A stretch of 64,000 nt of DNA from Streptomyces mangrovisoli. Its GTDB lineage: Bacteria > Actinomycetota > Actinomycetes > Streptomycetales > Streptomycetaceae. The stretch covers positions 124,001 through 188,000 of the forward strand of contig NZ_LAVA02000003.1 of the NCBI RefSeq assembly GCF_000974985.2. Direction: 5' to 3'. The position numbers and the translations under genes were made by a program. This document shows positions 1 through 64,000 of the stretch, in pieces (within the stretch, counting starts at the first letter, position 1; the number at the start of each line of letters is the position of its first letter). The notes under the pieces were generated by a model. That model made no database searches and was not told where the DNA came from. It saw only the letters and a program-made list of their open reading frames with translations.

Positions 1-1
1 G

Positions 2-598
2 GCGGGCACCCTCGTCGACGGCGGCCGCGCCGCGGCGTTCGCCGCGGTCAAGGAGGTCGAGGAGTTCGCGGGGCTGGTCGTCGACGACACCCGCATCATC
101 GCCCCCGGACACGGCCTGGACGCGGGCATCTTCGCCAAGGACTACCTCGCGCCGTACATCGACTCGGTGTGGAGCACGTACACCGGCAAGGACCTGAGGG
201 TCACCACGAACGCGGGCACGTTCACCGGCCGGGTCCGCGCCGACCAGTTCACCTTCACCGGCCCGGCCTCGGTGTCCTTCGCCAAGCCGTCCACCCGCGA
301 CGTCCTCTTCTGCGACGGCAACCTCGCGGCCCCCAACGACGGCACCACCGGCCCCGTGGCCGCGGTCCTCGGCGCGGGCTTCAACCGCACCACCCTGCTG
401 AGCAACCCCGACCAGCCCACCACGGACCCGGCGACCTTCTACCAGACGGCCCTGACCAACCACTACGCGAAGGCCATCCACGCCGCCACGAAGGACGGCA
501 AGGCCTACGGCTTCGCCTTCGACGACGTGGCCGACTTCGCCTCGTACATCCAGGACACCAGCCCGACCGGGTTCACCCTCACCCTGACCGCCTTCTGA
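2..598 (+). CDS. GH64 beta-1,3-glucanase, C-terminal part (5' end outside window)
   Basis: The frame is open from base 2 to a TGA at 596-598 and gives the last 198 residues of a larger protein. Motifs such as FCDGNLAAPND, followed by GPVAAVLGAGFNR and TLL, are typical of the C-terminal half of glycoside hydrolase family 64, secreted enzymes that cut laminarin-type beta-1,3-glucans into pentasaccharides. The closing residues (YGFAFDDVADFASY and then a Thr/Leu-rich end) match the family's usual C-terminus, so there is no appended carbohydrate-binding module. Signal peptide and catalytic Glu/Asp lie upstream of the window and cannot be judged. A strong hairpin follows at 674-703. Family assignment is from recognition of motifs, not from a search. 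Confidence 0.8.
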   Translation, partial: AGTLVDGGRAAAFAAVKEVEEFAGLVVDDTRIIAPGHGLDAGIFAKDYLAPYIDSVWSTYTGKDLRVTTNAGTFTGRVRADQFTFTGPASVSFAKPSTRDVLFCDGNLAAPNDGTTGPVAAVLGAGFNRTTLLSNPDQPTTDPATFYQTALTNHYAKAIHAATKDGKAYGFAFDDVADFASYIQDTSPTGFTLTLTAF

Positions 599-673
599 CC
601 CCACCCCCCAGCCCCACCCCCCACAGCCGGACCGACCAGCGCCGACCCCCATGAGGCGCCGGTCCGGCCGACA

Positions 674-703
674 AGAACCCCCGGGCCTCGGCCCGGGGGT
701 TCT
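674..703 (+). terminator. Terminator hairpin after the glucanase gene
   Basis: A perfect 14-bp stem (agaacccccgggcc paired with ggcccgggggttct, 2-base apparent loop) lies 75 bases past the glucanase stop. No long T run follows, which is usual for Streptomyces terminators. Confidence 0.75.
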
Positions 704-747
704 CCCGTGAGCGGCGCCGGTCCCCGGCCGGCCAAGTGCCGCGCGGG

Positions 748-774
748 CACAACCTTCTGGTGCCTTCGATGGTC
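748..774 (+). promoter_or_regulatory. ECF-sigma-like promoter of FG-GAP gene 844
   Basis: CACAACC (748-754), 13 bases, then GATGGTC (768-774). The same ACAACC-N13-GNNNGTC arrangement occurs ahead of the other four FG-GAP genes in this window, always in the gene's sense direction. An AAC-type -35 with a GTC-type -10 is the general look of extracytoplasmic-function sigma promoters. A start site near 782 would give a leader of about 60 bases. The assignment to ECF sigma is inference; the shared motif is directly visible. Confidence 0.6.
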
Positions 775-843
775 GAAGTGACCGAGCGGCCCCGGTGTTG
801 CTCCTGTCATGCGCGGTCCGCGCCGTCCCGTCAAGGAGTTCCG

Positions 844-2325
844 TTGCGCAGAGCAGTCACGGCCGCGGCCGTGCTCGCCCCGATCCTCGCCGTCACGCTC
901 GTCCCGGGGACGGCCTCCGCCGCCGCGCCCTACAAGGGGGCCAACACCGCGTCCGTCCAGGACGACTTCAACGGTGACGGCTACCGCGATCTGGTGGTGG
1001 GCGCCCCCGAGGCCGCCAACGGCTCGGTGGAGGGAGCCGGAGCCGTCGTCGTCCTGTACGGGTCGGCGTCGTCCGTGAGCGCCTCCCGGCGGACCGTGAT
1101 CACGCAGGCGACCACCGGGATCCCGGGCACACCCGAGGACTCGGACGGGTTCGGCGAGGCCGTCGCCAGCGCCGACCTGGACCGGGACGGCTACGCGGAT
1201 CTGCTGGTCGGCACCCCGCACGAGGACGTCGACGGCAAGACCTCCCGCGGCTCCGTGACCGTGGTGTGGGGCGGACCGCACGGTCTGGCGGGCGGCGCCA
1301 CCATCGCGCCGTCGGCCGGCTTCGGGGACGGGCAGAAGTACTGCCGCTTCGGGATGTCCCTGGCCACGGGGGACATGGACGGGGACGGCGCCCCTGAGGT
1401 CGGCATCGGCTCGGGCTGCGAGTCCAGCGCCTACACCGGCCCCTTCGGCCGCACCGGCAAGGCCGCCTCCGCCTACCTGGAATGGCGCGTCAACGCCCGC
1501 GGCGTGGTCATGGGGGACGTGGACGGCGACGGCAAGGCCGAACGGTTCTGGCTGCCCGGCCCCTCGGACGACGACCTGCGCGGATCGGTGTACGCCGACG
1601 AGGGCCCGATCGGCGAGGACCCCTTCTCGAACTGGCCGACCGATCTGACCGCCGCGGACGGCTACGCCGGCCAGATCGGCGACGTCAACGGTGACGGCTA
1701 CGGCGACCTGGTCACCGGCATCGGGGACGACGACTCCACGATGAACATGTCCGGGGCCGCGCACCGCGGCGGCGAGATCCAGGTGCTCTACGGCAGCGCG
1801 CAGGGCATCACCGCCGACCAGCAGCCGAAGATCTTCCACCAGGCCACCGCGGGCGTGCCCGGAACCGCCGAGAACGGCGACCGGTTCGGCCAGTCGCTCA
1901 GCGTGGGCGACGTGGACGGCGACGGCCGCGCCGACGTCGTCGTCGGCGTCCCGGGCGAGGCGGTCGGGACACACGAGTCGGCCGGTACGGTCGTACTGCT
2001 GCGTGGCTCCGCCACCGGTCTGACCACCGCCAAGGCGGTCGGCTACACCCAGGACACCGCCCAGGTGCCCGGTGCCGTCGAGACCGGCGACCAGTTCGGC
2101 GCGGCGGTCCATCTCGCCGATCTCAACAAGGACGGCAAGGCCGAGACGGTCGTCGGCATCCCCACGGAGAACAGCGACGGCTGCGTCTGGATCGCCCGCG
2201 GCTCGGCCTCCGGCCCCGTCCTCAAGGGCTCCGTCGACGTGTGCGGCAAGAGCGCCGGAATCACCGTGCGCGGCCCGAAGGGCTACTTCGGAGCGGCACT
2301 CACGAGTCCGCACAGCGCCTTCTGA
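844..2325 (+). CDS. Secreted FG-GAP (integrin-alpha-like) beta-propeller protein
   Basis: A 493-residue protein. The TTG start at 844 is chosen because AAGGAG sits at 833-838 and the protein then begins MRRAVTAAAV, a clean Sec signal peptide cut after ASA at about residue 26; upstream in-frame codons would place foreign sequence before it. Seven calcium-loop motifs of the D-x-[ND]-x-D-G type (DFNGDG, DLDRDG, DMDGDG, DVDGDG, DVNGDG, DVDGDG, DLNKDG) mark seven FG-GAP repeats, the number needed for a closed seven-bladed propeller. No catalytic domain is appended, so an extracellular binding or scaffold role is likely but its ligand is unknown. It is the first of five paralogues in 13 kb and shares their promoter motif. 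Confidence 0.88.
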   Translation: MRRAVTAAAVLAPILAVTLVPGTASAAAPYKGANTASVQDDFNGDGYRDLVVGAPEAANGSVEGAGAVVVLYGSASSVSASRRTVITQATTGIPGTPEDSDGFGEAVASADLDRDGYADLLVGTPHEDVDGKTSRGSVTVVWGGPHGLAGGATIAPSAGFGDGQKYCRFGMSLATGDMDGDGAPEVGIGSGCESSAYTGPFGRTGKAASAYLEWRVNARGVVMGDVDGDGKAERFWLPGPSDDDLRGSVYADEGPIGEDPFSNWPTDLTAADGYAGQIGDVNGDGYGDLVTGIGDDDSTMNMSGAAHRGGEIQVLYGSAQGITADQQPKIFHQATAGVPGTAENGDRFGQSLSVGDVDGDGRADVVVGVPGEAVGTHESAGTVVLLRGSATGLTTAKAVGYTQDTAQVPGAVETGDQFGAAVHLADLNKDGKAETVVGIPTENSDGCVWIARGSASGPVLKGSVDVCGKSAGITVRGPKGYFGAALTSPHSAF

Positions 2326-2447
2326 GAGGCGCGGGGCGCCGCCGGAGCTCGGCACGCGGGCTTCCGGTGGCGGCGGCCGGCCCAGGGCGGCCGGCCCAGG
2401 GCATGGCTGCGCCCCCGAACACGTACGGGGGCGGCTCGTGACGGGCC

Positions 2448-2627
2448 CTAGGCGGCCTTGGACCGCGTCCTGCGCGGCTCGGGGCCGTCGGCCTCCTCGG
2501 GCCACAGGCTCTCGTCGTCTCCGGAGTTCTCTCCGAAGTCCGGGGCCTGGAAGGGGTTGGTCGCCGGCGGCGGCGACACTGCGGCGGAACGGCTCAGGTG
2601 CCCTTCCGGGGCGGAGAACAGCGACAT
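2448..2627 (-). CDS. Small conserved-type hypothetical protein (59 aa)
   Basis: A 60-codon frame beginning MSLFSAPEGH and ending RRTRSKAA. The middle (PPPATNPFQAPDFGENSGDDESLWPEE) is proline-rich then acidic and the tail is basic, with no membrane segment, cysteine pair or known domain. It looks like a disordered cytoplasmic protein. It lies 67 bases downstream of the 73-residue gene on the same strand and may be cotranscribed with it. The upstream GAAAGG is rather far (about 18 bases) to be a good ribosome site, so the start is uncertain; no in-frame alternative start is visible nearby. Codon use (GC at third positions) supports coding. Function not recognised. Confidence 0.5.
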   Translation of the reverse strand: MSLFSAPEGHLSRSAAVSPPPATNPFQAPDFGENSGDDESLWPEEADGPEPRRTRSKAA

Positions 2628-2694
2628 CGAGTCGATGAGAGGTCTGCCTTTCGTTACAGGTCCCTGCCGGGACCTGGCGTGCCGCGAGTGGGCA

Positions 2695-2916
2695 CTAGAG
2701 CTTGGTCATCTTGGCGTACGGGCTCAGAATGCGCATCTGCTCGGGCCCGAAATCGACGAGAGCCGCGATTCCGTCCTCGATGCCGATCACCCGGCCGAGC
2801 CCGTACACGTCATGAGTGACCTGGTCGCCCAGGGCGAAGTGCTTGGGGGCCGGTGCGACCGGGGCCTTGAAGGGGCTGGTGGGCAGGTGACGCTTGGGTG
2901 CCGCGGGCTTGGTCAT
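2695..2916 (-). CDS. Small Tudor/SH3-like protein related to the UvrD C-terminal domain
   Basis: A 73-residue protein. After a proline-rich basic N-terminus (about residues 1-26) comes HFALGDQVTHDVYGLGRVIGIEDGIAALVDFG, the G-D-x-V-x-H-x-x-[FY]-G-x-G-x-V pattern of the small SH3/Tudor-like domain found at the C-terminus of UvrD/PcrA helicases and in CarD-like modules, where it binds protein or RNA polymerase. Here it stands alone. No ribosome site is visible before the ATG, but CATACT ends five bases upstream of it on the coding strand, so a leaderless transcript is possible. Role unknown; a regulator or adaptor is the best guess. Confidence 0.75.
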   Translation of the reverse strand: MTKPAAPKRHLPTSPFKAPVAPAPKHFALGDQVTHDVYGLGRVIGIEDGIAALVDFGPEQMRILSPYAKMTKL

Positions 2917-3010
2917 GGCTCAGTATGCGCCCACGGAGGCCCCGGATGCTGTGGCCATCCGCACAAATCCGCCCGCCGCCCTGATTCGGCACCCCCGAAA
3001 CGGCCCCGGA

Positions 3011-4411
3011 TCAGCGCGCGAACGTGTCCCCGAAGCGGGCGCCCGCTTCCGGGGCGTGCAGGGCGCTGGGACCGAAGGACGTGATGTTGGTGGTCGTCAG
3101 GCCGGTCTTCGAGCCGCGCAGGAGCCAGACCGCACCGGAGTTCTGGTAGGTGCCGTCCTCCTGGGGCGCGCCCACGGCGAGGTCCGCGCGGTGGTTGGCG
3201 TTGACGTCCGCGAGCAGCACCGAGGCGCCGAAGTTGTCACCCTTCTCCGACGCGCCCGGAACCCCCGACGTGGACTGGTTGAAGGCCTGCGCCCCGGTGC
3301 CGGTGAGACCGGACGGGCCGCCCTTGAGCAGGACCACCGCGCCCGCCTCGCGGACCGAGCCGATGCCCTCGCCGGGCACGCCGACCGCGATGTCCGGGTA
3401 GCCGTCGCCGGTCACGTCGCCGGCGGCGAGCGAGTAGCCGAACTGGTCCCCGTATTTCGTGTCGCCGTCGCCGGTCTCGCCGACGCCCGGGACACCCGGC
3501 GTCTCCTGGTTGATCTTCTGGGTACGGCTGGAGAAACCGGAGGCCGAGCCGTAGACGACGCGGACGTCACCGGCGTCGTACTCCTTCGTCTCGGAGACAT
3601 GGGAGACCTGCCGGGCGATGAAGTCGCCGTAGCCGTCCTTGTTCACGTCGGCGATGATCCCGCCGACGGTGTAGTAGCCGGAGGACTGGAAGGTCTTGCT
3701 CAGGCCGGTGGACGTGCCCTTGTACAGGCGGGACATGTACTGCATCTCCTCGAAGCCGTGCTGGGTGACGACGTCGTCCTTGCCGTCGCCCGTGACGTCG
3801 CCGACGGTGAAGCCCTGGGGGCCGTCCTCGTCGTCGAAGGCCAGCGTGTCGGTCGAGGCGGGCACCCCGGCCCGGGTGAAGGGGCCGAAGCGCACCTCCA
3901 GCGCGCCCCCGGTGTTCGCGACGACGTCGGCGTGCCCGTCGCCGTTGATGTCGCCCGCACCCACCTGGTACGTCGTGCCGGAGAGCGCGGCGCCTTCGCG
4001 CAGTCCCTGTGCGGAGCCCCACAGCACCACGGGCGTGTGGTAGCCGCCGACCACGAGGTCGGTGTAGCCGTCCTCGTCGAGGTCGCGGGCGGCGGTCCAG
4101 CTGCCGAAGGTGTCGTACTGCAGGACGTCCCCGGGCACGCCCGCGGTGGCGCGCGTGATCACCTTGGCGTGCGCGGTGTCGGCCCCGGCGGAGGAGCCGT
4201 AGACGATCGACAGATAGCCCGCGTCGGCGACGCCGGACACCGTGGCGTTCGGCGCGCTGATCGCGAGATCGGCGTAGCCGTCGCCGTTGAAGTCGATCAC
4301 CGGCGTCGTCGTCGCGGCGGAGGCCGGCGCGGCCAGCACCACGGGGGCGGTGAGCAGCGCGGCGAGCGCGGCACAGCCCAGGACGGAACGACGGCGGATG
4401 CGGTGGGGCAC
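3011..4411 (-). CDS. Secreted FG-GAP beta-propeller protein
   Basis: A 466-residue protein starting at a GTG (4409-4411) with GGGAG five bases upstream; an earlier in-frame ATG at 4606 would add 65 residues before the signal sequence and is rejected. The N-terminus (PHRIRRRSVLGCAALAALL...) is a signal peptide ending near ASA-A at about residue 28. Seven D-x-x-x-D-G-type loops are present (DFNGDG, DLDEDG, DINGDG, DVTGDG, DVNKDG, DVTGDG, and a decayed DVNANH), so one blade has probably lost its calcium site. Paralogue of the genes at 844, 5327, 7025 and 11982, with the same ECF-like promoter motif at 4456-4482. Confidence 0.87.
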   Translation of the reverse strand: MPHRIRRRSVLGCAALAALLTAPVVLAAPASAATTTPVIDFNGDGYADLAISAPNATVSGVADAGYLSIVYGSSAGADTAHAKVITRATAGVPGDVLQYDTFGSWTAARDLDEDGYTDLVVGGYHTPVVLWGSAQGLREGAALSGTTYQVGAGDINGDGHADVVANTGGALEVRFGPFTRAGVPASTDTLAFDDEDGPQGFTVGDVTGDGKDDVVTQHGFEEMQYMSRLYKGTSTGLSKTFQSSGYYTVGGIIADVNKDGYGDFIARQVSHVSETKEYDAGDVRVVYGSASGFSSRTQKINQETPGVPGVGETGDGDTKYGDQFGYSLAAGDVTGDGYPDIAVGVPGEGIGSVREAGAVVLLKGGPSGLTGTGAQAFNQSTSGVPGASEKGDNFGASVLLADVNANHRADLAVGAPQEDGTYQNSGAVWLLRGSKTGLTTTNITSFGPSALHAPEAGARFGDTFAR

Positions 4412-4455
4412 GGATACTCCCGGAATCGGTCCCTGGTACATCGGTCGTTCATGTT

Positions 4456-4482
4456 GACCATCGCGGCGGCACGATGGTTGTG
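4456..4482 (-). promoter_or_regulatory. ECF-sigma-like promoter of FG-GAP gene 3011-4411
   Basis: Read on the minus strand: CACAACC, 13 bases, GATGGTC. It is the closest match in the window to the promoter at 748-774 and lies about 45 bases before the GTG start. The VOC gene at 4626 points the other way, so this region serves two divergent genes. Confidence 0.6.
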
Positions 4483-4625
4483 GTGCCTGTGAGTCCGTTG
4501 TGACACGGGCTCGAAACGGCGGCCCCGGCGGGACGATCTCCGGACGGCCGATGAGTTCCGCCGACCGTCCTGGTCTATAGGGACGTACGCCATCAGCGAC
4601 CCCCACTCACGACCGGAGACCCACG

Positions 4626-5096
4626 ATGACCACTCCCGCACACGCCGGCCGCATGCTGTTCGTCAGCATCCCCGTGACGGACCTGGAACGCAGCAAGGCC
4701 TTCTTCGAGAAGCTCGGCTTCGGCTTCAACCCGAAGTTCACCGACGAGAGCTCCGCCTGCATGCTGGTCGGCGAGCACGCCTTCGTCATGCTGCTCGACC
4801 GCGAGAAGTTCGCGGAGTACTCGAAGCTGCCGATCGCCGACCCCACCACGCACGCGCTGGCGCTCTACTCCTTCGGCGTGTCCTCCCGCGCCGAGGTCGA
4901 CACGGTCAGCGCCGCCGCGCTCGCGGCGGGCGCCACCGAGGCGGACGGTGCCGAGGACTACGGCTTCATGTACTCCCGCAGCTTCTTCGACCTCGACGGC
5001 CACGGCTGGCAGGTCATGTGGATGGACCCGGCGGCGGTGGAACAGGGCCCGGAGGCGTTCGCGGCCGCCGCCCAGGACGCGGACACCCCGGCCTGA
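4626..5096 (+). CDS. VOC (glyoxalase/extradiol-dioxygenase fold) protein
   Basis: A 156-residue cytoplasmic protein that begins MTTPAHAGRMLFVSIPVTDLERS and has the paired beta-alpha-beta-beta-beta units of the vicinal oxygen chelate superfamily: P-V-[TD]-D-L-x-[RK]-[SA]-x-x-F-[FY] at about residues 15-28 and the closing F-x-D-[LP]-[DN]-G-H-G-W-x-V-x-W pattern near 125-138. Members bind a divalent metal and act as lyases, dioxygenases, isomerases or drug-binding proteins; the substrate cannot be told here. GGAG lies a few bases upstream of the ATG. It is monocistronic, divergent from an FG-GAP gene and closed by a strong hairpin. Confidence 0.85.
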   Translation: MTTPAHAGRMLFVSIPVTDLERSKAFFEKLGFGFNPKFTDESSACMLVGEHAFVMLLDREKFAEYSKLPIADPTTHALALYSFGVSSRAEVDTVSAAALAAGATEADGAEDYGFMYSRSFFDLDGHGWQVMWMDPAAVEQGPEAFAAAAQDADTPA

Positions 5097-5131
5097 ACGA
5101 CCGGGACGAGCGGTCTTCACGACCGGGGCGA

Positions 5132-5168
5132 GCGGTCTTCTTGTGCGGGCCCCGCACGAGAAGACCGC
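5132..5168. terminator. Long terminator hairpin after the VOC gene
   Basis: An 18-bp stem (5132-5149 with 5151-5168, one G-T pair) around a single unpaired C. It lies between the VOC stop and the promoter of the next FG-GAP gene. An imperfect extra copy of the left-arm start (gcggtcttc) lies just upstream at about 5110-5118. Confidence 0.75.
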
Positions 5169-5176
5169 GTTCCCCG

Positions 5177-5203
5177 CACAACCACACACGCTCTCCGTTG
5201 GTC
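5177..5203 (+). promoter_or_regulatory. ECF-sigma-like promoter of FG-GAP gene 5327
   Basis: CACAACC (5177-5183), 13 bases, GTTGGTC (5197-5203), the same layout as for the other four FG-GAP genes. The predicted leader of about 115 bases is the longest of the set. Confidence 0.58.
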
Positions 5204-5326
5204 TGCTCTTTACCAACGCCGATCCACGTCCGGGCGTATGCGAGGTGAACGGACGCGGTGCGGCGTAGGGCGACGACCCACGTCAGTGGATGCCCCGCAT
5301 CCCCGCATGTCCTGGAGAGCACCCGC

Positions 5327-6820
5327 ATGCATCACCGCATACGTCTCACCCTGGCGACCGCCGCCGCCGCGGCCCTCACCGGCGGTCTGCTGGCGGTCGC
5401 CGCCGGCCCGGCCTCCGCGGCCGGCGCCGCCAAGGCGTACGACTTCGACGGCGACGGCTACCGCGACCTGGCGATCGGCGTCCCCGCCGGCACCGCGAAC
5501 GGCGTCAAGGAGGCCGGCTACGTCGTCGTGATCCCCGGCTCCAAGAGCGGGCCCAGGACCGCCGACCGCCGTGTCGTCAGCCAGTCCACGAGCGGCGTCC
5601 CGGGCAGCTCCGAGAAGGGCGACGAGTTCGGCTACCACCTGGCCAGCGCCGACCTGAACAGCGACGGCTACGCGGACCTGGTCGTCCTCGCGGCCGGTGA
5701 GGACGCGGCCACGAACGAGCAGACCGGCCGCATCACCATCCTGTGGAGCGGCCCGAAGGGCTTCACCGGCGGCACCGTGCTGCCCGGCGTGCAGCAGTCG
5801 GCGGGCAACGGCTTCGACGGCATCGCGATCGCCGACGTCACCGGCGACGGCAAGCCGGACATCGTGACCGCCGACAGCGGCGACGAGGCCGGCGGGGTGT
5901 CCGTCGCGCGAGGCCCGTTCACCCCCGGTGCCACCCCGGCGTCGCTCACCCGTGTCTCCGCGGGCATCCCGCACTTCAGCAAGAACGTGCGCATCGGCGT
6001 GGGCGACATCGACGGCGACGGCAAGGCCGACGTGGCCGCCGCGTACAGCGGCGCCGGTGGCGGCGGCACCACCTTCCTGCGCGGCACGTCCACCGGCCTG
6101 GTGCAGGCCGCGTCCTGGTCCTCGGAGACCACGGGAACATCCGTGGCGGTCGGTGACTTCGACAAGGACGGCCACGCGGACGTCGCCCTCGGCGAGGCCC
6201 GGTTCGGGGCCCACGACGAGGAGGGCTGGACCCCGAAGCAGCCGCTGCCGGTGAACAAGGGCGGTGTCGTGCGCGTGCTGTACGGCAGCGCGCAGGGGCC
6301 GGCGGCCACCCGGACCCCGGTCGACCTGGTGCAGGGCGTCGGCGGCGTCCCCGGCGCGGACGAGAACAGCGACGAGTTCGGCTCCGCCCTCTCGGCCGCC
6401 GACATCGACGGCAACGGCTCCGCCGACCTGGCGATCGGTGTGCCGGGCGAGGACATCGGCACCGACTACGAGGCCGGCGCCGTCACCGTGCTCTACGGCT
6501 CGGCCAAGGGCCTGACCACCACCGGCGCCCAGAGCTTCAACCAGGGGACCGCGGGCGTGCCCGGATCGAACGAGTACGGCGACCAGTTCGGCGGCCTCAA
6601 CGGCTCCGGGCTCTTCCTGCGCGACCTCAACGGCGACGGCCGTGCCGACCTCTCCGTCGCGGCACCGGGCGAGGACGGCTACAGCGGCCGCGACTGGACC
6701 TTCACCACGCGGACGTCCGGCCGGCTGACCGGCACCGGCACGATCAGCTACACCGCGGCATCCCTGAAGCTCCCCGCGCCCACCACCGGGCTGGCCTTCG
6801 GCTGGGTGCTCGGCTACTGA
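5327..6820 (+). CDS. Secreted FG-GAP beta-propeller protein
   Basis: A 497-residue protein. The ATG at 5327 is chosen because GGAGAG lies seven bases upstream and the product opens MHHRIRLTLATAAAAALTGG, a signal peptide cut near ASA at about residue 30. Seven calcium loops follow (DFDGDG, DLNSDG, DVTGDG, DIDGDG, DFDKDG, DIDGNG, DLNGDG), one per FG-GAP blade. The C-terminus ends soon after the last blade with no anchor, so the protein is expected to be released. Function unknown; in integrin alpha chains the same fold binds ligand through its top face. Similar in length and layout to its four paralogues here. Confidence 0.88.
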   Translation: MHHRIRLTLATAAAAALTGGLLAVAAGPASAAGAAKAYDFDGDGYRDLAIGVPAGTANGVKEAGYVVVIPGSKSGPRTADRRVVSQSTSGVPGSSEKGDEFGYHLASADLNSDGYADLVVLAAGEDAATNEQTGRITILWSGPKGFTGGTVLPGVQQSAGNGFDGIAIADVTGDGKPDIVTADSGDEAGGVSVARGPFTPGATPASLTRVSAGIPHFSKNVRIGVGDIDGDGKADVAAAYSGAGGGGTTFLRGTSTGLVQAASWSSETTGTSVAVGDFDKDGHADVALGEARFGAHDEEGWTPKQPLPVNKGGVVRVLYGSAQGPAATRTPVDLVQGVGGVPGADENSDEFGSALSAADIDGNGSADLAIGVPGEDIGTDYEAGAVTVLYGSAKGLTTTGAQSFNQGTAGVPGSNEYGDQFGGLNGSGLFLRDLNGDGRADLSVAAPGEDGYSGRDWTFTTRTSGRLTGTGTISYTAASLKLPAPTTGLAFGWVLGY

Positions 6821-6828
6821 GGCCGGCG

Positions 6829-6877
6829 GACGGGCGGGGGCGGCGCCTACGGGGGCGTCGATCTTTCCCCGCCCGTC
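6829..6877 (+). terminator. Hairpin after FG-GAP gene 5327
   Basis: An 11-bp perfect stem (gacgggcgggg with ccccgcccgtc) around a 27-base loop, immediately after the stop codon and just before the next ECF-like promoter. Confidence 0.5.
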
Positions 6878-6879
6878 GC

Positions 6880-6906
6880 TACAACCGTTGCGCACCGGCG
6901 TGTGTC
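6880..6906 (+). promoter_or_regulatory. ECF-sigma-like promoter of FG-GAP gene 7025
   Basis: TACAACC (6880-6886), 13 bases, GTGTGTC (6900-6906). The element and the following leader resemble the region upstream of the inverted paralogue at 11982-13466 (shared ACAACC-N-TT-N-CGCACCG), so the promoter was duplicated with the gene. Confidence 0.55.
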
Positions 6907-7024
6907 TCTTGATCGCCGACCCGCTCGTGACGCCCAGGACAACTCCAGGCGAACACGGGCGGACCGGTACCCCATCGACCGGGACGCCCCGCACGGCATC
7001 CCGCGGGCAGCAGGAGAAACACCC

Positions 7025-8488
7025 ATGCACAAGCAGCACCTGCGACTCGCCCTCGCGACGGCCACCGCCGCCGCTGTGACGGGCGGTCTGCTGACCTTCG
7101 CGGCGCTCCCCGCCTCGGCCGCGGACTCCACTCACGTGGCCGCGGCCGACTTCAACGGCGACGGCATCGGTGACGTCGTCACCTCCGCGGCCACCGCCTC
7201 GGTCGGCGGCCAGGCCGAGGCCGGCGCGGTGGTCGCGCTCTACGGCTCCACCACCGGCGTCTCCGCCACCCGGCGCACCACGCTCAGCCAGAACAGCGCG
7301 GGCGTCCCCGGCACCGCCGAGAAGGGCGACGCGTTCGGCTACTCCCTCGCCTACGGGGACTTCAACGGCGACGGCTACGACGACCTCGCCACGGGCGCGC
7401 CGCACGAGAAGGTCGGCTCCGACACCGACGGCGGCACGGTCGCCATCCTGTGGGGCTCCCAGAGCGGCCTGACCGGCAAGGGTGTCACCGTTGCCGACCC
7501 GGCGCCGTCCTCGCACGACTACTGGGGCGACAACCTGGCCGCGGGCGACTTCGACGGCGACGGCAAGGACGACCTCGTGGTCGCCAACTCCTCCTCGACC
7601 TTGTACCTCTACAAGGGCGGCTTCACCACTGCCGGTTCCTACGGCAGCCGCACCACCGCCAAGCCGCCGATCGCGTCCGGCGCCCCCAACGGGCCGCAGC
7701 ACCTCACCGCGGGCGACGTGAACGGCGACGGGAAGACCGACCTCGTCGTCAACGGCTACGGCGACGAGTGGAACGTCAACTACTGGCTGCCCGGCACCGC
7801 GAGCGGCCTGAGCGTCGCCTCCGGCGTCAAGCTCAGGATGGGTCTCGTCACCGGCATCGGCGACATCAACGGCGACGGCTACGGCGACATCGTCACGGGC
7901 GCCTCGTGGGACGGAAAGACCTCGGACGGCGAGGCGGTCCCGGACTCCTCCGACGGCGGCCGCATGAACATCACCTACGGCTCCGCGTCCGGCCCCGCCG
8001 GCATGACGACCGTGACCCAGAACACCGGGAGCGTGCCCGGCACTTCGGAGAAGGGCGACGGCTTCGGCTGGGACCTCGACCTCGGTGACGTCAACGGTGA
8101 CGGCTTCCAGGACCTGGTGGTCTCCACCCCGTTCGAGGACATCGACGGGGTGACCAACACCGGCCTGGTGACCGTCCTGTACGGATCGGCCTCCGGCGTG
8201 AACACCGCCTCAGGCGCCCAGTCCTTCGCCCAGAGCACCGCGGGCGTCCCGGGCAACGACGAGAAGTACGACCTGTTCGGCGCCGACGTCAAGCTCGACG
8301 ACGTGACCGGCGACGGCAAGGCCGACCTGATCGTCGGCTCGTACGAGAACGGCGGCAACGGCGCGGTGACGTACCTGCCGTCGACCGGCACGAAGATCAC
8401 CACGACCGGCTCCCGCGCCCTCTCCGCCAGCGCCTCCGGCATCTCGACCTCGGGCGAACCGCAGTACGGCGCCCTCTTCGCCGACTAG
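7025..8488 (+). CDS. Secreted FG-GAP beta-propeller protein, copy 1 of an inverted pair
   Basis: A 487-residue protein. ATG 7025 follows AGGAGA at 7012-7017. The signal peptide (MHKQHLRLALATATAAAVTGG, cut near ASA at about residue 32) is almost identical to that of the gene at 11982-13466, and the two proteins match through most of their length, including the Phe-Ala-Asp C-terminus. Seven loops are seen: DFNGDG, DFNGDG, DFDGDG, DVNGDG, DINGDG, DVNGDG, DVTGDG. About 80 bases of 5' leader are also similar between the copies, which points to duplication of a whole transcription unit. The partner lies 3.5 kb away in the opposite direction. Confidence 0.9.
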   Translation: MHKQHLRLALATATAAAVTGGLLTFAALPASAADSTHVAAADFNGDGIGDVVTSAATASVGGQAEAGAVVALYGSTTGVSATRRTTLSQNSAGVPGTAEKGDAFGYSLAYGDFNGDGYDDLATGAPHEKVGSDTDGGTVAILWGSQSGLTGKGVTVADPAPSSHDYWGDNLAAGDFDGDGKDDLVVANSSSTLYLYKGGFTTAGSYGSRTTAKPPIASGAPNGPQHLTAGDVNGDGKTDLVVNGYGDEWNVNYWLPGTASGLSVASGVKLRMGLVTGIGDINGDGYGDIVTGASWDGKTSDGEAVPDSSDGGRMNITYGSASGPAGMTTVTQNTGSVPGTSEKGDGFGWDLDLGDVNGDGFQDLVVSTPFEDIDGVTNTGLVTVLYGSASGVNTASGAQSFAQSTAGVPGNDEKYDLFGADVKLDDVTGDGKADLIVGSYENGGNGAVTYLPSTGTKITTTGSRALSASASGISTSGEPQYGALFAD

Positions 8489-8514
8489 ACCCACCCACCG
8501 AGCGCGACAGCAAA

Positions 8515-8542
8515 AAGGCCCGGGTCCGTGGACCTGGGCCTT
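8515..8542. terminator. Bidirectional terminator between FG-GAP gene 7025 and tRNA-Gly
   Basis: A 13-bp stem (aaggcccgggtcc with ggacctgggcctt, one wobble). On the minus strand it is followed by TTTTT (complement of 8512-8516), making a classic intrinsic terminator for the tRNA gene; on the plus strand it can end the FG-GAP transcript. Confidence 0.8.
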
Positions 8543-8547
8543 GTTCG

Positions 8548-8621
8548 TGGAGCGGGTGACGAGAATCGAACTCGCGCTCTCAGCTTGGGAAGCTGATGTT
8601 CTACCATTAAACTACACCCGC
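8548..8621 (-). tRNA. tRNA-Gly (anticodon CCC)
   Basis: On the minus strand the sequence folds as a full cloverleaf: acceptor GCGGGTG with CACCCGC, D arm containing AATGGTAGAAC, anticodon stem TCAGC/GCTGA with loop TTCCCAA, so the anticodon is CCC reading GGG, and T arm GCGAG-TTCGATT-CTCGT. The discriminator base is T and the 3' CCA is encoded (plus strand TGG at 8548-8550). Total 74 bases including CCA. A strong hairpin with a T tract lies directly downstream. No integrase or att-like duplication of the 3' end was seen. Confidence 0.97.
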
Positions 8622-8894
8622 GTAGGACGCCGGTTGAGGCCGGTGTCGGAACGCTCGCTCACTGTACCTCATGCGTGGCCTCCGGTGCCGATGGCCCGGG
8701 GGCCCGTCGTGTTCTGCGGAGTGGACAGGGCTGCGTGGGGCAGGAGTTGGGGCGTACGGTGGGGGTGTGGGAGAGGCTCCGCGCGATGCCGGAGTGCCGC
8801 CTGGAGAGTCGTTCCTTTGATCCCGTAATGTGGCATTTGCCGTCCGGCGAGCAGCCTCCGGACGTGGCTCTTGGGGAAGGGACTCTGGGACTTG

Positions 8895-9053
8895 ATGGAG
8901 CGCACCGTCGTCCGTTGTGCCGAAGGGCACGTGTTCAGCACCGCTTCGTTCCCGATGCAGAAGGCCGAGCGGCTCGGCCCCGGACGGCTCGTCCGGTGTC
9001 CGCGCTGTGCCCGGCTCCGCAGCGTCGTGCCGGTCACGCTCGAGAAGCGGTAG
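8895..9053 (+). CDS. Small cysteine-containing hypothetical protein (52 aa)
   Basis: A 53-codon frame beginning [16 protein letters not shown] and ending TLEKR. It has Cys8 with His12 (C-x3-H) and a CPRC pair near residues 35-38, an arrangement suggesting a small zinc ribbon. The ATG at 8895 has a modest GGGA site five bases upstream; a TTG at 8871 is in frame but poorly placed. It lies 79 bases before dcd in the same direction. Function is not recognised; the four putative metal ligands are the only strong clue. Confidence 0.7.
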
Positions 9054-9132
9054 GAGCGGAAGCACCCGTACGCCCGGCGCGTGGAACCGTCACGATTGTG
9101 GTGGCTCCGCGCGCCTTGCGTATCCTCAGGGC

Positions 9133-9708
9133 GTGCTTCTCTCTGACAAAGACATCCGGGCCGAGATCGATGCCGGGCGGGTCCGCATCGATCCCTTCGA
9201 CGCATCCATGGTGCAGCCGTCGAGCGTCGATGTACGGCTGGACCGACTCTTCCGGGTGTTCGAGAACCACCGGTACCCGCACATCGACCCCTCCGTCGAG
9301 CAGGTCGACCTGACCCGCCTGGTGGAGCCGGAGGGCGACGAGCCGTTCATCCTCCACCCGGGGGAGTTCGTGCTGGCCTCGACGTACGAGGTGATCTCGC
9401 TCCCCGACGACCTGGCCTCGCGCCTGGAGGGCAAGAGCTCGCTCGGCCGGCTCGGGCTCGTGACCCACTCCACCGCCGGGTTCATCGACCCGGGGTTCTC
9501 GGGGCACGTCACCCTGGAGCTGTCGAACCTCGCCACGCTGCCCATCAAGCTCTGGCCGGGCATGAAGATCGGGCAGCTGTGCCTGTTCCGGCTCAGCTCG
9601 CCGGCCGAGTTCCCCTACGGCAGCGAGCGCTACGGCTCCCGCTACCAGGGGCAGCGCGGACCCACCCCCTCCCGCTCCTACCTGAACTTCCACCGGACGC
9701 AGGTGTGA
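9133..9708 (+). CDS. dcd: dCTP deaminase
   Basis: A 191-residue enzyme, the standard length. It deaminates dCTP to dUTP, feeding dTTP synthesis. GTG 9133 is chosen because the product then opens with the family start [13 protein letters not shown]. Recognised blocks include [12 protein letters not shown] (about residues 27-38), the [10 protein letters not shown] substrate-binding turn (about 107-116), the catalytic-site segment [19 protein letters not shown], and [12 protein letters not shown]. The stop overlaps the start of the next gene (GTGA), so the two are probably translationally coupled. Confidence 0.96.
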
Positions 9709-10223
9709 GCGGCGTGGGCGGCGCACGGGAGAACCTGACCTACGAGCGGTTCGGGGAGGCCGTCCGCGAGCTCGCGCAGACCATCGCCGACGACGGCTAC
9801 GAGCCCGACATCGTGCTGTCGATCGCCCGTGGCGGCGTGTTCGTCGCGGGCGGGCTGGCCTACGCCCTGGACTGCAAGAACCTGCACCTGGTGAACGTCG
9901 AGTTCTACACCGGGGTCGGGACCACGCTGGAGATGCCGGTCATGCTCGCGCCGGTGCCCAACGCCATCGACTTCTCCGACAAGAAGGTCCTGATCACCGA
10001 CGACGTCGCCGACACCGGAAAGACGCTGAAGCTGGTCCGCGACTTCTGCCTGGACACCGTCGCCGAGGTCCGCAGCGCGGTGATCTACGAGAAGTCGCAC
10101 TCCCTCGTGAAGTGCGAGTACGTCTGGAAGCGCACGGACGAGTGGATCAACTTCCCGTGGAGCGTGCTGCCGCCGGTGCACCGGTCGGGTGCGGCGCCGA
10201 AGGAGAACAGGGAAGCGCTCTGA
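9705..10223 (+). CDS. Type I phosphoribosyltransferase (hypoxanthine/xanthine PRT-like)
   Basis: A 172-residue protein starting at the GTG that overlaps the dcd stop by four bases. It carries the PRPP-binding signature [13 protein letters not shown] (about residues 87-99) and an upstream [15 protein letters not shown] loop, both hallmarks of type I PRTs. A long flexible hood segment and the ending FPWSVLPPV resemble purine PRTs that salvage hypoxanthine, guanine or xanthine. Coupling to dcd supports a nucleotide salvage role; the base used is uncertain. The last 77 bases overlap the 3' end of a convergent gene. Confidence 0.88.
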
Positions 10224-10851
10224 CCGCAGCGTCCAGCCTGCCGCTCAGGCGCAGGACGACGATCGCGGTGGTGGTCGCGGCCGCGACGCGCAGGCCGTCG
10301 GAGAGCAGGAGCCGGTGCAGGGCGTCGAGGGCCGCGGGCGCCGTCATGGCCCGCTTCAGGGCGGGCGCGCCGGCCGTGGTCCGGTAGGCGGTCGCGAGGA
10401 CGCAGAGCCACCACACGACGAGCAGCGGGGTGGCGGGACGACGGCGTTCCTCGGGCTCGGTGGCGGCCCACAGTTCGTTCACGGACGTCATCGGCAGCAG
10501 GAACAGCCAGGCGGGCGCGAGCAGCCAGGCGGGGATCCGCCAGGTGCGGCGGGGGCGTCGCGCCTCGGGCCACACCAGCTCCGCGAGTGCGCGCGTCCGG
10601 CGCAGCCAGAAGACGAACAGAACGACGGCCAGCGCGGTCGACGCCTGGAGCCACCCGGTCAGGTTGCCGAACCACATGTCGGCCCGCACCCGCGGCTCAC
10701 CGCCGAGGGAATGAGTCCGAGCGGCGGCTCGCAGCATCTCGTACTTGTGCCGGCCCGCCAGGTGCGCGGCCACCGTCAGCAGGACGCACGCGGCGAGCGC
10801 CCCGCACGTCCACCACGCGAGGGCGCCCGGCGACGCCGTACGTCTCGTCAT
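10147..10851 (-). CDS. DUF4328-like membrane protein
   Basis: A 234-residue protein with GGAGG seven bases before its ATG. Hydrophobic segments lie at about residues 11-31, 68-84, 110-122 and 140-160. The order (transmembrane helix, WLRRTRALAELVWPEARRP loop, WRIPAWLLAPAWLFLLP, then NELWAATEP) resembles DUF4328 membrane proteins, although with low motif density. The hydrophilic Ala/Arg/Ser-rich tail overlaps the phosphoribosyltransferase gene by 77 bases in convergent orientation, so the last 25 codons are read on both strands. Function unknown. Confidence 0.65.
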   Translation of the reverse strand: MTRRTASPGALAWWTCGALAACVLLTVAAHLAGRHKYEMLRAAARTHSLGGEPRVRADMWFGNLTGWLQASTALAVVLFVFWLRRTRALAELVWPEARRPRRTWRIPAWLLAPAWLFLLPMTSVNELWAATEPEERRRPATPLLVVWWLCVLATAYRTTAGAPALKRAMTAPAALDALHRLLLSDGLRVAAATTTAIVVLRLSGRLDAAVRALPCSPSAPHPTGAPAAARSTGS

Positions 10852-10916
10852 GCCGTACCTCCGAAGCGCCCGATTGTGCGGGATCTCCGCAGGTCGCAGC
10901 GGATTCTAGCCGCGTC

Positions 10917-11867
10917 CTAGAACGTGCCCAGCTTCACGATCGACAGCAGGGCGATCAGCTGGATCGCCGACGCGCCCAGGGCCTTCGGCCAGGGCAGGTC
11001 GTGGGAGCGGCCGACCATGCGGGTCAGCAGGTAGCCGGCGGCCACCCAGGTCGCCCAGCCCAGCAGCTTCACGAACGTCGCGTCGCCGCCGAGGAACATC
11101 GCGAAGACCAGGCGCGGCGCGTCCGTGAGGGACATGATCAGCATGGAGAGGCCGACCGTGGGCTGCCACGCGCCGTCGCCGCCCAGCTGACGGGCCAGGG
11201 TGTGGGTGACCACGCCCAGGACGAACGCGCTCAGCACCATCGCCACGGCCGTGACCAGCACGATCGGGACCGCGTTGCTGAGGGTCGCGTTGATCGCGTC
11301 CTGGCGGGCGCCGTCGAAGCCGAAGACCGCGAGCAGGCCGTAGAGGAAGGTGACGAGCAGGGCCGGGCCCCACATCGTGTAGTCGCGCATCCGCAGGAAG
11401 GTCTGGTCGGGGGAGAACACGACCCCCCGCAGCAGTTCCTTCCAGTGCAGGCGCGGGCCGACCGGTCCGGGCGGCGCCGCGGCCGCGCCCGCGTGATAGG
11501 TCTCGCCCTGGCTGTACGGCTCCTCGCCCACGCGGAACGCCTGCGTGGAGCCGGGGTTGTTCGCCGCGTACGGGTCGGGGCCGCCCTGCGGGTACCCGTC
11601 GCCGAAGTACTCCGGCTCGCCCTGGGCGCCGTAGCCGTACTGCTGCTGCTGTTGCTGGTACGGCTGCTGCTGCCGCGGGTTCTGCGGGTAGCCGTACGAC
11701 GGCCCCTGCTGCCCGTACGACGGGCCCTGGCCCTGCTGTCCGTACGACGACGGTCCCTGCCCGTACGACGGGCCCTGCGGGGCCTGCTGTCCGTACGGAG
11801 GGTTCTGAGGTCGCGCGTGCGGGGCGCGGTCGTCGCGATTGCCGCGTCCGTTCCTGAATCCAGCCAC
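10917..11867 (-). CDS. Yip1-family membrane protein with a Tyr/Gly/Gln/Pro-rich N-terminus
   Basis: A 316-residue protein. The GTG at 11865-11867 (product MAGFRNGRGN...) is preferred; an ATG at 11946-11948 also opens the frame, but the intervening codons would be the arms of a terminator hairpin at 11902-11927. Residues about 20-110 are low-complexity PSYGQQG and poly-Gln repeats, probably disordered and cytoplasmic. The C-terminal half (from LHWKELLRGVVFSPDQTF) has about five membrane helices of the YIP1 family. Role unknown; membrane organisation is the usual suggestion. Confidence 0.8.
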   Translation of the reverse strand: MAGFRNGRGNRDDRAPHARPQNPPYGQQAPQGPSYGQGPSSYGQQGQGPSYGQQGPSYGYPQNPRQQQPYQQQQQQYGYGAQGEPEYFGDGYPQGGPDPYAANNPGSTQAFRVGEEPYSQGETYHAGAAAAPPGPVGPRLHWKELLRGVVFSPDQTFLRMRDYTMWGPALLVTFLYGLLAVFGFDGARQDAINATLSNAVPIVLVTAVAMVLSAFVLGVVTHTLARQLGGDGAWQPTVGLSMLIMSLTDAPRLVFAMFLGGDATFVKLLGWATWVAAGYLLTRMVGRSHDLPWPKALGASAIQLIALLSIVKLGTF

Positions 11868-11901
11868 GTCATCGAACGTACCTGGTCCGGGAGATCGGTG
11901 T

Positions 11902-11927
11902 GCCGGGCCCGGGGTTCCGGGCCCGGC
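11902..11927 (-). terminator. Terminator of the inverted FG-GAP copy
   Basis: A perfect 11-bp stem (gccgggcccgg with ccgggcccggc, four-base loop). In minus-strand direction it lies between the stop of the FG-GAP gene at 11982 and the Yip1 gene, which supports the shorter Yip1 start. Confidence 0.65.
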
Positions 11928-11981
11928 TTTGCTGCCGAGCTGTGACATCCCCTAAGGGGGAGGTTCTGCGGGTTCTCCGGG

Positions 11982-13466
11982 TCAGTCGGCGAAGACCGAG
12001 CCGTACTGCGGGTAGCCCGCCGTGGACAGGCCGGAGGCGCTCGCGGAGAGGGCGCGGGAGCCGGTCGTGGTGATCTTCGTGCCGCTGGACGGCAGGTAGG
12101 TGACCGCGCCGTTGCCGCTGTTCTCGGTCGAGCCGACGATGAGGTCGGCCTTGCCGTCGCCGTTGACGTCGTCGAGCTTCACGTCGACACCGAACATGTC
12201 GTACTTCTCGTCGCTGCCCGGGACGCCCGCGGTGCTCTGGGCGAAGGACTGGGCGCCGGAGGCGGTGTTCACGCCGGAGGCGGAGCCGTACAGGACGGTG
12301 ACCATGCCGGTGTCGGTCACGCCGCCGATGTCCTCCAGCGGCGTGGAGACGACCAGGTCCTGGTAGCCGTCCCCGTTGATGTCACCGAGGTCGAGGTCCC
12401 AGCCGAAGGCGTCGTCCTTCTCGGACGTGCCGGGGACGCTGCCGGTGTTCTGGTTGATGTAGGTGGTGCCGGCCGGGCCCGAGGCGGAGCCGTAGGTGAT
12501 GTTGGCCCGCCCGCCGTCGGAGGAGTCCGGGATGGCGACGGGGTCGTCCCCGTCGATCGTCCCGTTCCAGTCGGCGCCGGTGACGATGTCGCCGTAGCCG
12601 TCGCCGTTGATGTCGCCGATGCCGGTGACGATGCCGGCCCTGAGCTTGACCGCGGAGGACCCGCTCAGGCCCGTGGAGCTGCCGGGCAGCCAGTAGTTGG
12701 TGTTCCAGCCGGTCCCGGTCTCCGTCTCGTAGCCGTCCACCACGAGGTCGGTCTTCCCGTCGCCGTTCACGTCACCCGCGGTGATGTGCTGCGGGCCGTC
12801 GGAACCGCCGGACATGATCGGCGGCTTGAAGGTCGTACGGCTGCCGTAGGCGCCGGCGGTGGTGAAGCCGCCCTTGTACAGGTACATGGTCGAGGAGGAG
12901 CTGCCGACCGCCAGGTCGGCCTTGCCGTCGCCGTCGAAGTCGCCCGCGGCCAGGGTCCGGCCCCAGTAGTCGTGGGAGGAGGCCGCCGGGTCGGCGACGG
13001 TGAGGCCCTTGCCGGTCAGGCCGCTCTTGGAGCCCCAGAGGATGGCGACCGTGCCGCCGTCGGCGTCGCTGCCGACCTTCTCGTCCGGGGTGCCCACCGC
13101 GAGGTCGTCGTAGCCGTCGCCGTTGAAGTCGGCGTACGCGGTGTCGTAGCCGAACACGTCGCCCGCCTCGGCGGTGCCGGGGACGCCGGAGCTGTTCTGG
13201 CTGAGGGTGGTGCGCTTGGAGGAGCTGATGCCGGTCGACTTGGTGCCGTAGAGCACGACGACCGCGCCCGCGTTGGCGTGGCCGCTGACGGAGGCGTCCG
13301 GGGCCGAGGAGGCGACGTCGCCCACGCCGTCGCCGTTGAAGTCGGCCTGGGCCACGTGGGTGGAGTCCGCCGCGGACGCGGGAAGCGCCGCGAACGTCAG
13401 CAGACCGCCCGTGATGGCGGCGGCCGTGGCCGTCGCGAGGGCGAGTCGCAGGTGCTGCTTGTGCAT
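11982..13466 (-). CDS. Secreted FG-GAP beta-propeller protein, copy 2 of an inverted pair
   Basis: A 494-residue protein; ATG at 13464-13466 with AGGAGA six bases upstream. The signal peptide MHKQHLRLALATATAAAITGG differs from copy 1 by one residue. Seven loops: DFNGDG, DFNGDG, DFDGDG, DVNGDG, DINGDG, DINGDG, DVNGDG. It differs from copy 1 by scattered substitutions and short insertions (for example an extra Gly/Asp segment near residue 325), so the duplication is not recent enough to be perfect. It shares leader, promoter motif and the Phe-Ala-Asp C-terminus. The pair could recombine and flip the tRNA-dcd block. Confidence 0.9.
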   Translation of the reverse strand: MHKQHLRLALATATAAAITGGLLTFAALPASAADSTHVAQADFNGDGVGDVASSAPDASVSGHANAGAVVVLYGTKSTGISSSKRTTLSQNSSGVPGTAEAGDVFGYDTAYADFNGDGYDDLAVGTPDEKVGSDADGGTVAILWGSKSGLTGKGLTVADPAASSHDYWGRTLAAGDFDGDGKADLAVGSSSSTMYLYKGGFTTAGAYGSRTTFKPPIMSGGSDGPQHITAGDVNGDGKTDLVVDGYETETGTGWNTNYWLPGSSTGLSGSSAVKLRAGIVTGIGDINGDGYGDIVTGADWNGTIDGDDPVAIPDSSDGGRANITYGSASGPAGTTYINQNTGSVPGTSEKDDAFGWDLDLGDINGDGYQDLVVSTPLEDIGGVTDTGMVTVLYGSASGVNTASGAQSFAQSTAGVPGSDEKYDMFGVDVKLDDVNGDGKADLIVGSTENSGNGAVTYLPSSGTKITTTGSRALSASASGLSTAGYPQYGSVFAD

Positions 13467-13583
13467 GCGGTTTCTCCTGCTGCATGCGGGATGCCGCGAG
13501 GGCATCCGCAGTCGATGGGGTGCCGTATTGCCCGTGTTCGCCGCGAGTTCGCCTCGGTGTCATGAGCAGGTCGGCAAGAGGGA

Positions 13584-13610
13584 GACCGCCATCGGTGCGA
13601 AATGGTTGTA
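13584..13610 (-). promoter_or_regulatory. ECF-sigma-like promoter of FG-GAP gene 11982-13466
   Basis: Minus strand: TACAACC, 13 bases, GGCGGTC. Fifth member of the shared set; the predicted leader is about 110 bases. Confidence 0.57.
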
Positions 13611-13703
13611 CGTGACACCGGGAAATTTCTGGGACTGGTGTGAACCGGCTCCGGAGAGGCGGGCCGGGCCCCGCGGGGACCCCGCGCGGGGCAGACTGGG
13701 CGC

Positions 13704-14063
13704 ATGAGCGTAGTCAAGATCAACGTACTGACCGTCCCCGCCGAGCAGCGCGAGACGCTGGAGAAGCGGTTCGCCTCGCGGGCCCACGCCGTCGAGAACT
13801 CCGACGGGTTCGAGTGGTTCGAGCTGCTGCGGCCCGTCGAGGGCACCGACACCTACCTCGTGTACACGCGCTGGCGGGACGAGGCGTCCTTCCAGGCGTG
13901 GATGGAGGGGCCGATGAAGGCCGCCCACCAGGGGCAGGGCGCCGGCGGCCAGGGCGGCGGTGCTCAGGGCGGTGGCGAGGGCGGTGAGCGGCCGCGTCCG
14001 GCCGCCTCCGGTTCCACGCTGTGGTCGTTCGAGGTCGTGCAGCAGGCCGGCCCGAAGGAGTAG
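13704..14063 (+). CDS. MhuD/IsdG-type haem-degrading monooxygenase
   Basis: A 119-residue protein of the antibiotic-biosynthesis-monooxygenase fold. It opens MSVVKINVLTVPAEQ and matches mycobacterial MhuD closely. The key residues sit at the same numbers: Asn7, Trp66 and the haem-ligand His75. RAHAVENS and LLRPVEGTDTYLVYTRW are near-identical to MhuD. The family opens haem to release iron using O2 and an electron donor, in the cytoplasm. An insert rich in Gly and Gln (about residues 77-93) replaces a short MhuD loop. It is monocistronic with a 15-bp terminator behind. Family call is firm; the exact product (mycobilin, staphylobilin or biliverdin) is not predictable. Confidence 0.88.
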   Translation: MSVVKINVLTVPAEQRETLEKRFASRAHAVENSDGFEWFELLRPVEGTDTYLVYTRWRDEASFQAWMEGPMKAAHQGQGAGGQGGGAQGGGEGGERPRPAASGSTLWSFEVVQQAGPKE

Positions 14064-14089
14064 CGGCGGGTCCCACGCCCTACGACGAT

Positions 14090-14124
14090 GGCGCCCCCGG
14101 CCTCTCGATGAGGCCGGGGGCGCC
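14090..14124. terminator. Bidirectional terminator between convergent genes
   Basis: A perfect 15-bp stem (ggcgcccccggcctc with gaggccgggggcgcc, five-base loop), extended by complementary TACGAC and GTCGTA flanks. It separates the MhuD-like gene from the convergent Fe-S protein gene. Confidence 0.85.
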
Positions 14125-14143
14125 GTCGTACGCCGAACGGGTG

Positions 14144-16450
14144 TTACTTCGCGGGCTCCGGTTCCGGCGCGTTCTCCGGCTCCGGCTCGCCGGCCGGGTC
14201 GACCGGGGTGCGCACCGAGTCGAGCAGCAGCTGGGCGACGTCGACGACCTGGATCGACTCCTTCACCTTGACGCCCGCGGCGGAGCCGCTTTCAGCCGCA
14301 GCCTTCTTGCCGTTCACGGAGTCCGTGAGCATGACGAGGCAGAACGGGCAGGCCGTGGAGACGATGTCCGGGTTCAGCGAGAGCGCCTCGTCGACGCGCT
14401 CGTTGTTGATGCGCTTGCCGATCCGCTCCTCCATCCACATGCGCGCGCCGCCGGCGCCGCAGCAGAAGCCGCGCTCCTTGTGGCGGTGCATCTCCTCGTT
14501 CCGCAGGCCCGGGACGCTGGCGATGATCTCGCGCGGAGGCGTGTAGATCTTGTTGTGGCGGCCCAGGTAGCAGGGGTCGTGGTAGGTGATGATGCCCTCG
14601 ACCGGGGTGACCGGGACCAGCTTGCCCTCGTCCACCAGGTGCTGGAGCAGCTGGGTGTGGTGGATGACCTCGTAGTCGCCGCCGAGCTGCGGGTACTCGT
14701 TGCCGATGGTGTTGAGGCAGTGCGGGCAGGTCGCGACGATCTTCTTGGCCGACTTCGGCTTGCGCGACTCGTCGGTCACCTTGCCGTCGTCGTCCATCTC
14801 CTCGCCGAACGCCATGTTCAGCGCCATGACGTTCTCCATGCCGAGCTCCTGGAAGAGGGGCTCGTTGCCGAGGCGGCGGGCGGAGTCACCGGTGCACTTC
14901 TCGTCGCCGCCCATGATCGCGAACTTGACGCCCGCGATGTGCAGCAGCTCGGCGAAGGCCTTGGTGGTCTTCTTGGCGCGGTCCTCCAGGGCGCCGGCGC
15001 AGCCGACCCAGTAGAGGTACTCGACCTCGGTGAGGTCCTCGATGTCCTGGCCGACGACCGGGACCTCGAAGTCGACCTCCTTGGTCCACTCCAGGCGCTG
15101 CTTCTTGGCGAGGCCCCAGGGGTTGCCCTTCTTCTCCAGGTTCTTGAGCATCGTGCCCGCCTCGGACGGGAAGGCCGACTCGATCATGACCTGGTAGCGG
15201 CGCATGTCGACGATGTGGTCGACGTGCTCGATGTCCACCGGGCACTGCTCGACGCAGGCGCCGCAGGTGGTGCAGGACCACAGGACGTCGGGGTCGATGA
15301 CGCCGTTCTCCTCGGCGGTGCCGATGAGGGGGCGCTCGGCCTCCGCGAGGGCCGCGGCGGGCACGCCCGCGAGCTGCTCCTCGGACGCCTTCTCCTCGCC
15401 CTCCATGCTCTTGCCGCCGCCGGCGAGCAGGTAGGGCGCCTTGGCGTGCGCGTGGTCGCGCAGCGACATGATCAGCAGCTTCGGGGAGAGCGGCTTGCCG
15501 GTGTTCCAGGCGGGGCACTGCGACTGGCAGCGGCCGCACTCGGTGCACGTGGAGAAGTCGAGCAGGCCCTTCCAGGAGAACTGCTCCACCTGGGAGACGC
15601 CGAAGACGTCGTCGTCACCGGGGTCGGTGAAGTCGATCGGCTTGCCGCCCGAGGTCATCGGCAGCAGGCCGCCGAGGGCGGTCGCGCCCTTGGCGTTGCG
15701 CTTGAACCAGATGTTCGGGAAGGCCAGGAAGCGGTGCCAGGCGACGCCCATGTCCGTCTTGAGCGAGACCGTGATCATCCAGATGAAGGACGTCCCGATC
15801 TTGATCATCGCGGTGAGGTAGATCAGGTTCTGGAGGGTGGCGGTGCCGGTGCCCCGGAAGGCGGCGACCAGGGGGTACGAGGCGAAGTAGGCGGCCTCGT
15901 AGCCGTCCACGTGGGCGAGGGCGCCCTCCAGGCCGCGCAGCGTCATGATGGCGAGGCCGATGATGAGGATGACGGCCTCGACGAAGTACGCCTGGCCGAA
16001 GTTGGAGCCGGCGAAGCGGGACTTGCGTCCGGCCCGGGTCGGCAGCGACAGCTGGCGGATCACGATGAGCGTGAGGATGCCGAGCGTGGTCATCGTGCCG
16101 ATGAACTCGACGAACATCTCGTACGGCAGCCAGTGACCGATGACCGGCAGCGTCCAGTCGGCCTCGAAGAGCTGGCCGAAGGCGTTGATCAGGGTCAGCA
16201 CCAGGGAGAAGAAGCCGACGGCGACGAACCAGTGGGCCACGCCGACGACGCCCCACCGGTTCATCCGGGTGTGGCCGAGGAACTCCCTGATCACCGTGGC
16301 GGTGCGGGCGGTCCAGTCGTCGGTCCGGGTGCCGGCGGGAACGTCCTGGCCGAGCCGTACGAACCGGTAGATCTGCGCGATGGCGCGGGCGAACAGCGCC
16401 ACGCCGACCACGGCGAGAACCAGCGACACGATGATCGCGGCGAGTTGCAT
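14144..16450 (-). CDS. Membrane-anchored Fe-S oxidoreductase (HdrD/GlpC-like with NarI-like domain)
   Basis: A 768-residue fusion. Residues about 1-260 hold several membrane helices resembling nitrate-reductase gamma/HdrE cytochrome subunits. Two 4Fe-4S clusters follow: CTECGRCQSQCP (about 300) and CTTCGACVEQCP (about 392). Then come two cysteine-rich CCG domains, with CPHC (about 572), CCGAGG (about 663) and CPFC (about 700), as in heterodisulfide reductase HdrD and glycerol-3-phosphate dehydrogenase GlpC. It ends in a Pro/Glu tail. Such actinobacterial proteins are thought to pass electrons between the quinone pool and a soluble partner such as an acyl-CoA or thiol system; the partner is not in the window. 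GAGGAG lies upstream of the ATG. Confidence 0.9.
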   Translation of the reverse strand: MQLAAIIVSLVLAVVGVALFARAIAQIYRFVRLGQDVPAGTRTDDWTARTATVIREFLGHTRMNRWGVVGVAHWFVAVGFFSLVLTLINAFGQLFEADWTLPVIGHWLPYEMFVEFIGTMTTLGILTLIVIRQLSLPTRAGRKSRFAGSNFGQAYFVEAVILIIGLAIMTLRGLEGALAHVDGYEAAYFASYPLVAAFRGTGTATLQNLIYLTAMIKIGTSFIWMITVSLKTDMGVAWHRFLAFPNIWFKRNAKGATALGGLLPMTSGGKPIDFTDPGDDDVFGVSQVEQFSWKGLLDFSTCTECGRCQSQCPAWNTGKPLSPKLLIMSLRDHAHAKAPYLLAGGGKSMEGEEKASEEQLAGVPAAALAEAERPLIGTAEENGVIDPDVLWSCTTCGACVEQCPVDIEHVDHIVDMRRYQVMIESAFPSEAGTMLKNLEKKGNPWGLAKKQRLEWTKEVDFEVPVVGQDIEDLTEVEYLYWVGCAGALEDRAKKTTKAFAELLHIAGVKFAIMGGDEKCTGDSARRLGNEPLFQELGMENVMALNMAFGEEMDDDGKVTDESRKPKSAKKIVATCPHCLNTIGNEYPQLGGDYEVIHHTQLLQHLVDEGKLVPVTPVEGIITYHDPCYLGRHNKIYTPPREIIASVPGLRNEEMHRHKERGFCCGAGGARMWMEERIGKRINNERVDEALSLNPDIVSTACPFCLVMLTDSVNGKKAAAESGSAAGVKVKESIQVVDVAQLLLDSVRTPVDPAGEPEPENAPEPEPAK

Positions 16451-16609
16451 TTGGGGGCTCCTCGGGCCTGCGAGGGAGATTACTAAGCGGTAACTTATGC
16501 AGTCCGTCTGAGACTACCCGTATCTTTCCTCGCACTGTAGCCAGGCGTGCGGTGATCTGCGTCGCTGAGGGTGACCTCAACCGCCGTGCCGGCTACCCCC
16601 CGGGTGAGG

Positions 16610-16735
16610 GCGGCATTCCACCGGCCTTCCTCCGGCCTTCCGGCGGTGTTCCACCGGCCTTCCTCCGGCCTCCCACCGGCCTTTCTTCGGCCTCCCGGCG
16701 GTGTTCCACCGGCCTTCCGGCGGCGTTCCGCCGGG
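16610..16735. repeat. Degenerate tandem repeat array between divergent genes
   Basis: Several copies of units built from ggtgttccaccggcc and ttcctccggcc occur in the 393-base gap between the Fe-S gene (start 16450) and the gene at 16844. The block ggcggtgttccaccggcct occurs twice (about 16642 and 16698) and nearly so a third time near 16611. The rest of the gap is an AT-rich stretch (about 16795-16838) that probably holds the promoter of the downstream gene. A minus-strand open frame across the array looks spurious. Confidence 0.7.
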
Positions 16736-16843
16736 GTCGCCGGGTGGCCGGAGCGGCGGTCGAGCTCCCTCAGGCGGAGCATTCCGGACAATCCGATCGT
16801 GTTATTCATCAATAATTGCTGCATTCGCGCCTAATTTGGACCC

Positions 16844-18184
16844 GTGCTCTCTGGGATCGCCGCCGCCATCGCCGCCCTGCTGCTCGCCGCCCTGCTCGCG
16901 GCGCTGCTGCGGGTGCCCGTCCTGCGGGCCGGGCTCGCCGACCGGCGGCGGGCGCGCCCGGTGCCGCTGCTCGGCGGCGCCGCCGTGGTGGCCGCCACCT
17001 GCTCGGTGGTCGCCGTGGGGGACGGGTGCGGGCTGCTGCCGGACGGCGCCGGGGCGGGCCGTCTCGCCGGGGCGGCGGCGGTGCTGGCGCTGCTCGGCGG
17101 CGCCGCCGACGTGTGGCGGCTCAGGACCCGGTTCCTCGCCCTGGGCACGGCCGTCGCGGCCGCCTGGGTGGTGCCCTACGACGAGACGGGGGTGCCCGCC
17201 GGACTGCTGGCCGTCGTCTGGATCGTCGCCGTCACGCTCGCCTTCAAGGGCCTCGACCACGCCGACGGGCTGGCCGGGACCGTGGGCGTGGTCACCGCCT
17301 TCGGGGTCGGCGCGTGCGCGGCGGCCGAGGTCCTGGACGGGGTCGCGGTGCTGCTCAGCGTGCTGGCCGCGGCGCTCACCGGGTTCCTGATGCACAACTG
17401 GCATCCGGCGCGGATCGCCCTGGGCGCCTGCGGGTCCCTGTTCACCGGGTTCCTGCTGGCCTCCGCGGCCGTGCTCGCCCGCAGCGGGTACGGGCTCGCG
17501 CCCAGCGCGGGCGTTCTGTTCGCGCTCACCGCCGTGGCGGGCGCCGACGCGCTGCTCGTCGTGGCGGCCCGACGGCTCGGGCGGCGGCCGCTGCGGCGCC
17601 GGGCGCCCGACCATCTCGCGCACCGGCTGCGCCGGCTCGGCCTCACCGAGCCGGGCGCGAGCGTGCTGCTCGGCACGGTCTCCGCCGCCGGGGTGGTCGT
17701 CGGGGTGCTCGCCCACGGCGGATGGATCGGCGAGGGGGCGCTGTGGTGGGTGGCGGGCGGCGCGCTCGCGCTGGTGCTGGCCCTGGTGCGGGTGCCGGTC
17801 CCCGCCCGGCGGGGCGAGACGGCGCTACGGCTGCCGGGCGGGCCTCGGCGGGAGGCGGTCGTACGGCCCGCTGGCGGATGCGGGCGGGAGACGGGCGCGC
17901 GGCTCGCCCGTGGACCCGGACGGGAGACGGGCGCAAGGCCCTCCCGTGGACCCGGACGGGAGACGGCCGTACGGCTCGTGGTGGGGCGGGAGTGCGCCGT
18001 GCGGCTCGGGGAACGTCATGACGCGGTCGTACGGCTGCCGGGCGGACGCGGTACCGATGTGCGGCTGCCGCGCGGACGCGACTCCGCCGTACGCCCTCCG
18101 GGGGACCCCGTTTCCGGGGTGCGCGGCCTCCGGTCGCTGATGTCGTCGCAGGTCGGAGAGGTGTTGCGTGTAAGGAACGGATAA
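16844..18184 (+). CDS. MraY/WecA-like membrane glycosyltransferase homologue, probably inactive, with a repeat tail
   Basis: A 446-residue protein beginning at GTG 16844. The first 320 residues form about nine to ten membrane helices in the layout of undecaprenyl-phosphate sugar-1-phosphate transferases: PLLGGAAV near 41-48, FKGLDHADGLAG near 133-145 in place of the D-x-x-D-G-L motif, and NWHPARIALGACGSLFTG near 185-202. In active enzymes the last block reads GDxGS; here the metal-binding Asp is Cys (GACGS), so catalysis is doubtful. Residues about 325-440 are a charged tail of repeated GPGRETGARL/RGPG-type units ending QVGEVLRVRNG. The promoter region is AT-rich. Lipid-carrier binding without catalysis is one possibility. 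Confidence 0.72.
   Translation: MLSGIAAAIAALLLAALLAALLRVPVLRAGLADRRRARPVPLLGGAAVVAATCSVVAVGDGCGLLPDGAGAGRLAGAAAVLALLGGAADVWRLRTRFLALGTAVAAAWVVPYDETGVPAGLLAVVWIVAVTLAFKGLDHADGLAGTVGVVTAFGVGACAAAEVLDGVAVLLSVLAAALTGFLMHNWHPARIALGACGSLFTGFLLASAAVLARSGYGLAPSAGVLFALTAVAGADALLVVAARRLGRRPLRRRAPDHLAHRLRRLGLTEPGASVLLGTVSAAGVVVGVLAHGGWIGEGALWWVAGGALALVLALVRVPVPARRGETALRLPGGPRREAVVRPAGGCGRETGARLARGPGRETGARPSRGPGRETAVRLVVGRECAVRLGERHDAVVRLPGGRGTDVRLPRGRDSAVRPPGDPVSGVRGLRSLMSSQVGEVLRVRNG
17880..17966 (+). repeat. 36-bp direct repeat in the C-terminal tail of the MraY-like gene
   Basis: A 24-base block starting cccgtggacccggac is perfectly repeated at 17907-17930 and 17943-17966, period 36 bases (12 codons), with a partial copy just upstream. 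The period is in frame, so copy-number change would lengthen the protein tail without a frameshift. Confidence 0.8.
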
Positions 18185-18186
18185 GA

Positions 18187-18207
18187 GTTGAGCCTCACAG
18201 ACTCATG
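18187..18207. promoter_or_regulatory. Second, degenerate HspR operator (HAIR) upstream of dnaK
   Basis: GTTGAGC-N7-ACTCATG, matching the CTTGAGT-N7-ACTCAAG HAIR consensus at 11 of 14 positions with the exact N7 spacing. It lies 31 bases upstream of the perfect site, about three helical turns, as expected for cooperative HspR binding. Confidence 0.55.
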
Positions 18208-18215
18208 TCTGTTGA

Positions 18216-20767
<2,552 letters not shown>

Positions 20768-20800
20768 GCGTGAACCGATGAGGAAGGAGGGACGTCGGGG

Positions 20801-21991
20801 ATGAGCACCAAGGACTTCATCGAGAAGGACTACTACAAGGTCCTCGGCGTCCCCAAGGACGCCACCGAGGCCGAGATCAAGAAGGCGTACCGGAAGCTCG
20901 CCCGCGAGTTCCACCCGGACGCCAACAAGGGCAACGCCAAGGCGGAGGAGCGGTTCAAGGAGATCTCCGAGGCGAACGACGTCCTCGGTGACCCCAAGAA
21001 GCGCAAGGAGTACGACGAGGCGCGTGCTCTCTTCGGCGGCGGCGGGTTCCGGCCGGGACCCGGCGCCGGCGGCGGCTCCTTCAACTTCGACCTGGGCGAC
21101 CTCTTCGGAGGCGGCGCCCAGGGTCAGGGTCAGGGCGGCGGCTTCGGCGGCGGCGGTGGTGGCCTCGGCGACGTCTTCGGGGGCCTGTTCAACCGCGGCG
21201 GCGCGGGTACCGGCACCCGGACCCAGCCGCGGCGCGGCCAGGACATCGAGTCCGAGGTCACCCTCAGCTTCACCGAGGCGATCGAGGGCGCGACGGTCCC
21301 GTTGCGCATGTCCTCGCAGGCCCCCTGCAAGGCGTGCTCCGGCACCGGCGACAAGAACGGCACACCGCGCGTGTGCCCGACCTGCGTCGGCACCGGGCAG
21401 GTCGCCCGGGGCTCGGGCGGCGGGTTCTCGCTGACCGACCCCTGCCCCGACTGCAAGGGCCGCGGCCTGATCGCGGAGCACCCCTGCATGGAGTGCAAGG
21501 GCAGCGGACGGGCCAAGTCCTCCCGGACGATGCAGGTCCGCATCCCGGCCGGCGTCACCGACGGGCAGCGCATACGGCTGCGCGGCAAGGGAGCTCCGGG
21601 CGAGCGCGGCGGCCCCGCGGGCGATCTCTACGTGATGGTCCATGTCAACGGTCACCCGGTGTTCGGCCGCAAGGACGACAACCTGACCGTGACCGTGCCC
21701 GTCACCTTCACGGAGGCGGCGCTCGGCGGCGAGGTCAGGGTGCCCACCCTGGGCGGGCCGCCGGTCACCCTGAAGCTGCCGCCGGGCACCCCCAACGGCC
21801 GCACGATGCGGGCCCGCGGCAAGGGCGCGGTCCGCAAGGACGGCACCCGCGGGGACCTTCTGGTCACCGTCGAGGTGAGTGTTCCGCAGGACTTGTCGGG
21901 GAAGGCTCGTGACGCGCTCGAGGCGTATCGCGAGGCGACCGTGGGCGAGGACCCGCGGGCCGAGCTGTTCGAGGCCGCGAAGGGAGCATGA
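20801..21991 (+). CDS. dnaJ: Co-chaperone DnaJ (Hsp40)
   Basis: A 396-residue type I DnaJ. GGAGGA-like AAGGAGG lies ten bases before ATG 20801. The J domain (about 1-75) has the HPD that stimulates the DnaK ATPase (in REFHPDANKG). A Gly/Phe-rich linker (about 78-145) follows, then four CxxCxGxG zinc motifs (CKACSGTG, CPTCVGTG, CPDCKGRG, CMECKGSG, about 176-240) and the two beta-barrel substrate-binding domains. Its stop overlaps the hspR start (ATGA). Heat-regulated through the upstream HAIR. Confidence 0.98.
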   Translation: MSTKDFIEKDYYKVLGVPKDATEAEIKKAYRKLAREFHPDANKGNAKAEERFKEISEANDVLGDPKKRKEYDEARALFGGGGFRPGPGAGGGSFNFDLGDLFGGGAQGQGQGGGFGGGGGGLGDVFGGLFNRGGAGTGTRTQPRRGQDIESEVTLSFTEAIEGATVPLRMSSQAPCKACSGTGDKNGTPRVCPTCVGTGQVARGSGGGFSLTDPCPDCKGRGLIAEHPCMECKGSGRAKSSRTMQVRIPAGVTDGQRIRLRGKGAPGERGGPAGDLYVMVHVNGHPVFGRKDDNLTVTVPVTFTEAALGGEVRVPTLGGPPVTLKLPPGTPNGRTMRARGKGAVRKDGTRGDLLVTVEVSVPQDLSGKARDALEAYREATVGEDPRAELFEAAKGA

Positions 21992-22458
21992 GAGTGATGG
22001 ACGGCCGTCGACGCAGTAACAATTTCCGTGGGCCGTACGACCTGACCGAGGAGACCCCGGTCTACGTCATCTCGGTGGCCGCCCAACTCTCAGGCCTGCA
22101 CCCGCAGACCTTGCGTCAGTACGACCGGCTGGGTCTGGTCTCGCCCGACCGCACGGCCGGGCGGGGCCGGCGCTACTCGGCCCGCGACATCGAACTGCTC
22201 CGCCAGGTGCAGCAGTTGTCGCAGGACGAGGGCATCAACCTGGCCGGAATCAAGCGCATCATCGAACTCGAGAACCAGGTCGCGGCGCTCCAGGCCCGGG
22301 TCGCGGAGATGGAGGCGGCCCTGGACGGGGCGGCGGCCGCCATGCGTCAGCGCGAGGCCGCTGTGCACGCCTCCTACCGCCGTGACCTGGTGCCCTACCA
22401 GGAGGTCCAGCAGACCAGCGCGCTGGTGGTGTGGCGGCCGAAGAAGGCGAAGGACTAG
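21988..22458 (+). CDS. hspR: Heat-shock repressor HspR
   Basis: A 156-residue MerR-superfamily repressor. The ATG overlaps the dnaJ stop. The winged HTH begins VYVISVAAQLSGLHPQTLRQYDRLGLVSP (about 23-51), with the RYS wing after it and a coiled coil (ELENQVAALQARVAEMEAAL) for dimerisation at about 88-115. The C-terminal segment (YRRDLVPYQEVQQ...ALVVWRP) is the part associated with DnaK dependence in Streptomyces. It autoregulates the operon through the HAIRs at 18187-18259 and should repress clpB through the site at 33251-33271. A second possible start, ATG 21997, would remove three residues. Confidence 0.97.
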   Translation: MRVMDGRRRSNNFRGPYDLTEETPVYVISVAAQLSGLHPQTLRQYDRLGLVSPDRTAGRGRRYSARDIELLRQVQQLSQDEGINLAGIKRIIELENQVAALQARVAEMEAALDGAAAAMRQREAAVHASYRRDLVPYQEVQQTSALVVWRPKKAKD

Positions 22459-22567
22459 GTCCGACAGGCCCTGGCCGACGGCGGTCCGGTCGCGAGCGTG
22501 CTGCGGCCGGGTGCGGCTGTGCGTGGCCGTGCGTGGCCGTGTGCGGTGCGCGCCCGATGTGACACCC

Positions 22568-22600
22568 CGAAGGGGCCCGGAGCGACTCCGGGCCCCTTCG
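22568..22600 (+). terminator. Terminator of the dnaK operon
   Basis: A perfect 15-bp stem (cgaaggggcccggag with ctccgggccccttcg, loop CGA) about 110 bases past the hspR stop. Confidence 0.85.
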
Positions 22601-23003
22601 TCATGCCCTCAGGGCGCCCGCCGGGCCGTCACGGCATCTGGCGCGCCCTCAGGGTCCCGCCGATCCCCAGGTTCTCGCCGCGCCCCAGGTTCTCGCCGAG
22701 CCGGGCCCCCGGTTCCCGCCGAGCCGGGCCCCCGAGGTGCGTGCCGGTTGTCGCGATGATGAACGGGGTCGGCGGTTCGGATGGACCGATCTTTGCTCTA
22801 GGATGAACTTTCGATGGGTGAAGGGTCCGTAAAGAGCGTTTGGAGACGGTTCCGCATCGCCTTCACAGGGGCAGCGGAGCGTGCTGTTGCGGGTTCGTTA
22901 AGTAGTTCCGCTTGACGCTGGGGGGCGCTCCCGCGTTGGCTTTTCAGTCACCTGGGTCGTAATGCAGCGCCCACATCCGCATCGCAATGAAGTGAGCCCC
23001 CGA
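22601..23003 (+). promoter_or_regulatory. Long leader/promoter region of the sugar-binding protein gene
   Basis: No gene is seen in this 403-base stretch. The first half contains short direct repeats (caggttctcgccg twice near 22670-22700; gccgagccgggcccc twice near 22698-22735). TAGGAT at 22799-22804 could be a -10 with a weak TTCGGA at 22776-22781. The remaining 200 bases to the ATG would be a long untranslated leader. No recognised riboswitch fold was identified by eye. Confidence 0.3.
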
Positions 23004-24107
23004 ATGCGTCGTATCGCCATATCTGTGGCCGCGTCCACGATGACCCTCTCGCTCGCCGGCTGCGGCGTGCTGAACGCGTCGGGGGACGGGGCGAGCGCAA
23101 GCCCGACCAAGGGCAACGATGTGACGGTCGGTCTGCTGCTGCCGGAGAAGGCGAACACGCGTTACGACCAGTTCGACTACCCCATCATCAAGAAGCAGGT
23201 GGCCACGCTCACCAAGAACGAGGGCAAGACGGAGTACGAGAACGCCGACCAGGACGCCTCGAAGCAGGCGGACCAGATGCAGAAGATGATCGACGAGCAC
23301 GTCGACGTCATCCTGCTCGACGCGGTGGACTCCCACAAGATCGCCCCGATGGTGAAGAAGGCCAAGGACGCCGGCATCCCGGTCATCGCCTACGACCGCC
23401 TCGCCGAGGGTCCGATCGACGCCTACATCTCGTTCGACAACGAGCTGGTCGGCGAGGTGCAGGGCCGTTCCCTCATGGAGGCCCTCGGCTCGAACGCCGA
23501 CACCTCCGACAAGATCATCATGGTCAACGGCTCGCCGACCGACCCCAACGCCAAGCAGTTCAAGGCGGGCGCGATGTCGGAGCTCCAGGGCAAGGTCACG
23601 ATCGCGAAGACGTACGACACCCAGGACTGGAGCCCGGACACCGCGCAGAAGGAGATGGCCGCGGCCATCAGCGCGGTCGGCGCGAGCAACATCGCGGGCG
23701 TCTACTCCGCCAACGACGCCATGGCGGCCGGCATCATCAAGAGCCTGCGGGCCGCGGGCGTCTCCAAGCTGCCGCCCATCACCGGCCAGGACGCCGAGCT
23801 CGCCGCCGTGCAGCGCATCCTCGCCGGCACGCAGTACATGTCGGTCTACAAGTCGTACCCGAGCGAGGCCCAGGCCGCCGCGCAGATGGCCGTCCTGAAG
23901 GTCCAGGGCAAGAGCATCCAGTTCGACGCGCTCACCCAGGACAAGGTCGACAGCCCGACCAACAAGGACATCCCCTCGCAGCTGGTGTCCGTGGTCGCGC
24001 TGACCGCGAGCAACATCAAGGACACGGTCATCGCCGACAACATCTACACCGTCAAGCAGATCTGCAACGGTTTCAAGACGGCCTGCGCGGCCCACGGCCT
24101 GAAGTAG
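23004..24107 (+). CDS. Sugar ABC transporter substrate-binding lipoprotein (XylF/RbsB type), orphan
   Basis: A 367-residue lipoprotein. ATG 23004 is chosen because it gives MRRIAISVAASTMTLSLAGCG, with a lipobox LAGC at about residues 17-20. The body is a periplasmic-binding-protein-1/4 fold: VTVGLLLPEKANTRYDQFDYP, the ENADQD segment, VDVILLDAVDS, IPVIAYDRL and ITGQDAELAAVQRIL are typical of xylose/ribose-binding proteins. The usual neighbours (XylG-type ATPase and XylH-type permease) are absent; the next gene faces the other way. It may work with a distant transporter or act as a sugar sensor. Confidence 0.88.
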   Translation: MRRIAISVAASTMTLSLAGCGVLNASGDGASASPTKGNDVTVGLLLPEKANTRYDQFDYPIIKKQVATLTKNEGKTEYENADQDASKQADQMQKMIDEHVDVILLDAVDSHKIAPMVKKAKDAGIPVIAYDRLAEGPIDAYISFDNELVGEVQGRSLMEALGSNADTSDKIIMVNGSPTDPNAKQFKAGAMSELQGKVTIAKTYDTQDWSPDTAQKEMAAAISAVGASNIAGVYSANDAMAAGIIKSLRAAGVSKLPPITGQDAELAAVQRILAGTQYMSVYKSYPSEAQAAAQMAVLKVQGKSIQFDALTQDKVDSPTNKDIPSQLVSVVALTASNIKDTVIADNIYTVKQICNGFKTACAAHGLK

Positions 24108-24125
24108 TCGCTCCGGCGGGCGGAT

Positions 24126-24968
24126 TCAGGCCACCCTGGTGAACTCCACGGTCACCTCCGGCGGTCCGCCCGCCACCCCGCGGTAGATCCCCTTGTGGGG
24201 CGTGACGTCGTCGTAGTCACGGCCGCGCCCCACGATCACGTGGTCCTCGCCCGAGCGGGTGCGGTTGGTCGGGTCCAGACCGCACCACTCACCGGCCCAG
24301 TACTCGATCCAGGCGTGGCTCTGGCCCGCGACCGGCCGGTGCGGCTCCGCCTCCGTGTGCGGGTGCAGATAGCCGGAGACATAGCGGGCGGGCAGCCCGA
24401 CGGCGCGCAGCAGCGCGAGCGCCACGTGCGCGATGTCCTGGCACACGCCCGCGCCCTGCTCCCACGCCTCGGCCGCGGAGGTGTTCACGCCGGTCGCGCC
24501 CGGCAGATACGCCACCCGGTCGGCGACCAGCGCGGAGACGGCCTCCGCCGTCTCGTGCGGCCCCAGCCCCGCGACCCGCTCCCGCGCCCCCTCCACCAGC
24601 CGCGCGGGCACGGCCGTACGGGCCGTCGCGTGTGCGAACTCCAGCAGCCGTGAGGACGCCACGCGGCCGGCGATCTCCGGCCAGCCGGGCGCCTCGGGCA
24701 GCGGCCCCGGCGCGGCGGTCTCGACCAGGCTGGACGCCGTGATGGTCAGGTCGGCGTGCGGGTCCATCAGGTCGAAGCCGGTGACCTGGGTGCCCCAGTA
24801 GTCCCAGTACGACCAGGTCGCGGCGGCCGGGCTGACGCTCACCCGGGCGTCCAGGGTGGTCTGGCCCGGCAGCGTCAGCGGGGTCATCCGCACCTCGTTG
24901 TGCGAGGAGACCGCGGCCTGGGCGTACGACACCCGGGTGATGTGCCGGATGCGGAGCCTGCGGGCCAT
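24126..24968 (-). CDS. Transglutaminase-like protein of the ATP-grasp/alpha-E cluster
   Basis: A 280-residue cytoplasmic protein. The N-terminal domain (about 1-90) is the beta-rich module that precedes bacterial transglutaminase cores. The catalytic triad is visible: Cys176 in GAGVCQDIAHV, His in SHAWIEYW (about 216) and Asp in LDPTN (about 231). Such proteins hydrolyse or transfer amide bonds. It starts one base after the alpha-E gene and ends a three-gene unit with the alpha-E and ATP-grasp proteins, a set predicted by comparative genomics to build and process an unidentified peptide tag. Substrate unknown. Confidence 0.9.
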   Translation of the reverse strand: MARRLRIRHITRVSYAQAAVSSHNEVRMTPLTLPGQTTLDARVSVSPAAATWSYWDYWGTQVTGFDLMDPHADLTITASSLVETAAPGPLPEAPGWPEIAGRVASSRLLEFAHATARTAVPARLVEGARERVAGLGPHETAEAVSALVADRVAYLPGATGVNTSAAEAWEQGAGVCQDIAHVALALLRAVGLPARYVSGYLHPHTEAEPHRPVAGQSHAWIEYWAGEWCGLDPTNRTRSGEDHVIVGRGRDYDDVTPHKGIYRGVAGGPPEVTVEFTRVA

Positions 24969-24969
24969 C

Positions 24970-25902
24970 TCAGACCCCTTCCTGGGCCCACTCCACGGGC
25001 CCCTGGTACGGGAAGAACGCCTCCGCCACGGCGTCCGCGGACGCCCGGCAGGCGGCCTGGAGGTCGCCCAGCAGCGTGGGCAGCTGCTCGGCCAGCGCCG
25101 GGGAGTCCAGGTACTCCAGGCGGGTGCGCAGCCGGCCGATGGGGCGCCGCGCCGGGTCCTGGCGGGGCCGGCCGAGCGCGCTCAGGCACTCCTCGGCCGT
25201 GGTCAGCGCGTGCAGCGCGGAGCGCGGGAAGTCGCGGTCCAGCAGCAGGAACTCGGCCACCCGCGGGGTGTCGCCGAAGCCGCTGTACAGGCGCGCGTAC
25301 GCCTCGTCGGCGCCGCTCGCGCTCAGCAGCGTCGGCCAGTCCGGCGCGTGCGGGGCGTCCAGCACCCGCACCGCGAGCAGCCGTACGGTCATGTCGACGC
25401 GCTCCAGGCTGCGCCCGAGGACCACGAACCGCCAGCTGTCGTCGCGGCTCATGGTGGAGTCGGCCAGCCCGAAGAAGAGGGCCGACCGCCGCCGGACGAG
25501 CGCGAGATAGGCGTGCGGGCCGGTGCGGCGGGCCGCGCGGCGCTGCTCGGCCAGCGCGTGCCAGGTGGAGTTCAGGCACTCCCACATCTCCGAGGAGACG
25601 GCTTCCCGGGCGCTGCGGGCGTTGCGGCGGGCCGCGCCCAGCGCGCCCTCGATGGAGCAGGTCGAGTGCGCGTCGAACGCGAGCTGGTCGAGCACCTGCT
25701 GCATGTCCACGCCGTCCGCGCCCGCGTCGACGCCGAGGATCGCGTACAGCGACCGGCAGGCGGCGTCCTCGTCGCGCCAGGGGTCCTCCAGCATCCGGTG
25801 CAGATAGGCGTCGAGGATGCGGCCGGTGGCGTCGGCGCGCTCGACGTAGCGGCCGGTCCAGGTCAGTGCCTCGGCGATACGGGAGAGGATCACGTCGGTC
25901 AT
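24970..25902 (-). CDS. Alpha-E domain protein
   Basis: A 310-residue all-helical protein that begins MTDVILSRIAEALTWTGRYVERADATGRILD, the standard start of alpha-E domain proteins (often written W-x-G-R-Y-x-E-R-A). It lies between the ATP-grasp gene (58 bases upstream) and the transglutaminase gene (one base downstream). These proteins have no known enzymatic activity of their own and are found almost only beside circularly permuted ATP-grasp enzymes, so a partner or regulatory subunit is inferred. No signal peptide or membrane helix is seen. Confidence 0.92.
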   Translation of the reverse strand: MTDVILSRIAEALTWTGRYVERADATGRILDAYLHRMLEDPWRDEDAACRSLYAILGVDAGADGVDMQQVLDQLAFDAHSTCSIEGALGAARRNARSAREAVSSEMWECLNSTWHALAEQRRAARRTGPHAYLALVRRRSALFFGLADSTMSRDDSWRFVVLGRSLERVDMTVRLLAVRVLDAPHAPDWPTLLSASGADEAYARLYSGFGDTPRVAEFLLLDRDFPRSALHALTTAEECLSALGRPRQDPARRPIGRLRTRLEYLDSPALAEQLPTLLGDLQAACRASADAVAEAFFPYQGPVEWAQEGV

Positions 25903-25960
25903 CGTGGTGCCCCTTCCGCGGGGGCGGGCCGGGGGCCGTTCGGGTCGGTGCGGCGGCCGT

Positions 25961-27502
25961 TCATTGCTGCGCCTCCTCCGCCGGGACGGTCCATCGGCCG
26001 TCGGGGCCCGCCTCGCGCGGGGCGACCACCGGCAGGGCGGTGCGGGCGGGCGGGACGGGCCGCTCGGCGGGTCCCTCGGCGAGCACCCAGGTGTCCTTGG
26101 AGCCGCCGCCCTGGCTGGAGTTGACGATCAGGTTGCCCTCCTGGAGCGCGACCCGGGTCAGTCCGCCGGGCAGCACCCACACGTCGCCGCCGTCGTTGAC
26201 CGCGAACGGCCGCAGGTCGATGTGGCGCGGTGCCATGCGATCGCCCGCGAGGGTGGGCGAGGTGGACAGCGCCACCGGCCGCTGGGCGATCCAGCCGCGC
26301 GGATCGGCGGCGACGGCCCTGCGGGTGCGCTCCAGTGTCCGGGCGTCCGCGGCCGGGCCGATGACGATGCCCTGGCCGCCGGCGCCGTCGACGGGCTTGA
26401 CCACCAGCCGGTCGATCTGGTCGAGCACCTCGTCGAGCCGGCCCGGCTCGTCGGGGCGGTAGGACTCGACGTTGGGCAGAATCGGTTCCTCTCCCAGGTA
26501 GTAGCGGATCAGGTCGGGGACGTAGGTGTAGAGCAGCTTGTCGTCCGCGATGCCGTTGCCGACGGCGTTGGCGAGGGTGACGGTGCCGGCCGTCGCCGCG
26601 CCGAGGATGCCGGGGCAGCCGATCACCGAGTCCGGGCGGAAGTGCAGCGGATCGAGGAAGACGTCGTCCAGCCGCCGGTAGACGACGTGCACCGGCACCT
26701 CGCCGCGGGTGGTGAGCATCCGCACCCGGTTCCCCCGGCACACCAGGTCGTGGCCCTCCACCAGCTGCACGCCCATCAGCCGTGCCAGCAGGGCGTGTTC
26801 GAAGTAGGCGGCGTTGCCGGGGCCGGGCGTGAGGACCACCACCCGGGGGTCGTCGACCCCCTCGGGGGCGGCGGCGCGCAGGGCGGACAGCAGCCGCTGC
26901 GGATAGCCGTCCACGGGCCGTACGTGCTGTTCCGCGAAGAGGGAGGGGAAGATCCGGGTCATCGCCCGCCGGTTCTCGATGACGTACGACACCCCGCTCG
27001 GGACCCGCACGTTGTCCTCCAGGACCCGGAAGTCACCGGCCTCGTCGCGCACGAGGTCGATGCCGGCGACATGGATGCGCACCCCGCCGGGGGGTTCGAC
27101 GCCGTGCGCGGCGCGGTGGAAGTGCGGGGAGTTCAGCAGCAGCCGCCAGGGCACCACGCCGTCGTCGAAGGCGCGGCAGGGGCCGTAGGCGTCGGCGAGA
27201 TACGCCTCCAGGGCGCGCACCCGCTGGGCCACGCCCCGCTGGATCAGGTCCCATTCGAGGGCGTCGAGGATCCGGGGCACCAGGTCCAGCGGCCAGGGGC
27301 GTTCCTCGCCCGCGAAGGCGTAGGTCACCCCGCGGTCGGTGAACGCGCGGGCCATCTGGTCCGCCCTGAAGCGCAGTTCACCTGGTTCCATGGGCTGGAG
27401 CGCGGCCAGGACGGGCTTGTAGGCGGTTCTGACCTCACCCGGCCGTACAAACATCTCGTCCCACGCGTCGGCCAGCGCGTACGCGTCGAATATGTCCGCC
27501 AT
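25961..27502 (-). CDS. Circularly permuted ATP-grasp type 2 protein (predicted peptide ligase)
   Basis: A 513-residue protein, first gene of the triad. It opens MADIFDAYALADAWDEMF and has the family blocks VTYAFAGEERPWPLDLVPRIL (about 64-84), AGIDLVRDEAGDFRVLEDNVRVPSG (about 147-171), RMLTTRGEVPVHVVYRRLDDVF and the nucleotide-binding VVKPVDGAGGQGIVIGP (about 350-366) with its Lys and Gly-rich loop. ATP-grasp enzymes make acyl-phosphate intermediates and join them to amines or thiols; here the product is unknown. No signal peptide. The short Arg-rich C-terminus varies between homologues. It is divergent from the LuxR/TrmB-like gene at 27921. Confidence 0.92.
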   Translation of the reverse strand: MADIFDAYALADAWDEMFVRPGEVRTAYKPVLAALQPMEPGELRFRADQMARAFTDRGVTYAFAGEERPWPLDLVPRILDALEWDLIQRGVAQRVRALEAYLADAYGPCRAFDDGVVPWRLLLNSPHFHRAAHGVEPPGGVRIHVAGIDLVRDEAGDFRVLEDNVRVPSGVSYVIENRRAMTRIFPSLFAEQHVRPVDGYPQRLLSALRAAAPEGVDDPRVVVLTPGPGNAAYFEHALLARLMGVQLVEGHDLVCRGNRVRMLTTRGEVPVHVVYRRLDDVFLDPLHFRPDSVIGCPGILGAATAGTVTLANAVGNGIADDKLLYTYVPDLIRYYLGEEPILPNVESYRPDEPGRLDEVLDQIDRLVVKPVDGAGGQGIVIGPAADARTLERTRRAVAADPRGWIAQRPVALSTSPTLAGDRMAPRHIDLRPFAVNDGGDVWVLPGGLTRVALQEGNLIVNSSQGGGSKDTWVLAEGPAERPVPPARTALPVVAPREAGPDGRWTVPAEEAQQ

Positions 27503-27794
27503 GAGGGGACGTTAGATGCGGTATGTGACACGGCGATCACTGAGGCATTTCCGAACAGCGCACGCGTGCTCCCGGCGCGCGCCCCGGACATGCCTCGAGC
27601 GCCGCATCGCGCCACCCCCGTGGGCGCGATGCGGCGGCCCCGGGCCTGCCGGGCGAAGCGGCGGCCCCGGTCGGCGGGGGGTGCCGGGCCGGGGCCGCGC
27701 CGGGCGCCCGTGCACCCGGGGGAAGCGGGTTCCACGATGCACCTGTGGCTTGCGGGCCACCACCGTCAGCTTGTTGCAATGCGAGGGGCGGAGG

Positions 27795-27819
27795 CCGGTA
27801 AATACCGGTCGAAACCGGT
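27795..27819. promoter_or_regulatory. Palindrome cluster in the ATP-grasp / regulator divergent region
   Basis: CCGGTA-AA-TACCGG (27795-27808) overlaps ACCGGT-CGAA-ACCGGT (27804-27819), two nested inverted repeats. They lie about 100 bases upstream of the regulator gene at 27921, inside a 418-base gap that otherwise shows no gene. An operator for this regulator or one of its paralogues is plausible. Confidence 0.45.
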
Positions 27820-27920
27820 GGCTTACGACGGTGGTGGCCAGGGGAGCCTTGTTGCGGACCAGGTCGTGGCCGCGCATAGTTGCGCTGCGGAAGGCGCAGT
27901 ATCCGGGGGTGAAATGGACG

Positions 27921-28976
27921 ATGGCCGGGCACAGGACGGAGGACCATCCACACGGCGCCGACCGGTTGTGCGACGCCGGGGACCGCGTGTACTCGCGGGC
28001 GGTGCGCCGGGGCCGCGTGGCGCGTGAGGACGCCGAGCGGGTGCCCTGCCTGCTGGAGCTGGCGCTGCTGCACCCCGACCCCGACGACATGGACTGGCTG
28101 GTGCCGACCTCCCCGCAGGAGGTCATGACCCGGCTGCTGCGCGGGGTCTACGACGAGGTCACGGCGAGCCACGGTCGCGTCGGTTCGGCGGTCGCCGCCG
28201 TCGAGTGGTACGCCGGGCTCGGCGGCCGCGTCCAGGCCTCGGCGGCCTCCGCCGAGGGCGCGGGCGCCGCGATCCGGGTCCTCGACGGACTCTCCCGCAT
28301 CCAGGCCGCGATGGACGAGGCGACCGAGGCGTGCACCACCGAGGTGCTCACGGTGCAGCCCGGCGGCATCCGCCGCGAGGACGAGCTCACCGAGGGCCTG
28401 CACCGGGCGCTGGCGCTGCGCGGCCGCGGGGTGCGGATGCGCGACCTGTACACGCATGTCGCCCGGCACGGCCAGGGCCTGCTCAACTACCTGGAGCTGA
28501 TGGGCGACACGGTCGAGGCGCGCACCCTCGACGAGGTGATCGACCGGCTGATCCTCTTCGACCGCACGGTCGCCTTCATCCCCGCCAACTCCGATCGCAC
28601 GATGGCCCTGGAGCTGCGCCACCCGGCGCTCGTCGGCTATCTGCTCACCGTCTTCGAGCGGCTGTGGCGGCTGGCCATCCCGCTGACCGCGCCGCTGCCG
28701 GACACCGGCATCGAGGGCATCTCGCACCGGGAGCAGTCGATCGCCGCGCTGCTGGCGGAGGGCCACCAGGACGCGGTGATCGCCGAGCGGCTCGGCATCA
28801 GCGTGCGCACCTGCCGCGCGCACATCGCGCGCCTGTCGGAGACGCTGGGCGCGGCGAGCCGTACCCAGCTGGGCGTGCGCATCGCGCAGGTGGGCCTGGA
28901 CGGGCCGCCGCGGCCGGCCGGACCCCAGGTCGCCTCGGTCATCCTTCCTGATCGAGGATCCCCGACCGCGCGATGA
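27921..28976 (+). CDS. Transcriptional regulator, TrmB-like sensor plus LuxR-type HTH (paralogue D)
   Basis: A 351-residue protein. ATG 27921 is favoured, GTG 27909 is also in frame. The N-terminus (AGDRVYSRAVRRGRVAREDAERVPCLLELALL, about 18-50) is shared by all four paralogues. The middle (EVLTVQPGG... to FDRTVAFIPANSDRTMALELRHPALVGYLL, about 140-245) has the look of the TrmB sugar-sensor/PLD-like fold. The C-terminal HTH is LuxR-type (SHREQSIAALLAEGHQDAVIAERLGISVRTCRAHIARL, about 268-306). Convergent with paralogue C, the 3' ends overlapping by 38 bases. Effector unknown. Confidence 0.85.
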   Translation: MAGHRTEDHPHGADRLCDAGDRVYSRAVRRGRVAREDAERVPCLLELALLHPDPDDMDWLVPTSPQEVMTRLLRGVYDEVTASHGRVGSAVAAVEWYAGLGGRVQASAASAEGAGAAIRVLDGLSRIQAAMDEATEACTTEVLTVQPGGIRREDELTEGLHRALALRGRGVRMRDLYTHVARHGQGLLNYLELMGDTVEARTLDEVIDRLILFDRTVAFIPANSDRTMALELRHPALVGYLLTVFERLWRLAIPLTAPLPDTGIEGISHREQSIAALLAEGHQDAVIAERLGISVRTCRAHIARLSETLGAASRTQLGVRIAQVGLDGPPRPAGPQVASVILPDRGSPTAR

Positions 28977-29928
28977 GGTAGCCGAGCTGGGCGCGGCTCT
29001 CGCTGCCGAGGGTGGCGGCGAGCTTGGCGATGTGGACCCGGGCGGTGCGCACGTTCATGCCGAGGCGGTTCGCGATGACGGCGTCGGTGTGGCCCTCGAC
29101 CAGCAGGGCGGCGATGGCCCGCTGGCGCGGGGTGACCCCGCCGAGCGTGGGCTGCCGTTCGGCCCGCGGGTACATGGGCGTGGCCAGCCGCCACAGCCGG
29201 TCGAAGGTGGTCACGAAGTAGGCGATCAGCGCCGGGTGGCGGATCTCCAGGGCCAGGCTGCCGTCGGCGTCGGCGGGGATGAAGGCGGCGGCCCGGTCGA
29301 CCACGATGAGCCGGTCGGTCAGCTCGTCCAGGGTGCGGGCCTCGACGTCGCCGCGCAGCATCTCGCAGTTGGCCATGATGGCCAGGGAGTGGCGCTGGGT
29401 GTGCTGGTAGAGGGTGCGGATGCGGCAGCCGCGGTCGAGCAGGGCCTGGTCGCGGGCGCGGGCGCGGGCCCGCGCGAGTTCGGTGCGGCTCTCGTCGTAG
29501 TGGGCGTGCGGCTGGATGCACAGGGTCTCGTGCTCCGCCTCCACCATGGCCGCGGTGATCGCCTCGTTGATCCGGTCGGTGCCGCTGAGCACCGTGAGGG
29601 CCTGGGTGCCCGGCGCGGGTCCGGGCGGTCCGCCGGCCCGCAGCAGCCGCTCGAAGGTCCCCGCGAGCCGTTCCTCGCGCCGCCGTTCGTCGGCGATGCG
29701 GGTCGCCGAGGCGCGCAGCAGCCGGTGCAGTGCGACGGCCGGGTCCACGGGCTCGAGCCGGTGCATGTCGTCGACGGCCGGCTGGAGCAGCCCGAAGTCC
29801 AGCAGACAGGGCGCCTCTTCGGCCCGTGTGACACCGACCCGGCCCTCGTGCAGGGCGAGTTCGTAGAGCTTCTCCCCGGCGGGGCACAGCTCCTCCATGC
29901 CGTGCGGCGCATGCGCCGACGCGCTCAT
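28939..29928 (-). CDS. Transcriptional regulator, TrmB-like sensor plus LuxR-type HTH (paralogue C)
   Basis: A 329-residue paralogue that starts MSASAHAPHGMEELCPAG. GGAGA lies about six bases before the ATG, which also overlaps the stop of paralogue B by four bases. The sensor segment ETLCIQPHAHYDESRTELARARARARDQALLDRGCRIRTLYQHTQRHS contains an unusual run of Arg-Ala repeats. The HTH (TPRQRAIAALLVEGHTDAVIANRLGMNVRTARVHIAKL) is near-identical to that of B, so the two may share DNA targets or form heterodimers. Third gene of a three-gene operon read leftward from 31938. Confidence 0.87.
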   Translation of the reverse strand: MSASAHAPHGMEELCPAGEKLYELALHEGRVGVTRAEEAPCLLDFGLLQPAVDDMHRLEPVDPAVALHRLLRASATRIADERRREERLAGTFERLLRAGGPPGPAPGTQALTVLSGTDRINEAITAAMVEAEHETLCIQPHAHYDESRTELARARARARDQALLDRGCRIRTLYQHTQRHSLAIMANCEMLRGDVEARTLDELTDRLIVVDRAAAFIPADADGSLALEIRHPALIAYFVTTFDRLWRLATPMYPRAERQPTLGGVTPRQRAIAALLVEGHTDAVIANRLGMNVRTARVHIAKLAATLGSESRAQLGYLIARSGILDQEG

Positions 29929-30905
29929 GACAGGTCTCCATCCGGTTTCAGGATGCCCGACTCCGCTATGAGGTAGCCGAGTTGGGCGCGGCTCTCGCTG
30001 CCGAGGGTCGCGGCGAGCTTGGCGATGTGCAGGCGCGCGGTGCGTACGTTCATGCCGAGGCGGTCGGCGATGACGGCGTCGGTGAGGCCCTCCACGAGCA
30101 GGCGGGCGATGGCGCGCTGGCGCGTGGTGACCCCGTCCCGGACGGGCTGGTGCTCGGGGGTGGGCAGCAGCGGCGTGGCCAGCCGCCACAGCCGGTCGAA
30201 GGCGGAGACCAGGAAGCCGACCAGGGCCGGGTGGCGGATCTCCAGGGCGAGGGTGCGGTCGGACTTGCCGGGCACGAAGGCGACGGTCCGGTCGAGCACG
30301 ATCAGGCGGTCGGTGACCTCGTCGAGGGTGCGGACCTCGTAGTCCCCGGTGAGCTGTTCGTAGTGGTCCAGGACGAACGGGGAGTGGCGCTGGGTGTGCT
30401 GGTAGAGCGTGCGTAAGCGGCCGCCCGCGGACAGGAAGCGCTGCTCCTTGGCGAGCGCCTCGGTCAGCGCGGTCTGCGAGCGGCGGCCGGGCTGGATGGC
30501 CAGCGCCTCCTCGTGGGAGTGCTCGATCGCGTCGGTGATGGCGGCGGTGATGTGCTCCAGGCCGTCGAGCACGGTGATCGCGAGCGGGTCGACGCCGGGC
30601 ACCACCTGGGCGTCGATGGTCAGGAACGGGGCAAACACGTCCGCGAGCCGGGTCTCGCGCCGGCGCTGCTGGGCGATCGACTCCTCGATGGTGCCGAGCA
30701 GCCGGGGCAGCACCACGGAGGGGGCCACCGGGCGCAGCTGCCCCGGGTCGGCGCGGTCGTGCTGGAGCAGGCCGAAGCCCAGCAGGCAGGGGGCGTCCTC
30801 GGCGTCGGCGTCCGGCACGCTCCCCTCGCGCAGGGCACGCGCGTAGACACCGCGCCCGGCCTCGCACAGCTCCTCCACCCCGTGGTCGTGCGTCCTCGCC
30901 GTCAC
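29925..30905 (-). CDS. Transcriptional regulator, TrmB-like sensor plus LuxR-type HTH (paralogue B)
   Basis: A 326-residue paralogue with a GTG start (30903-30905), 22 bases after the stop of paralogue A. The order is the same: VEELCEAGRGVYARALREG at the N-terminus, QPGRRSQTALTEALAKEQRFLSAGGRLRTLYQHTQRHS in the sensor, FVPGKSDRTLALEIRHPALVGFLVSAFDRLWRLATPL, then TRQRAIARLLVEGLTDAVIADRLGMNVRTARLHIAKL. The C-terminal ATLGSESRAQLGYLIAESGIL is shared with C. No membrane segment. The effector pocket differs most among the four, which suggests different signals for each. Confidence 0.87.
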   Translation of the reverse strand: MTARTHDHGVEELCEAGRGVYARALREGSVPDADAEDAPCLLGFGLLQHDRADPGQLRPVAPSVVLPRLLGTIEESIAQQRRRETRLADVFAPFLTIDAQVVPGVDPLAITVLDGLEHITAAITDAIEHSHEEALAIQPGRRSQTALTEALAKEQRFLSAGGRLRTLYQHTQRHSPFVLDHYEQLTGDYEVRTLDEVTDRLIVLDRTVAFVPGKSDRTLALEIRHPALVGFLVSAFDRLWRLATPLLPTPEHQPVRDGVTTRQRAIARLLVEGLTDAVIADRLGMNVRTARLHIAKLAATLGSESRAQLGYLIAESGILKPDGDLS

Positions 30906-30927
30906 CCCTGCCGCCCCCCCGTTCGGC

Positions 30928-31938
30928 TCACTGATCCTGGTTCAGGATCCCGGACTGGGCTATGAGGTAGCCGAGCTGCGCCCGGCTGCCGCTGCCCAGG
31001 ACCTGGGCCAGCTTGGCGATATGGGCCCGGCAGGTGCGCACGTTCATGCCCAGGCGGCGCGCTATGGCCTCGTCCACATGGCCCTCCACCAGCAGCTTGG
31101 CGATGGAGTGCTGGATGTCGGTGATGCCGTCGGGCGCGGTCTCGTAGGGGGCGCCGGCGCTCAGCGGCACGGCGCGGCTCCACATGAACTCGAACACCTT
31201 GATCAGGTAGCGGACCAGGCCCGGGTGGCGCAGTTCGAGGGCGACCTGGCGGTCGTCCTGGGTGGGGATGAAGGCGACCGTCTCGTCGCAGATGATGAGG
31301 CGCTCCACCAGCTCGTCGATGGTGCGGTACTCGGCCTTGCCGTCGGCGAACTTCTCCACCCAGGCGATCCGCTCGGGGCTGTGGCGGGCGGTGTGCTGGT
31401 AGAGGGTGCGGATCCGCACGCCGCGCTCGATCAGCGGTTTGTCGCGGTCCAGCGCCTCCACCAGCCGGCGCTCCGGGTGGCGCTGGCTGGGCTGGACGGT
31501 GAGCATCTCGTTCTGGCACTGCGCTATGGCGAGGTCGAGCGCGGCGTTGATGCGGTCGAGCCCCTCCAATACGGTGATCGAATGCGTCGACTCCGTCACC
31601 TGCGCGCTGAGCGCCATGAACGGCTCGAATGCGTCGGCGAGCTCGATGGACAGCCGCCTGCGTTCGGTGATCTCGCGTTCGACGGGGTTGAGCCGCTGGG
31701 CCAGGGCCACCGAGGGGGGAACCGGGCGCAGCCAGCCGGCGTCGTCCGGATCGGGATGGAGCAGGGCGAATTCGATCAGGCAGGGGGCGTTTTCCACGTC
31801 CGCGCGGGCGATACGTCCCGTGCGCAGTGCGTTCGCGTAAAGACGGCCGCCCTCCGCACACAGCTCCGTCACCGCATGGGGATGCGTAGCTTTAGTCCGA
31901 TTCGTTGCCAAATCTCCACCCCCCAGGGTCCTGAACAT
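30928..31938 (-). CDS. Transcriptional regulator, TrmB-like sensor plus LuxR-type HTH (paralogue A)
   Basis: A 336-residue protein, first of three in a leftward operon. The ATG at 31936-31938 lacks a ribosome site. A TTG at 31909-31911, just after GGTGGAG, would start the protein at ATNRTKATHPHA and align better with the paralogues, so the true start may be 27 bases later. Domains are as in the others: N-terminal TELCAEGGRLYANALRTG, sensor EMLTVQPSQRHPERRLVEALDRDKPLIERGVRIRTLYQHTARHS, and LuxR-type HTH near 260-320. It is divergent from the DSVWS-repeat peptide gene and separated from it by only 86 bases, making it the best candidate for that gene's regulator. Confidence 0.85.
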   Translation of the reverse strand: MFRTLGGGDLATNRTKATHPHAVTELCAEGGRLYANALRTGRIARADVENAPCLIEFALLHPDPDDAGWLRPVPPSVALAQRLNPVEREITERRRLSIELADAFEPFMALSAQVTESTHSITVLEGLDRINAALDLAIAQCQNEMLTVQPSQRHPERRLVEALDRDKPLIERGVRIRTLYQHTARHSPERIAWVEKFADGKAEYRTIDELVERLIICDETVAFIPTQDDRQVALELRHPGLVRYLIKVFEFMWSRAVPLSAGAPYETAPDGITDIQHSIAKLLVEGHVDEAIARRLGMNVRTCRAHIAKLAQVLGSGSRAQLGYLIAQSGILNQDQ

Positions 31939-31949
31939 GCAGGAACATG
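31933..31949. promoter_or_regulatory. GAACATG direct repeat in the regulator-peptide divergent promoter
   Basis: GAACATG at 31933-31939 and again at 31943-31949, ten bases apart, one helical turn. The first copy covers the ATG of paralogue A. A same-face binding site that controls both divergent genes is a reasonable reading but is inference. Confidence 0.4.
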
Positions 31950-32024
31950 ATGCACCGATCGTGTGGCCATGACGTGCCCGAATGAGCCATCGTCTTACTC
32001 GACGGGGGAAGAGGGGACCTTCAA

Positions 32025-32261
32025 GTGAGGACGAAGCCGACTATGCGTAAGAGAATGCTTCGCTCGGTGCTTGTCGCCGCCTTCTCCGCCGTTGCGGCCT
32101 TCGCTACGCTGAGTGGCCTTTCGGGCGCCAAGGCGGCGACGCTGGCCGACAGTGTGTGGTCGTCGGCGGCTCCGGCCGACAGTGTGTGGTCGGCGCCGGC
32201 TCCGACCGTGGTGGTCGGTGGCGACACTTCCGACGGCACGGACGACAGCGTGTGGAGTTGA
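32025..32261 (+). CDS. Secreted peptide precursor with three DSVWS motifs
   Basis: A 78-residue precursor. GTG 32025 has AGGGGA seven bases upstream; ATG 32043 is the alternative and also has GAGGAC. The N-terminus MRKRMLRSVLVAAFSAVAAFATLSG is a Sec signal peptide, probably cut at AKA-A. The mature part of about 41 residues contains DSVWS three times: after ATLA, after SAAPA, and as the last five residues before the stop (TDDSVWS). Linkers are Ala/Pro-rich, then Gly/Asp/Thr-rich. There is no Cys, no lanthipeptide-type leader and no LPXTG anchor. The next gene begins one base after its stop. The regularity suggests proteolytic release or modification at each motif, as in repeat-containing signal peptides. 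No known family recognised. Confidence 0.82.
   Translation: MRTKPTMRKRMLRSVLVAAFSAVAAFATLSGLSGAKAATLADSVWSSAAPADSVWSAPAPTVVVGGDTSDGTDDSVWS
32145..32204 (+). repeat. 30-bp tandem repeat encoding ADSVWS units
   Basis: Two head-to-tail copies, 32145-32174 and 32175-32204, share gccgacagtgtgtggtcg and end ggctccg; they encode ADSVWSSAAP and ADSVWSAPAP. A third motif copy (32244-32258) uses different codons (gacagcgtgtggagt), so its peptide sequence is conserved despite nucleotide drift. Confidence 0.9.
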
Positions 32262-32262
32262 C

Positions 32263-32598
32263 GTGACCACTCCTCCTGACGACCGGTCCTTCCGGCGCGA
32301 GATGGCCACGGCCTACCGCTCGGGCTGGCACTTCATCGACCTGGTCACCGCCATCCCCCACAGTGGTGACTCGTTGATGGTGACGGTCTTCGGCGAACCG
32401 GTGGTCGTGACCCGCGACGAGGACGAGGACGTAAGGGCGTACCGGTGCCTGCGCCGGCCGCGCGGAGCGCCGCAGCCCGTGCGGTGCGCCGTACGGTACG
32501 GAATGATCTTTGTGAATCTGGACCAACGAGACCACCGGCTGGCCGAGCCGGACACCTCGGACCTGCGGACCATCTCGGCCACCCCCCGCAGTGCCTGA
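32263..32598 (+). CDS. Rieske-like protein lacking cluster ligands, coupled to the DSVWS peptide gene
   Basis: A 111-residue cytoplasmic protein starting at GTG 32263, with GGAG five bases upstream inside the end of the peptide gene. SGWHFIDLVTAIPHSGDSLMVTVFGEPVVVTRDEDEDVRAYRC resembles the start of the Rieske domain of aromatic-ring hydroxylases (G-W-[YF]-x-V... G-D-x-L-x-V-x-[LF]-G-E-P-[LV]-V-x-x-R-D). After it RCLRRPRGAPQPVRCAVRYGMIFVNL replaces the C-x-H...C-x-x-H cluster loops: no histidine remains in the loop region and the two Cys are wrongly spaced. It is therefore a degenerate, probably cluster-free fold. It could bind or chaperone the peptide or be a remnant. The tight linkage to the peptide gene argues for a joint role. 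Confidence 0.7.
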   Translation: MTTPPDDRSFRREMATAYRSGWHFIDLVTAIPHSGDSLMVTVFGEPVVVTRDEDEDVRAYRCLRRPRGAPQPVRCAVRYGMIFVNLDQRDHRLAEPDTSDLRTISATPRSA

Positions 32599-32641
32599 CG
32601 CGATTCCCCCGTCGTAACAGATCGCTCAGGTGCTTCCCCCC

Positions 32642-32682
32642 GCAGCGGCGTCACCGTGACCTGAACACGGTGACGCCGCTGC
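32642..32682. terminator. Terminator after the peptide/Rieske-like unit
   Basis: A perfect 17-bp stem (gcagcggcgtcaccgtg with cacggtgacgccgctgc, loop acctgaa). It lies between the plus-strand peptide unit and the convergent PPOX gene and can serve both. Confidence 0.88.
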
Positions 32683-32777
32683 AGTTTGCGCGGACATGTC
32701 CGGACTGCGGCGGCTTTCGGCCGCCCGGCGCGCATGGCCGAAAACGGCCACTCGCCCGTCCGGTTCTCCGGTGGATC

Positions 32778-33191
32778 TCAGCCGTGGCCCAGGGCCCGGG
32801 TCAGTTCGATCTCGATCACCACGCGGGACGGGTTCGGCGCCGGCGTGCGCCCGTAGCGCTCGGCGTAGCGGCGCTCCGCCTCCGCCACCCGCGGGCGGTC
32901 GGTCCGGACGAAGGCCCGGCCCTCCAGAGTGGCCCAGCGGCGGCCGTCCACCTGGCACACCGCCACCCGCGCGCTCTCCTCGCCGCAGGCCAGCACATGC
33001 CGCACCTTCGCGCTCGTCCCGTTGGTGATCACCCGCGCCAGCCGCTCCCCGGGGTCGTAGGTCACCCCCACCGGAACCACGTGCGGGCTGCCGTCGGGGC
33101 GCAGGGTGGTGAGGGTGCACAAGTGCTTCTCGCGCCAGAACGCGAGGTACGGGGCGTCGGGCGCGCCCGGATCCTGGGGGTGTGTCGCCAT
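32778..33191 (-). CDS. PPOX-class (split beta-barrel) F420- or flavin-dependent oxidoreductase
   Basis: A 137-residue protein of the pyridoxamine-phosphate-oxidase fold. FWREKHLCTLTTLRPDGSPHVVPVGVTYD (about 18-46) is the usual first beta-hairpin of small actinobacterial F420-binding FDOR-B enzymes; AVCQVDGRRWATLEGRAFV (about 76-94) and the closing SRVVIEIELTRALGH agree with it. It probably reduces an organic substrate with F420H2 or binds haem or flavin; the substrate is unknown. It is convergent with the Rieske-like gene and divergent from clpB, whose operator lies 60 bases from its start. Confidence 0.82.
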   Translation of the reverse strand: MATHPQDPGAPDAPYLAFWREKHLCTLTTLRPDGSPHVVPVGVTYDPGERLARVITNGTSAKVRHVLACGEESARVAVCQVDGRRWATLEGRAFVRTDRPRVAEAERRYAERYGRTPAPNPSRVVIEIELTRALGHG

Positions 33192-33250
33192 GGCCCGGAA
33201 TGTAGCGCGCGATCGGCGCGCGGGAACGCGGAGGAACTTCCTGCTCCAGC

Positions 33251-33271
33251 CTTGAGCGGAATAGACTCAAC
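33251..33271. promoter_or_regulatory. HspR operator (HAIR) upstream of clpB
   Basis: CTTGAGC-GGAATAG-ACTCAAC, 12 of 14 matches to the HAIR consensus with correct N7 spacing. A further CTTGAGT half-site follows at 33285-33291. In Streptomyces clpB is a known HspR target, so this ties clpB to the dnaK operon 15 kb away. Confidence 0.88.
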
Positions 33272-33327
33272 TTTGTGTACGCTGCTTGAGTCAGTAGTGG
33301 GCCTGACGCCAGGAGGAGAACGCGAAC

Positions 33328-35925
<2,598 letters not shown>

Positions 35926-35943
35926 CCCGACGGCCCGCGGCCC

Positions 35944-35982
35944 GCGCCCCGGTCCGCCGCACCGCGCGGCGGCCCGGGGCGC
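35944..35982 (+). terminator. Terminator of clpB
   Basis: Stem of 9 bp, one mismatch, then 7 bp (gcgccccgg-t-ccgccgc with gcggcgg-c-ccggggcgc), loop accgc, starting 18 bases after the stop codon. Confidence 0.75.
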
Positions 35983-36009
35983 GGCCCGCGTACACCGGTC
36001 CCGGACGGC

Positions 36010-36120
36010 TCAGACGCTGCTCATGACCACGTACAGTTCCCAGACCACCCACAGCGTGAAAACGATGCATCCCACCCACAGCGTCCACAGCACCCAGGTC
36101 ACGGGCCTCGGTATGCGCAT
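36010..36120 (-). CDS. Small single-pass membrane protein (36 aa)
   Basis: A 37-codon frame, MRIPRPVTWVLWTLWVGCIV then a second hydrophobic half with four more aromatic residues, ending VMSSV. The start is chosen because GGGAGG sits eight bases upstream; upstream in-frame ATGs (36138, 36195) have no such site. One membrane helix with five Trp residues. It lies between the clpB terminator and the divergent YbjN gene. Function unknown; the strong ribosome site and lack of overlap with other genes support it as real. Confidence 0.55.
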   Translation of the reverse strand: MRIPRPVTWVLWTLWVGCIVFTLWVVWELYVVMSSV

Positions 36121-36248
36121 GGCCGCATCCTCCCGCATCGATCCCGTCCACAGAAGTGGGACAGAAGTCCGACAGGCTCCGTCGGGGCTTGCCACCCCCC
36201 TCCCCGCATGAGGGAGGATGGCGGAATCCGCATGAAGGGAAAAACACG

Positions 36249-36779
36249 GTGAGCATCGACCCGTCCTCGATTCCGAACTTCGGGGGCCAGCCAGAGCCGC
36301 AGCCCCAAGGACCGGCGGGCCCCGTCGTCCCGGATCAGGACCTCGTGAAGCAGCTCCTCGACCAGATGGAGCTCAAGTACGTCGTCGACGACGAGGGGGA
36401 CCTCGCGGCGCCGTGGGAGCAGTTCCGTACGTACTTCATGTTCCGCGGGGAGGCCGAACAGGCGGTCTTCTCGGTGCGGACCTTCTACGACCGTCCGCAC
36501 AAGATCGACGAGAAGCCCCAGCTGCTCGAGTCGATCGACGACTGGAACCGGCGGACCCTGTGGCCCAAGGTGTACAGCCACACGCACGACGACGGCACCG
36601 TCCGCCTCATCGGTGAGGCGCAGATGCTGGTCGGTACGGGCGTCGACCTGAACCACTTCGTCTCCTCCACGGTCAGCTGGGTGCGGGCCGCGATCGAGTT
36701 CGACAAGTGGCTCGTCGAGCAGCTCGGCCTCGAACAGGAGGTCAACGAGGCGGACAAGCCCGAGGACGACGAGGAGTAG
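36249..36779 (+). CDS. YbjN-domain protein
   Basis: A 176-residue cytoplasmic protein starting at GTG 36249. A Pro/Gln-rich linker (about 8-28) precedes the YbjN domain: LVKQLLDQMELKYVVDDEGDLAAPWEQFRTYFMF, then the FYDRPHKIDEKPQLLESIDDWNRRTLWPKVYS helix and the beta strands VRLIGEAQMLVGTGVDLNHF. The fold resembles type III secretion chaperones, and family members modulate stress and motility in other bacteria by protein binding. It ends in an acidic tail (DKPEDDEE). No operon partner. Confidence 0.88.
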   Translation: MSIDPSSIPNFGGQPEPQPQGPAGPVVPDQDLVKQLLDQMELKYVVDDEGDLAAPWEQFRTYFMFRGEAEQAVFSVRTFYDRPHKIDEKPQLLESIDDWNRRTLWPKVYSHTHDDGTVRLIGEAQMLVGTGVDLNHFVSSTVSWVRAAIEFDKWLVEQLGLEQEVNEADKPEDDEE

Positions 36780-36861
36780 ACCTCCTCGCCAGGAGCCCGC
36801 GCGGAGCCCACGGAGGTTCGCGCGCGAGCACGCCAGGGCGCGCGCCCGCACGGACGCAGCG

Positions 36862-36910
36862 GAGCCCGGCCAGGGCACCGGCCACCACGGCCGCGTGCCG
36901 GGCCGGGCTC
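36862..36910. terminator. Long imperfect hairpin between YbjN and aminotransferase genes
   Basis: Outer arms gagcccggcc and ggccgggctc pair perfectly, with further pairing inside (gggcac with gtgcc). It lies between convergent genes and could serve both. Confidence 0.5.
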
Positions 36911-36994
36911 ACGCGTTTTCCGCCGCCCGGACTTCCGGCTCCCCGGGCTTCCGGCTCCCCGGGTCCCGGGTCTTGCGGGCCGCGCGGCCCCAGG

Positions 36995-38185
36995 TCAGCC
37001 CGCCAGGGACTTCAGCCGGCGTACGGCCTCGTCGAGCACCGACGTCCGCTTGCAGAACGCGAACCGTACGAACGGGGCGCCGGCCTCGCGGTGGTCGTAG
37101 AAGACCGCGTTCGGGATGGCGACGACGCCCGCGCGTTCGGGCAGGGCGCGGCAGAAGGCGAAGCCGTCGGTCTCGCCGAGGGGGCGGATGTCGGTGGTGA
37201 TGAAGTACGTGCCGGCGGTGTCGTAGACCGTGAAGCCCGCCTCCCGGAGCCCCGCGGCCAGCAGGTCGCGCTTGGCCTGCATGTCCTCGCGGAAGGCCGT
37301 GAAGTACGTGTCCGGCAGGGCGAGGGCCTCCGCCGCCGCGTACTGGAAGGGTCCGGAGGCGACGTACGTGAGGAACTGCTTCGCCGAGCGGACCGCCGTG
37401 ACCAGGCCCGGCGCGGCCGTCACCCAGCCCACCTTCCAGCCGGTGAACGAGAACGTCTTGCCCGCCGAGCCGATCGTGACCGTGCGCTCGCGCATCCCGG
37501 GGAAGGTCGCGAGGGGCACGTGCTCGGCGCCGTCGAAGACCAGGTGCTCGTAGACCTCGTCGGTGATCACCAGGAGGTCCCGCTCCACGGCCAGCGCGGC
37601 GATCGCGGCCAGCTCCTCGCGGGTGAGGACCGTGCCGGTCGGGTTGTGCGGGGTGTTGACCAGCAGCAGCCGGGTGCGGTCGGTGACCGCGTCCCGCAGT
37701 TCGTCGAGGTCCAGCCGGAAGGCGCCCTCGTGCGGGCGCAGCGTCACCGGCACCCGGCGGCCGCCGGCCATCGCGATGCAGGCCGCGTAGGAGTCGTAGT
37801 ACGGCTCCAGGGCGATCACCTCGTCGCCCGGCTCCAGCAGGGCGAGCAGCGACGCGGCGATCGCCTCCGTGGCGCCCGCGGTGACCAGCACCTCGGTGTC
37901 GGGGTCGAACTCCAGGCCGTAGCGGCGCTGTTGGTGGGCGGCCACCCCGCCGCGCAGCTCGGGCACGCCCGGACCCGGCGGGTACTGGTTGCCGCGGCCG
38001 TCGCGCAGCGCCCGCACGGCCGCCTCGCGGACCTCCTCGGGGCCGTCCGTGTCGGGGAAGCCCTGGCCCAGGTTGATCGAGCCGGTACTGAGGGCCAGGG
38101 CGGACATCTCGGCGAAGATCGTCGTGCCGAACTCGGCGAGCCGGCGGTTGAGCAGGGGGCGGGCGCTGGAGGTCATGGCGGTCAT
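36995..38185 (-). CDS. PLP-dependent aminotransferase, class I/II
   Basis: A 396-residue fold-type I aminotransferase. ATG 38185 is preferred (AGGG nine bases away); ATG 38176 is also possible. Landmarks: LGQGFPDTDGPEEV (about 40-53), GRGNQYPPGPGVPELR, NTPHNPTGTVL (about 172-182), ITDEVYEHLVFDG, and the PLP-lysine block SAGKTFSFTGWKVGW (Lys near 243). The pattern fits the kynurenine/methionine aminotransferase and DapC-like branch, so substrates may be methionine, aromatic amino acids, kynurenine or N-succinyl-diaminopimelate. The kynurenine genes are 9 kb away, so a link is possible but unproven. Convergent with YbjN. Confidence 0.88.
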   Translation of the reverse strand: MTAMTSSARPLLNRRLAEFGTTIFAEMSALALSTGSINLGQGFPDTDGPEEVREAAVRALRDGRGNQYPPGPGVPELRGGVAAHQQRRYGLEFDPDTEVLVTAGATEAIAASLLALLEPGDEVIALEPYYDSYAACIAMAGGRRVPVTLRPHEGAFRLDLDELRDAVTDRTRLLLVNTPHNPTGTVLTREELAAIAALAVERDLLVITDEVYEHLVFDGAEHVPLATFPGMRERTVTIGSAGKTFSFTGWKVGWVTAAPGLVTAVRSAKQFLTYVASGPFQYAAAEALALPDTYFTAFREDMQAKRDLLAAGLREAGFTVYDTAGTYFITTDIRPLGETDGFAFCRALPERAGVVAIPNAVFYDHREAGAPFVRFAFCKRTSVLDEAVRRLKSLAG

Positions 38186-38366
38186 CCTGCGCCCTGGGTC
38201 CGGGTTCCTCAACCGGCCCCTTCGCGCCCTGTGTCCTTGCTCAGAAGTTCCTCAACACCGCTTTGGCGGGTGCGGCGGCCGGGCATCCCCCGGGCACGCG
38301 CACGTCGCGCGGACGGCGAGGCGCCCACGGGGGGCCGCTTCGGGGGAACGGAAGGAGGGTGACGCC

Positions 38367-38693
38367 ATGGTCTTCGGCATCATCCTGGCGGTGGTCGCGG
38401 TGCTGGTCGTCGCGGCCGTGGTGAACGGGGCGCGGGGCGGCCGGTCCGGCAAGCGGCACCGGGGCGCGGGCCGCCTCGGCGGGGCCGCCGGCAGCGACGC
38501 CGGCTGGTGGGTGGGGCAGAGCGACAGCGGCGGCTCGTCCGGCGGGCACCACTCCGGCGGGCACCACTCGGGAGGGCACTCCGGCGGCCACCACAGCTGC
38601 GGCGGGCACTCGTCCTGCGGCGGCCACTCCTCCTGCGGAGGGTCGTCGTGCGGCTCGTCCTGCGGCGGGGGCGGCTGCGGGGGAGGCAGCTGA
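38367..38693 (+). CDS. Small membrane protein with a Gly/Ser/His/Cys repeat tail
   Basis: A 108-residue protein with a strong GGAAGGAGGG ribosome site. One membrane helix (MVFGIILAVVAVLVVAAVV) is followed by a basic loop (about 22-40) and a tail from about residue 50 made of SGGHH, SGGHS, SCGGHSSCGG and CGGGGCGGGS units. The tail contains about nine His and seven Cys within 60 residues and no other side chains of note, so metal binding (zinc, copper or nickel) is the obvious guess. Similar tails occur in some actinobacterial membrane proteins of unknown role. No regulator or transporter is adjacent. Confidence 0.72.
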   Translation: MVFGIILAVVAVLVVAAVVNGARGGRSGKRHRGAGRLGGAAGSDAGWWVGQSDSGGSSGGHHSGGHHSGGHSGGHHSCGGHSSCGGHSSCGGSSCGSSCGGGGCGGGS

Positions 38694-39067
38694 CCGGCCT
38701 CTCCCGCAGGGAGGCGATCGGCCGGCTTCCCCCGCAGGGAGGCAGCCGACTGGCCTCTGCATCGGCCGGGGGAGCGCGCGCGGCGACATGAGGGGCGGAT
38801 CGCTCCGGCGCGCGCCCTCCCCGGCCTGGCGTGCGCCGGTGGTTGAACAGTTGAGCTGTGGAGCCCTCTGAGGGATGGAAACCGCACGAACTTGGGTAAA
38901 AACGCTGTGGTGGCACCACAGTTCATGATTCCCTCTAAATCACTGACGCAGCCCCTCGGACGTCTCGCGGACGCCCTCCGCCGACAGGGCTGAGCGATCC
39001 GATTCCCCGGTGTCGACCGGGGTGCGCCGGACCTTCCTCCCTCCTTGCGTGCCAGCGGAGCCGATCC
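38694..39067 (+). promoter_or_regulatory. Intergenic region with a palindrome before the DUF2617 gene
   Basis: No gene is seen in these 374 bases. The first part has short repeats (cccgcagggaggc twice, 38704-38740). A palindrome CTGTGGTG-G-CACCACAG lies at 38905-38921 and could be a dyad operator. The sequence around 38890-38945 is less GC-rich than its surroundings, consistent with a promoter for the DUF2617 gene. Confidence 0.35.
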
Positions 39068-39604
39068 ATGCTCACGACCCTGAACACCTCCTACACCGAT
39101 ACGCGCGCGGCCGACCTGGCCTGGGCCCTGGGCCGCGAGCCGCTCCCCGCGCTCGCCACCCTCGACCTCGAACTGGCGGACGCAAAACTCCAGTTGAGAC
39201 TTCTCGGCGCTTCACACCAGGTACTTCTGGACGAGGAACGGGGCAGGTGTTCGGAGACGGTGGCCTGCATCCCGGGGTCCAGCACCCCGCTGCCGCTCGG
39301 AGTGGCCAAGCGCGTCGGCGACTGGGAGTACGAGTTCGCGGCCCGGGTGGAGGTGCTCTCGCCGGGCTCGTTCGCGGGCCGCGCGCAGGAGTTGCTGGCC
39401 CTGGTCTCCGACCATCCCCAGGGCCTGGCCGGGGTGTTCCCCGGCAGCCCGCACGCGTTCACCGCGCTGCTCGCCCAGCGGTACGAGGGCCAGGTGCACT
39501 GGCGCACCTGGCACGCCTACCCGCAGGACGGCCAACTCGTCGCCACCCGGACCCGGGTGGGGGTCCGGCAGCCGGCGCGGACGGCGGCCCCGGCGCGGGC
39601 GTGA
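39068..39604 (+). CDS. DUF2617 family protein
   Basis: A 178-residue cytoplasmic protein; ATG 39068 with GGAG seven bases upstream. The pattern MLTTLNTSYTDTRAADLAWALGREPLPALA and LDLELADAKLQLRLLGASHQVLL matches DUF2617, a family of unknown function that in actinobacteria is usually next to a spermidine-synthase-like membrane protein, as here (79 bases downstream). The C-terminal WRTWHAYPQDGQLVATRTRV is also typical. A role with that partner is inferred from context only. Confidence 0.85.
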   Translation: MLTTLNTSYTDTRAADLAWALGREPLPALATLDLELADAKLQLRLLGASHQVLLDEERGRCSETVACIPGSSTPLPLGVAKRVGDWEYEFAARVEVLSPGSFAGRAQELLALVSDHPQGLAGVFPGSPHAFTALLAQRYEGQVHWRTWHAYPQDGQLVATRTRVGVRQPARTAAPARA

Positions 39605-39683
39605 CCGCCCGGCACGGCGTCAACTCCGCGTTCCACACGTGTGGGTGACGAAGTGCCCCCTGCCCGTCACGTAACGTCGCCAT

Positions 39684-41300
39684 GTGATCGATCCGCACGC
39701 ACCGGCACCGCCGGGCACCCCGCCGCCCTGGCGTGGTCCCGCGCCGCTGCCGGTGCGGCCCGGCACCGGGCGGTTCCTGGTGCTGGTGTGCGTCTTCGTC
39801 TGCGCGGCCTGCGGACTCGTGTACGAACTCGAACTGGTCGCGCTGGCCTCGTACTTGATGGGCGACTCGGTCACCCAGGCGTCCGTGGTGCTGTCCGTCA
39901 TGGTCTTCGCGATGGGCGTCGGCTCGCTGGCCGCCAAACGGCTGCGCGGGCGCGCGGCGGCGGGCTTCGGCGCGGTCGAGGCCGCGCTCGCCCTGACCGG
40001 CGGATGCAGCGCGATGAGCCTGTACGCCGTCTTCGCCTGGACCGGCGACTGGGGCGGGCTGTGGGCCGACGGCCCGCGCTGCCTGCTGGTGGCCTTCTCC
40101 CTCGCCATCGGACTGTTCATCGGCGCCGAGGTGCCGCTGCTGATGGAGCTGATCCAGCGCATCCGGCGGCAGGACGCGGGCGGCGCGGTGGCCGACCTGT
40201 TCGCCGCGGACTACGTCGGCGCGCTGGTCGGCGGCCTCGCCTTCCCGTTCCTGCTGCTGCCGCTGTTCGGCCAGCTCACCGGCGTACTGCTCACCGGCGC
40301 GGTGAACGTCACGGCCGGGGGCGCCCTGGTCCTCGGCCTGTTCCGGCGCGACCTCGGGCGCCGGGCCCGCTGGCTGCTGATCGCCGCCAATCTGGCCGTG
40401 CTCGGCGTCCTCGCCTCCGCCGCGCTCCTCGCCGACGACTTCGAGCGCGCCGCCCGGCAGGCGGTCTACGGGGACGACGTGCGCGTCGCCCGGCAGAGCG
40501 GCGGCCAGGAGGTGGTCCTGGCCGGCGGCACCGCGGGCCGCCCCCTCGACCTCTTCCTCGACGGCCGGCTGCGGGTCGCGGGCCGTGACGAGCGCCGCTA
40601 CCACGAGGCCCTGGTGCACCCCGCGATGGCCGGACCGCACGCCCGGGTGCTGGTCCTCGGCGGCGGCGACGGCCTCGCCGTCCGCGAGGTGCTGCGCCAC
40701 CGGGGGGTGCGCCGGGTCGACGTCGTCGACGCCGACCCGGACCTGGTCCGGCTGGCCCGCGGCGACCCCGCCCTCGCCCGGCTCAACGGCCACGCCTACG
40801 CCGACCCGCGCGTCCATGTCACCGTCGGCGACGCCTTCGGCCTGCTGCGCCGGTGCCCCCGGGCGGCGTACGACGTGGTGATCGCGGATCTGCCGGACCC
40901 CCGCTCCACCGCGAGCACCAAGTTCTACTCCGAGGAGTTCTACGGCCTCGCCCGCCGCGCCCTCGCCCCCGGCGGGCGGCTGGCCGTGCACGCCGGTCCG
41001 GTCCTCACCCGGCGCCGGGACTTCTGGACCGTGGAGGCCACCGTCCGCGCGGCCGGCCTGCGCACCGCCCCCTACCGGGTGGGCTGCCGCGGCGCGCGGC
41101 GCGGCCCGGACGCCGTGCGCGGACCGGGCGACTGGGGGTTCGTGCTGGCCGCCGTGGACCGCCCGGCGCTCCGCCTCGACCCGGGCGAGCCCCCGCCGCG
41201 CACCCTGACCCGGGCGGCGCTGGCCGCGGACCGGCGATCGGCCGAGCGGACCAGGGTCCACGGGGCGCGGGTGTCGACCCTGGTGCATCCGCGCTACTGA
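39684..41300 (+). CDS. Spermidine-synthase-like methyltransferase-fold protein with N-terminal membrane domain
   Basis: A 538-residue protein. The GTG at 39684 overlaps an out-of-frame ATG. Residues about 28-245 contain seven or so membrane helices (SGL-type [18 protein letters not shown] start). The C-terminal half (about 265-490) is a polyamine aminopropyltransferase domain: [14 protein letters not shown] (Tyr-His-Glu), [18 protein letters not shown] (nucleoside-binding loop), [21 protein letters not shown] and IADLPDPRS. Such fusions transfer aminopropyl groups from decarboxylated S-adenosylmethionine or have a different membrane-linked role. Found beside DUF2617 and, here, without DUF350/DUF4247 neighbours. 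Confidence 0.88.
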
Positions 41301-41394
41301 GCGGCCCCGCGGGTACGCCCGCCGGGAGTGGATCCCGGGCGAATCCCTCACCGCGCGGGTGCGGGCGGCCCCACCCTGGGTAGGCTCCGCAGAC

Positions 41395-42447
41395 ATGGAG
41401 CACGAGGTGCACGTTCCGGTTCTGGCCGACCGTCTGCGGGCGGCGCTCGCCGATCCCGCCCGGGTCGCCCGCGCGGTCCCCGGGCTCCAGCAGGACGCGG
41501 GCACCGAGCCGGTCGCGGGGCGGCTGAAGCTGCGGATCGGCGGCCACTCCATCACCTACCGCGGCGCGTTCCGGGTCACCGCGGGGGACGCGGACTCCTT
41601 CGCCGTCGAGGGCGACGCGGTCGAGGCCCGGGGCAGCGGCACGGTGAAGTTCGCGCTCACGGTGCGGGTGCGGGACACCGACGGCGGGACGACGGTCGCC
41701 TTCGCCGGGACCGTGACGGCCGACGGCCGGGTGGGCGAACTCCCGGCGGACGCCGTGCACTCGGCGGTGACCCGGCTGCTGGACCGGTGCGTCGAGAACC
41801 TCGCCGCGCAGCCGTCCGCCGACCCGCTCCAGGCGCTGGCCACGGAGGACTTCGCGCCCGGCGCGAGCGCCGACTTCGAGGCGGGACCCGACGCGGACGA
41901 CGGACCGGTACCGGCACCGACGCCGGAACCGGCACCGGCACCGGCACCGGCACCGGGTGAGGGCACCGACGCTCCCGACGAGACGGTCACCGGCACGGAC
42001 ACCGGCACCGGATCCGACGGCACCGACACCGGCGCCGACGGCCCCGAGGACACCGCAGACAGCGACGATTCCGGCAGCCCCGGCGACTCCGGCACCCCCG
42101 AAGAGACCGGCACCCCCGAAGCGCCCGACGACGATCACGTCTCCGTCTTCGACACCGACGTCCCCCCGCCCGCCCTCGACCCCGCGTCCGGACCCGACCC
42201 CGTCGGCCCCGCGCCGGAGTTCCCCGAGCCCGCCGAGCCGCCGGCCGAGGCCGCGCACGCCCGGCGCACGATGATCGGGCGCAGCGCCGAGGAGGTCGAC
42301 CACGCCCCGCCGCGCGGCCGCTACGCGCCCGTGCCCGCCCCGCAGACCGTCGGCAGCGGCGCCACCCTGCGCTGGGTCGCCCCGGCCGCGGCCCTGGTCG
42401 TGGCCTCGGCGATCGTCGTCGGCCGGGTGCTGCGCAAGCGCCGCTGA
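41395..42447 (+). CDS. CoxG-like SRPBCC protein with a C-terminal membrane anchor
   Basis: A 350-residue protein starting MEHEVHVPVLADRLRAALADPARVARAVPGLQ, the standard opening of CoxG (CO dehydrogenase subunit G) SRPBCC domains (1-145). A long linker (about 150-280) is rich in Pro, Glu, Asp, Thr and Gly; part is encoded by repeats of ccggca (41927-41956). A single membrane helix (WVAPAAALVVASAIVVGRVL) and a basic RKRR end follow, so the SRPBCC domain is tethered to the inner face of the membrane. CoxG recruits CO dehydrogenase to the membrane or carries a quinone; no cox genes are visible here. Confidence 0.82.
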   Translation: MEHEVHVPVLADRLRAALADPARVARAVPGLQQDAGTEPVAGRLKLRIGGHSITYRGAFRVTAGDADSFAVEGDAVEARGSGTVKFALTVRVRDTDGGTTVAFAGTVTADGRVGELPADAVHSAVTRLLDRCVENLAAQPSADPLQALATEDFAPGASADFEAGPDADDGPVPAPTPEPAPAPAPAPGEGTDAPDETVTGTDTGTGSDGTDTGADGPEDTADSDDSGSPGDSGTPEETGTPEAPDDDHVSVFDTDVPPPALDPASGPDPVGPAPEFPEPAEPPAEAAHARRTMIGRSAEEVDHAPPRGRYAPVPAPQTVGSGATLRWVAPAAALVVASAIVVGRVLRKRR

Positions 42448-42502
42448 GCGAAACCGCGCCGCACGCGCGAGGTGCTCTTGATCGGCCCAGTAGGGTCGTC
42501 CC

Positions 42503-43291
42503 GTGCGTAACGAAGACATCACGCTGACCGCGGGCGACGCGGAGGTGACCGTGCAGCCGGGCAACGGCGGCCGGGTGGGCGGGCTCCGGGTCGACGGCAC
42601 CGAACTGCTGCGCCAGGGCGAGCGGTTCGGTTGTTTCCCGATGGTCCCCTGGTGCGGCCGGATCCGCGAGGGCCGCTTCCGGGACGGCGCCACCGTCCGT
42701 CAGATGCCCCTCAACTCGCCGCCGCACGCCATCCACGGCACGGTCCGCGACGGTTCCTGGCGCACCGCCCGCGTGGCGGACGGCGAGGCCGTGATCACGT
42801 ACGACCTGGTCGAGCCGTGGCCCCACGCGGGCCGGGTCACCCAGGCCGTCGCGCTGACCCCGGACGCGCTGACGCTGACCATGTCGGTGGAGACGTACGA
42901 CGACTCCTTCCCCGCGCAGATCGGCTGGCACCCGTGGTTCCACCGGAACCTGCGCGGCGCGGACGCCCGGCTCGACTTCGCCCCGGCGTGGCAGGAGGAG
43001 CGCGGCGACGACCACCTGCCCACCGGCAACCGGATCGACCCGAAGCCCGGCCCGTGGGACGACTGCTTCGGAATGCCGGACGGCGTGCGCGTGACGCTCA
43101 CCTGGCCCGGCTTCCTGGAACTCGCGGTGACCAGCCCCGAGCACTGGGTCGTGGTCTACGACGAGCAGGACGCGGCCGTCTGCGTGGAGCCGCAGACCGG
43201 GCCGCCGAACGGGCTCAACACCCTTCCACGCCTGGTCACACCGCTTCAGCCGCTGGAGGCGACGACCACCTGGAGCTGGCGCCGCATCTAA
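42503..43291 (+). CDS. Aldose 1-epimerase (mutarotase)
   Basis: A 262-residue protein from GTG 42503. It interconverts alpha and beta anomers of aldoses. The catalytic residues can be placed: His in PPHAIHGTVRD (about 74-77), His in IGWHPWFHRN (about 141) and the general-base Glu in VCVEPQTGPPNGLN (about 231). Start pattern DAEVTVQPGNGGRVGGLRVDGTELLR is typical of the galactose-mutarotase superfamily. The stop lies ten bases before pyrE, so the two may be cotranscribed, though their functions are unrelated. Confidence 0.9.
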   Translation: MRNEDITLTAGDAEVTVQPGNGGRVGGLRVDGTELLRQGERFGCFPMVPWCGRIREGRFRDGATVRQMPLNSPPHAIHGTVRDGSWRTARVADGEAVITYDLVEPWPHAGRVTQAVALTPDALTLTMSVETYDDSFPAQIGWHPWFHRNLRGADARLDFAPAWQEERGDDHLPTGNRIDPKPGPWDDCFGMPDGVRVTLTWPGFLELAVTSPEHWVVVYDEQDAAVCVEPQTGPPNGLNTLPRLVTPLQPLEATTTWSWRRI

Positions 43292-43301
43292 GCTGGACCG
43301 C

Positions 43302-43850
43302 ATGACGGACGCACGTGGCGCACTGCTGCAGCAGATCAAGGACAAGGCCGTGGTGCACGGCAAGGTGACGCTCTCCTCGGGGCTGGAGGCCGACTACTAC
43401 ATCGACCTGCGCCGCATCACCCTGGACGGCGAGGCGGCCCCGCTGGTCGGCCAGGTGCTGCTCGACCTGACCGCGGACCTGGAGTACGACGCGGTGGGCG
43501 GCCTGACCATGGGCGCCGACCCGGTCGCCGCGGCGATCCTGCACGCCGCGGCCGCCCGCGGCCGGCGCGTGGACGCCTTCGTGGTGCGCAAGGCCGCCAA
43601 GGCGCACGGCCTCCAGCGGCGGGTCGAGGGCCCGGACATCAAGGGCCGCCGGGTCCTGGTCGTCGAGGACACCTCCACCACCGGCGGCTCCCCGCTCACC
43701 GCGGTCGAGGCGGTGCGGGAGGCGGGCGCCGAGGTCGTCGCCGTCGCCACCATCGTGGACCGCGCGACCGGCGCCGCCGAGAAGATCCAGGAGGGCGCGG
43801 GAGTGCCGTACCTGTACGCGTTCTCGAAGGACGAGCTGGGTCTCGACTGA
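43302..43850 (+). CDS. pyrE: Orotate phosphoribosyltransferase
   Basis: A 182-residue enzyme that joins orotate to PRPP, giving OMP in pyrimidine synthesis. The PRPP motif VLVVEDTSTTGGS is at about residues 114-126. KVTLSSGLEADYYIDLRRITLDG (about 24-46) matches the orotate-binding start of the actinobacterial form, and FVVRKAAKAHGLQRRVEGPD carries the catalytic Lys/Arg loop. ATG 43302 is ten bases after the epimerase stop. Confidence 0.95.
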   Translation: MTDARGALLQQIKDKAVVHGKVTLSSGLEADYYIDLRRITLDGEAAPLVGQVLLDLTADLEYDAVGGLTMGADPVAAAILHAAAARGRRVDAFVVRKAAKAHGLQRRVEGPDIKGRRVLVVEDTSTTGGSPLTAVEAVREAGAEVVAVATIVDRATGAAEKIQEGAGVPYLYAFSKDELGLD

Positions 43851-44012
43851 GCGGCCGTCCGCGCAGGTGCACACGCGGCGGGTCGGGGCCGCGCCGGGGC
43901 TGAGGCACCGGGTCGAGTCTGGAAAGATGGGGCCGACGATGACGTCGCATCCCAAGGTCTAGGTCAGGGCCGAAAAGCAGTACGCCAACCCGCAGATACA
44001 AGGAGCGGACAG

Positions 44013-45035
44013 ATGCCCATCGCAACCCCCGAGGTCTACAACGAGATGCTCGACCGGGCGAAGGCAGGCAAGTTCGCCTACCCGGCTATTAACGTCACCT
44101 CGACCCAGACCCTGCACGCGGCACTGCGCGGCTTCGCCGAGGCGGAGAGCGACGGCATCGTCCAGATCTCCACCGGCGGCGCCGAGTTCCTGGGCGGCCA
44201 GTACAGCAAGGAGATGGTGACCGGCTCGGTCGCGCTCGCCGAGTTCGCGCACATCGTCGCGGAGAAGTACCCGGTCAACGTCGCGCTGCACACCGACCAC
44301 TGCCCGAAGGACAAGCTCGACGGGTACGTGCGTCCGCTGCTCGCGATCTCCGAGGAGCGCGTCAAGGCCGGCCGCAACCCGCTGTTCCAGTCGCACATGT
44401 GGGACGGCTCCGCCGAGACGCTGGCCGACAACCTGGCCATCGCGCAGGAGTTGCTGGCGCAGGCCCACCGCGCCAACATCATCCTCGAGGTGGAGATCAC
44501 CCCCACCGGTGGCGAGGAGGACGGCGTCTCCCACGAGATCAACGACTCCCTCTACACCACGGTCGAGGACGCGATCCGCACCGCCGAGGCCCTCGGCCTG
44601 GGCGAGAAGGGCCGCTACCTGCTGGCCGCCTCCTTCGGCAACGTGCACGGCGTGTACAAGCCGGGCAACGTGGTGCTCCGTCCCGAGCTGCTGAAGGAGC
44701 TCAGCGAGGGCGTCGCCGCCAAGTTCGGCAAGCCGTCCCCGTTCGACTTCGTCTTCCACGGCGGCTCCGGCTCCACCGAGCAGGAGATCCTCACCGCGCT
44801 GGACAACGGCGTCGTCAAGATGAACCTCGACACCGACACCCAGTACGCCTTCACGCGCCCGGTCGCCGACCACATGCTGCGCAACTACGACGGCGTCCTG
44901 AAGGTCGACGGCGAGGTCGGCGACAAGAAGACCTACGACCCGCGCACCTGGGGCAAGCTGGCCGAGGCGTCGATGGCCGCCCGCGTCGTCGAGGCCACGC
45001 AGAACCTGCGGTCGGCGGGCAACCGTCTGAAGTGA
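44013..45035 (+). CDS. fba: Class II fructose-bisphosphate aldolase
   Basis: A 340-residue zinc enzyme of glycolysis and gluconeogenesis, cleaving fructose 1,6-bisphosphate to glyceraldehyde 3-phosphate and dihydroxyacetone phosphate. AAGGAG eight bases before ATG 44013. Catalytic and metal motifs: HTDHCPKDKLDGYVRPLL (His/Asp, about 88-105), EVEITPTGGEEDG (about 158-170), SFGNVHGVYKPGNVVLRPELL (His, about 209-229) and FHGGSGSTEQEI (about 248-259). DLDTDTQYAFTRPV is the phosphate-loop end. Monocistronic, followed by a hairpin. Confidence 0.97.
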   Translation: MPIATPEVYNEMLDRAKAGKFAYPAINVTSTQTLHAALRGFAEAESDGIVQISTGGAEFLGGQYSKEMVTGSVALAEFAHIVAEKYPVNVALHTDHCPKDKLDGYVRPLLAISEERVKAGRNPLFQSHMWDGSAETLADNLAIAQELLAQAHRANIILEVEITPTGGEEDGVSHEINDSLYTTVEDAIRTAEALGLGEKGRYLLAASFGNVHGVYKPGNVVLRPELLKELSEGVAAKFGKPSPFDFVFHGGSGSTEQEILTALDNGVVKMNLDTDTQYAFTRPVADHMLRNYDGVLKVDGEVGDKKTYDPRTWGKLAEASMAARVVEATQNLRSAGNRLK

Positions 45036-45097
45036 CCCGCGCGGTCACGAGGACCCCGCCGTCCGACGTGATCCACCGCGGCTTCCGCCGCTGAAGC

Positions 45098-45138
45098 GAG
45101 CCCGGCCGCCCAGGTCGACATCCCTGGGCGCCGGGCTC
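45098..45138 (+). terminator. Terminator after fba
   Basis: gagcccgg-c-cgcccag pairs with ctgggcg-ccgggctc (15 bp with one bulged C, loop about ten bases). It ends 48 bases before the MFS gene start. Confidence 0.75.
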
Positions 45139-45185
45139 GTCCCTTGTCCGGACACATGCGCCCGGCTCGCTGTATACCTGGGTAC

Positions 45186-46643
45186 ATGCCCGATGTCCGG
45201 CTGGCCTCGCCCCAGGGCAAGTGGATCGTGCTGACGACCGTCCTCGGCTCCAGCATGGCGCTGCTGGACTCGACGGTCGTCAACGTCGCCCTGCCCCGCA
45301 TCGGCGAGGATCTCGACGCCGAACTGTCCGCCCTCCAGTGGACGGTCAACGCCTACATGCTCACGCTGGCCGGGCTGATCCTGCTCGGCGGCTCCCTCGG
45401 CGACCGCTACGGGCGCCGGCGGATCTTCGTGACGGGTGTCGTGTGGTTCGCGGCGGCCTCCCTGCTGTGCGGGCTCGCCCCGACCGCCGGGGTGCTGATC
45501 GCCGCCCGCGCCCTACAGGGGGTCGGCGGAGCGCTGCTCACGCCGGGCTCGCTCGCGCTGATCCAGGCGTCCTTCCACCCCGACGACCGGGGGCGGGCGG
45601 TCGGGCTGTGGTCGGGTTTCGGCGGCATCGGCGCGGCCGTGGGTCCGTTCCTGGGCGGCTGGCTGGTGGCCGGGCCCGGCTGGCGCTGGGTGTTCCTGCT
45701 CAACGTGCCGCTGGCCCTGCTGTGCGTGCCGGTCGCGCTGCGCCACGTGCCGGAGTCGCGGGACGCGGGCGGGCACGGCCGCTTCGACGTGCTGGGCGCG
45801 GTGCTCGGCGCGCTGGCGCTCGCGCTGACGACGTATGCCCTGATCGAGGCGCGCTCGGGCTCGGTGGCCGTCGTGCTGAGCGCGGTCCTCGGGGTCGCGG
45901 CGGGCGTGGCGTTCGTGTGGGTGGAGCGGCACCGGCCGGATCCGATGCTGCCGCCGGGCATCTTCGCCTCCCGCCAGTTCACCTCGGTCAACCTGGTCAC
46001 CCTGTGCGTGTACGCGGCGTTCGGCGGCTTCTTCTTCCTCACCGCGCTCCAGTTGCAGGTGGTGGCCGGCTACTCGCCGCTCGGGGCGGGCACCGCGCTG
46101 CTGCCGACGACCGCGCTGATGCTGCTGTTCTCCGCCCGCTCGGGCGCCCTCGCCGACCGGATCGGGCCGCGCATCCCGCTGACCGCGGGACCGCTGGTGT
46201 GCGCGGCGGCGATGCTGCTCATGCTGCGGGTGGGCGAGGACGCGGACTACCTGACGGACGTGCTGCCCGCGGTGCTGGTGATGGGCGCCGGGATGGTCAC
46301 CCTGGTCGCCCCGCTGACCGCCACCGTCCTGGCCTCCCTGGACGCGTCCCGGGCGGGGCTGGCCAGCGGCGTCAACAACGCGGCGGCGCGCGTGGCGGGG
46401 CTGGTCGCGGTGGCGGCGCTGCCGGTGCTGACGGGGATGGGGCCGGACGCGTACCGCTCGGCGGGCGCCTTCGACACGGCGTTCCGGCGGGCGATGCCGA
46501 TCTGTGCGGGGGTGCTGGTGCTGGGGGCTGTGCTGGCGTTCTGCTTCGTCCGCCGCCCGACGCCCGGCTGCACCCGCCCGGAATGCCGCACCCACGGCTC
46601 GGTGACGACCCCGCCCCTGGAGGGTCACGGGGTCTCGGGCTGA
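45186..46643 (+). CDS. MFS drug exporter (DHA2, EmrB/QacA type)
   Basis: A 485-residue membrane protein beginning MPDVRLASPQGKWIVL. LLDSTVVNVALPRI (motif D1, about 24-37) and GGSLGDRYGRRRIFV (motif A, about 63-77) mark the DHA2 branch of 14-helix proton-coupled exporters. About 13-14 helices are seen. The tail CTRPECRTHGS has two Cys and a His after the last helix, an unusual feature. No TetR or MarR gene is adjacent, so regulation and substrate cannot be inferred. Confidence 0.9.
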   Translation: MPDVRLASPQGKWIVLTTVLGSSMALLDSTVVNVALPRIGEDLDAELSALQWTVNAYMLTLAGLILLGGSLGDRYGRRRIFVTGVVWFAAASLLCGLAPTAGVLIAARALQGVGGALLTPGSLALIQASFHPDDRGRAVGLWSGFGGIGAAVGPFLGGWLVAGPGWRWVFLLNVPLALLCVPVALRHVPESRDAGGHGRFDVLGAVLGALALALTTYALIEARSGSVAVVLSAVLGVAAGVAFVWVERHRPDPMLPPGIFASRQFTSVNLVTLCVYAAFGGFFFLTALQLQVVAGYSPLGAGTALLPTTALMLLFSARSGALADRIGPRIPLTAGPLVCAAAMLLMLRVGEDADYLTDVLPAVLVMGAGMVTLVAPLTATVLASLDASRAGLASGVNNAAARVAGLVAVAALPVLTGMGPDAYRSAGAFDTAFRRAMPICAGVLVLGAVLAFCFVRRPTPGCTRPECRTHGSVTTPPLEGHGVSG

Positions 46644-46691
46644 GGGCTCGGTCGGGGCTGCGTTTCCGGGTGCGGCCCGGCGGCGGGTCAT

Positions 46692-46810
46692 TCGCGCAGT
46701 TCCCCGCGCCCCTTACGGGTGCGGCCCGGCGGTGGGTTGCTCGCGCAGTTCCCCGCGCCCCTAAGACCGGGCCGCCGAGGGCGCCCCTTCAGGGGCGCGG
46801 GGAACTGCGC
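46692..46810. repeat. Streptomyces-type extragenic repeat, two direct and one inverted copy
   Basis: gcgcagttccccgcgcccct occurs at 46694-46713 and 46743-46762 and as its exact reverse complement at 46791-46810. The inverted pair can form a 20-bp stem and the third copy contains its own small hairpin (gcgcccc/ggggcgc). The element occupies the 311-base gap between the MFS and DUF3151 genes; no gene is seen there. It may act as terminator and as a mobile extragenic palindrome. Confidence 0.9.
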
Positions 46811-46954
46811 GAACGGCCACGACGGACCCGCAGTCGCCACACGGCCGGACACCCCCGCCCCTTGGGCGATCCGGCGACCCCATCCCGGGCCCCGGCCCAC
46901 CACCGTCGAGCCCAGCCGCGCGCGCCCACCGCAGGCTGAGCCACACTGGAACCC

Positions 46955-47368
46955 ATGACGATTCACGAGAACCTCCTCGGGGGCCCGCCCCCGACCCAAC
47001 TCCCCGACGACCCGGAACCCCGCGAACTGCTGGCGAGCGGCACCGCGCCCGCGGACGTCGCCGCGCGGTACCCCACCTCGTCGCTGGCCTGGGCCAGGCT
47101 CGCCGACGAGGCGTTCGAGCGGGGCTCGGTCGTGGAGTCGTACGCCTATGCCCGCACGGGCTACCACCGCGGCCTGGACGCGCTGCGCCGGGCCGGCTGG
47201 AAGGGCCACGGCCCCATCCCCTGGGAGCACGAGCCCAACCGCGGCTTCCTGCGCGCCCTGCACGCCCTCGCGCGCGCCGCGCAGTCGATCGGCGAGCAGG
47301 AGGAGTACCAGCGCTGCGCGCAGTTCCTGAAGGACTCCTCGCCCGCGGCCGCCCAGACCCTGGGATGA
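46955..47368 (+). CDS. DUF3151 family protein
   Basis: A 137-residue cytoplasmic helical protein starting MTIHENLLGGPPPTQLPDDPEPRELL. The pattern YPTSSLAWARLADEAFERGSVVESYAYARTGYHRGLDALRRAGWKGHGPIPWEHEPNRGFLRALHALARAA is characteristic of DUF3151, an actinobacterial family with a TPR-like look. Role unknown. It lies 145 bases upstream of kynA in the same direction, probably as a separate unit. Confidence 0.88.
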   Translation: MTIHENLLGGPPPTQLPDDPEPRELLASGTAPADVAARYPTSSLAWARLADEAFERGSVVESYAYARTGYHRGLDALRRAGWKGHGPIPWEHEPNRGFLRALHALARAAQSIGEQEEYQRCAQFLKDSSPAAAQTLG

Positions 47369-47513
47369 CCCGAGCGTGACCGGCGGGCCCGTCCGTGGCG
47401 GGCGGGCCTTGCCGTTTCGGGCGGGATTGTTGAAGGATGCCGCTGGGGACCGGGGCCCCCGTGCCGGCATCGGCAGGGGCGGACCGCTACCCTCAGCAAC
47501 ACAGGAGACAGCG

Positions 47514-48362
47514 ATGTCCCAACAGGCTCATCGGTCCTACGAGACTCAGGAGCCCGAGACTCCGCACCTCGACTTCGCCGGCACCACGCCGTACGAGGAC
47601 TACGTCAAGGCGGACGTGCTCACCCACCTCCAGCACACCCTCTCGGACGACCCCGGCGAGATGGTCTTCCTGGTCACCACCCAGGTCATGGAGCTGTGGT
47701 TCACGGTGATCGTGCACGAGTGGGAGACCGCGGCGCGGGCGCTGCGCGAGGACCGGGTGTCCGTCGCGATCGAGGCACTGAAGCGTTCCACGCACGAGCT
47801 GGAGGCGCTCAACGCCTCCTGGAAGCCGCTCGGCCGGCTCACCCCCGCGCAGTTCAACGCCTACCGCAGCGCCCTCGGCGAGGGCTCCGGCTTCCAGTCG
47901 GCGATGTACCGGCGCATGGAGTTCCTGCTCGGCGAGAAGTCCGCGTCGATGCTGGTCCCGCACCGCGGCGCCCCGCGCGTCCACGCGGAGCTGGAGAAGG
48001 CGCTGCACGAGCCGAGCCTCTACGACGAGGTGCTGCGGCTGCTCGCCCGGCGCGGCCACGCCGTACCGGCGGACGTGCTGGAGCGCGACCTGACCCTGCG
48101 CCACGAGCCCTCCGACGCCGTCGAGGCGGTCTGGACGGCGGTCTACGCCGGTGACGGCGAGGACGAGGTCGCCCGGCTCGGCGAGGCGCTGACCGACGTG
48201 GCCGAACTGGTCTGGCGCTGGCGCAACGACCACCTGGTCGCCACCCGCCGCGCGATGGGCGCCAAGGCCGGCACCGGCGGCTCCGCCGGGGTGGCCTGGC
48301 TGGAGAAGCGCGCCCGCAAGAACGTCTTCCCCGAGCTGTGGACTGCGAGGTCCTATGTCTGA
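47514..48362 (+). CDS. kynA: Tryptophan 2,3-dioxygenase
   Basis: A 282-residue haem enzyme that opens the indole ring of tryptophan to N-formylkynurenine, first step of the kynurenine pathway. ACAGGAGACA lies just before ATG 47514. Family blocks: PYEDYVKADVLTHLQ (about 27-41), MVFLVTTQVMELWFTVIVHE, GEGSGFQSAMYRRMEFLLGEK (about 122-142) and the haem-ligand His240 in RNDHLVATRRAMG, then GTGGSAGVAWLEKR and FPELWTARS. Its last eight bases overlap the start of kynU, coupling the two. Confidence 0.96.
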   Translation: MSQQAHRSYETQEPETPHLDFAGTTPYEDYVKADVLTHLQHTLSDDPGEMVFLVTTQVMELWFTVIVHEWETAARALREDRVSVAIEALKRSTHELEALNASWKPLGRLTPAQFNAYRSALGEGSGFQSAMYRRMEFLLGEKSASMLVPHRGAPRVHAELEKALHEPSLYDEVLRLLARRGHAVPADVLERDLTLRHEPSDAVEAVWTAVYAGDGEDEVARLGEALTDVAELVWRWRNDHLVATRRAMGAKAGTGGSAGVAWLEKRARKNVFPELWTARSYV

Positions 48363-49626
48363 GCCCGCCCTGACCGAGCCCGCCCTGACCGAGCCCGCAC
48401 GGATCGGGTCCGCCCCGGTCGAGTCCGCCCTCGCCGAGCTCGCCCGGCGCGCCGAGAAGCTGGACGCCGCCGACGAACTGGCCGCCAAGCGGCAGGAGTT
48501 CGTCCTCGACGACGGTGTCTACCTGGACGGCAACTCGCTCGGCGCGCTGGCCGCGCACGTGCCCGGCCGCGTCGAGGACGTGGTGCGCCGCCAGTGGGGC
48601 GAGATGCGCATCCGCTCCTGGACCGAGGGCGGCTGGTGGACGGCGCCCGAGCGGATCGGCGACCGGATCGCGCCGCTGGTCGGCGCGGCCCCCGGCACGG
48701 TCGTGGTCGGCGACTCCACCAGCGTCAACGTCTTCAAGGCGCTGGTCGCGGCGGTCCGGATCGCCGGGGACGGGCGGGACGAGATCCTCGTCGACGCCAC
48801 CACCTTCCCCACCGACGGCTACATCGCCGAGTCGGCGGCCCGGATGACCGGCCGCACCCTGCGCCCGGTCGCCCCCGCCGAGGTGCCGGACGCGCTGTCC
48901 GGCCGTACGGCCGCGGTGCTGCTCAACCACGTGGACTACCGCACCGGCCGGCTGCACGACCTGCCCGCGCTCACGGCGGCGATCCACGCGGCGGGCGCCC
49001 TCGCCGTCTGGGACCTGTGCCACAGCGCGGGCGCGCTGCCGGTCGGCCTGGACGGGCACGGGGTGGACCTGGCGGTCGGCTGCACCTACAAGTACCTCAA
49101 CGGCGGCCCCGGTTCACCGGCCTTCCTCTACGTCCGCGAGGGACTCCAGGACCGGTTCGACTCCCCGCTGCCCGGCTGGAACTCCCATGTGGAGCCGTTC
49201 GGGATGCGCGGCACGTACGAGCCCGCGGCGGGCGCCGTGCGCGGCCGGGTCGGCACCCCCGACATCCTCTCCCTGCTCGCCCTGGAGGCGGCCCTGGAGG
49301 TGTGGGACGGGGTGTCGGTGGACGCGGTGCGCGCCAAGTCGCTCGCGCTCACGGACTTCTTCCTGGAGTGCGTCGGCCGGTACGTGCCCGAGGGCAGGGT
49401 CGAGTCGATCACGCCGGCCGCGCACGCCGAGCGCGGCAGCCAGGTCGCGCTGCGCTGCGACGACTCGGCGCGCGTGATGCAGGGCCTGATCGAGCGCGGT
49501 GTGGTCGGCGACTTCCGCCACCCGGACGTGCTCCGCTTCGGCTTCACCCCGCTGTACGTCGGCTTCGCGGACGCGGAGCGGGCGGCGCGGGTGCTGGCGG
49601 AGGTACTGGCCGAGGTCACGGGCTGA
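48355..49626 (+). CDS. kynU: Kynureninase
   Basis: A 423-residue PLP enzyme that cleaves kynurenine to anthranilate and alanine. The N-terminus has three EPALTEPA-type repeats (encoded by direct repeats near 48361-48400) not found in the core family. The PLP lysine is Lys246 in GCTYKYLNGGPGSPAF, and LDGNSLGALAAHVPG, GDSTSVNVFKAL and WDLCHSAGALPVGLDGHGVD are typical. A 13-bp terminator follows. Product anthranilate could feed tryptophan salvage, quinolone signals or antibiotics. Confidence 0.96.
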   Translation: MSEPALTEPALTEPARIGSAPVESALAELARRAEKLDAADELAAKRQEFVLDDGVYLDGNSLGALAAHVPGRVEDVVRRQWGEMRIRSWTEGGWWTAPERIGDRIAPLVGAAPGTVVVGDSTSVNVFKALVAAVRIAGDGRDEILVDATTFPTDGYIAESAARMTGRTLRPVAPAEVPDALSGRTAAVLLNHVDYRTGRLHDLPALTAAIHAAGALAVWDLCHSAGALPVGLDGHGVDLAVGCTYKYLNGGPGSPAFLYVREGLQDRFDSPLPGWNSHVEPFGMRGTYEPAAGAVRGRVGTPDILSLLALEAALEVWDGVSVDAVRAKSLALTDFFLECVGRYVPEGRVESITPAAHAERGSQVALRCDDSARVMQGLIERGVVGDFRHPDVLRFGFTPLYVGFADAERAARVLAEVLAEVTG

Positions 49627-49655
49627 GACGTGGGCCGCTGAGGCCCTCGCCGTGA

Positions 49656-49685
49656 GGCCGGTCCGGGGTGTGCCCCGGACCGGCC
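49656..49685 (+). terminator. Terminator of kynA-kynU
   Basis: Perfect 13-bp stem (ggccggtccgggg with ccccggaccggcc, loop tgtg) followed by TTT. Confidence 0.88.
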
Positions 49686-49875
49686 TTTCGCCTGCGCGTC
49701 GCCCTTCCGCTGTTTCGCCACCCTTCCGTGACACTTCCGGCGCGGGTGAACCGTTTATCCCTCACCCTGCGTGACATCCCCGTGTCCGCGCACGTCATAG
49801 GCCTGATACCGTCCCGGAACGGCCGCATATTCACCTGGTCCGCCCAAATACGGTTCATCGCTGAGAGGTTGGAGC

Positions 49876-50757
49876 ATGCCGGACGACGTCGCCGCAGCCC
49901 GGGCCACCGCCGAGGAGGAGTCCGCCTTCTCCCACCCGCATGTCGACCCCGACGCCACGGCCGCCTACGGCGACCATCCGGACCAGGTGATCGACTTCTT
50001 CGCGCCGCGCGGCGAGGGCGCCCCCGACGGACTCGCCCCCCTGGTCGTCCTGCTGCACGGCGGCGCCTGGCGGGCCCCCTACGACCGGGCGCACGTCAGC
50101 CCGCTGGCCGGCTTCCTGGCCGGTCAGGGCTTCGCGGTGGCCAGCGTCGAGTACCGGCGCGGCGCCGCGGGCGCGGACGGCGGTGGTGCCCCGGTCGCCG
50201 GGCGCTGGCCGGACACCTTCGACGACGTCGCCGCCGCCTTGGACGCGCTGCCCGCCCTGGTGCGGGAGATCCTGCCGGGGGCCGACCCGCGCCGCACCGT
50301 GCTCACCGGCCATTCCGCCGGCGGGCACCTGGCGCTGTGGGCGGCGGCCCGTCATGTGCTGCCGGCCGGCGCGCCCTGGCGCACGGACGGCCCGGCCGAG
50401 CTGCGCGGGGTCGTCGCGCTCGCCCCGATCGCGGACTTCGAGGTCGCCGAGAAGCTGGAGGTGTGCGGCCACGCATCGCTCCAACTCCTAGGCGGGGACG
50501 AGCTGTTCGCCGACCGCAGGCCGTACGCCGACCCGGCGCTGCTGCTGCCCACCGGCATCGCGACCACGGTCGTGCAGGGCCGCGCCGACGACGTCGTACC
50601 GCAGGCGGTCGCCGAGGCGTACGCCGAAGCGGCGGCGAAGGCGGGCGAGATGGTGGGCCTGACGCTGCTGGAGGACGTCGGCCACTTCCCGCTGATCGAC
50701 CCGGCGGCGGATGCCTGCGCGGTGGTCGCGGAGGAGATCGCCCAGCTGGCCTGGTGA
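49876..50757 (+). CDS. Alpha/beta hydrolase, probable kynurenine formamidase
   Basis: A 293-residue hydrolase. It has the HGG-x-W oxyanion motif (HGGAW, about residues 61-65) that marks arylformamidases of the alpha/beta fold, the nucleophile elbow GHSAGGHLALW (Ser near 147) and a late GHFP with the catalytic His near 269. The reaction would convert N-formylkynurenine to kynurenine and formate, the missing step between kynA and kynU, whose genes lie immediately upstream. The terminator between them means it has its own promoter. A carboxylesterase role cannot be excluded. Confidence 0.8.
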   Translation: MPDDVAAARATAEEESAFSHPHVDPDATAAYGDHPDQVIDFFAPRGEGAPDGLAPLVVLLHGGAWRAPYDRAHVSPLAGFLAGQGFAVASVEYRRGAAGADGGGAPVAGRWPDTFDDVAAALDALPALVREILPGADPRRTVLTGHSAGGHLALWAAARHVLPAGAPWRTDGPAELRGVVALAPIADFEVAEKLEVCGHASLQLLGGDELFADRRPYADPALLLPTGIATTVVQGRADDVVPQAVAEAYAEAAAKAGEMVGLTLLEDVGHFPLIDPAADACAVVAEEIAQLAW

Positions 50758-50817
50758 CACCGGCGCCGGTCGGAACGGGGCTGGTCAGATGGGGGCCGCG
50801 CGGGCTAGCGTCCGTGC

Positions 50818-52038
50818 ATGGCAGCCGTATCCGATCTCGCCTTCGATCCCTGGGACCCGGCGTTCCTCGCGAACCCGTACCCCGCGTACGCCGAGCTGCG
50901 CGAGCGCGGCCGGGTGATCCGCTTCGAGCCGACCGACCAGTGGCTGGTCCCGCACCACGCGGACGTCTCGGCGCTGCTGCGCGACCGCCGTCTGGGCCGC
51001 ACCTACCAGCACCGCTTCGAGCACGAGGACTTCGGCCGTACGGCGCCCCCGGCGGAGCACGAGCCGTTCCACACGCTCAACGACCACGGGATGCTCGACC
51101 TGGAGCCGCCGGACCACACCCGGATCCGGCGCCTGGTGTCGAAGGCGTTCACGCCGCGCACGGTGGACCGGCTGGTGCCGTACGTCGAGAACCTGGCCGG
51201 TGAGCTGGTCGCCGCCCTGGTCGCGGCGGGCGGGGGCGATCTGCTCACCGATGTCGCCGAGCCGCTGCCGGTCGCGGTGATCGCCGAGATGCTCGGCATC
51301 CCGGAGTCCGACCGCGCCCAGCTGCGGCCCTGGTCGGCGGACATCTGCGGGATGTACGAGCTGAACCCGTCCGAGGACACCGCGGCGCGGGCGGTCCGGG
51401 CGTCGGAGGAGTTCTCGGAGTATCTGCGCGAGCTGATCGCGGCCCGCCGCAAGGACCCCGGCGACGACCTGATCTCCGGGCTGATCGAGGCGCACGACGA
51501 GGGCGACCGGCTCACCGAGCAGGAGATGATCTCCACGGCGGTGCTGCTGCTCAACGCGGGCCACGAGGCCACGGTCAACGCGACCGTGAACGGCTGGGCG
51601 GCGCTGTTCCGCAACCCCGGCCAGCTCGCCGCCCTGCGCGCGGACCACTCGCTCGTCCCCTCGGCGATCGAGGAGCTGATGCGGTACGACACCCCGCTCC
51701 AGCTGTTCGAACGCTGGGTCCTCGACGACATCGAGATCGACGGCACGACGATCCCGCGCGGCGCGGAGATCGCGATGCTCTTCGGCTCCGCCAACCACGA
51801 CCCGGCGGTCTTCGCCGCCCCGGAGCGCCTGGACCTGACCCGGCGCGAGAACCCGCACATCTCCTTCAGCGCGGGCATCCACTACTGCATCGGCGCCCCC
51901 CTGGCCCGCATCGAACTGGCGGCCTCGATGCGCGCGCTGCTGACCCAGGCGCCGACGCTGACCCTGGCCGCGGACCCGGAACGCAAGCCGAACTTCGTGA
52001 TCCGGGGGCTGGAGGGGCTGAACGTGCGGGTGGGGTGA
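50818..52038 (+). CDS. Cytochrome P450 monooxygenase
   Basis: A 406-residue soluble bacterial P450. Landmarks: HTRIRRLVSKAFTPR (C helix, about 101-115), the I-helix oxygen-activating segment LLLNAGHEATVNA (about 243-255; Ala-Thr in place of the usual Thr-Thr), EELMR (ExxR, about 282-286) and the haem loop FSAGIHYCIGAPLARIEL with Cys357. No ferredoxin or reductase gene is next to it, so it uses partners elsewhere. It starts 60 bases after the formamidase-like gene; a role on an indole or anthranilate compound is possible. The sequence resembles CYP105/CYP107-type enzymes, not assignable further by eye. Confidence 0.93.
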   Translation: MAAVSDLAFDPWDPAFLANPYPAYAELRERGRVIRFEPTDQWLVPHHADVSALLRDRRLGRTYQHRFEHEDFGRTAPPAEHEPFHTLNDHGMLDLEPPDHTRIRRLVSKAFTPRTVDRLVPYVENLAGELVAALVAAGGGDLLTDVAEPLPVAVIAEMLGIPESDRAQLRPWSADICGMYELNPSEDTAARAVRASEEFSEYLRELIAARRKDPGDDLISGLIEAHDEGDRLTEQEMISTAVLLLNAGHEATVNATVNGWAALFRNPGQLAALRADHSLVPSAIEELMRYDTPLQLFERWVLDDIEIDGTTIPRGAEIAMLFGSANHDPAVFAAPERLDLTRRENPHISFSAGIHYCIGAPLARIELAASMRALLTQAPTLTLAADPERKPNFVIRGLEGLNVRVG

Positions 52039-52144
52039 GGGAGACCGGGCGAGACGATCACCCGTTCGGCTGATCATCGAGCCATACCGCCCGGCGGCCG
52101 ACCGTGGCTCGTCACGCTGGTGCCTGCCTGCGAAGGGAGGCACC

Positions 52145-52741
52145 ATGACGGTCATGGCAGAGCGCGCGTCATCCCCGTTGTCGGTCGACATGTTCGAGCG
52201 GATCGCCGAGTTCGCCGAGTCCCAGGACGACACCGTCAGGTTCGAGTTCATCGACGGACGGATCGGGCTCAGGAAAATGACGAACGGCACCCACGGCGAG
52301 ATCGCGATGTGGTTGGTCTTCCACTGCAAGCAGGCGCGGTCCGATCTCACCCTCAACGTGACCGGGCAGGGGTTGAAGGTCGCGTCGTACCGCAGCGGCC
52401 GTGCCCGGCCCGATGCCGTGCTGGCACCGGTGGGGCACTTCAACGGTCAGGGCGACTGGGCCGACCCCGACGGCGTGCTGATGGCCGTCGAGATCACGTC
52501 GTACGACTCGGACACCCACAACCGCGACCGGGTGGAGAAGCCCCGGGCCTACGCGGAGGCGGGTATCCCCGTCTACCTGCTGATCGACCGCGACAAGGAC
52601 TCGGTCGTCGTGCACAGCGACCCGGACCCGAAGGACGGCTACCGGGACATCCACCTGGTGCGGCTCGGCGGCAAGGTCTCCCTGCCCGAGCCCGTCGGCA
52701 TCGAACTCGACACCGAGGAGCTCAGGCAGTACGCCGACTGA
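52145..52741 (+). CDS. Uma2 family (DUF820) putative endonuclease
   Basis: A 198-residue protein of the PD-(D/E)XK fold. AAGGGAGG lies before ATG 52145. The motif order agrees with Uma2: FEFIDGRIGLRKM, then SGRARPDAVLAPV (Asp, about 85), AVEITSYDSDTHNRDRVEKPRAYAEAGIPVYLLIDRD (Glu in VEIT, about 118). Uma2 genes are highly amplified in Streptomyces and cyanobacteria; their substrates are unknown and many occur alone, as here. Convergent with the ABC permease gene. Confidence 0.88.
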   Translation: MTVMAERASSPLSVDMFERIAEFAESQDDTVRFEFIDGRIGLRKMTNGTHGEIAMWLVFHCKQARSDLTLNVTGQGLKVASYRSGRARPDAVLAPVGHFNGQGDWADPDGVLMAVEITSYDSDTHNRDRVEKPRAYAEAGIPVYLLIDRDKDSVVVHSDPDPKDGYRDIHLVRLGGKVSLPEPVGIELDTEELRQYAD

Positions 52742-52779
52742 GACCGCCTGCCGCCTGCCGTCCGCCGCGAGCCCGGTCG

Positions 52780-54380
52780 TCAGGTGGTCAGATCCCGCCT
52801 CCGCAGCCCCGCGAGCCCGCCGCCCAGCAGCGCCGCCGCCAGGCCCAGCAGGGCGAGCACCGGCTCCCAGCGCATCGCCACGCCCGGCAGCTTCGGCAGG
52901 TGACCGAAGGGGGACAGGTCGAGCACGATCTGCGGTGCGTTCAGGGCCGGGCCCACCCAGCCGATCAGGAGCACGGCGACCGCGACCGCCCAGGCCCCCG
53001 GTGCCAGCCTGGGTGCGAGGCCGTACAGCAGGACCGTGACCGCGCCGATCACCCAGATCGCCGGGAGCTGCACCAGGCAGGCGCCGAGCAGCGGGCCGAC
53101 GTCCCTCCCGTAGCCGGCCGCGAGGCCCAGCGCCGCCAGGGTCATGATCAGGGCCGAGCCGCCGAACGCGATCACCAGATGGCCGGCCGCCCAGCGCAGC
53201 CGGCCCACCGGGCAGGCCAGCAGCGGTTCCGCGCGGCCCGAGGTCTCCTCGCCGTGCAGCCGCAGCACCGAACCCACCACGAACAGCGCGGCGACCAGGC
53301 CGAGGATGCCGGCCATCGACGCCAGGAACGCGTTCGTGACCCCGCTCTGGCCGCCCATCCGCTCGAAGATCTCCCGGGTGGCCTTGTTGGTGCCGACCAG
53401 GTCGGCCGCGCTGCCCGCCATCGAGCCGAACACGGCCCCGGCGAGGAGGAACCCCGCCGCCCAGCCCAGCAGGGCGCCCCGCTGGAGCCGCAGCGCCAGG
53501 GCGCCCACGGAGCCCAGGGTGCCGGCGGGCGGGCCGGGCCGGGCGGGCAGCAGGCCCATGCCGAGGTCGCGGCGGCCCGCGAGCGTGTAGGCGGCGACCG
53601 CCTGGACGGCCACCGCCGCCACCGACAGCCCGAGCACCCACCAGCGTTCGCCGGCGAAGGACCGCAGGTTCTCCAGCCAGCCGAGCGGGGAGAGCCAGGT
53701 GAGCACGGAGGAGCCGTCGGCCGTCCCGGAGTCGCCCGCCGCGCGCAGCACGAAGGCCGCGCCGAGGACCGCCGACGTCAGCCCGCGCGCCGGCCGCGCG
53801 CTCTCCGTGAGCTGGGCCGCGATCGCCGCCATGGTCGCGAAGACCATGCCGACGGCGGCGAGGCCGAGGCCGAAGCAGAGCGCGCCCGCGAGGCCGAGGC
53901 GGGCCAGGCCCGCCGTGACCAGCAGCGCCAGGGCCGCGTTGGGCACCAGGGCGGCGAGCAGGGCCGCGGTGAGCGGGGCCCGGCGGCCCACCGCCCCGGA
54001 CGCGACCAGCTCGTACCGCCCGCTCTCCTCCTCGTCCCGGGTGTGCCGTACGACGACCAGCAGGCTGGTGACCGCCGCGAGGACGCCCGCGTACACGCCC
54101 ACCCGCCAGGCCGTCAGCGCGCCGGTCGAGGTGGCGAACAGGGGGCCGATCAGGGCGCGGAAGGAGGCGTTCGTGAGCACCTGGTGCATCAGGTCGGCGC
54201 GGTCGCCGGGGGTGGCGTAGAGGCCGTCGAGGGTGTTCGGCATGGAGAGGACCATCAGCGTGTTCACCGCGACCCAGACCGGGGCGAGCACCCGGTCGCG
54301 GCGCAGCGCGAACCGCAACAGCGTCCCGGTGCCCGCGAGTTGGCGGTCCCGGCCGGTCGGTGCGGGGAGCGCGTACGCTG

Positions 54381-54384
<4 letters not shown>
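52780..54384 (-). CDS. ABC exporter permease (two-part, 12-helix type)
   Basis: A 534-residue membrane protein. Its ATG overlaps the stop of the ATPase gene (ATGA), so the two are coupled. Two halves of about six helices each are visible, one beginning [18 protein letters not shown] and one [21 protein letters not shown], each followed by an E-x-S-G-R signature ([18 protein letters not shown], about 113-130, and [18 protein letters not shown], about 395-412). This pattern is typical of actinobacterial ABC-2-like antibiotic or polyketide exporters. No biosynthetic genes lie nearby. Confidence 0.9.
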
Positions 54385-55274
<890 letters not shown>

Positions 55275-55395
55275 GCGCCCGAAAGTACGCTCCCGCGCCC
55301 CCGGTGAGCAGCCCTTTCGCCGGTGCGGACGAAAGAAGGCCGAGCCGGTCACCGACCGCGGGCCGACCGCCTGCGGTGAGTGGCCCCGACGCCCC

Positions 55396-55500
55396 CTTGC
55401 CGACCGCCTGCTCCGGGTGGCATGGCGACCTCTTGCCGACGGCCTGCTTCGGGTGGCACGGGCGACCGGTGGCCGACCGCCCGCTTCGGGTGGCGTCGGT
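55396..55500. repeat. Degenerate 36-38 bp tandem repeat
   Basis: Three copies of a unit close to gccgaccgcctgctt-cgggtggca start near 55399, 55435 and 55471, between the ABC ATPase gene and the lipid-kinase-like gene. No gene is supported in the 228-base gap. Confidence 0.65.
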
Positions 55501-55502
55501 TC

Positions 55503-56384
55503 TCAGGCCCCCCGCTGAGGCACCGTGAGCCCCCAGGCCTCCTCCAGCACCCGCCAGGTCCGCCGCCGTACCGGCCCCGCGACGCCTCCGTCCGCGCGAT
55601 AGCGGAAGTCCGCCCCGGTCACGGTCACCACCCGCCCCGACGCCACCAGCAAGGACGCCTCCGCCCCCACCGACACCGGCCGCACCTCCACCTCGGCCAC
55701 CCCGCCCCGCCCCGGTGTCACCGTCACGCCCTCCACGGGCTGGTCCAGGTCGATCAGGGGCGCCCCGTCGACCTCCACCCGCAGCCGCGACGGTCCGGCG
55801 CCGGGGACGGCCGTGCTCCGGGCCGGCCGGACCGGCACCAGCGTCCGTACGAGGGACTGGGCCGTCCGCAGCCAGGGCCGCGCGCCGTCCGGCCCGCCGT
55901 CGCCGCCGTCGGCCTGCGCGGGCGGCGTCCCGGGCAGCGGCAGCGCGGGGATGCGCAGCGCGCCGAGCACCACGCCGTCGCTCTCGTCGACCAGCACGTC
56001 CAGGCGCCGCTCCACCCCGTCGAGCACGGCGCGCGCGGCCGCCACGGCCCCGGTGGGCACCCCGAGCGCCCCGGCGAGCGTGAGGGCGCCCCCGACCGGC
56101 ACCACGGACAGCACACATCCGGCCAGCTCCCGCCGGCGGTGGAGCAGGGCCACCGTCCGCACCAGGGCCCCGTCGTCGCCGATCAGGACCGGCCGACGCG
56201 CCCCGCGCCGGGCGAGCGCGCGGGCGAACTCCTCGGGGTCCTCGGGCAGGCAGACCTTCGTGGCCGCACCGGCGCTGAGCACGTCCTTCGCGATCCGTAC
56301 GGACTCTCCGTCCGTCCGCCTGGCCATCGGATCGATGATCACCAGCAGCTGATCGGACCTCGCGGACGTCGCCACCTCGGCCAT
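55503..56384 (-). CDS. Diacylglycerol-kinase-like protein with a degenerate active site
   Basis: A 293-residue cytoplasmic protein with the lipid/diacylglycerol kinase fold. The glycine motif that is normally GGDGT reads GDDGA (about 68-72), and the usual P-x-G-T-x-N-D-x-A-R block reads VPVGGALTLAGALGVP (about 95-110). The C-terminal beta domain (LRVEVDGAPLIDLDQPVEGVTV and FRYRADG) agrees with the family. Loss of the catalytic Gly, Thr and Asn/Asp residues suggests weak or no kinase activity. Divergent from purA. Confidence 0.7.
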   Translation of the reverse strand: MAEVATSARSDQLLVIIDPMARRTDGESVRIAKDVLSAGAATKVCLPEDPEEFARALARRGARRPVLIGDDGALVRTVALLHRRRELAGCVLSVVPVGGALTLAGALGVPTGAVAAARAVLDGVERRLDVLVDESDGVVLGALRIPALPLPGTPPAQADGGDGGPDGARPWLRTAQSLVRTLVPVRPARSTAVPGAGPSRLRVEVDGAPLIDLDQPVEGVTVTPGRGGVAEVEVRPVSVGAEASLLVASGRVVTVTGADFRYRADGGVAGPVRRRTWRVLEEAWGLTVPQRGA

Positions 56385-56417
56385 GCCTCGCTTCCTCGGG
56401 TAGCATCTTTGTGCAAG

Positions 56418-56445
56418 AGCCCCTTGCGCTATTGCGCCAGGGGCT
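56418..56445. terminator. Hairpin in the purA / lipid-kinase-like divergent region
   Basis: agcccct-t-gcgc, loop tatt, gcgc-c-aggggct: a stem of 11 bp with one mismatch. It lies upstream of both divergent genes rather than after either, so it could be a leader attenuator for purA or an insulating terminator. No terminator-like T run follows. Confidence 0.5.
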
Positions 56446-56573
56446 TCGTCTATTCCGGGGCATCCGGTCCGACGGGTTGTGCGACCAATGGCGGTCGCGG
56501 TGGTGCGCGGCGTTGAACCTTACGCGTACGCCCCTGACCTTGGACATGCCCCGCCCGGAAGGGGTGTACGCGC

Positions 56574-57857
<1,284 letters not shown>

Positions 57858-57913
57858 ACGGACGTCTGGCACATCGTCAGGGGCACGTGAACACGGCGCG
57901 GTTACGTCCGCGT

Positions 57914-57946
57914 GAACGCCCGGCCGGGCTGTCCGGCCGGGCGTTC
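57914..57946 (+). terminator. Terminator of purA
   Basis: Perfect 14-bp stem (gaacgcccggccgg with ccggccgggcgttc, loop gctgt), 57 bases after the stop. Confidence 0.85.
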
Positions 57947-58103
57947 GAACATCCCGCCACAGGGGCAACACATGACTCATCCTTGACCTGGGCATGACCG
58001 ATTCCTGGTTTCGGGGCGGACCGGGCAGCGCCACGATCTACGCGAGTAGTCCCGCACGGCAGCCCTGTCTACACGCGTCACGTCTGCTTCCCAGGAGCCT
58101 TGT

Positions 58104-59936
58104 ATGCCCGCCAGTCCCTTGAACCGCCGGGAGTTCGTGAAGAAGTCGGCCGTCACCGGGGCCGCCGTCGCCGCCGGGTCCGCGGTCGCGGCCGGCCCCG
58201 CCGAGGCCGCCGAGCACCACCCCGCGCCGAAGCCGCCGAAGGCCCCCAAGACCTGGAGCTTCTCCATCCTGGGCACCACCGACCTGCACAGCCACGTCTT
58301 CAACTGGGACTACTACAAGGACGCGGCCTACTCCGACACCAAGGGCAACACCGTCGGTGTCGCCAAGGTCGCCACGCTCATCAAGCAGCAGCGCGCCGCC
58401 AAGGGCGAGGACCACGTGCTGCTCGTCGACGCCGGCGACATCATCCAGGGCACCTCGCTCGGCTACTACTTCGCACGCGTCGACCCGATCACCGGGACGA
58501 ACGGCAAGAAGGGCCCCAAGCACCCGATGGCCGTGGCGATGAACCTCATGCGCTACGACGCCGCCGCCCTCGGCAACCACGAGTTCAACTACGGCATCGA
58601 CACGCTGCGCAAGTTCGAGAGCCAGTGCGACTTCCCGCTGCTCGGCGCCAACGCGCTGGACGCGAAGACGCTCCGGCCCGCGTTCCAGCCGTACACGGTG
58701 AAGCACATCAGGGTGCCCGGAGCCCCCGACATCAAGGTCGGCATCATGGGCCTGACCAACCCCGGCATCGCGCTGTGGGACAAGGACAACGTCAACGGCA
58801 AGATGGTCTTCCCGGGCCTGGTCGAGCAGGCGAAGAAGTACGTGCCCCGGCTGCGCGCGCTCGGCTGCGACGTCGTCTTCCTGACCGACCACTCCGGCCT
58901 CGACGGCTCCTCGTCGTGGGGCGACGCGCTGCCGTACGTGGAGAACGCCTCGAACCTGGTCGCCGAGCAGGTGCCCGGCATCGACGCGATCCTGGTCGGC
59001 CACACCCATGTGGAGGTCTCCTCCTACACGGTGAAGAACGAGGAGACCGGCGAGGACGTCCTGCTCTCCGAGCCGTACTGCTGGGGCTACCGGCTGAGCG
59101 TCTTCGACTTCGAGATGGAGCTGGAGCACGGCCGCTGGAAGGTCGTGAGCAAGACCGCGCAGACCCTCAACCCCGCGGCGGTGGACGAGGACGCGGAGAT
59201 CAAGAAGCACCTGGAAGCCGACCACGAGCTCGTCGTGAAGTACGTCAACACGGCGGTCGGCACCTGTACCGAGGACCTCTCCGCGGCCGAGGCCTGCTGG
59301 AAGGACGTCCCGGTCATGGACTTCATCCACGAGGTCCAGATGGAGTCGGTGAAGGCGGGCCTGTCCACCGCGGACGCGGCGCTGCCGCTGATCTCGGTCG
59401 CCGCGCCCTTCAGCCGCACCGCGGACATCCCGGCCGGCAACGTCACCATCAAGGACATCGCCGGGCTGTACATCTACGACAACACCCTCTACGGCAAGAA
59501 GCTGACCGGCGCCCAGCTCAGGGACTACCTGGAGTACGCGGCGAAGTACTACCACCAGGTCCCGGCCGGCACGGCGGTGGACACCGCCACCCTCACCAAC
59601 GCCAACAGCTTCTGGGACTACATGTACGACACCGCCGCGGGCGTCGACTACGAGATCGACATCGCGGCGGCCGAGGGCTCGCGGATCAAGAACCTCACCT
59701 ACAACGGCGCGGCGATCGCCGACGACCAGGTCTTCGTCGTCGCGGTCAACAACTACCGCGCCAACGGCGGTTCGGGCTACCCGCACATCGCGGCCGCGGA
59801 GACCGCGTTCAGCACGCCCGACCAGATCCGCGACATGATGATCGCCTACGTCATCGCCAAGGGCGCCCTGGACCCGGCCGACTTCGCGGCCGCCAACTGG
59901 AAGCTCACCCAGGCGGGCACGCCGGTCTTCGGCTGA
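58104..59936 (+). CDS. Exported 5'-nucleotidase / cyclic phosphodiesterase (UshA/CpdB type)
   Basis: A 610-residue secreted phosphatase. The N-terminus MPASPLNRREFVKKSAVTGA holds a Tat motif (NRREFVKK) and the signal ends near AEA-A at about residue 36, so it should be exported folded with its metals. Metallophosphoesterase motifs: TTDLHSH (about 56-62), DAGDIIQGT (about 110-118), LGNHEFNYG (about 154-162), and VGHTHVE (about 297-303). The C-terminal 5'-nucleotidase domain starts near 385, with NTLYGKKLTGAQLRDYLEYAA and NNYRANGGSGYPH binding the nucleoside. It releases phosphate and nucleosides outside the cell. Confidence 0.95.
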   Translation: MPASPLNRREFVKKSAVTGAAVAAGSAVAAGPAEAAEHHPAPKPPKAPKTWSFSILGTTDLHSHVFNWDYYKDAAYSDTKGNTVGVAKVATLIKQQRAAKGEDHVLLVDAGDIIQGTSLGYYFARVDPITGTNGKKGPKHPMAVAMNLMRYDAAALGNHEFNYGIDTLRKFESQCDFPLLGANALDAKTLRPAFQPYTVKHIRVPGAPDIKVGIMGLTNPGIALWDKDNVNGKMVFPGLVEQAKKYVPRLRALGCDVVFLTDHSGLDGSSSWGDALPYVENASNLVAEQVPGIDAILVGHTHVEVSSYTVKNEETGEDVLLSEPYCWGYRLSVFDFEMELEHGRWKVVSKTAQTLNPAAVDEDAEIKKHLEADHELVVKYVNTAVGTCTEDLSAAEACWKDVPVMDFIHEVQMESVKAGLSTADAALPLISVAAPFSRTADIPAGNVTIKDIAGLYIYDNTLYGKKLTGAQLRDYLEYAAKYYHQVPAGTAVDTATLTNANSFWDYMYDTAAGVDYEIDIAAAEGSRIKNLTYNGAAIADDQVFVVAVNNYRANGGSGYPHIAAAETAFSTPDQIRDMMIAYVIAKGALDPADFAAANWKLTQAGTPVFG

Positions 59937-59949
59937 CCGCCGCGCCATG

Positions 59950-59982
59950 CGGTGCCGGGGCCTTCGCCAGGCCCCGGCACCG
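59950..59982 (+). terminator. Terminator of the 5'-nucleotidase gene
   Basis: Perfect 14-bp stem (cggtgccggggcct with aggccccggcaccg, loop tcgcc), 13 bases after the stop. Confidence 0.85.
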
Positions 59983-60067
59983 ACGCGATGGCGGAGCGGA
60001 TCGGGCATATTCTGAGGTCGTGCGCGTGCGCACTTCGGCGTACGCCGGCCGGAGGAAGGTGAGTGCG

Positions 60068-60358
60068 ATGCGCATGCTGCTCAAGGCATCCCTCGACACC
60101 GAGAAGGCCAACGAGGTCATCCGCAGCGGCAAGATGCCGCAGCTGATGCAGCAGGCACTGGACGCGATCAAGCCGGAGGCGGCCTACTTCACCGTCGAGG
60201 GCGGGGACCGGACGGCATACCTGTTCTTCGACATGGCGGACAGTGCCCAGATGCCGCCGGTCGGTGAGCCCTTCTTCATGGACCTGGGCGCCAGGGTCGA
60301 GTTCACGCCCGTGATGAACGGCGAGGACCTGTCGAAGGGGCTCTCCCAGCTGAGGTGA
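60068..60358 (+). CDS. Small conserved-type hypothetical protein, dimeric alpha/beta-barrel-like (96 aa)
   Basis: ATG 60068 follows GGAGGAAGG by eight bases; a GTG at 60059 is too close to that site. The protein opens MRMLLKASLDTEKANEVIRSGKMPQLMQQALDAIKPEAAYFTVEGGDRTAYLFFD, an alternation of strands and helix that resembles small dimeric alpha/beta-barrel proteins of unknown function. No cofactor motif or signal peptide. It faces the convergent gene at 60371 with only 12 bases between the stops. Confidence 0.78.
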   Translation: MRMLLKASLDTEKANEVIRSGKMPQLMQQALDAIKPEAAYFTVEGGDRTAYLFFDMADSAQMPPVGEPFFMDLGARVEFTPVMNGEDLSKGLSQLR

Positions 60359-60370
60359 CCCGCGGGCCGC

Positions 60371-61021
60371 TCAACTGAAGACGATCATCGAGCCCTGGGC
60401 CAGGCTGCGGGTGGTGGCCGCGTACAGACCGAGCCAGACGTGCCGCTCGCGCGCGAACGGGCTCGGGTCGTAGGGCGCGGGAACGGCCGGCTCCTCCAGC
60501 TCGGTGGGGGCCGCCGGGGGCTGCGGGGGCGCCGGCGGGTTGGCCGGGTCGATGCCGATCACCGGCGCCACGAACTCCAGCTCGCGCAGCAGCGCCTGCG
60601 AGGAGCCCAGCGGGCCGCCGCCGGAGAGCAGTTCGTCGTTGTACAGCGGCACGGCGAAGTCGACCGGGACGTAGGCGCCCGCGTGGTCGTAGTGCCACAC
60701 CAGGTGCGACTGCTGCGCGGTGGACTCGAACATCTCCAGCAGCTGTTCGTAGTCGCCGCCCAGCTCGTCCACGGGCGTCACCGCCAGCCCGCACACCTTG
60801 AGGAGATAGGCCCGCCGCAGGAAGTGCAGCGCGTCGTAGTCGAACCCGGCGACCGGGGCGACCTCGCCGGACAGGCCCGGCATGTACTGGTAGACCGGCA
60901 CGGGCGGGAGCCCGTTCTCGGCGAGCAGCTTGTTGTATTGCGCGAGTTCCTCGGCGAACGGGTTGTCGGGCGTGTGGCACAACACGTCCACGAGCGGTAC
61001 CAGCCACAGGTCACAGGCCAA
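60371..61021 (-). CDS. Hypothetical cytoplasmic protein (216 aa)
   Basis: The TTG start (61019-61021) is supported by GAGGAG seven bases upstream. The protein opens MACDLWLVPLVDVLCHTPDNPFAEELAQYNKLL and has many acidic and aromatic residues, a Pro-rich stretch (PANPPAPPQPPAAPTELEEP, near 160-180) and ends SMIVFS. No known domain was recognised by eye, nor a signal peptide. Codon use is typical of the window. It lies 98 bases downstream of the glycosyltransferase fusion on the same strand and may be part of its transcription unit. Confidence 0.75.
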   Translation of the reverse strand: MACDLWLVPLVDVLCHTPDNPFAEELAQYNKLLAENGLPPVPVYQYMPGLSGEVAPVAGFDYDALHFLRRAYLLKVCGLAVTPVDELGGDYEQLLEMFESTAQQSHLVWHYDHAGAYVPVDFAVPLYNDELLSGGGPLGSSQALLRELEFVAPVIGIDPANPPAPPQPPAAPTELEEPAVPAPYDPSPFARERHVWLGLYAATTRSLAQGSMIVFS

Positions 61022-61119
61022 AGAGGGCTCCTCGTTGCGAAGTGCACGACACGGTCAGGGAAGGGTAATCGGTGCGGCCGGTGCCCCGACAGGCGCCGTT
61101 CGTCCCCGTCGACACGAGG

Positions 61120-63579
61120 TCAGCTCCCCGGCGACGGGGCCTTGTGCAGGTCCCATACCCACACCCCACCCGTCCACCTACCGGGCCGGCCCACCAGCTT
61201 TTCCACAGCCTCGCGCACCTGCTCGCCGTGCGACTGCGGAACCACCACCAGCGCGCCCGCCCGCCAGTACGCGAAGTCCTTCGCGGCCTGCGCCCGCCAG
61301 TTGGCGCCGATGTTCGGGATCACCCCGGTGTCGCGGACATCGCTCAGCATGCCGGAGGTCCAGCGCGGCGCGGCGCCGTAGATGCCGGTGCGGTCCTTGC
61401 CGTAGGGGCCGTTGAAGTAGCCGCCGGGCAGCTTGAAGCCGAGATGGGCCGCCGTCTGCCAGTGCAGCGCCGTCGCGTCGCCCGCGTCCGGCAGCGGCAG
61501 CGTCACCAGCGACTCGTCCCCGTGGACGTACGACTTCCACTCCCCGGACGTGAAGAACGCGGGGACCGGCTCCCGGTCCACGGCCCGCAGCGGCGCCGGG
61601 ACGATCGGGAGGAGCGCCAGCGAGACGGCCAGCAGGCCCAGGTACTGGGTGCCCAGCTGCCGGGTGGCCGCCAGCCGGTCCACCGCGAGCGCCAGCAGCA
61701 TCCCGAGGGCGGGCGCGCACACCATCGCCACCCGGCCCTCGATCACCGACTCGAACAGTGGCAGACGCGCGAACAGGGCCCACGGGCCGGGGAAGACGAC
61801 GTCCGTGCGCGGGATGCGGAAGGTCGGACCGAGCGAGAGCAGCGCCGCGCCGCCCGCGGTGAGCGCGAGCGCCTTCACCTGCGGCCGGTCCCACAGCCGT
61901 ACGGCGGTCCCGAGCGCCACCAGCAGCAGCGGCCACCCGTAGAAGGCGTTCTGCTCGGTCGGGTTGGAGGCCAGCAGGCCCGCCTTCGTCGCGTCCCCCG
62001 CGAACAGCGAGCGCTCGGCGAAGGAGATCAGGGCGAGCGGGCTGTTCGCCGCCTTGCTGTGCGGGAAGGCGGCGTAGCTCTGCGCTCCGGCGAACTGCCA
62101 GTACAGCGGGTAGGCGACCAGCGGCAGACAGACCAGGGCCGCGAGGCCCAGCCCCTTGAGTAGCGGCCGCCACGCCGCCCGTGCCACGGCCGGGCGGGCG
62201 GCCGCGTAGCCGAGCGCGAACAGCGCCATGCCGATCGACGCCAGCAGCAGCGGCTCCTCGCCCAGGAAGATCTGGTAGGCCGCCATCAGGCCGAGGACGA
62301 CGCCGTTGCGGCGGACGCGGACGCCCGCGCACAGGCGCAGCGCCCGCTCCACGATCAGCGGGATCATGAACAGGACGACGAAGTTGGGGTGCGCGTTGGC
62401 GTGGCTGACCATCGGCGGCGCGAACGCGGCCAGCGACGCCCCGACGAAGGCGGCCGCCCGGCGCGCGACCACCCGGTTCACGATCAGCCGGTACCAGGCG
62501 AACGCCGTCACCGCGAGGCCCAGCGTCATGCACAGGCTCAGCGACACCGCCGGGCCGAAGGCGAGGGTGACCGGCACGAAGGGCACCGACAGGCCCAGCA
62601 TGACCGTGTTGGCCATGAGGTTCACGCCGTCGGGGAAGCCCTGCAGATCGGTGAAGAACGGGTTGTGAAGGTGGGCCACGCTGTCCGCGGCGACCGCGAA
62701 GAACCACTCCCACTGGTTCTGGTCCTGGAGCGAGTCGGCCAGATAGCGGTGGTTCGGGTCGAAGAACCGGCCCGAGTACAGGCCCACCGACATCGCCAGG
62801 AACAACAGCCCCACCAGCAGGTCCGCGGGGCGCAGGGTGTGCCGGGCCTTCAGCCGGACGAGTTCGGTCAGGACGCGGGCGTAGTCGAGCGGCCGTACCT
62901 TCGAGCCGATCCGGTGCGACCAGCTGACCGGGACCTCGGCGACCGGCCAGTCGGCGCGGTGGAAGTGCGAGAGCACCTCGACGTCTATGCCCCAGCCGTC
63001 GAGCCGGGACGCGGCGAACGCCTCCCGGGCCCGGTCGCCGTCGAACAGCTTGAACCCGCACTGGGTGTCGCGGATGCCGGGCACCGCGACGGCGCGTATG
63101 ACGAAGTTGCCGGCACGGCCCAGCAGTTCGCGCATCCGGTGCTGGCGCAGGTGGATCGTCGCGCCCGGCACCGAGCGCGAGCCGATCACCGCCGCGGCGC
63201 CCCCGTCCGCGCACAGCTCCGTGTCGAGCCGCGCCAACTCCTCGATGGGCGCGGCCAGATCGGCGTCCGTGACCAGCACCCGCCGCCCCCGGGTGGCCGC
63301 GACGCCGAGCCGCAGCGCCCGGCCCTTGCCGCGGTGGTCGGCGCCGGCGACCAGGCGGACGCGGTCGTCCTCGCGTCCGCTGACCACGTCGCGGGTGCCG
63401 TCCGTGGAACCGTCGTCGGCGACCACGATCTCCCAGTCCGCCCAGCGGCCCGGGTGCTCCTCCAGATAGCCGGTGATCGCGTCGAGGGTCGGCCCGAGCC
63501 GCTCCTGCTCGTTGTAGGCGGGTACGACGACCGAGAGCGCCACCGTCTGCCGGGTCTGGCGCACGGGCGCCGCGCTCAC
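61120..63579 (-). CDS. GT2 glycosyltransferase fused to a multi-helix membrane glycosyltransferase-like domain
   Basis: An 819-residue protein. Residues about 13-245 are a family 2 glycosyltransferase of the dolichol-phosphate-mannose/glucose synthase type: VVVPAYNEQERL, VADDGSTDGT (about 53-62), VTDADLAAP (metal Asp-x-Asp, about 103-111) and the DTQCGFKLF block. Residues about 255-690 carry ten or more membrane helices like bacterial GT-C-type proteins, and a soluble C-terminus follows. It likely loads a polyprenyl-phosphate sugar and uses it at the outer face. The GTG start overlaps the stop of the upstream FCD regulator (GTGA), indicating coupling. Acceptor unknown. Confidence 0.85.
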   Translation of the reverse strand: MSAAPVRQTRQTVALSVVVPAYNEQERLGPTLDAITGYLEEHPGRWADWEIVVADDGSTDGTRDVVSGREDDRVRLVAGADHRGKGRALRLGVAATRGRRVLVTDADLAAPIEELARLDTELCADGGAAAVIGSRSVPGATIHLRQHRMRELLGRAGNFVIRAVAVPGIRDTQCGFKLFDGDRAREAFAASRLDGWGIDVEVLSHFHRADWPVAEVPVSWSHRIGSKVRPLDYARVLTELVRLKARHTLRPADLLVGLLFLAMSVGLYSGRFFDPNHRYLADSLQDQNQWEWFFAVAADSVAHLHNPFFTDLQGFPDGVNLMANTVMLGLSVPFVPVTLAFGPAVSLSLCMTLGLAVTAFAWYRLIVNRVVARRAAAFVGASLAAFAPPMVSHANAHPNFVVLFMIPLIVERALRLCAGVRVRRNGVVLGLMAAYQIFLGEEPLLLASIGMALFALGYAAARPAVARAAWRPLLKGLGLAALVCLPLVAYPLYWQFAGAQSYAAFPHSKAANSPLALISFAERSLFAGDATKAGLLASNPTEQNAFYGWPLLLVALGTAVRLWDRPQVKALALTAGGAALLSLGPTFRIPRTDVVFPGPWALFARLPLFESVIEGRVAMVCAPALGMLLALAVDRLAATRQLGTQYLGLLAVSLALLPIVPAPLRAVDREPVPAFFTSGEWKSYVHGDESLVTLPLPDAGDATALHWQTAAHLGFKLPGGYFNGPYGKDRTGIYGAAPRWTSGMLSDVRDTGVIPNIGANWRAQAAKDFAYWRAGALVVVPQSHGEQVREAVEKLVGRPGRWTGGVWVWDLHKAPSPGS

Positions 63580-64000
63580 CGGCCCGCCAGCCGCTCGACC
63601 AGCGCGAGGGAATGGGCGTTGTACTCGCCGACGATCTTGCGGGCGGAGTCCACGTCACGGTTGCCGAGGGCGTCCACCAGTTCGGTGTGGCCGGCCCACA
63701 GCTGTCCGCGCAGATCCGTGGCCCCGCGCAGGTGCTGCACCGTGCACACCCAGGACTGCACGCGCAGCCGGTGCAGGAAGTCGGTCAGATAGGCGTTGCC
63801 GAACAGGGCGCCCAGCTCACGCCAGAACCTCAGGTCGTAGCCGACGAGGACCCTCAGCTCGCCCGCGGCGGCGGCCCGCTGGGCCTCCTCGCCGCGCCGG
63901 CGCACCGCGGCGAGCGCGGCCACCGAGCGCGGGTCGTCCGCCTCCCGCAGGGCGTGATGCCCGTCGAGCAGGGCGTGGAACATGCCGTCCGTGACCATGC
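63576..64000 (-). CDS. GntR/FadR-type regulator, C-terminal FCD domain (5' end outside window)
   Basis: The frame is open to the right window edge and gives at least 140 residues. It is a helical FCD ligand-binding domain: MFHALLDGHHALREADDPRSVAALAAVRRRGEEAQRAA, DLRFWRELGALFGNAYLTDFLHRLRVQSW, and the metal-binding His in AGHTELVDALGNRDVDSARKIVGEYNAHSLALVERL. The GntR winged-helix HTH is upstream, outside the window. FCD regulators sense small acids or sugars. Its stop overlaps the glycosyltransferase start, so it probably controls its own operon with that enzyme. Confidence 0.85.
   Translation of the reverse strand, partial: MVTDGMFHALLDGHHALREADDPRSVAALAAVRRRGEEAQRAAAAGELRVLVGYDLRFWRELGALFGNAYLTDFLHRLRVQSWVCTVQHLRGATDLRGQLWAGHTELVDALGNRDVDSARKIVGEYNAHSLALVERLAGR

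Follow-up and report, generated by a model that had tools for sequence, protein, structure and literature searches.

A dnaK-linked protein of the PNPT superfamily in Streptomyces, read as a conserved pseudoenzyme

Does a protein that resembles the carrier-loading transferases MraY and WecA still transfer sugar phosphates when several of their active-site residues have been replaced, and, if it does not, what could keep its gene in place beside dnaK? Streptomyces antibiotics include MraY inhibitors. Assembly of peptidoglycan, and of most surface glycopolymers, depends on a single lipid carrier that is scarce (PMC11081497). If the carrier-loading enzymes had a relative that was dead yet conserved, it would be a candidate for sensing or regulation, and for such a protein the plain name "glycosyltransferase" would mislead. 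Among the matches listed from the open-access PMC literature, no paper dealt with this gene or with any pseudoenzyme of the polyprenyl-phosphate N-acetylhexosamine-1-phosphate transferase superfamily (PNPT: MraY/WecA/DPAGT1). The window analyzed here is the whole stretch of 64,000 nucleotides taken from Streptomyces mangrovisoli, and positions refer to it.

The locus and the family of its protein

The PNPT-like reading frame is a genuine gene, set between a divergently oriented Fe-S reductase gene and dnaK (Table 1). Its start is shared by orthologues, which in the upstream comparison mostly have GTGCTCTACGGGATC there against GTGCTCTCTGGGATC in the window, and looks leaderless, with no evident ribosome site. 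In 101 of 105 readable loci the element GTGTTATTC lies 45-46 bp ahead of the start codon; it was absent within 1.5 kb of dnaK from 21 stretches, including those of 16 genomes without the PNPT-like gene. No regulon was seen for this element: its longer form, the 11-mer TCGTGTTATTC, occurred exactly once in the genome sequence in an exact search that allowed no mismatches. An Rfam search of positions 13000-21000 for structured RNA gave no match at the gathering threshold. The space between the Fe-S gene and the PNPT-like gene holds an 11/33-bp GC-rich tandem repeat of the CGGCCTTCCAC type (16611-16734), and repeats thus stand at both ends of the gene, the repeat tail being at the other. Elsewhere in the window are a 49-bp unit in two copies with 91% matches (46667-46762), which contains CGCGCAGTTCCCCGCGCCCC, and a 37-bp tandem repeat of 3.9 copies with 78% matches (55353-55494).

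Table 1. Features of the PNPT-like gene and its surroundings in the window.
Feature	Position	Strand	Basis or detail
Divergent neighbour, Fe-S cluster and CCG cysteine-rich domains	14144..16450	-	domain match and synteny
GTGTTATTC element	16799..16807	+	45 bp before start codon
PNPT-like protein ORF	16844..18184	+	446 aa, GTG start, stop 18182-18184
Membrane body, residues 1-319	16844..17800	+	11 predicted long helices, PNPT fold
Ala88-Asp89 at the Asp-Asp pair (MraY D117-D118)	17105..17110	+	alignments, site counts
Lys135 (MraY N190 site); Asp138 and Asp141 (D193, D196 sites) kept	17246..17266	+	alignments, site counts
GACGS block with Ala195 (Mg2+ Asp site, MraY D265) and Cys196 (variable x site)	17423..17437	+	alignments, site counts
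His257-Leu-Ala-His260 block (HxxH), kept	17612..17623	+	alignments, site counts
36-bp tandem array in the tail	17849..17975	+	3.5 copies, 80% matches, score 149
Conserved DNA CGCAGGTC...TTGCGTGTAAGGAACGGATAAGAGTTGAG (also CGCAGGTC...TTGCGTGTAAGG..GGATAAGAGTTGAG)	18147..18192	+	codes last residues, extends past stop
CTTGAGT-N7-ACTCAAG (HAIR, HspR site) upstream of dnaK	18239..18259	.	sequence match to consensus
Downstream neighbour dnaK (HSP70)	18279..20117	+	PF00012, E 2.9e-252, and synteny

By fold and by sequence the protein is a PNPT, a member of the superfamily by descent. PF00953 (Glycos_transf_4) matched the reading frame with 53.6 bits against a cut-off of 27 (E 3.4e-14), and named relatives reach ~73% identity among the matches listed. 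None of the NCBIfam families reached its own cut-off with this protein, the MraY equivalog (TIGR00445) scoring 31.1 bits against 192.05 and ECA WecA (TIGR02380) 27.8 bits against 326.05. An AlphaFold2 model built from 32 rows (mean pLDDT 67.4, pTM 0.64) has 11 long helices, with pLDDT below 50 at residues 343-417 and 419-430 and low confidence also at residues 185-191, which adjoin the GACGS block. When the model was compared with known structures by VIA-align, DPAGT1 6bw6 (Z 15.8, rmsd 4.5, 279 aligned) and MraY 6oyh (Z 15.2, rmsd 4.0, 243 aligned) were among the top 18 rows, all of them MraY or DPAGT1 with Z of 13.2 to 15.8; the next row, an unrelated protein, had Z 6.8. Foldseek likewise gave 6oyh as its best match (E 3.5e-5), and its top 13 rows were MraY or DPAGT1.

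Active-site residues, constraint and descent

Catalytic sites were mapped with a family profile aligned to solved MraY structures together with the orthologue alignments. On this mapping, MraY D117-D118 corresponds to A88-D89, N190 to K135, D193 to D138, D196 to D141 and D265 to A195, and the His block to H257...H260. PMC5039524 and PMC4790310 describe D98, D99, K116, N171, D174, D231, H289 and H290 of B. subtilis MraY as catalytically important, D265 of A. aeolicus MraY as the Mg2+ holder, and the D117 site as a proposed handler of the lipid phosphate; they also describe MraY mutants without activity that still bound the nucleotide substrate. Three hallmarks of active transferases are missing from the window protein, namely the Mg2+ Asp of GDxGS (Ala195), the Asp-Asp pair (Ala88-Asp89) and the Asn of NxxDxxD (Lys135). 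The loss at the D117 site, seen in most loci, argues against ordinary lipid-phosphate binding.

An earlier note on this DNA had described an MraY/WecA-like protein without the GDxGS Asp and had pointed to GACGS in its place. The string is present in the translation, and the PF00953 match, the fold and the missing Asp agree with that description, but the residue at the Asp site is Ala195; a Cys substituting for the lost Asp was rejected because Cys196 occupies the x position in the alignments. The note had also taken HADGLAG for an altered first Asp motif. This string, too, is present but belongs to the NxxDxxD block, in which both Asp (D138, D141) are retained and Asn has become K135; the first Asp motif is A88-D89. 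The HLAH block looks decayed when set against HHH of MraY and HLHH of WecA, but in the closest relatives that bear the Asp this block reads HxSH or HxAH, so that Ala259 is not a loss in this PNPT subfamily, and a lost His was rejected on that comparison.

Homologues were collected by a scan with six peptide patterns taken from the window protein (among the matches listed) and by whole-protein or profile matches; one of the patterns spans the Ala88 site and none spans the Ala195 site. Left out before alignment were L002, L004 and L005, plus L090, L091, L100, L115, L116, L117 and L119 (genomes already present). The aligned homologues were filtered only by the presence of both neighbours, the Fe-S gene and dnaK, on the stretch, giving 107 loci among the matches listed, which include the fragments L162 and L165 and the frame-shifted L065; 105 of the 107 body rows are distinct, and some species possibly occur in both collections.

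Asp was found at the Mg2+ site in none of the 107 syntenic loci (among the matches listed), where site 195 is Ala in 89, Ser in 8, Thr in 4, Arg in 3 and Asn in 3. The loss is therefore no local mutation, and a sequencing error was rejected on the same count. The earlier note had named orthologues that keep the Asp as the sign of a local mutation; seven deeper relatives (L019, L020, L023, L151, L154, L163 and L164) do keep it, whereas the syntenic ones do not. The note had also asked whether Cys is conserved; Cys196 is common (Cys 93, Ser 7, Gly 3, Thr 3, Ala 1) at what is the variable x position and not the Asp site. Across the same 107 loci, among the matches listed, the Asn site 135 carries Lys or Arg in 105 (Arg 54, Lys 51, Trp 1, Asp 1) and the first Asp site 88 is Ala in 99 (Asp 3, Gly 3, Ser 1, gap 1). 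The remaining polar sites hardly vary in this set of matches: Asp at site 89 in 106 with one gap, Asp at site 138 in 106 with one Ala, Asp at site 141 in 107, and His at sites 257 and 260 in 105 and 104. Among 104 rows chosen as Asp-less, with Asp at site 89 and Arg or Lys at site 92, 38 of 305 columns are invariant, N185, W186, P188, H257 and R261 are present in every row read, and the Mg2+ Asp site ranks 168 of 305 in conservation, in a set preselected for lacking that Asp.

Canonical enzymes of the same hosts served as controls. WecA and MraY were also present in 28 of 28 carrier genomes sampled, with DD, NFVDGLDG, GDSGS and HLHHRL in all 28 aligned WecA and DD, NLTDGLDG, GDTGS and QHHFE in all 28 aligned MraY. 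In the window genome itself, a search at E 1e-60 gave a single canonical MraY and a single WecA-like enzyme, with motifs intact in both.

Purifying selection acts on the body, with omega of 0.13-0.21. For 30 clade members omega was 0.211 (MG) and 0.138 (GY), and fixing omega at 1 cost 767 log-likelihood units under MG, the only clean test of the two, since under GY the null model held both kappa and omega fixed. On 20 rows the PNPT-like gene gave 0.194/0.127 (MG/GY), compared with 0.146/0.078 for the N-part of the Fe-S gene (19 rows), 0.050/0.022 for its C-part (17 rows), 0.037/0.020 for dnaK (20 rows), 0.046/0.032 for WecA and 0.069/0.044 for MraY (28 rows each). Constraint is looser than for WecA and MraY because omega is ~3 to 4.6 times theirs, in sets drawn from partly different genomes (28 genomes for WecA and MraY, 30 or 20 loci for the PNPT-like gene); omega exceeds that of the neighbouring genes too.

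Many genomes of the genus lack the gene, which is therefore dispensable: at E 1e-30, 67 of 150 gave a match, a count that includes deeper relatives, one two-piece copy, one partial copy and another lying where a contig ends. Of 21 stretches of 1.5 kb ahead of dnaK, 16 from genomes that gave no match and 5 from others, 9 had only weak hits (best E 0.008) and 12 had none, so that no convincing gene remnant was found there; 18 of the 21 had the Fe-S gene within reach. Broken copies are L162 (genome G160), split in two frames, L065 of another Streptomyces, which is frame-shifted, and a partial copy in G142.

On a tree of 107 rows, made by a quick method with motif columns blanked and thinned at 88% identity without L064, L065, L162 and L165, the Streptomyces family forms a single clade of 81 rows (SH-aLRT 99); next to it stand actinobacterial PNPTs that bear the Asp and have DNMDG and DHxSHRL motifs. 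The main clade of the thinned tree, 63 rows, is entirely without the Asp, and the seven Asp keepers named above fall within the Streptomyces clade. This tree needs at least 3 changes at the Mg2+ Asp site, 2 at the Asn site and 5 at the first position of the Asp pair. The Asp state would thus have changed at least three times, a minimum only, because the tree is a quick one with some deep forks open and long outgroup branches. Co-loss of the Asn with the Asp, assessed by independent pairs, gave too few pairs for significance.

Around the earliest-branching Asp bearers, L023, L163 and L164, are genes for UDP-glucose/GDP-mannose dehydrogenases, epimerases and glycosyltransferases of group 1; L163 also has a Polysacc_synt protein beside it, and L164 a DUF4012 protein. 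Judged by these predicted neighbours, the three are in polysaccharide-type clusters. No glycosyltransferase was found among the scanned neighbours of L021 and L022 (three and one proteins), which are Asp-less and away from dnaK, nor in three scanned proteins near the actinobacterial L122, two of which are ABC-transporter parts. At L019 and L020 the Fe-S gene adjoins and dnaK is ~4 kb further on; at L019 an FkbM-type methyltransferase stands between the PNPT-like gene and dnaK.

The C-terminal tail and the DNA shared with dnaK

Since PNPT topology has 11 helices with the active-site loops in the cytosol, the tail that follows helix 11 should be cytosolic. Residues 321-446 contain 27 Arg, 23 Gly, 8 Glu and 4 Asp of 126, with a net charge of +15. 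The earlier note had reported a perfect 24-base unit with a 36-bp period. The unit is indeed exact, with just two copies (17907 and 17943) spaced by 36 bp inside a degenerate array, but the tail as a whole is only partly periodic: the 36-bp spacing is followed by one of ~30 bp, and the last residues are non-repeat. That the tail is expandable, as the note had also proposed, was supported between species, where its length varies widely around the short tail of most syntenic orthologues.

Long tails, with at least 120 aa after the HRL motif, were found at 17 loci, 13 of which run in frame to the common stop and 4 of which stop early. By eye, the window repeats are not shared by the long-tailed L001, L015, L025, L038, L045, L047, L080 and L085. 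The long tails of L025, L038, L045, L047, L080 and L085 occupy the equivalent position but differ in their low-complexity sequence, and L107 and L149 are further cases by length. This difference between lineages suggests that the tail expanded on more than one occasion. We read the tail as a lineage-specific, predicted disordered and mostly in-frame expansion that would not be part of the core function.

The end of the gene is shared more widely than the tail. The common stop is in frame at 97 of 107 loci (8 are not, and 2 fragments are unreadable), and in 75 of the 97 the shared end ...LRVRNG* places the stop 94 bp before dnaK. In L018, L050 and L065 the DNA of this end (18147-18192) is conserved although it lies outside the reading frame, and it is partly recognizable upstream of dnaK in the gene-less L167, L171, L172 and L185. 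For this reason a conserved C-terminal peptide was dropped as a functional motif, and the shared end was read as DNA with a role for dnaK, perhaps a further dnaK regulatory site overlapping the 3' end of the gene. Between it and dnaK, CTTGAGT-N7-ACTCAAG matches the HspR consensus published in PMC6102357, which reports three such copies for the dnaK operon of S. coelicolor. The case is a warning that what looks like a conserved C-terminus can be regulatory DNA of the gene that follows.

It is quite possible, though rather less likely than not, that the tail is no protein feature but a GC-rich DNA repeat that happens to lie in an open frame, its end fixed by the DNA upstream of dnaK; this concerns the tail only and is compatible with any reading of the body. 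GC3 is 0.78 in the tail against 0.975 in the body, and the tail is without a normal codon pattern, which fits such an origin, as do the end preserved outside the frame and, in part, outside the gene and the four long-tailed loci with early stops. Against this, 13 of the 17 long tails stay in frame to the common stop, although related loci are non-independent and a 36-bp period is divisible by 3.

Function of the membrane body and comparison with known systems

We read the dnaK-linked protein as a conserved pseudoenzyme of the PNPT superfamily, because the Mg2+ Asp, the Asn and, usually, the first Asp of the pair are replaced while the other polar active-site residues are near-invariant and the body is constrained. 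Catalytic residues have been lost across orthologues that remain under purifying selection, as judged beside WecA, MraY and the neighbouring genes. The protein is very probably catalytically dead, with no sugar-1-phosphate transfer, and from the constraint we infer a retained non-catalytic function. Our tentative choice for that function, which we put at slightly under an even chance, is ligand binding without turnover. The emptied cytosolic cleft would still bind an anionic ligand, either polyprenyl phosphate or a nucleotide-sugar, and the Lys/Arg that is almost fixed where the Asn was would supply positive charge in place of Mg2+. Binding without turnover could then serve in sensing or holding the carrier, or in modulating how envelope glycans are assembled; the tail, rich in Arg and predicted to be disordered, would be a lineage-specific addition outside this core function.

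Retention of the gene after the Asp-state changes (at least three on the tree) and the three Asp-bearing relatives within the genus in polysaccharide-type clusters were counted for the pseudoenzyme. Looser constraint, absence of the gene from many genomes, broken copies, and low model confidence at residues 185-191 and in the tail were counted against one that binds a ligand. The earlier note had supposed a PNPT homologue turned lipid-carrier binder or regulator; a non-catalytic PNPT fits the syntenic loci, of which 0 of 107 keep the Asp (among the matches listed), and it may bind the carrier or act as a regulator.

Instead of binding a ligand, a dead PNPT might act by protein contact, pairing with and tuning WecA, MraY or an exopolysaccharide PNPT. 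Both WecA and MraY are at hand in all 28 sampled carriers. We consider this somewhat unlikely: the cytosolic active-site blocks are invariant, with D141 in 107 of 107 loci (among the matches listed) and N185, W186, P188, H257 and R261 in every row read of the 104, and a purely surface role is disfavoured because it would not need invariant active-site residues.

That the protein is still an enzyme, carrying out the same or a related transfer through a different metal site or without metal, appears very unlikely. The retained D118, D193 and D196 sites, both His and the nearly fixed Lys/Arg could form a re-tooled active site, but the Mg2+ Asp site is Ala, Ser, Thr, Arg or Asn, with no fixed chemistry, it ranks 168 of 305 in the set chosen as Asp-less, and the Asp state has apparently changed at least three times on the tree. 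A relic drifting away, to which patchy presence (67 of 150 genomes), broken copies and an omega above the canonical enzymes would point, is most improbable and already disfavoured by an omega far below 1, the 38 of 305 columns invariant in the 104 rows chosen as Asp-less with Asp at 89 and Arg/Lys at 92, the upstream element conserved in 101 of 105 and the frame to the same stop at 97 of 107 loci.

Returning to the conserved pseudoenzyme, a bolder version of it would have Streptomyces make an exopolysaccharide-type PNPT non-catalytic repeatedly (at least three changes on the tree). In the dnaK-linked form, a nearly fixed Lys/Arg in place of the Mg2+ site would yield a metal-free polyprenyl-phosphate or nucleotide-sugar receptor that monitors carrier-lipid or envelope-precursor supply, with its own upstream element, next to the heat-shock operon. 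Taken as a whole, this scenario is unlikely. As a single genus holds a series from Asp-bearing to Asp-less proteins, the change lends itself to testing one residue at a time.

The nearest known system is that of the WecA-like PNPTs, in particular the actinobacterial group with DNMDG and DHxSHRL motifs (L122, L125, L129). PF00953 is found in both, and the 11 long helices predicted here compare with the 11 transmembrane domains given for WecA of M. tuberculosis in PMC12784632; those proteins, however, have DD, N and GDxGS where the protein here has AD, K/R and GAxGS. MraY shares the fold (Z 15.2 to 6oyh), and its D118, D193 and D196 sites are retained here, whereas its D117, N190 and D265 sites are replaced, the score lies far below the NCBIfam mraY cut-off, the HxxH block is of the WecA-like kind and the neighbourhood is that of dnaK. 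Among membrane pseudoenzymes, the iRhom pseudoproteases (PMC3149277) likewise retain a polytopic fold with the catalytic residues gone; they belong to an unrelated family, and their function has been shown by experiment, whereas the one given here is a proposal.

Follow-up and report, generated by a model that had tools for sequence, protein, structure and literature searches.

The window, a 64,000-nucleotide stretch of the Streptomyces mangrovisoli genome, carries a small gene for a leader-bearing precursor with three DSVWS pentapeptides and, divergent from it, a gene for a regulator with a TrmB-like sensor and a LuxR-type helix-turn-helix (HTH). Comparison across the genus suggests, with a probability of about 0.8, that the pentapeptide belongs to a peptide pheromone which is exported, re-imported and sensed by this regulator as its cytoplasmic receptor.

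Precursor Gene and Its Repeats

The precursor gene possesses the following features:
32025 to 32261, forward strand: proposed pheromone precursor, an ORF of 78 amino acids with a GTG start and homologues in Streptomyces
32025 to 32147, forward strand: Sec-type leader, judged from the sequence, with a basic n-region RTKPTMRKRMLR, a hydrophobic core and small residues up to ..TLA before the first DSVWS
32148 to 32162, forward strand: DSVWS copy 1 (residues 42-46)
32178 to 32192, forward strand: DSVWS copy 2 (residues 52-56), in a 30-bp tandem repeat with copy 1
32244 to 32258, forward strand: DSVWS copy 3 (residues 74-78), the exact C-terminus, in different codons

A preliminary description of this DNA had reported a 78-residue precursor ORF with three copies of DSVWS, the last forming the exact C-terminus, and the coordinates agree exactly with it. 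It had also placed two of the copies within a 30-bp tandem repeat and described the third as recoded, both of which are borne out by the sequence; the repeat units (32145-32174 and 32175-32204) hold copies 1 and 2, while copy 3 is encoded by GAC AGC GTG TGG AGT as compared with GAC AGT GTG TGG TCG. Upstream of the GTG start lies GAGGGG, a likely ribosome-binding site, and the composition of the leader points to probable secretion of the precursor by the Sec pathway. As had been claimed, a linked ORF of 111 residues begins one base past the precursor stop (32261 to 32263).

Precursor Family across Streptomyces

A search of genomes identified relatives of the precursor in 206 of 296 Streptomyces genomes. 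The leader is conserved in these homologues (VRTKPTMRKRMLRSVLVAAFSAVVAFG...) and the remainder is hypervariable, save for a recurring pentapeptide with Trp at position 4. Across the 206 parsed precursors the pentapeptide has the consensus [D/N]xxWx and occurs as 69 types in 1-10 copies, with a single copy in 59 precursors. It is nearly identical within a species and the word varies from species to species, examples being DSVWS (three copies, the present precursor), DSIWS (two), DTQWS (two), DSSWG (three), DTRWD (four), DSGWT (seven), DIAWS (nine), DVGW (seven) and NSSWP (two). Position 5 varies inside some species (DSSWV/L/A), and the letters found at position 2 across the family are S, T, V, L, I, and P. 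The pentapeptides of loci L173, L179, L131, and L135, which a script had parsed wrongly, were read by eye.

The last motif forms the exact C-terminus in 77 of the 206 homologues, and in 86 the residue just before the first motif is Ala and the one at -3 is small, VRA being a frequent form. The preliminary description had proposed looking for the repeat across Streptomyces, and it is indeed kept in the homologues, with letters that differ by species. Because relatives are present in 206 of the 296 genomes and conserve a pentapeptide whose letters vary, the precursor is not a chance ORF. The precursor of locus L134 (1075-1504) has nine DIAWS copies with near-constant spacers and resembles the yeast alpha-factor precursor. 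A search of the window's own genome for further precursors beside paralogous regulators found none.

Selection on the Pentapeptide

Copies within one precursor were compared for the 88 multi-copy precursors. Identity at positions -3, -2, -1, Trp, and +1 was 0.99, 1.00, 0.97, 1.00, and 0.82 respectively, as against 0.93, 0.49, 0.20, 1.00, and 0.16 when copies were shuffled between species. Beyond these five residues the similarity ends sharply, being equal to background at -4 and 0.31 versus 0.17 at +2. Of the 446 pairs of copies that share a core, 294 differed synonymously in at least one of three codons. Recent duplication does not explain why the copies are identical, since they agree over only five residues and vary in their synonymous codons. 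The selection on the peptide which had been suspected from the three DSVWS copies alone is thus upheld by the conservation of five residues between copies that use different synonymous codons.

The gene could also be thought to encode a repetitive secreted surface peptide, its repeats homogenised by slippage or gene conversion and without meaning as a signal, and the 30-bp tandem repeat in the window and the copy number of 1-10 are what such a peptide might display. This is extremely improbable, however, given that copy identity is limited to five residues, that synonymous sites differ and that a residue of the neighbouring regulator co-varies with the peptide (see below).

Rieske-like Partner

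The ORF linked to the precursor is as follows:
32263 to 32598, forward strand: ligand-less Rieske-like partner of 111 amino acids, translationally linked to the precursor and assigned from profile matches

In profile searches the partner aligns with the N-terminal part of Rieske oxygenase alpha subunits (NCBIfam GbcA, E-value 2.6e-7; PDB 9jp5, E-value 4e-5), and its match to the Pfam Rieske domain lies below the cut-off (E-value 0.012). In the alignment to the oxygenase, the partner has R-[RK]-P at the site of the C-x-H ligand pair, and the region of the second pair, C-x2-H, is deleted, with about 10 residues in place of about 60. The Rieske-domain shape without Cys/His ligands noted in the preliminary description is therefore confirmed, as there is profile homology and neither half of the ligand set is present. 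The ligands are missing as well in all of the aligned Rieske-like relatives (27 relatives, 91-96% identity), and neither the partner nor the relatives aligned possess an oxygenase catalytic domain. A decayed isolated copy, named in that description as the outcome that would count against the pairing, is not what is seen, the aligned homologues also being without ligands.

In a family-wide sample the partner was present in 30 of 38 Streptomyces genomes, and outside Streptomyces the search of that sample matched only long Rieske oxygenase-like ORFs, and these weakly. A plasmid collection searched with the partner gave no match. The predicted structure of the partner is of low confidence (pLDDT 64), and none of the folds it matched reached significance. 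The partner (32263-32598) is strikingly conserved throughout the genus, including its C-terminal TPRSA. From these comparisons the Rieske-like protein is likely to be a conserved accessory, too invariant to be the receptor that determines specificity. The adjoining pair of precursor and partner described earlier thus stands, but with respect to specificity the divergent regulator, which had been missed, is the better candidate for a receptor.

The precursor is translationally coupled to a protein with oxygenase ancestry, which would suit a RiPP or antimicrobial with altered Trp or Ser, its modification helped, for example, by the linked Rieske-like protein. However, the partner and its aligned relatives are without cluster ligands and catalytic domain, the leader is of the Sec and not the RiPP type, position 2 of the pentapeptide is variable, and the gene that co-varies with the peptide encodes a transcription factor and not an immunity protein. 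No recognised RiPP enzyme set was found among the genes near the precursor in this window. A peptide modified on its Trp/Ser had been suggested as one possibility, nothing in the analysis supports it, and we consider this explanation very unlikely.

Divergent TrmB-LuxR Regulator and Its Locus

On the other side of the precursor the following features were identified:
30928 to 31938, reverse strand: divergent TrmB-LuxR regulator of 336 amino acids, the proposed receptor, with a sensor at about residues 121-255 and a LuxR-type HTH at 274-330 (profile, fold and co-variation)
29940 to 30911, reverse strand: paralogous TrmB-LuxR regulator, 50% identical to the proposed receptor and not co-varying with the peptide (partial r 0.02)
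31917 to 31954, no strand assigned: candidate promoter/operator block CACCCCCCAGGGTCCTGAACATGCAGGAACATGATGCA between the divergent genes, most positions at least 97% identical in 204 loci

The divergent regulator lies just upstream of the precursor in all sufficiently long loci bar one that is unclear. Its true start may be an internal TTG at 31911. The sensor is TrmB/phospholipase D (PLD)-like, with matches to TrmBL2 by profile (5box, E-value 9e-10) and by Foldseek (5bpd, E-value 3.6e-14), and contains no confident Pfam domain. Its HTH matches NarL by profile (1je8, E-value 6e-7) and Pfam GerE below the cut-off (E-value 0.003), the GerE HTH of a paralogous regulator being found by Pfam with an E-value of 1.7e-5. 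No tetratricopeptide repeat (TPR) was matched in the regulator by Pfam at E≤1. The structural model is moderate overall (pLDDT 79, pTM 0.46). Across loci the HTH is almost invariant and the sensor domain variable. Outside Streptomyces, the search for the regulator found distant relatives (34-37%) in one genus and none above threshold in another.

Four TrmB-LuxR paralogues form an array (27924-31938) between the hspR operon and clpB, and their number varies by species. The 38-bp block at 31917-31954 overlaps the earliest codon at which the regulator could start and contains CATG twice, ten bases apart. The nearest neighbours of the precursor are the Rieske-like fragment, an F420/PPOX-type oxidoreductase, ClpB and the regulators, with an ATP-grasp protein further off; none of the genes at the locus was recognised as encoding a permease or protease.

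Co-variation of Regulator and Pentapeptide

Whole genes were compared at 72 loci, with clpB distance serving as the yardstick of relatedness. At fixed clpB distance, sensor distance was correlated with pentapeptide distance (partial r 0.47-0.51, 0 of 999 permutations). Among pairs of species with a clpB distance below 0.08, sensor differences amount to 1-5% of residues where the pentapeptide core is the same and to 24-30% where it is different. The signal in DNA distance was 0.42 and 0.41 for the two halves of the sensor and 0.35 for the precursor leader, and was nearly absent from the HTH of the same regulator (0.09), the partner (0.09), the next regulator (0.02), and PPOX (0.08). As the signal is strong in the sensor and the precursor leader and not in the flanks, the exchanged unit is sensor plus precursor.

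This pattern raises the question of linkage, in which sensor and precursor would form one contiguous hypervariable stretch, exchanged through recombination in its conserved flanks, and the two products would not touch; the two are adjacent, and the leader, for which no contact is expected, correlates too (partial r 0.35). Evidence at the level of single residues tells against this explanation and makes it decidedly unlikely. The residue concerned is encoded as follows:
31504 to 31506, reverse strand: codon of regulator residue 145 (Met here), which is Met if and only if pentapeptide position 2 is Ser and is a predicted contact with that position

A corrected mutual-information scan of regulator columns against pentapeptide positions in 108 loci linked residue 145 with position 2, and a cluster of residues (152-162, 190, 230, and 127) with positions 3 and 5. 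In these initial loci Met145 was found in 71 of 71 with Ser and Val or Leu in all others, such that 108 of 108 fit. The Met145-Ser rule was fixed in writing before 100 further loci were examined. For the 64 new precursors first parsed, Ser was paired with Met in 34 of 34 and Thr with Val or Leu in 23 of 23, the Leu and Ile cases having Val or Ile; two wrongly parsed motifs fit the rule as well once read properly, and a letter new to position 2, Pro, pairs with Leu145. Overall, Met145 occurs if and only if position 2 is Ser with zero exceptions in about 210 distinct precursors, the further loci being from the same genus and hence not wholly independent.

With column 145 excluded from the construction of the regulator tree, both traits switch 25 times along it, with column 145 following position 2 through these switches. 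The supported independent pairs were concordant for residue 145 and position 2 in 13 of 13 cases (p 0.00024), while the runner-up among 202 variable columns reached 5.6 of 13. No such coupling was found in the columns of the leader, which are equally linked (z at most 5.4, versus 13.1). Furthermore, near-identical regulators whose peptides differ by one letter themselves differ at residues such as 160-164.

With near-identical regulators and a changed letter at position 3 (DSAW/DSVW, DTAW/DTVW, DSSW/DSTW), a repeated difference is seen at Ala/Gly162 and its neighbours, which suggests the region of residue 162 as a candidate second contact with the pentapeptide. Residues 160-162 of the regulator correspond to 31453-31461 in the window. 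The association of Ala or Gly at 162 with a small or large residue at position 3 is partly supported (V/I, 5 of 8 pairs). The associations of position 5 are in part clade effects, and one of Pro at +1 with Gln230 was dropped as a single event on the tree. In the structural model, the candidate contact residues are placed at or near strand ends and in the following loops of the PLD-like domain, plausibly a ligand pocket.

Proposed Pheromone System

The repeat-encoded pheromone first suggested for this precursor is strongly supported by the retention of the repeats, the selection on five residues and the co-variation of a neighbouring transcription factor. In the proposed sequence of events, the precursor would be exported through the Sec pathway, and signal peptidase and extracellular proteases would free short peptides containing [D/N]-x-x-W-x. 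These may then be taken up again, probably via an oligopeptide permease, and, as the co-variation suggests, would bind in the TrmB/PLD-like sensor pocket of the divergent regulator. The regulator would then switch genes and would very likely act on its own divergent promoter too, via the conserved intergenic block. As a pattern in the sequences, the pentapeptide is particular to the species and comes with a sensor to match, so that close relatives would represent different "pherotypes."

The peptide might instead act inside the cell on the divergent regulator, as its ligand or anti-regulator, and not serve as a signal between cells, with unexported precursor or its fragments feeding back. Co-variation implies an interaction of precursor and regulator and is silent on export, and no importer is seen at the locus. 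On the other hand, the Sec-type leader is conserved in the homologues read, an A-x-A-like site precedes the first motif in 86 of 206, and multiple short repeated units suggest the release of free peptide. An intracellular role is on this account unlikely.

Comparison with Known Systems

Yeast alpha-factor-type precursors carry several near-identical pheromone copies per secreted precursor, with a species-specific sequence. There is no sequence relation to these, however, and the receptor proposed here is a DNA-binding cytoplasmic protein and not a GPCR; in addition, the Streptomyces spacers vary and have no fixed processing site.

A closer likeness is to the RRNPP systems of Bacillota (Rap-Phr, PlcR-PapR, NprR-NprX, and AimR-AimP), in which likewise a small gene for a propeptide with a Sec leader adjoins the gene for a cytoplasmic receptor. 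The RRNPP receptors are of 250-500 amino acids, a range which the Streptomyces regulator (336 amino acids) fits, the peptide is very short and either C-terminal or repeated, and receptor and peptide diversify jointly. Unlike these receptors, the Streptomyces regulator is without TPR and has a TrmB/PLD-like sensor with a C-terminal LuxR HTH instead; the two genes are also divergent here and accompanied by a Rieske-like gene, and they occur in Streptomyces. The published definition of RRNPP requires a TPR receptor (PMC10075063), and as this feature is absent the Streptomyces system would work like RRNPP without being a member.

By profile and fold, the regulator has its sensor plus coiled-coil architecture in common with archaeal TrmB/TrmBL2. 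The solved sensor domain of TrmB is described as sugar-binding (title of 2f5t), whereas here there is an added LuxR HTH and a co-varying partner peptide.

The signals of Streptomyces have been described as small molecules (PMC10075063, PMC13220807), and gamma-butyrolactones are the sole signals mentioned for the genus in a 2026 review (PMC13220807). No description of the present system was found in the open-licence literature on peptide signalling, LuxR/TrmB regulators and the locus tags, subscription papers being outside the search. The combination of an exported peptide and a cytoplasmic receptor is already known; what sets the present system apart is its class of receptor, its Streptomyces host and a precursor that encodes repeats of the peptide.

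Synteny with Streptomyces coelicolor and Significance

The gene order of the window (clpB, PPOX, partner, regulator array, hspR-dnaJ-grpE-dnaK) matches that of SCO3661-SCO3671 in S. coelicolor, where SCO3661 is clpB and SCO3668-3671 are hspR, dnaJ, grpE, and dnaK (PMC2631018), and SCO3665 (327 amino acids) and SCO3666 belong to the LuxR family (PMC3282765). Because of this shared order, SCO3664 is the probable orthologue of the receptor. In PMC6585502, actinorhodin rose more than 50-fold upon insertions in SCO3664; for the tested regulator mutants of that study as a set, complementation restored 12 of 16, and SCO3664 is not described there as a peptide receptor.

With somewhat better than even odds, we see in these loci a genus-wide, species-specific pentapeptide language with a new class of cytoplasmic receptor and a residue-level code, controlling antibiotic production. 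Streptomyces is the source of many clinical antibiotics and is not known to employ peptide pheromones. The BldK permease of S. coelicolor imports a small peptide signal which, to our knowledge, has not been identified to date, and which offers a lead for comparison with the pentapeptide family. If true, the proposed system would add a peptide-receptor class unrelated to the RRNPP proteins, and its ligand-receptor co-evolution represents a natural experiment with 69 ligand types. A readable peptide word with a predictable receptor would also provide a cheap synthetic handle on development or antibiotic production.
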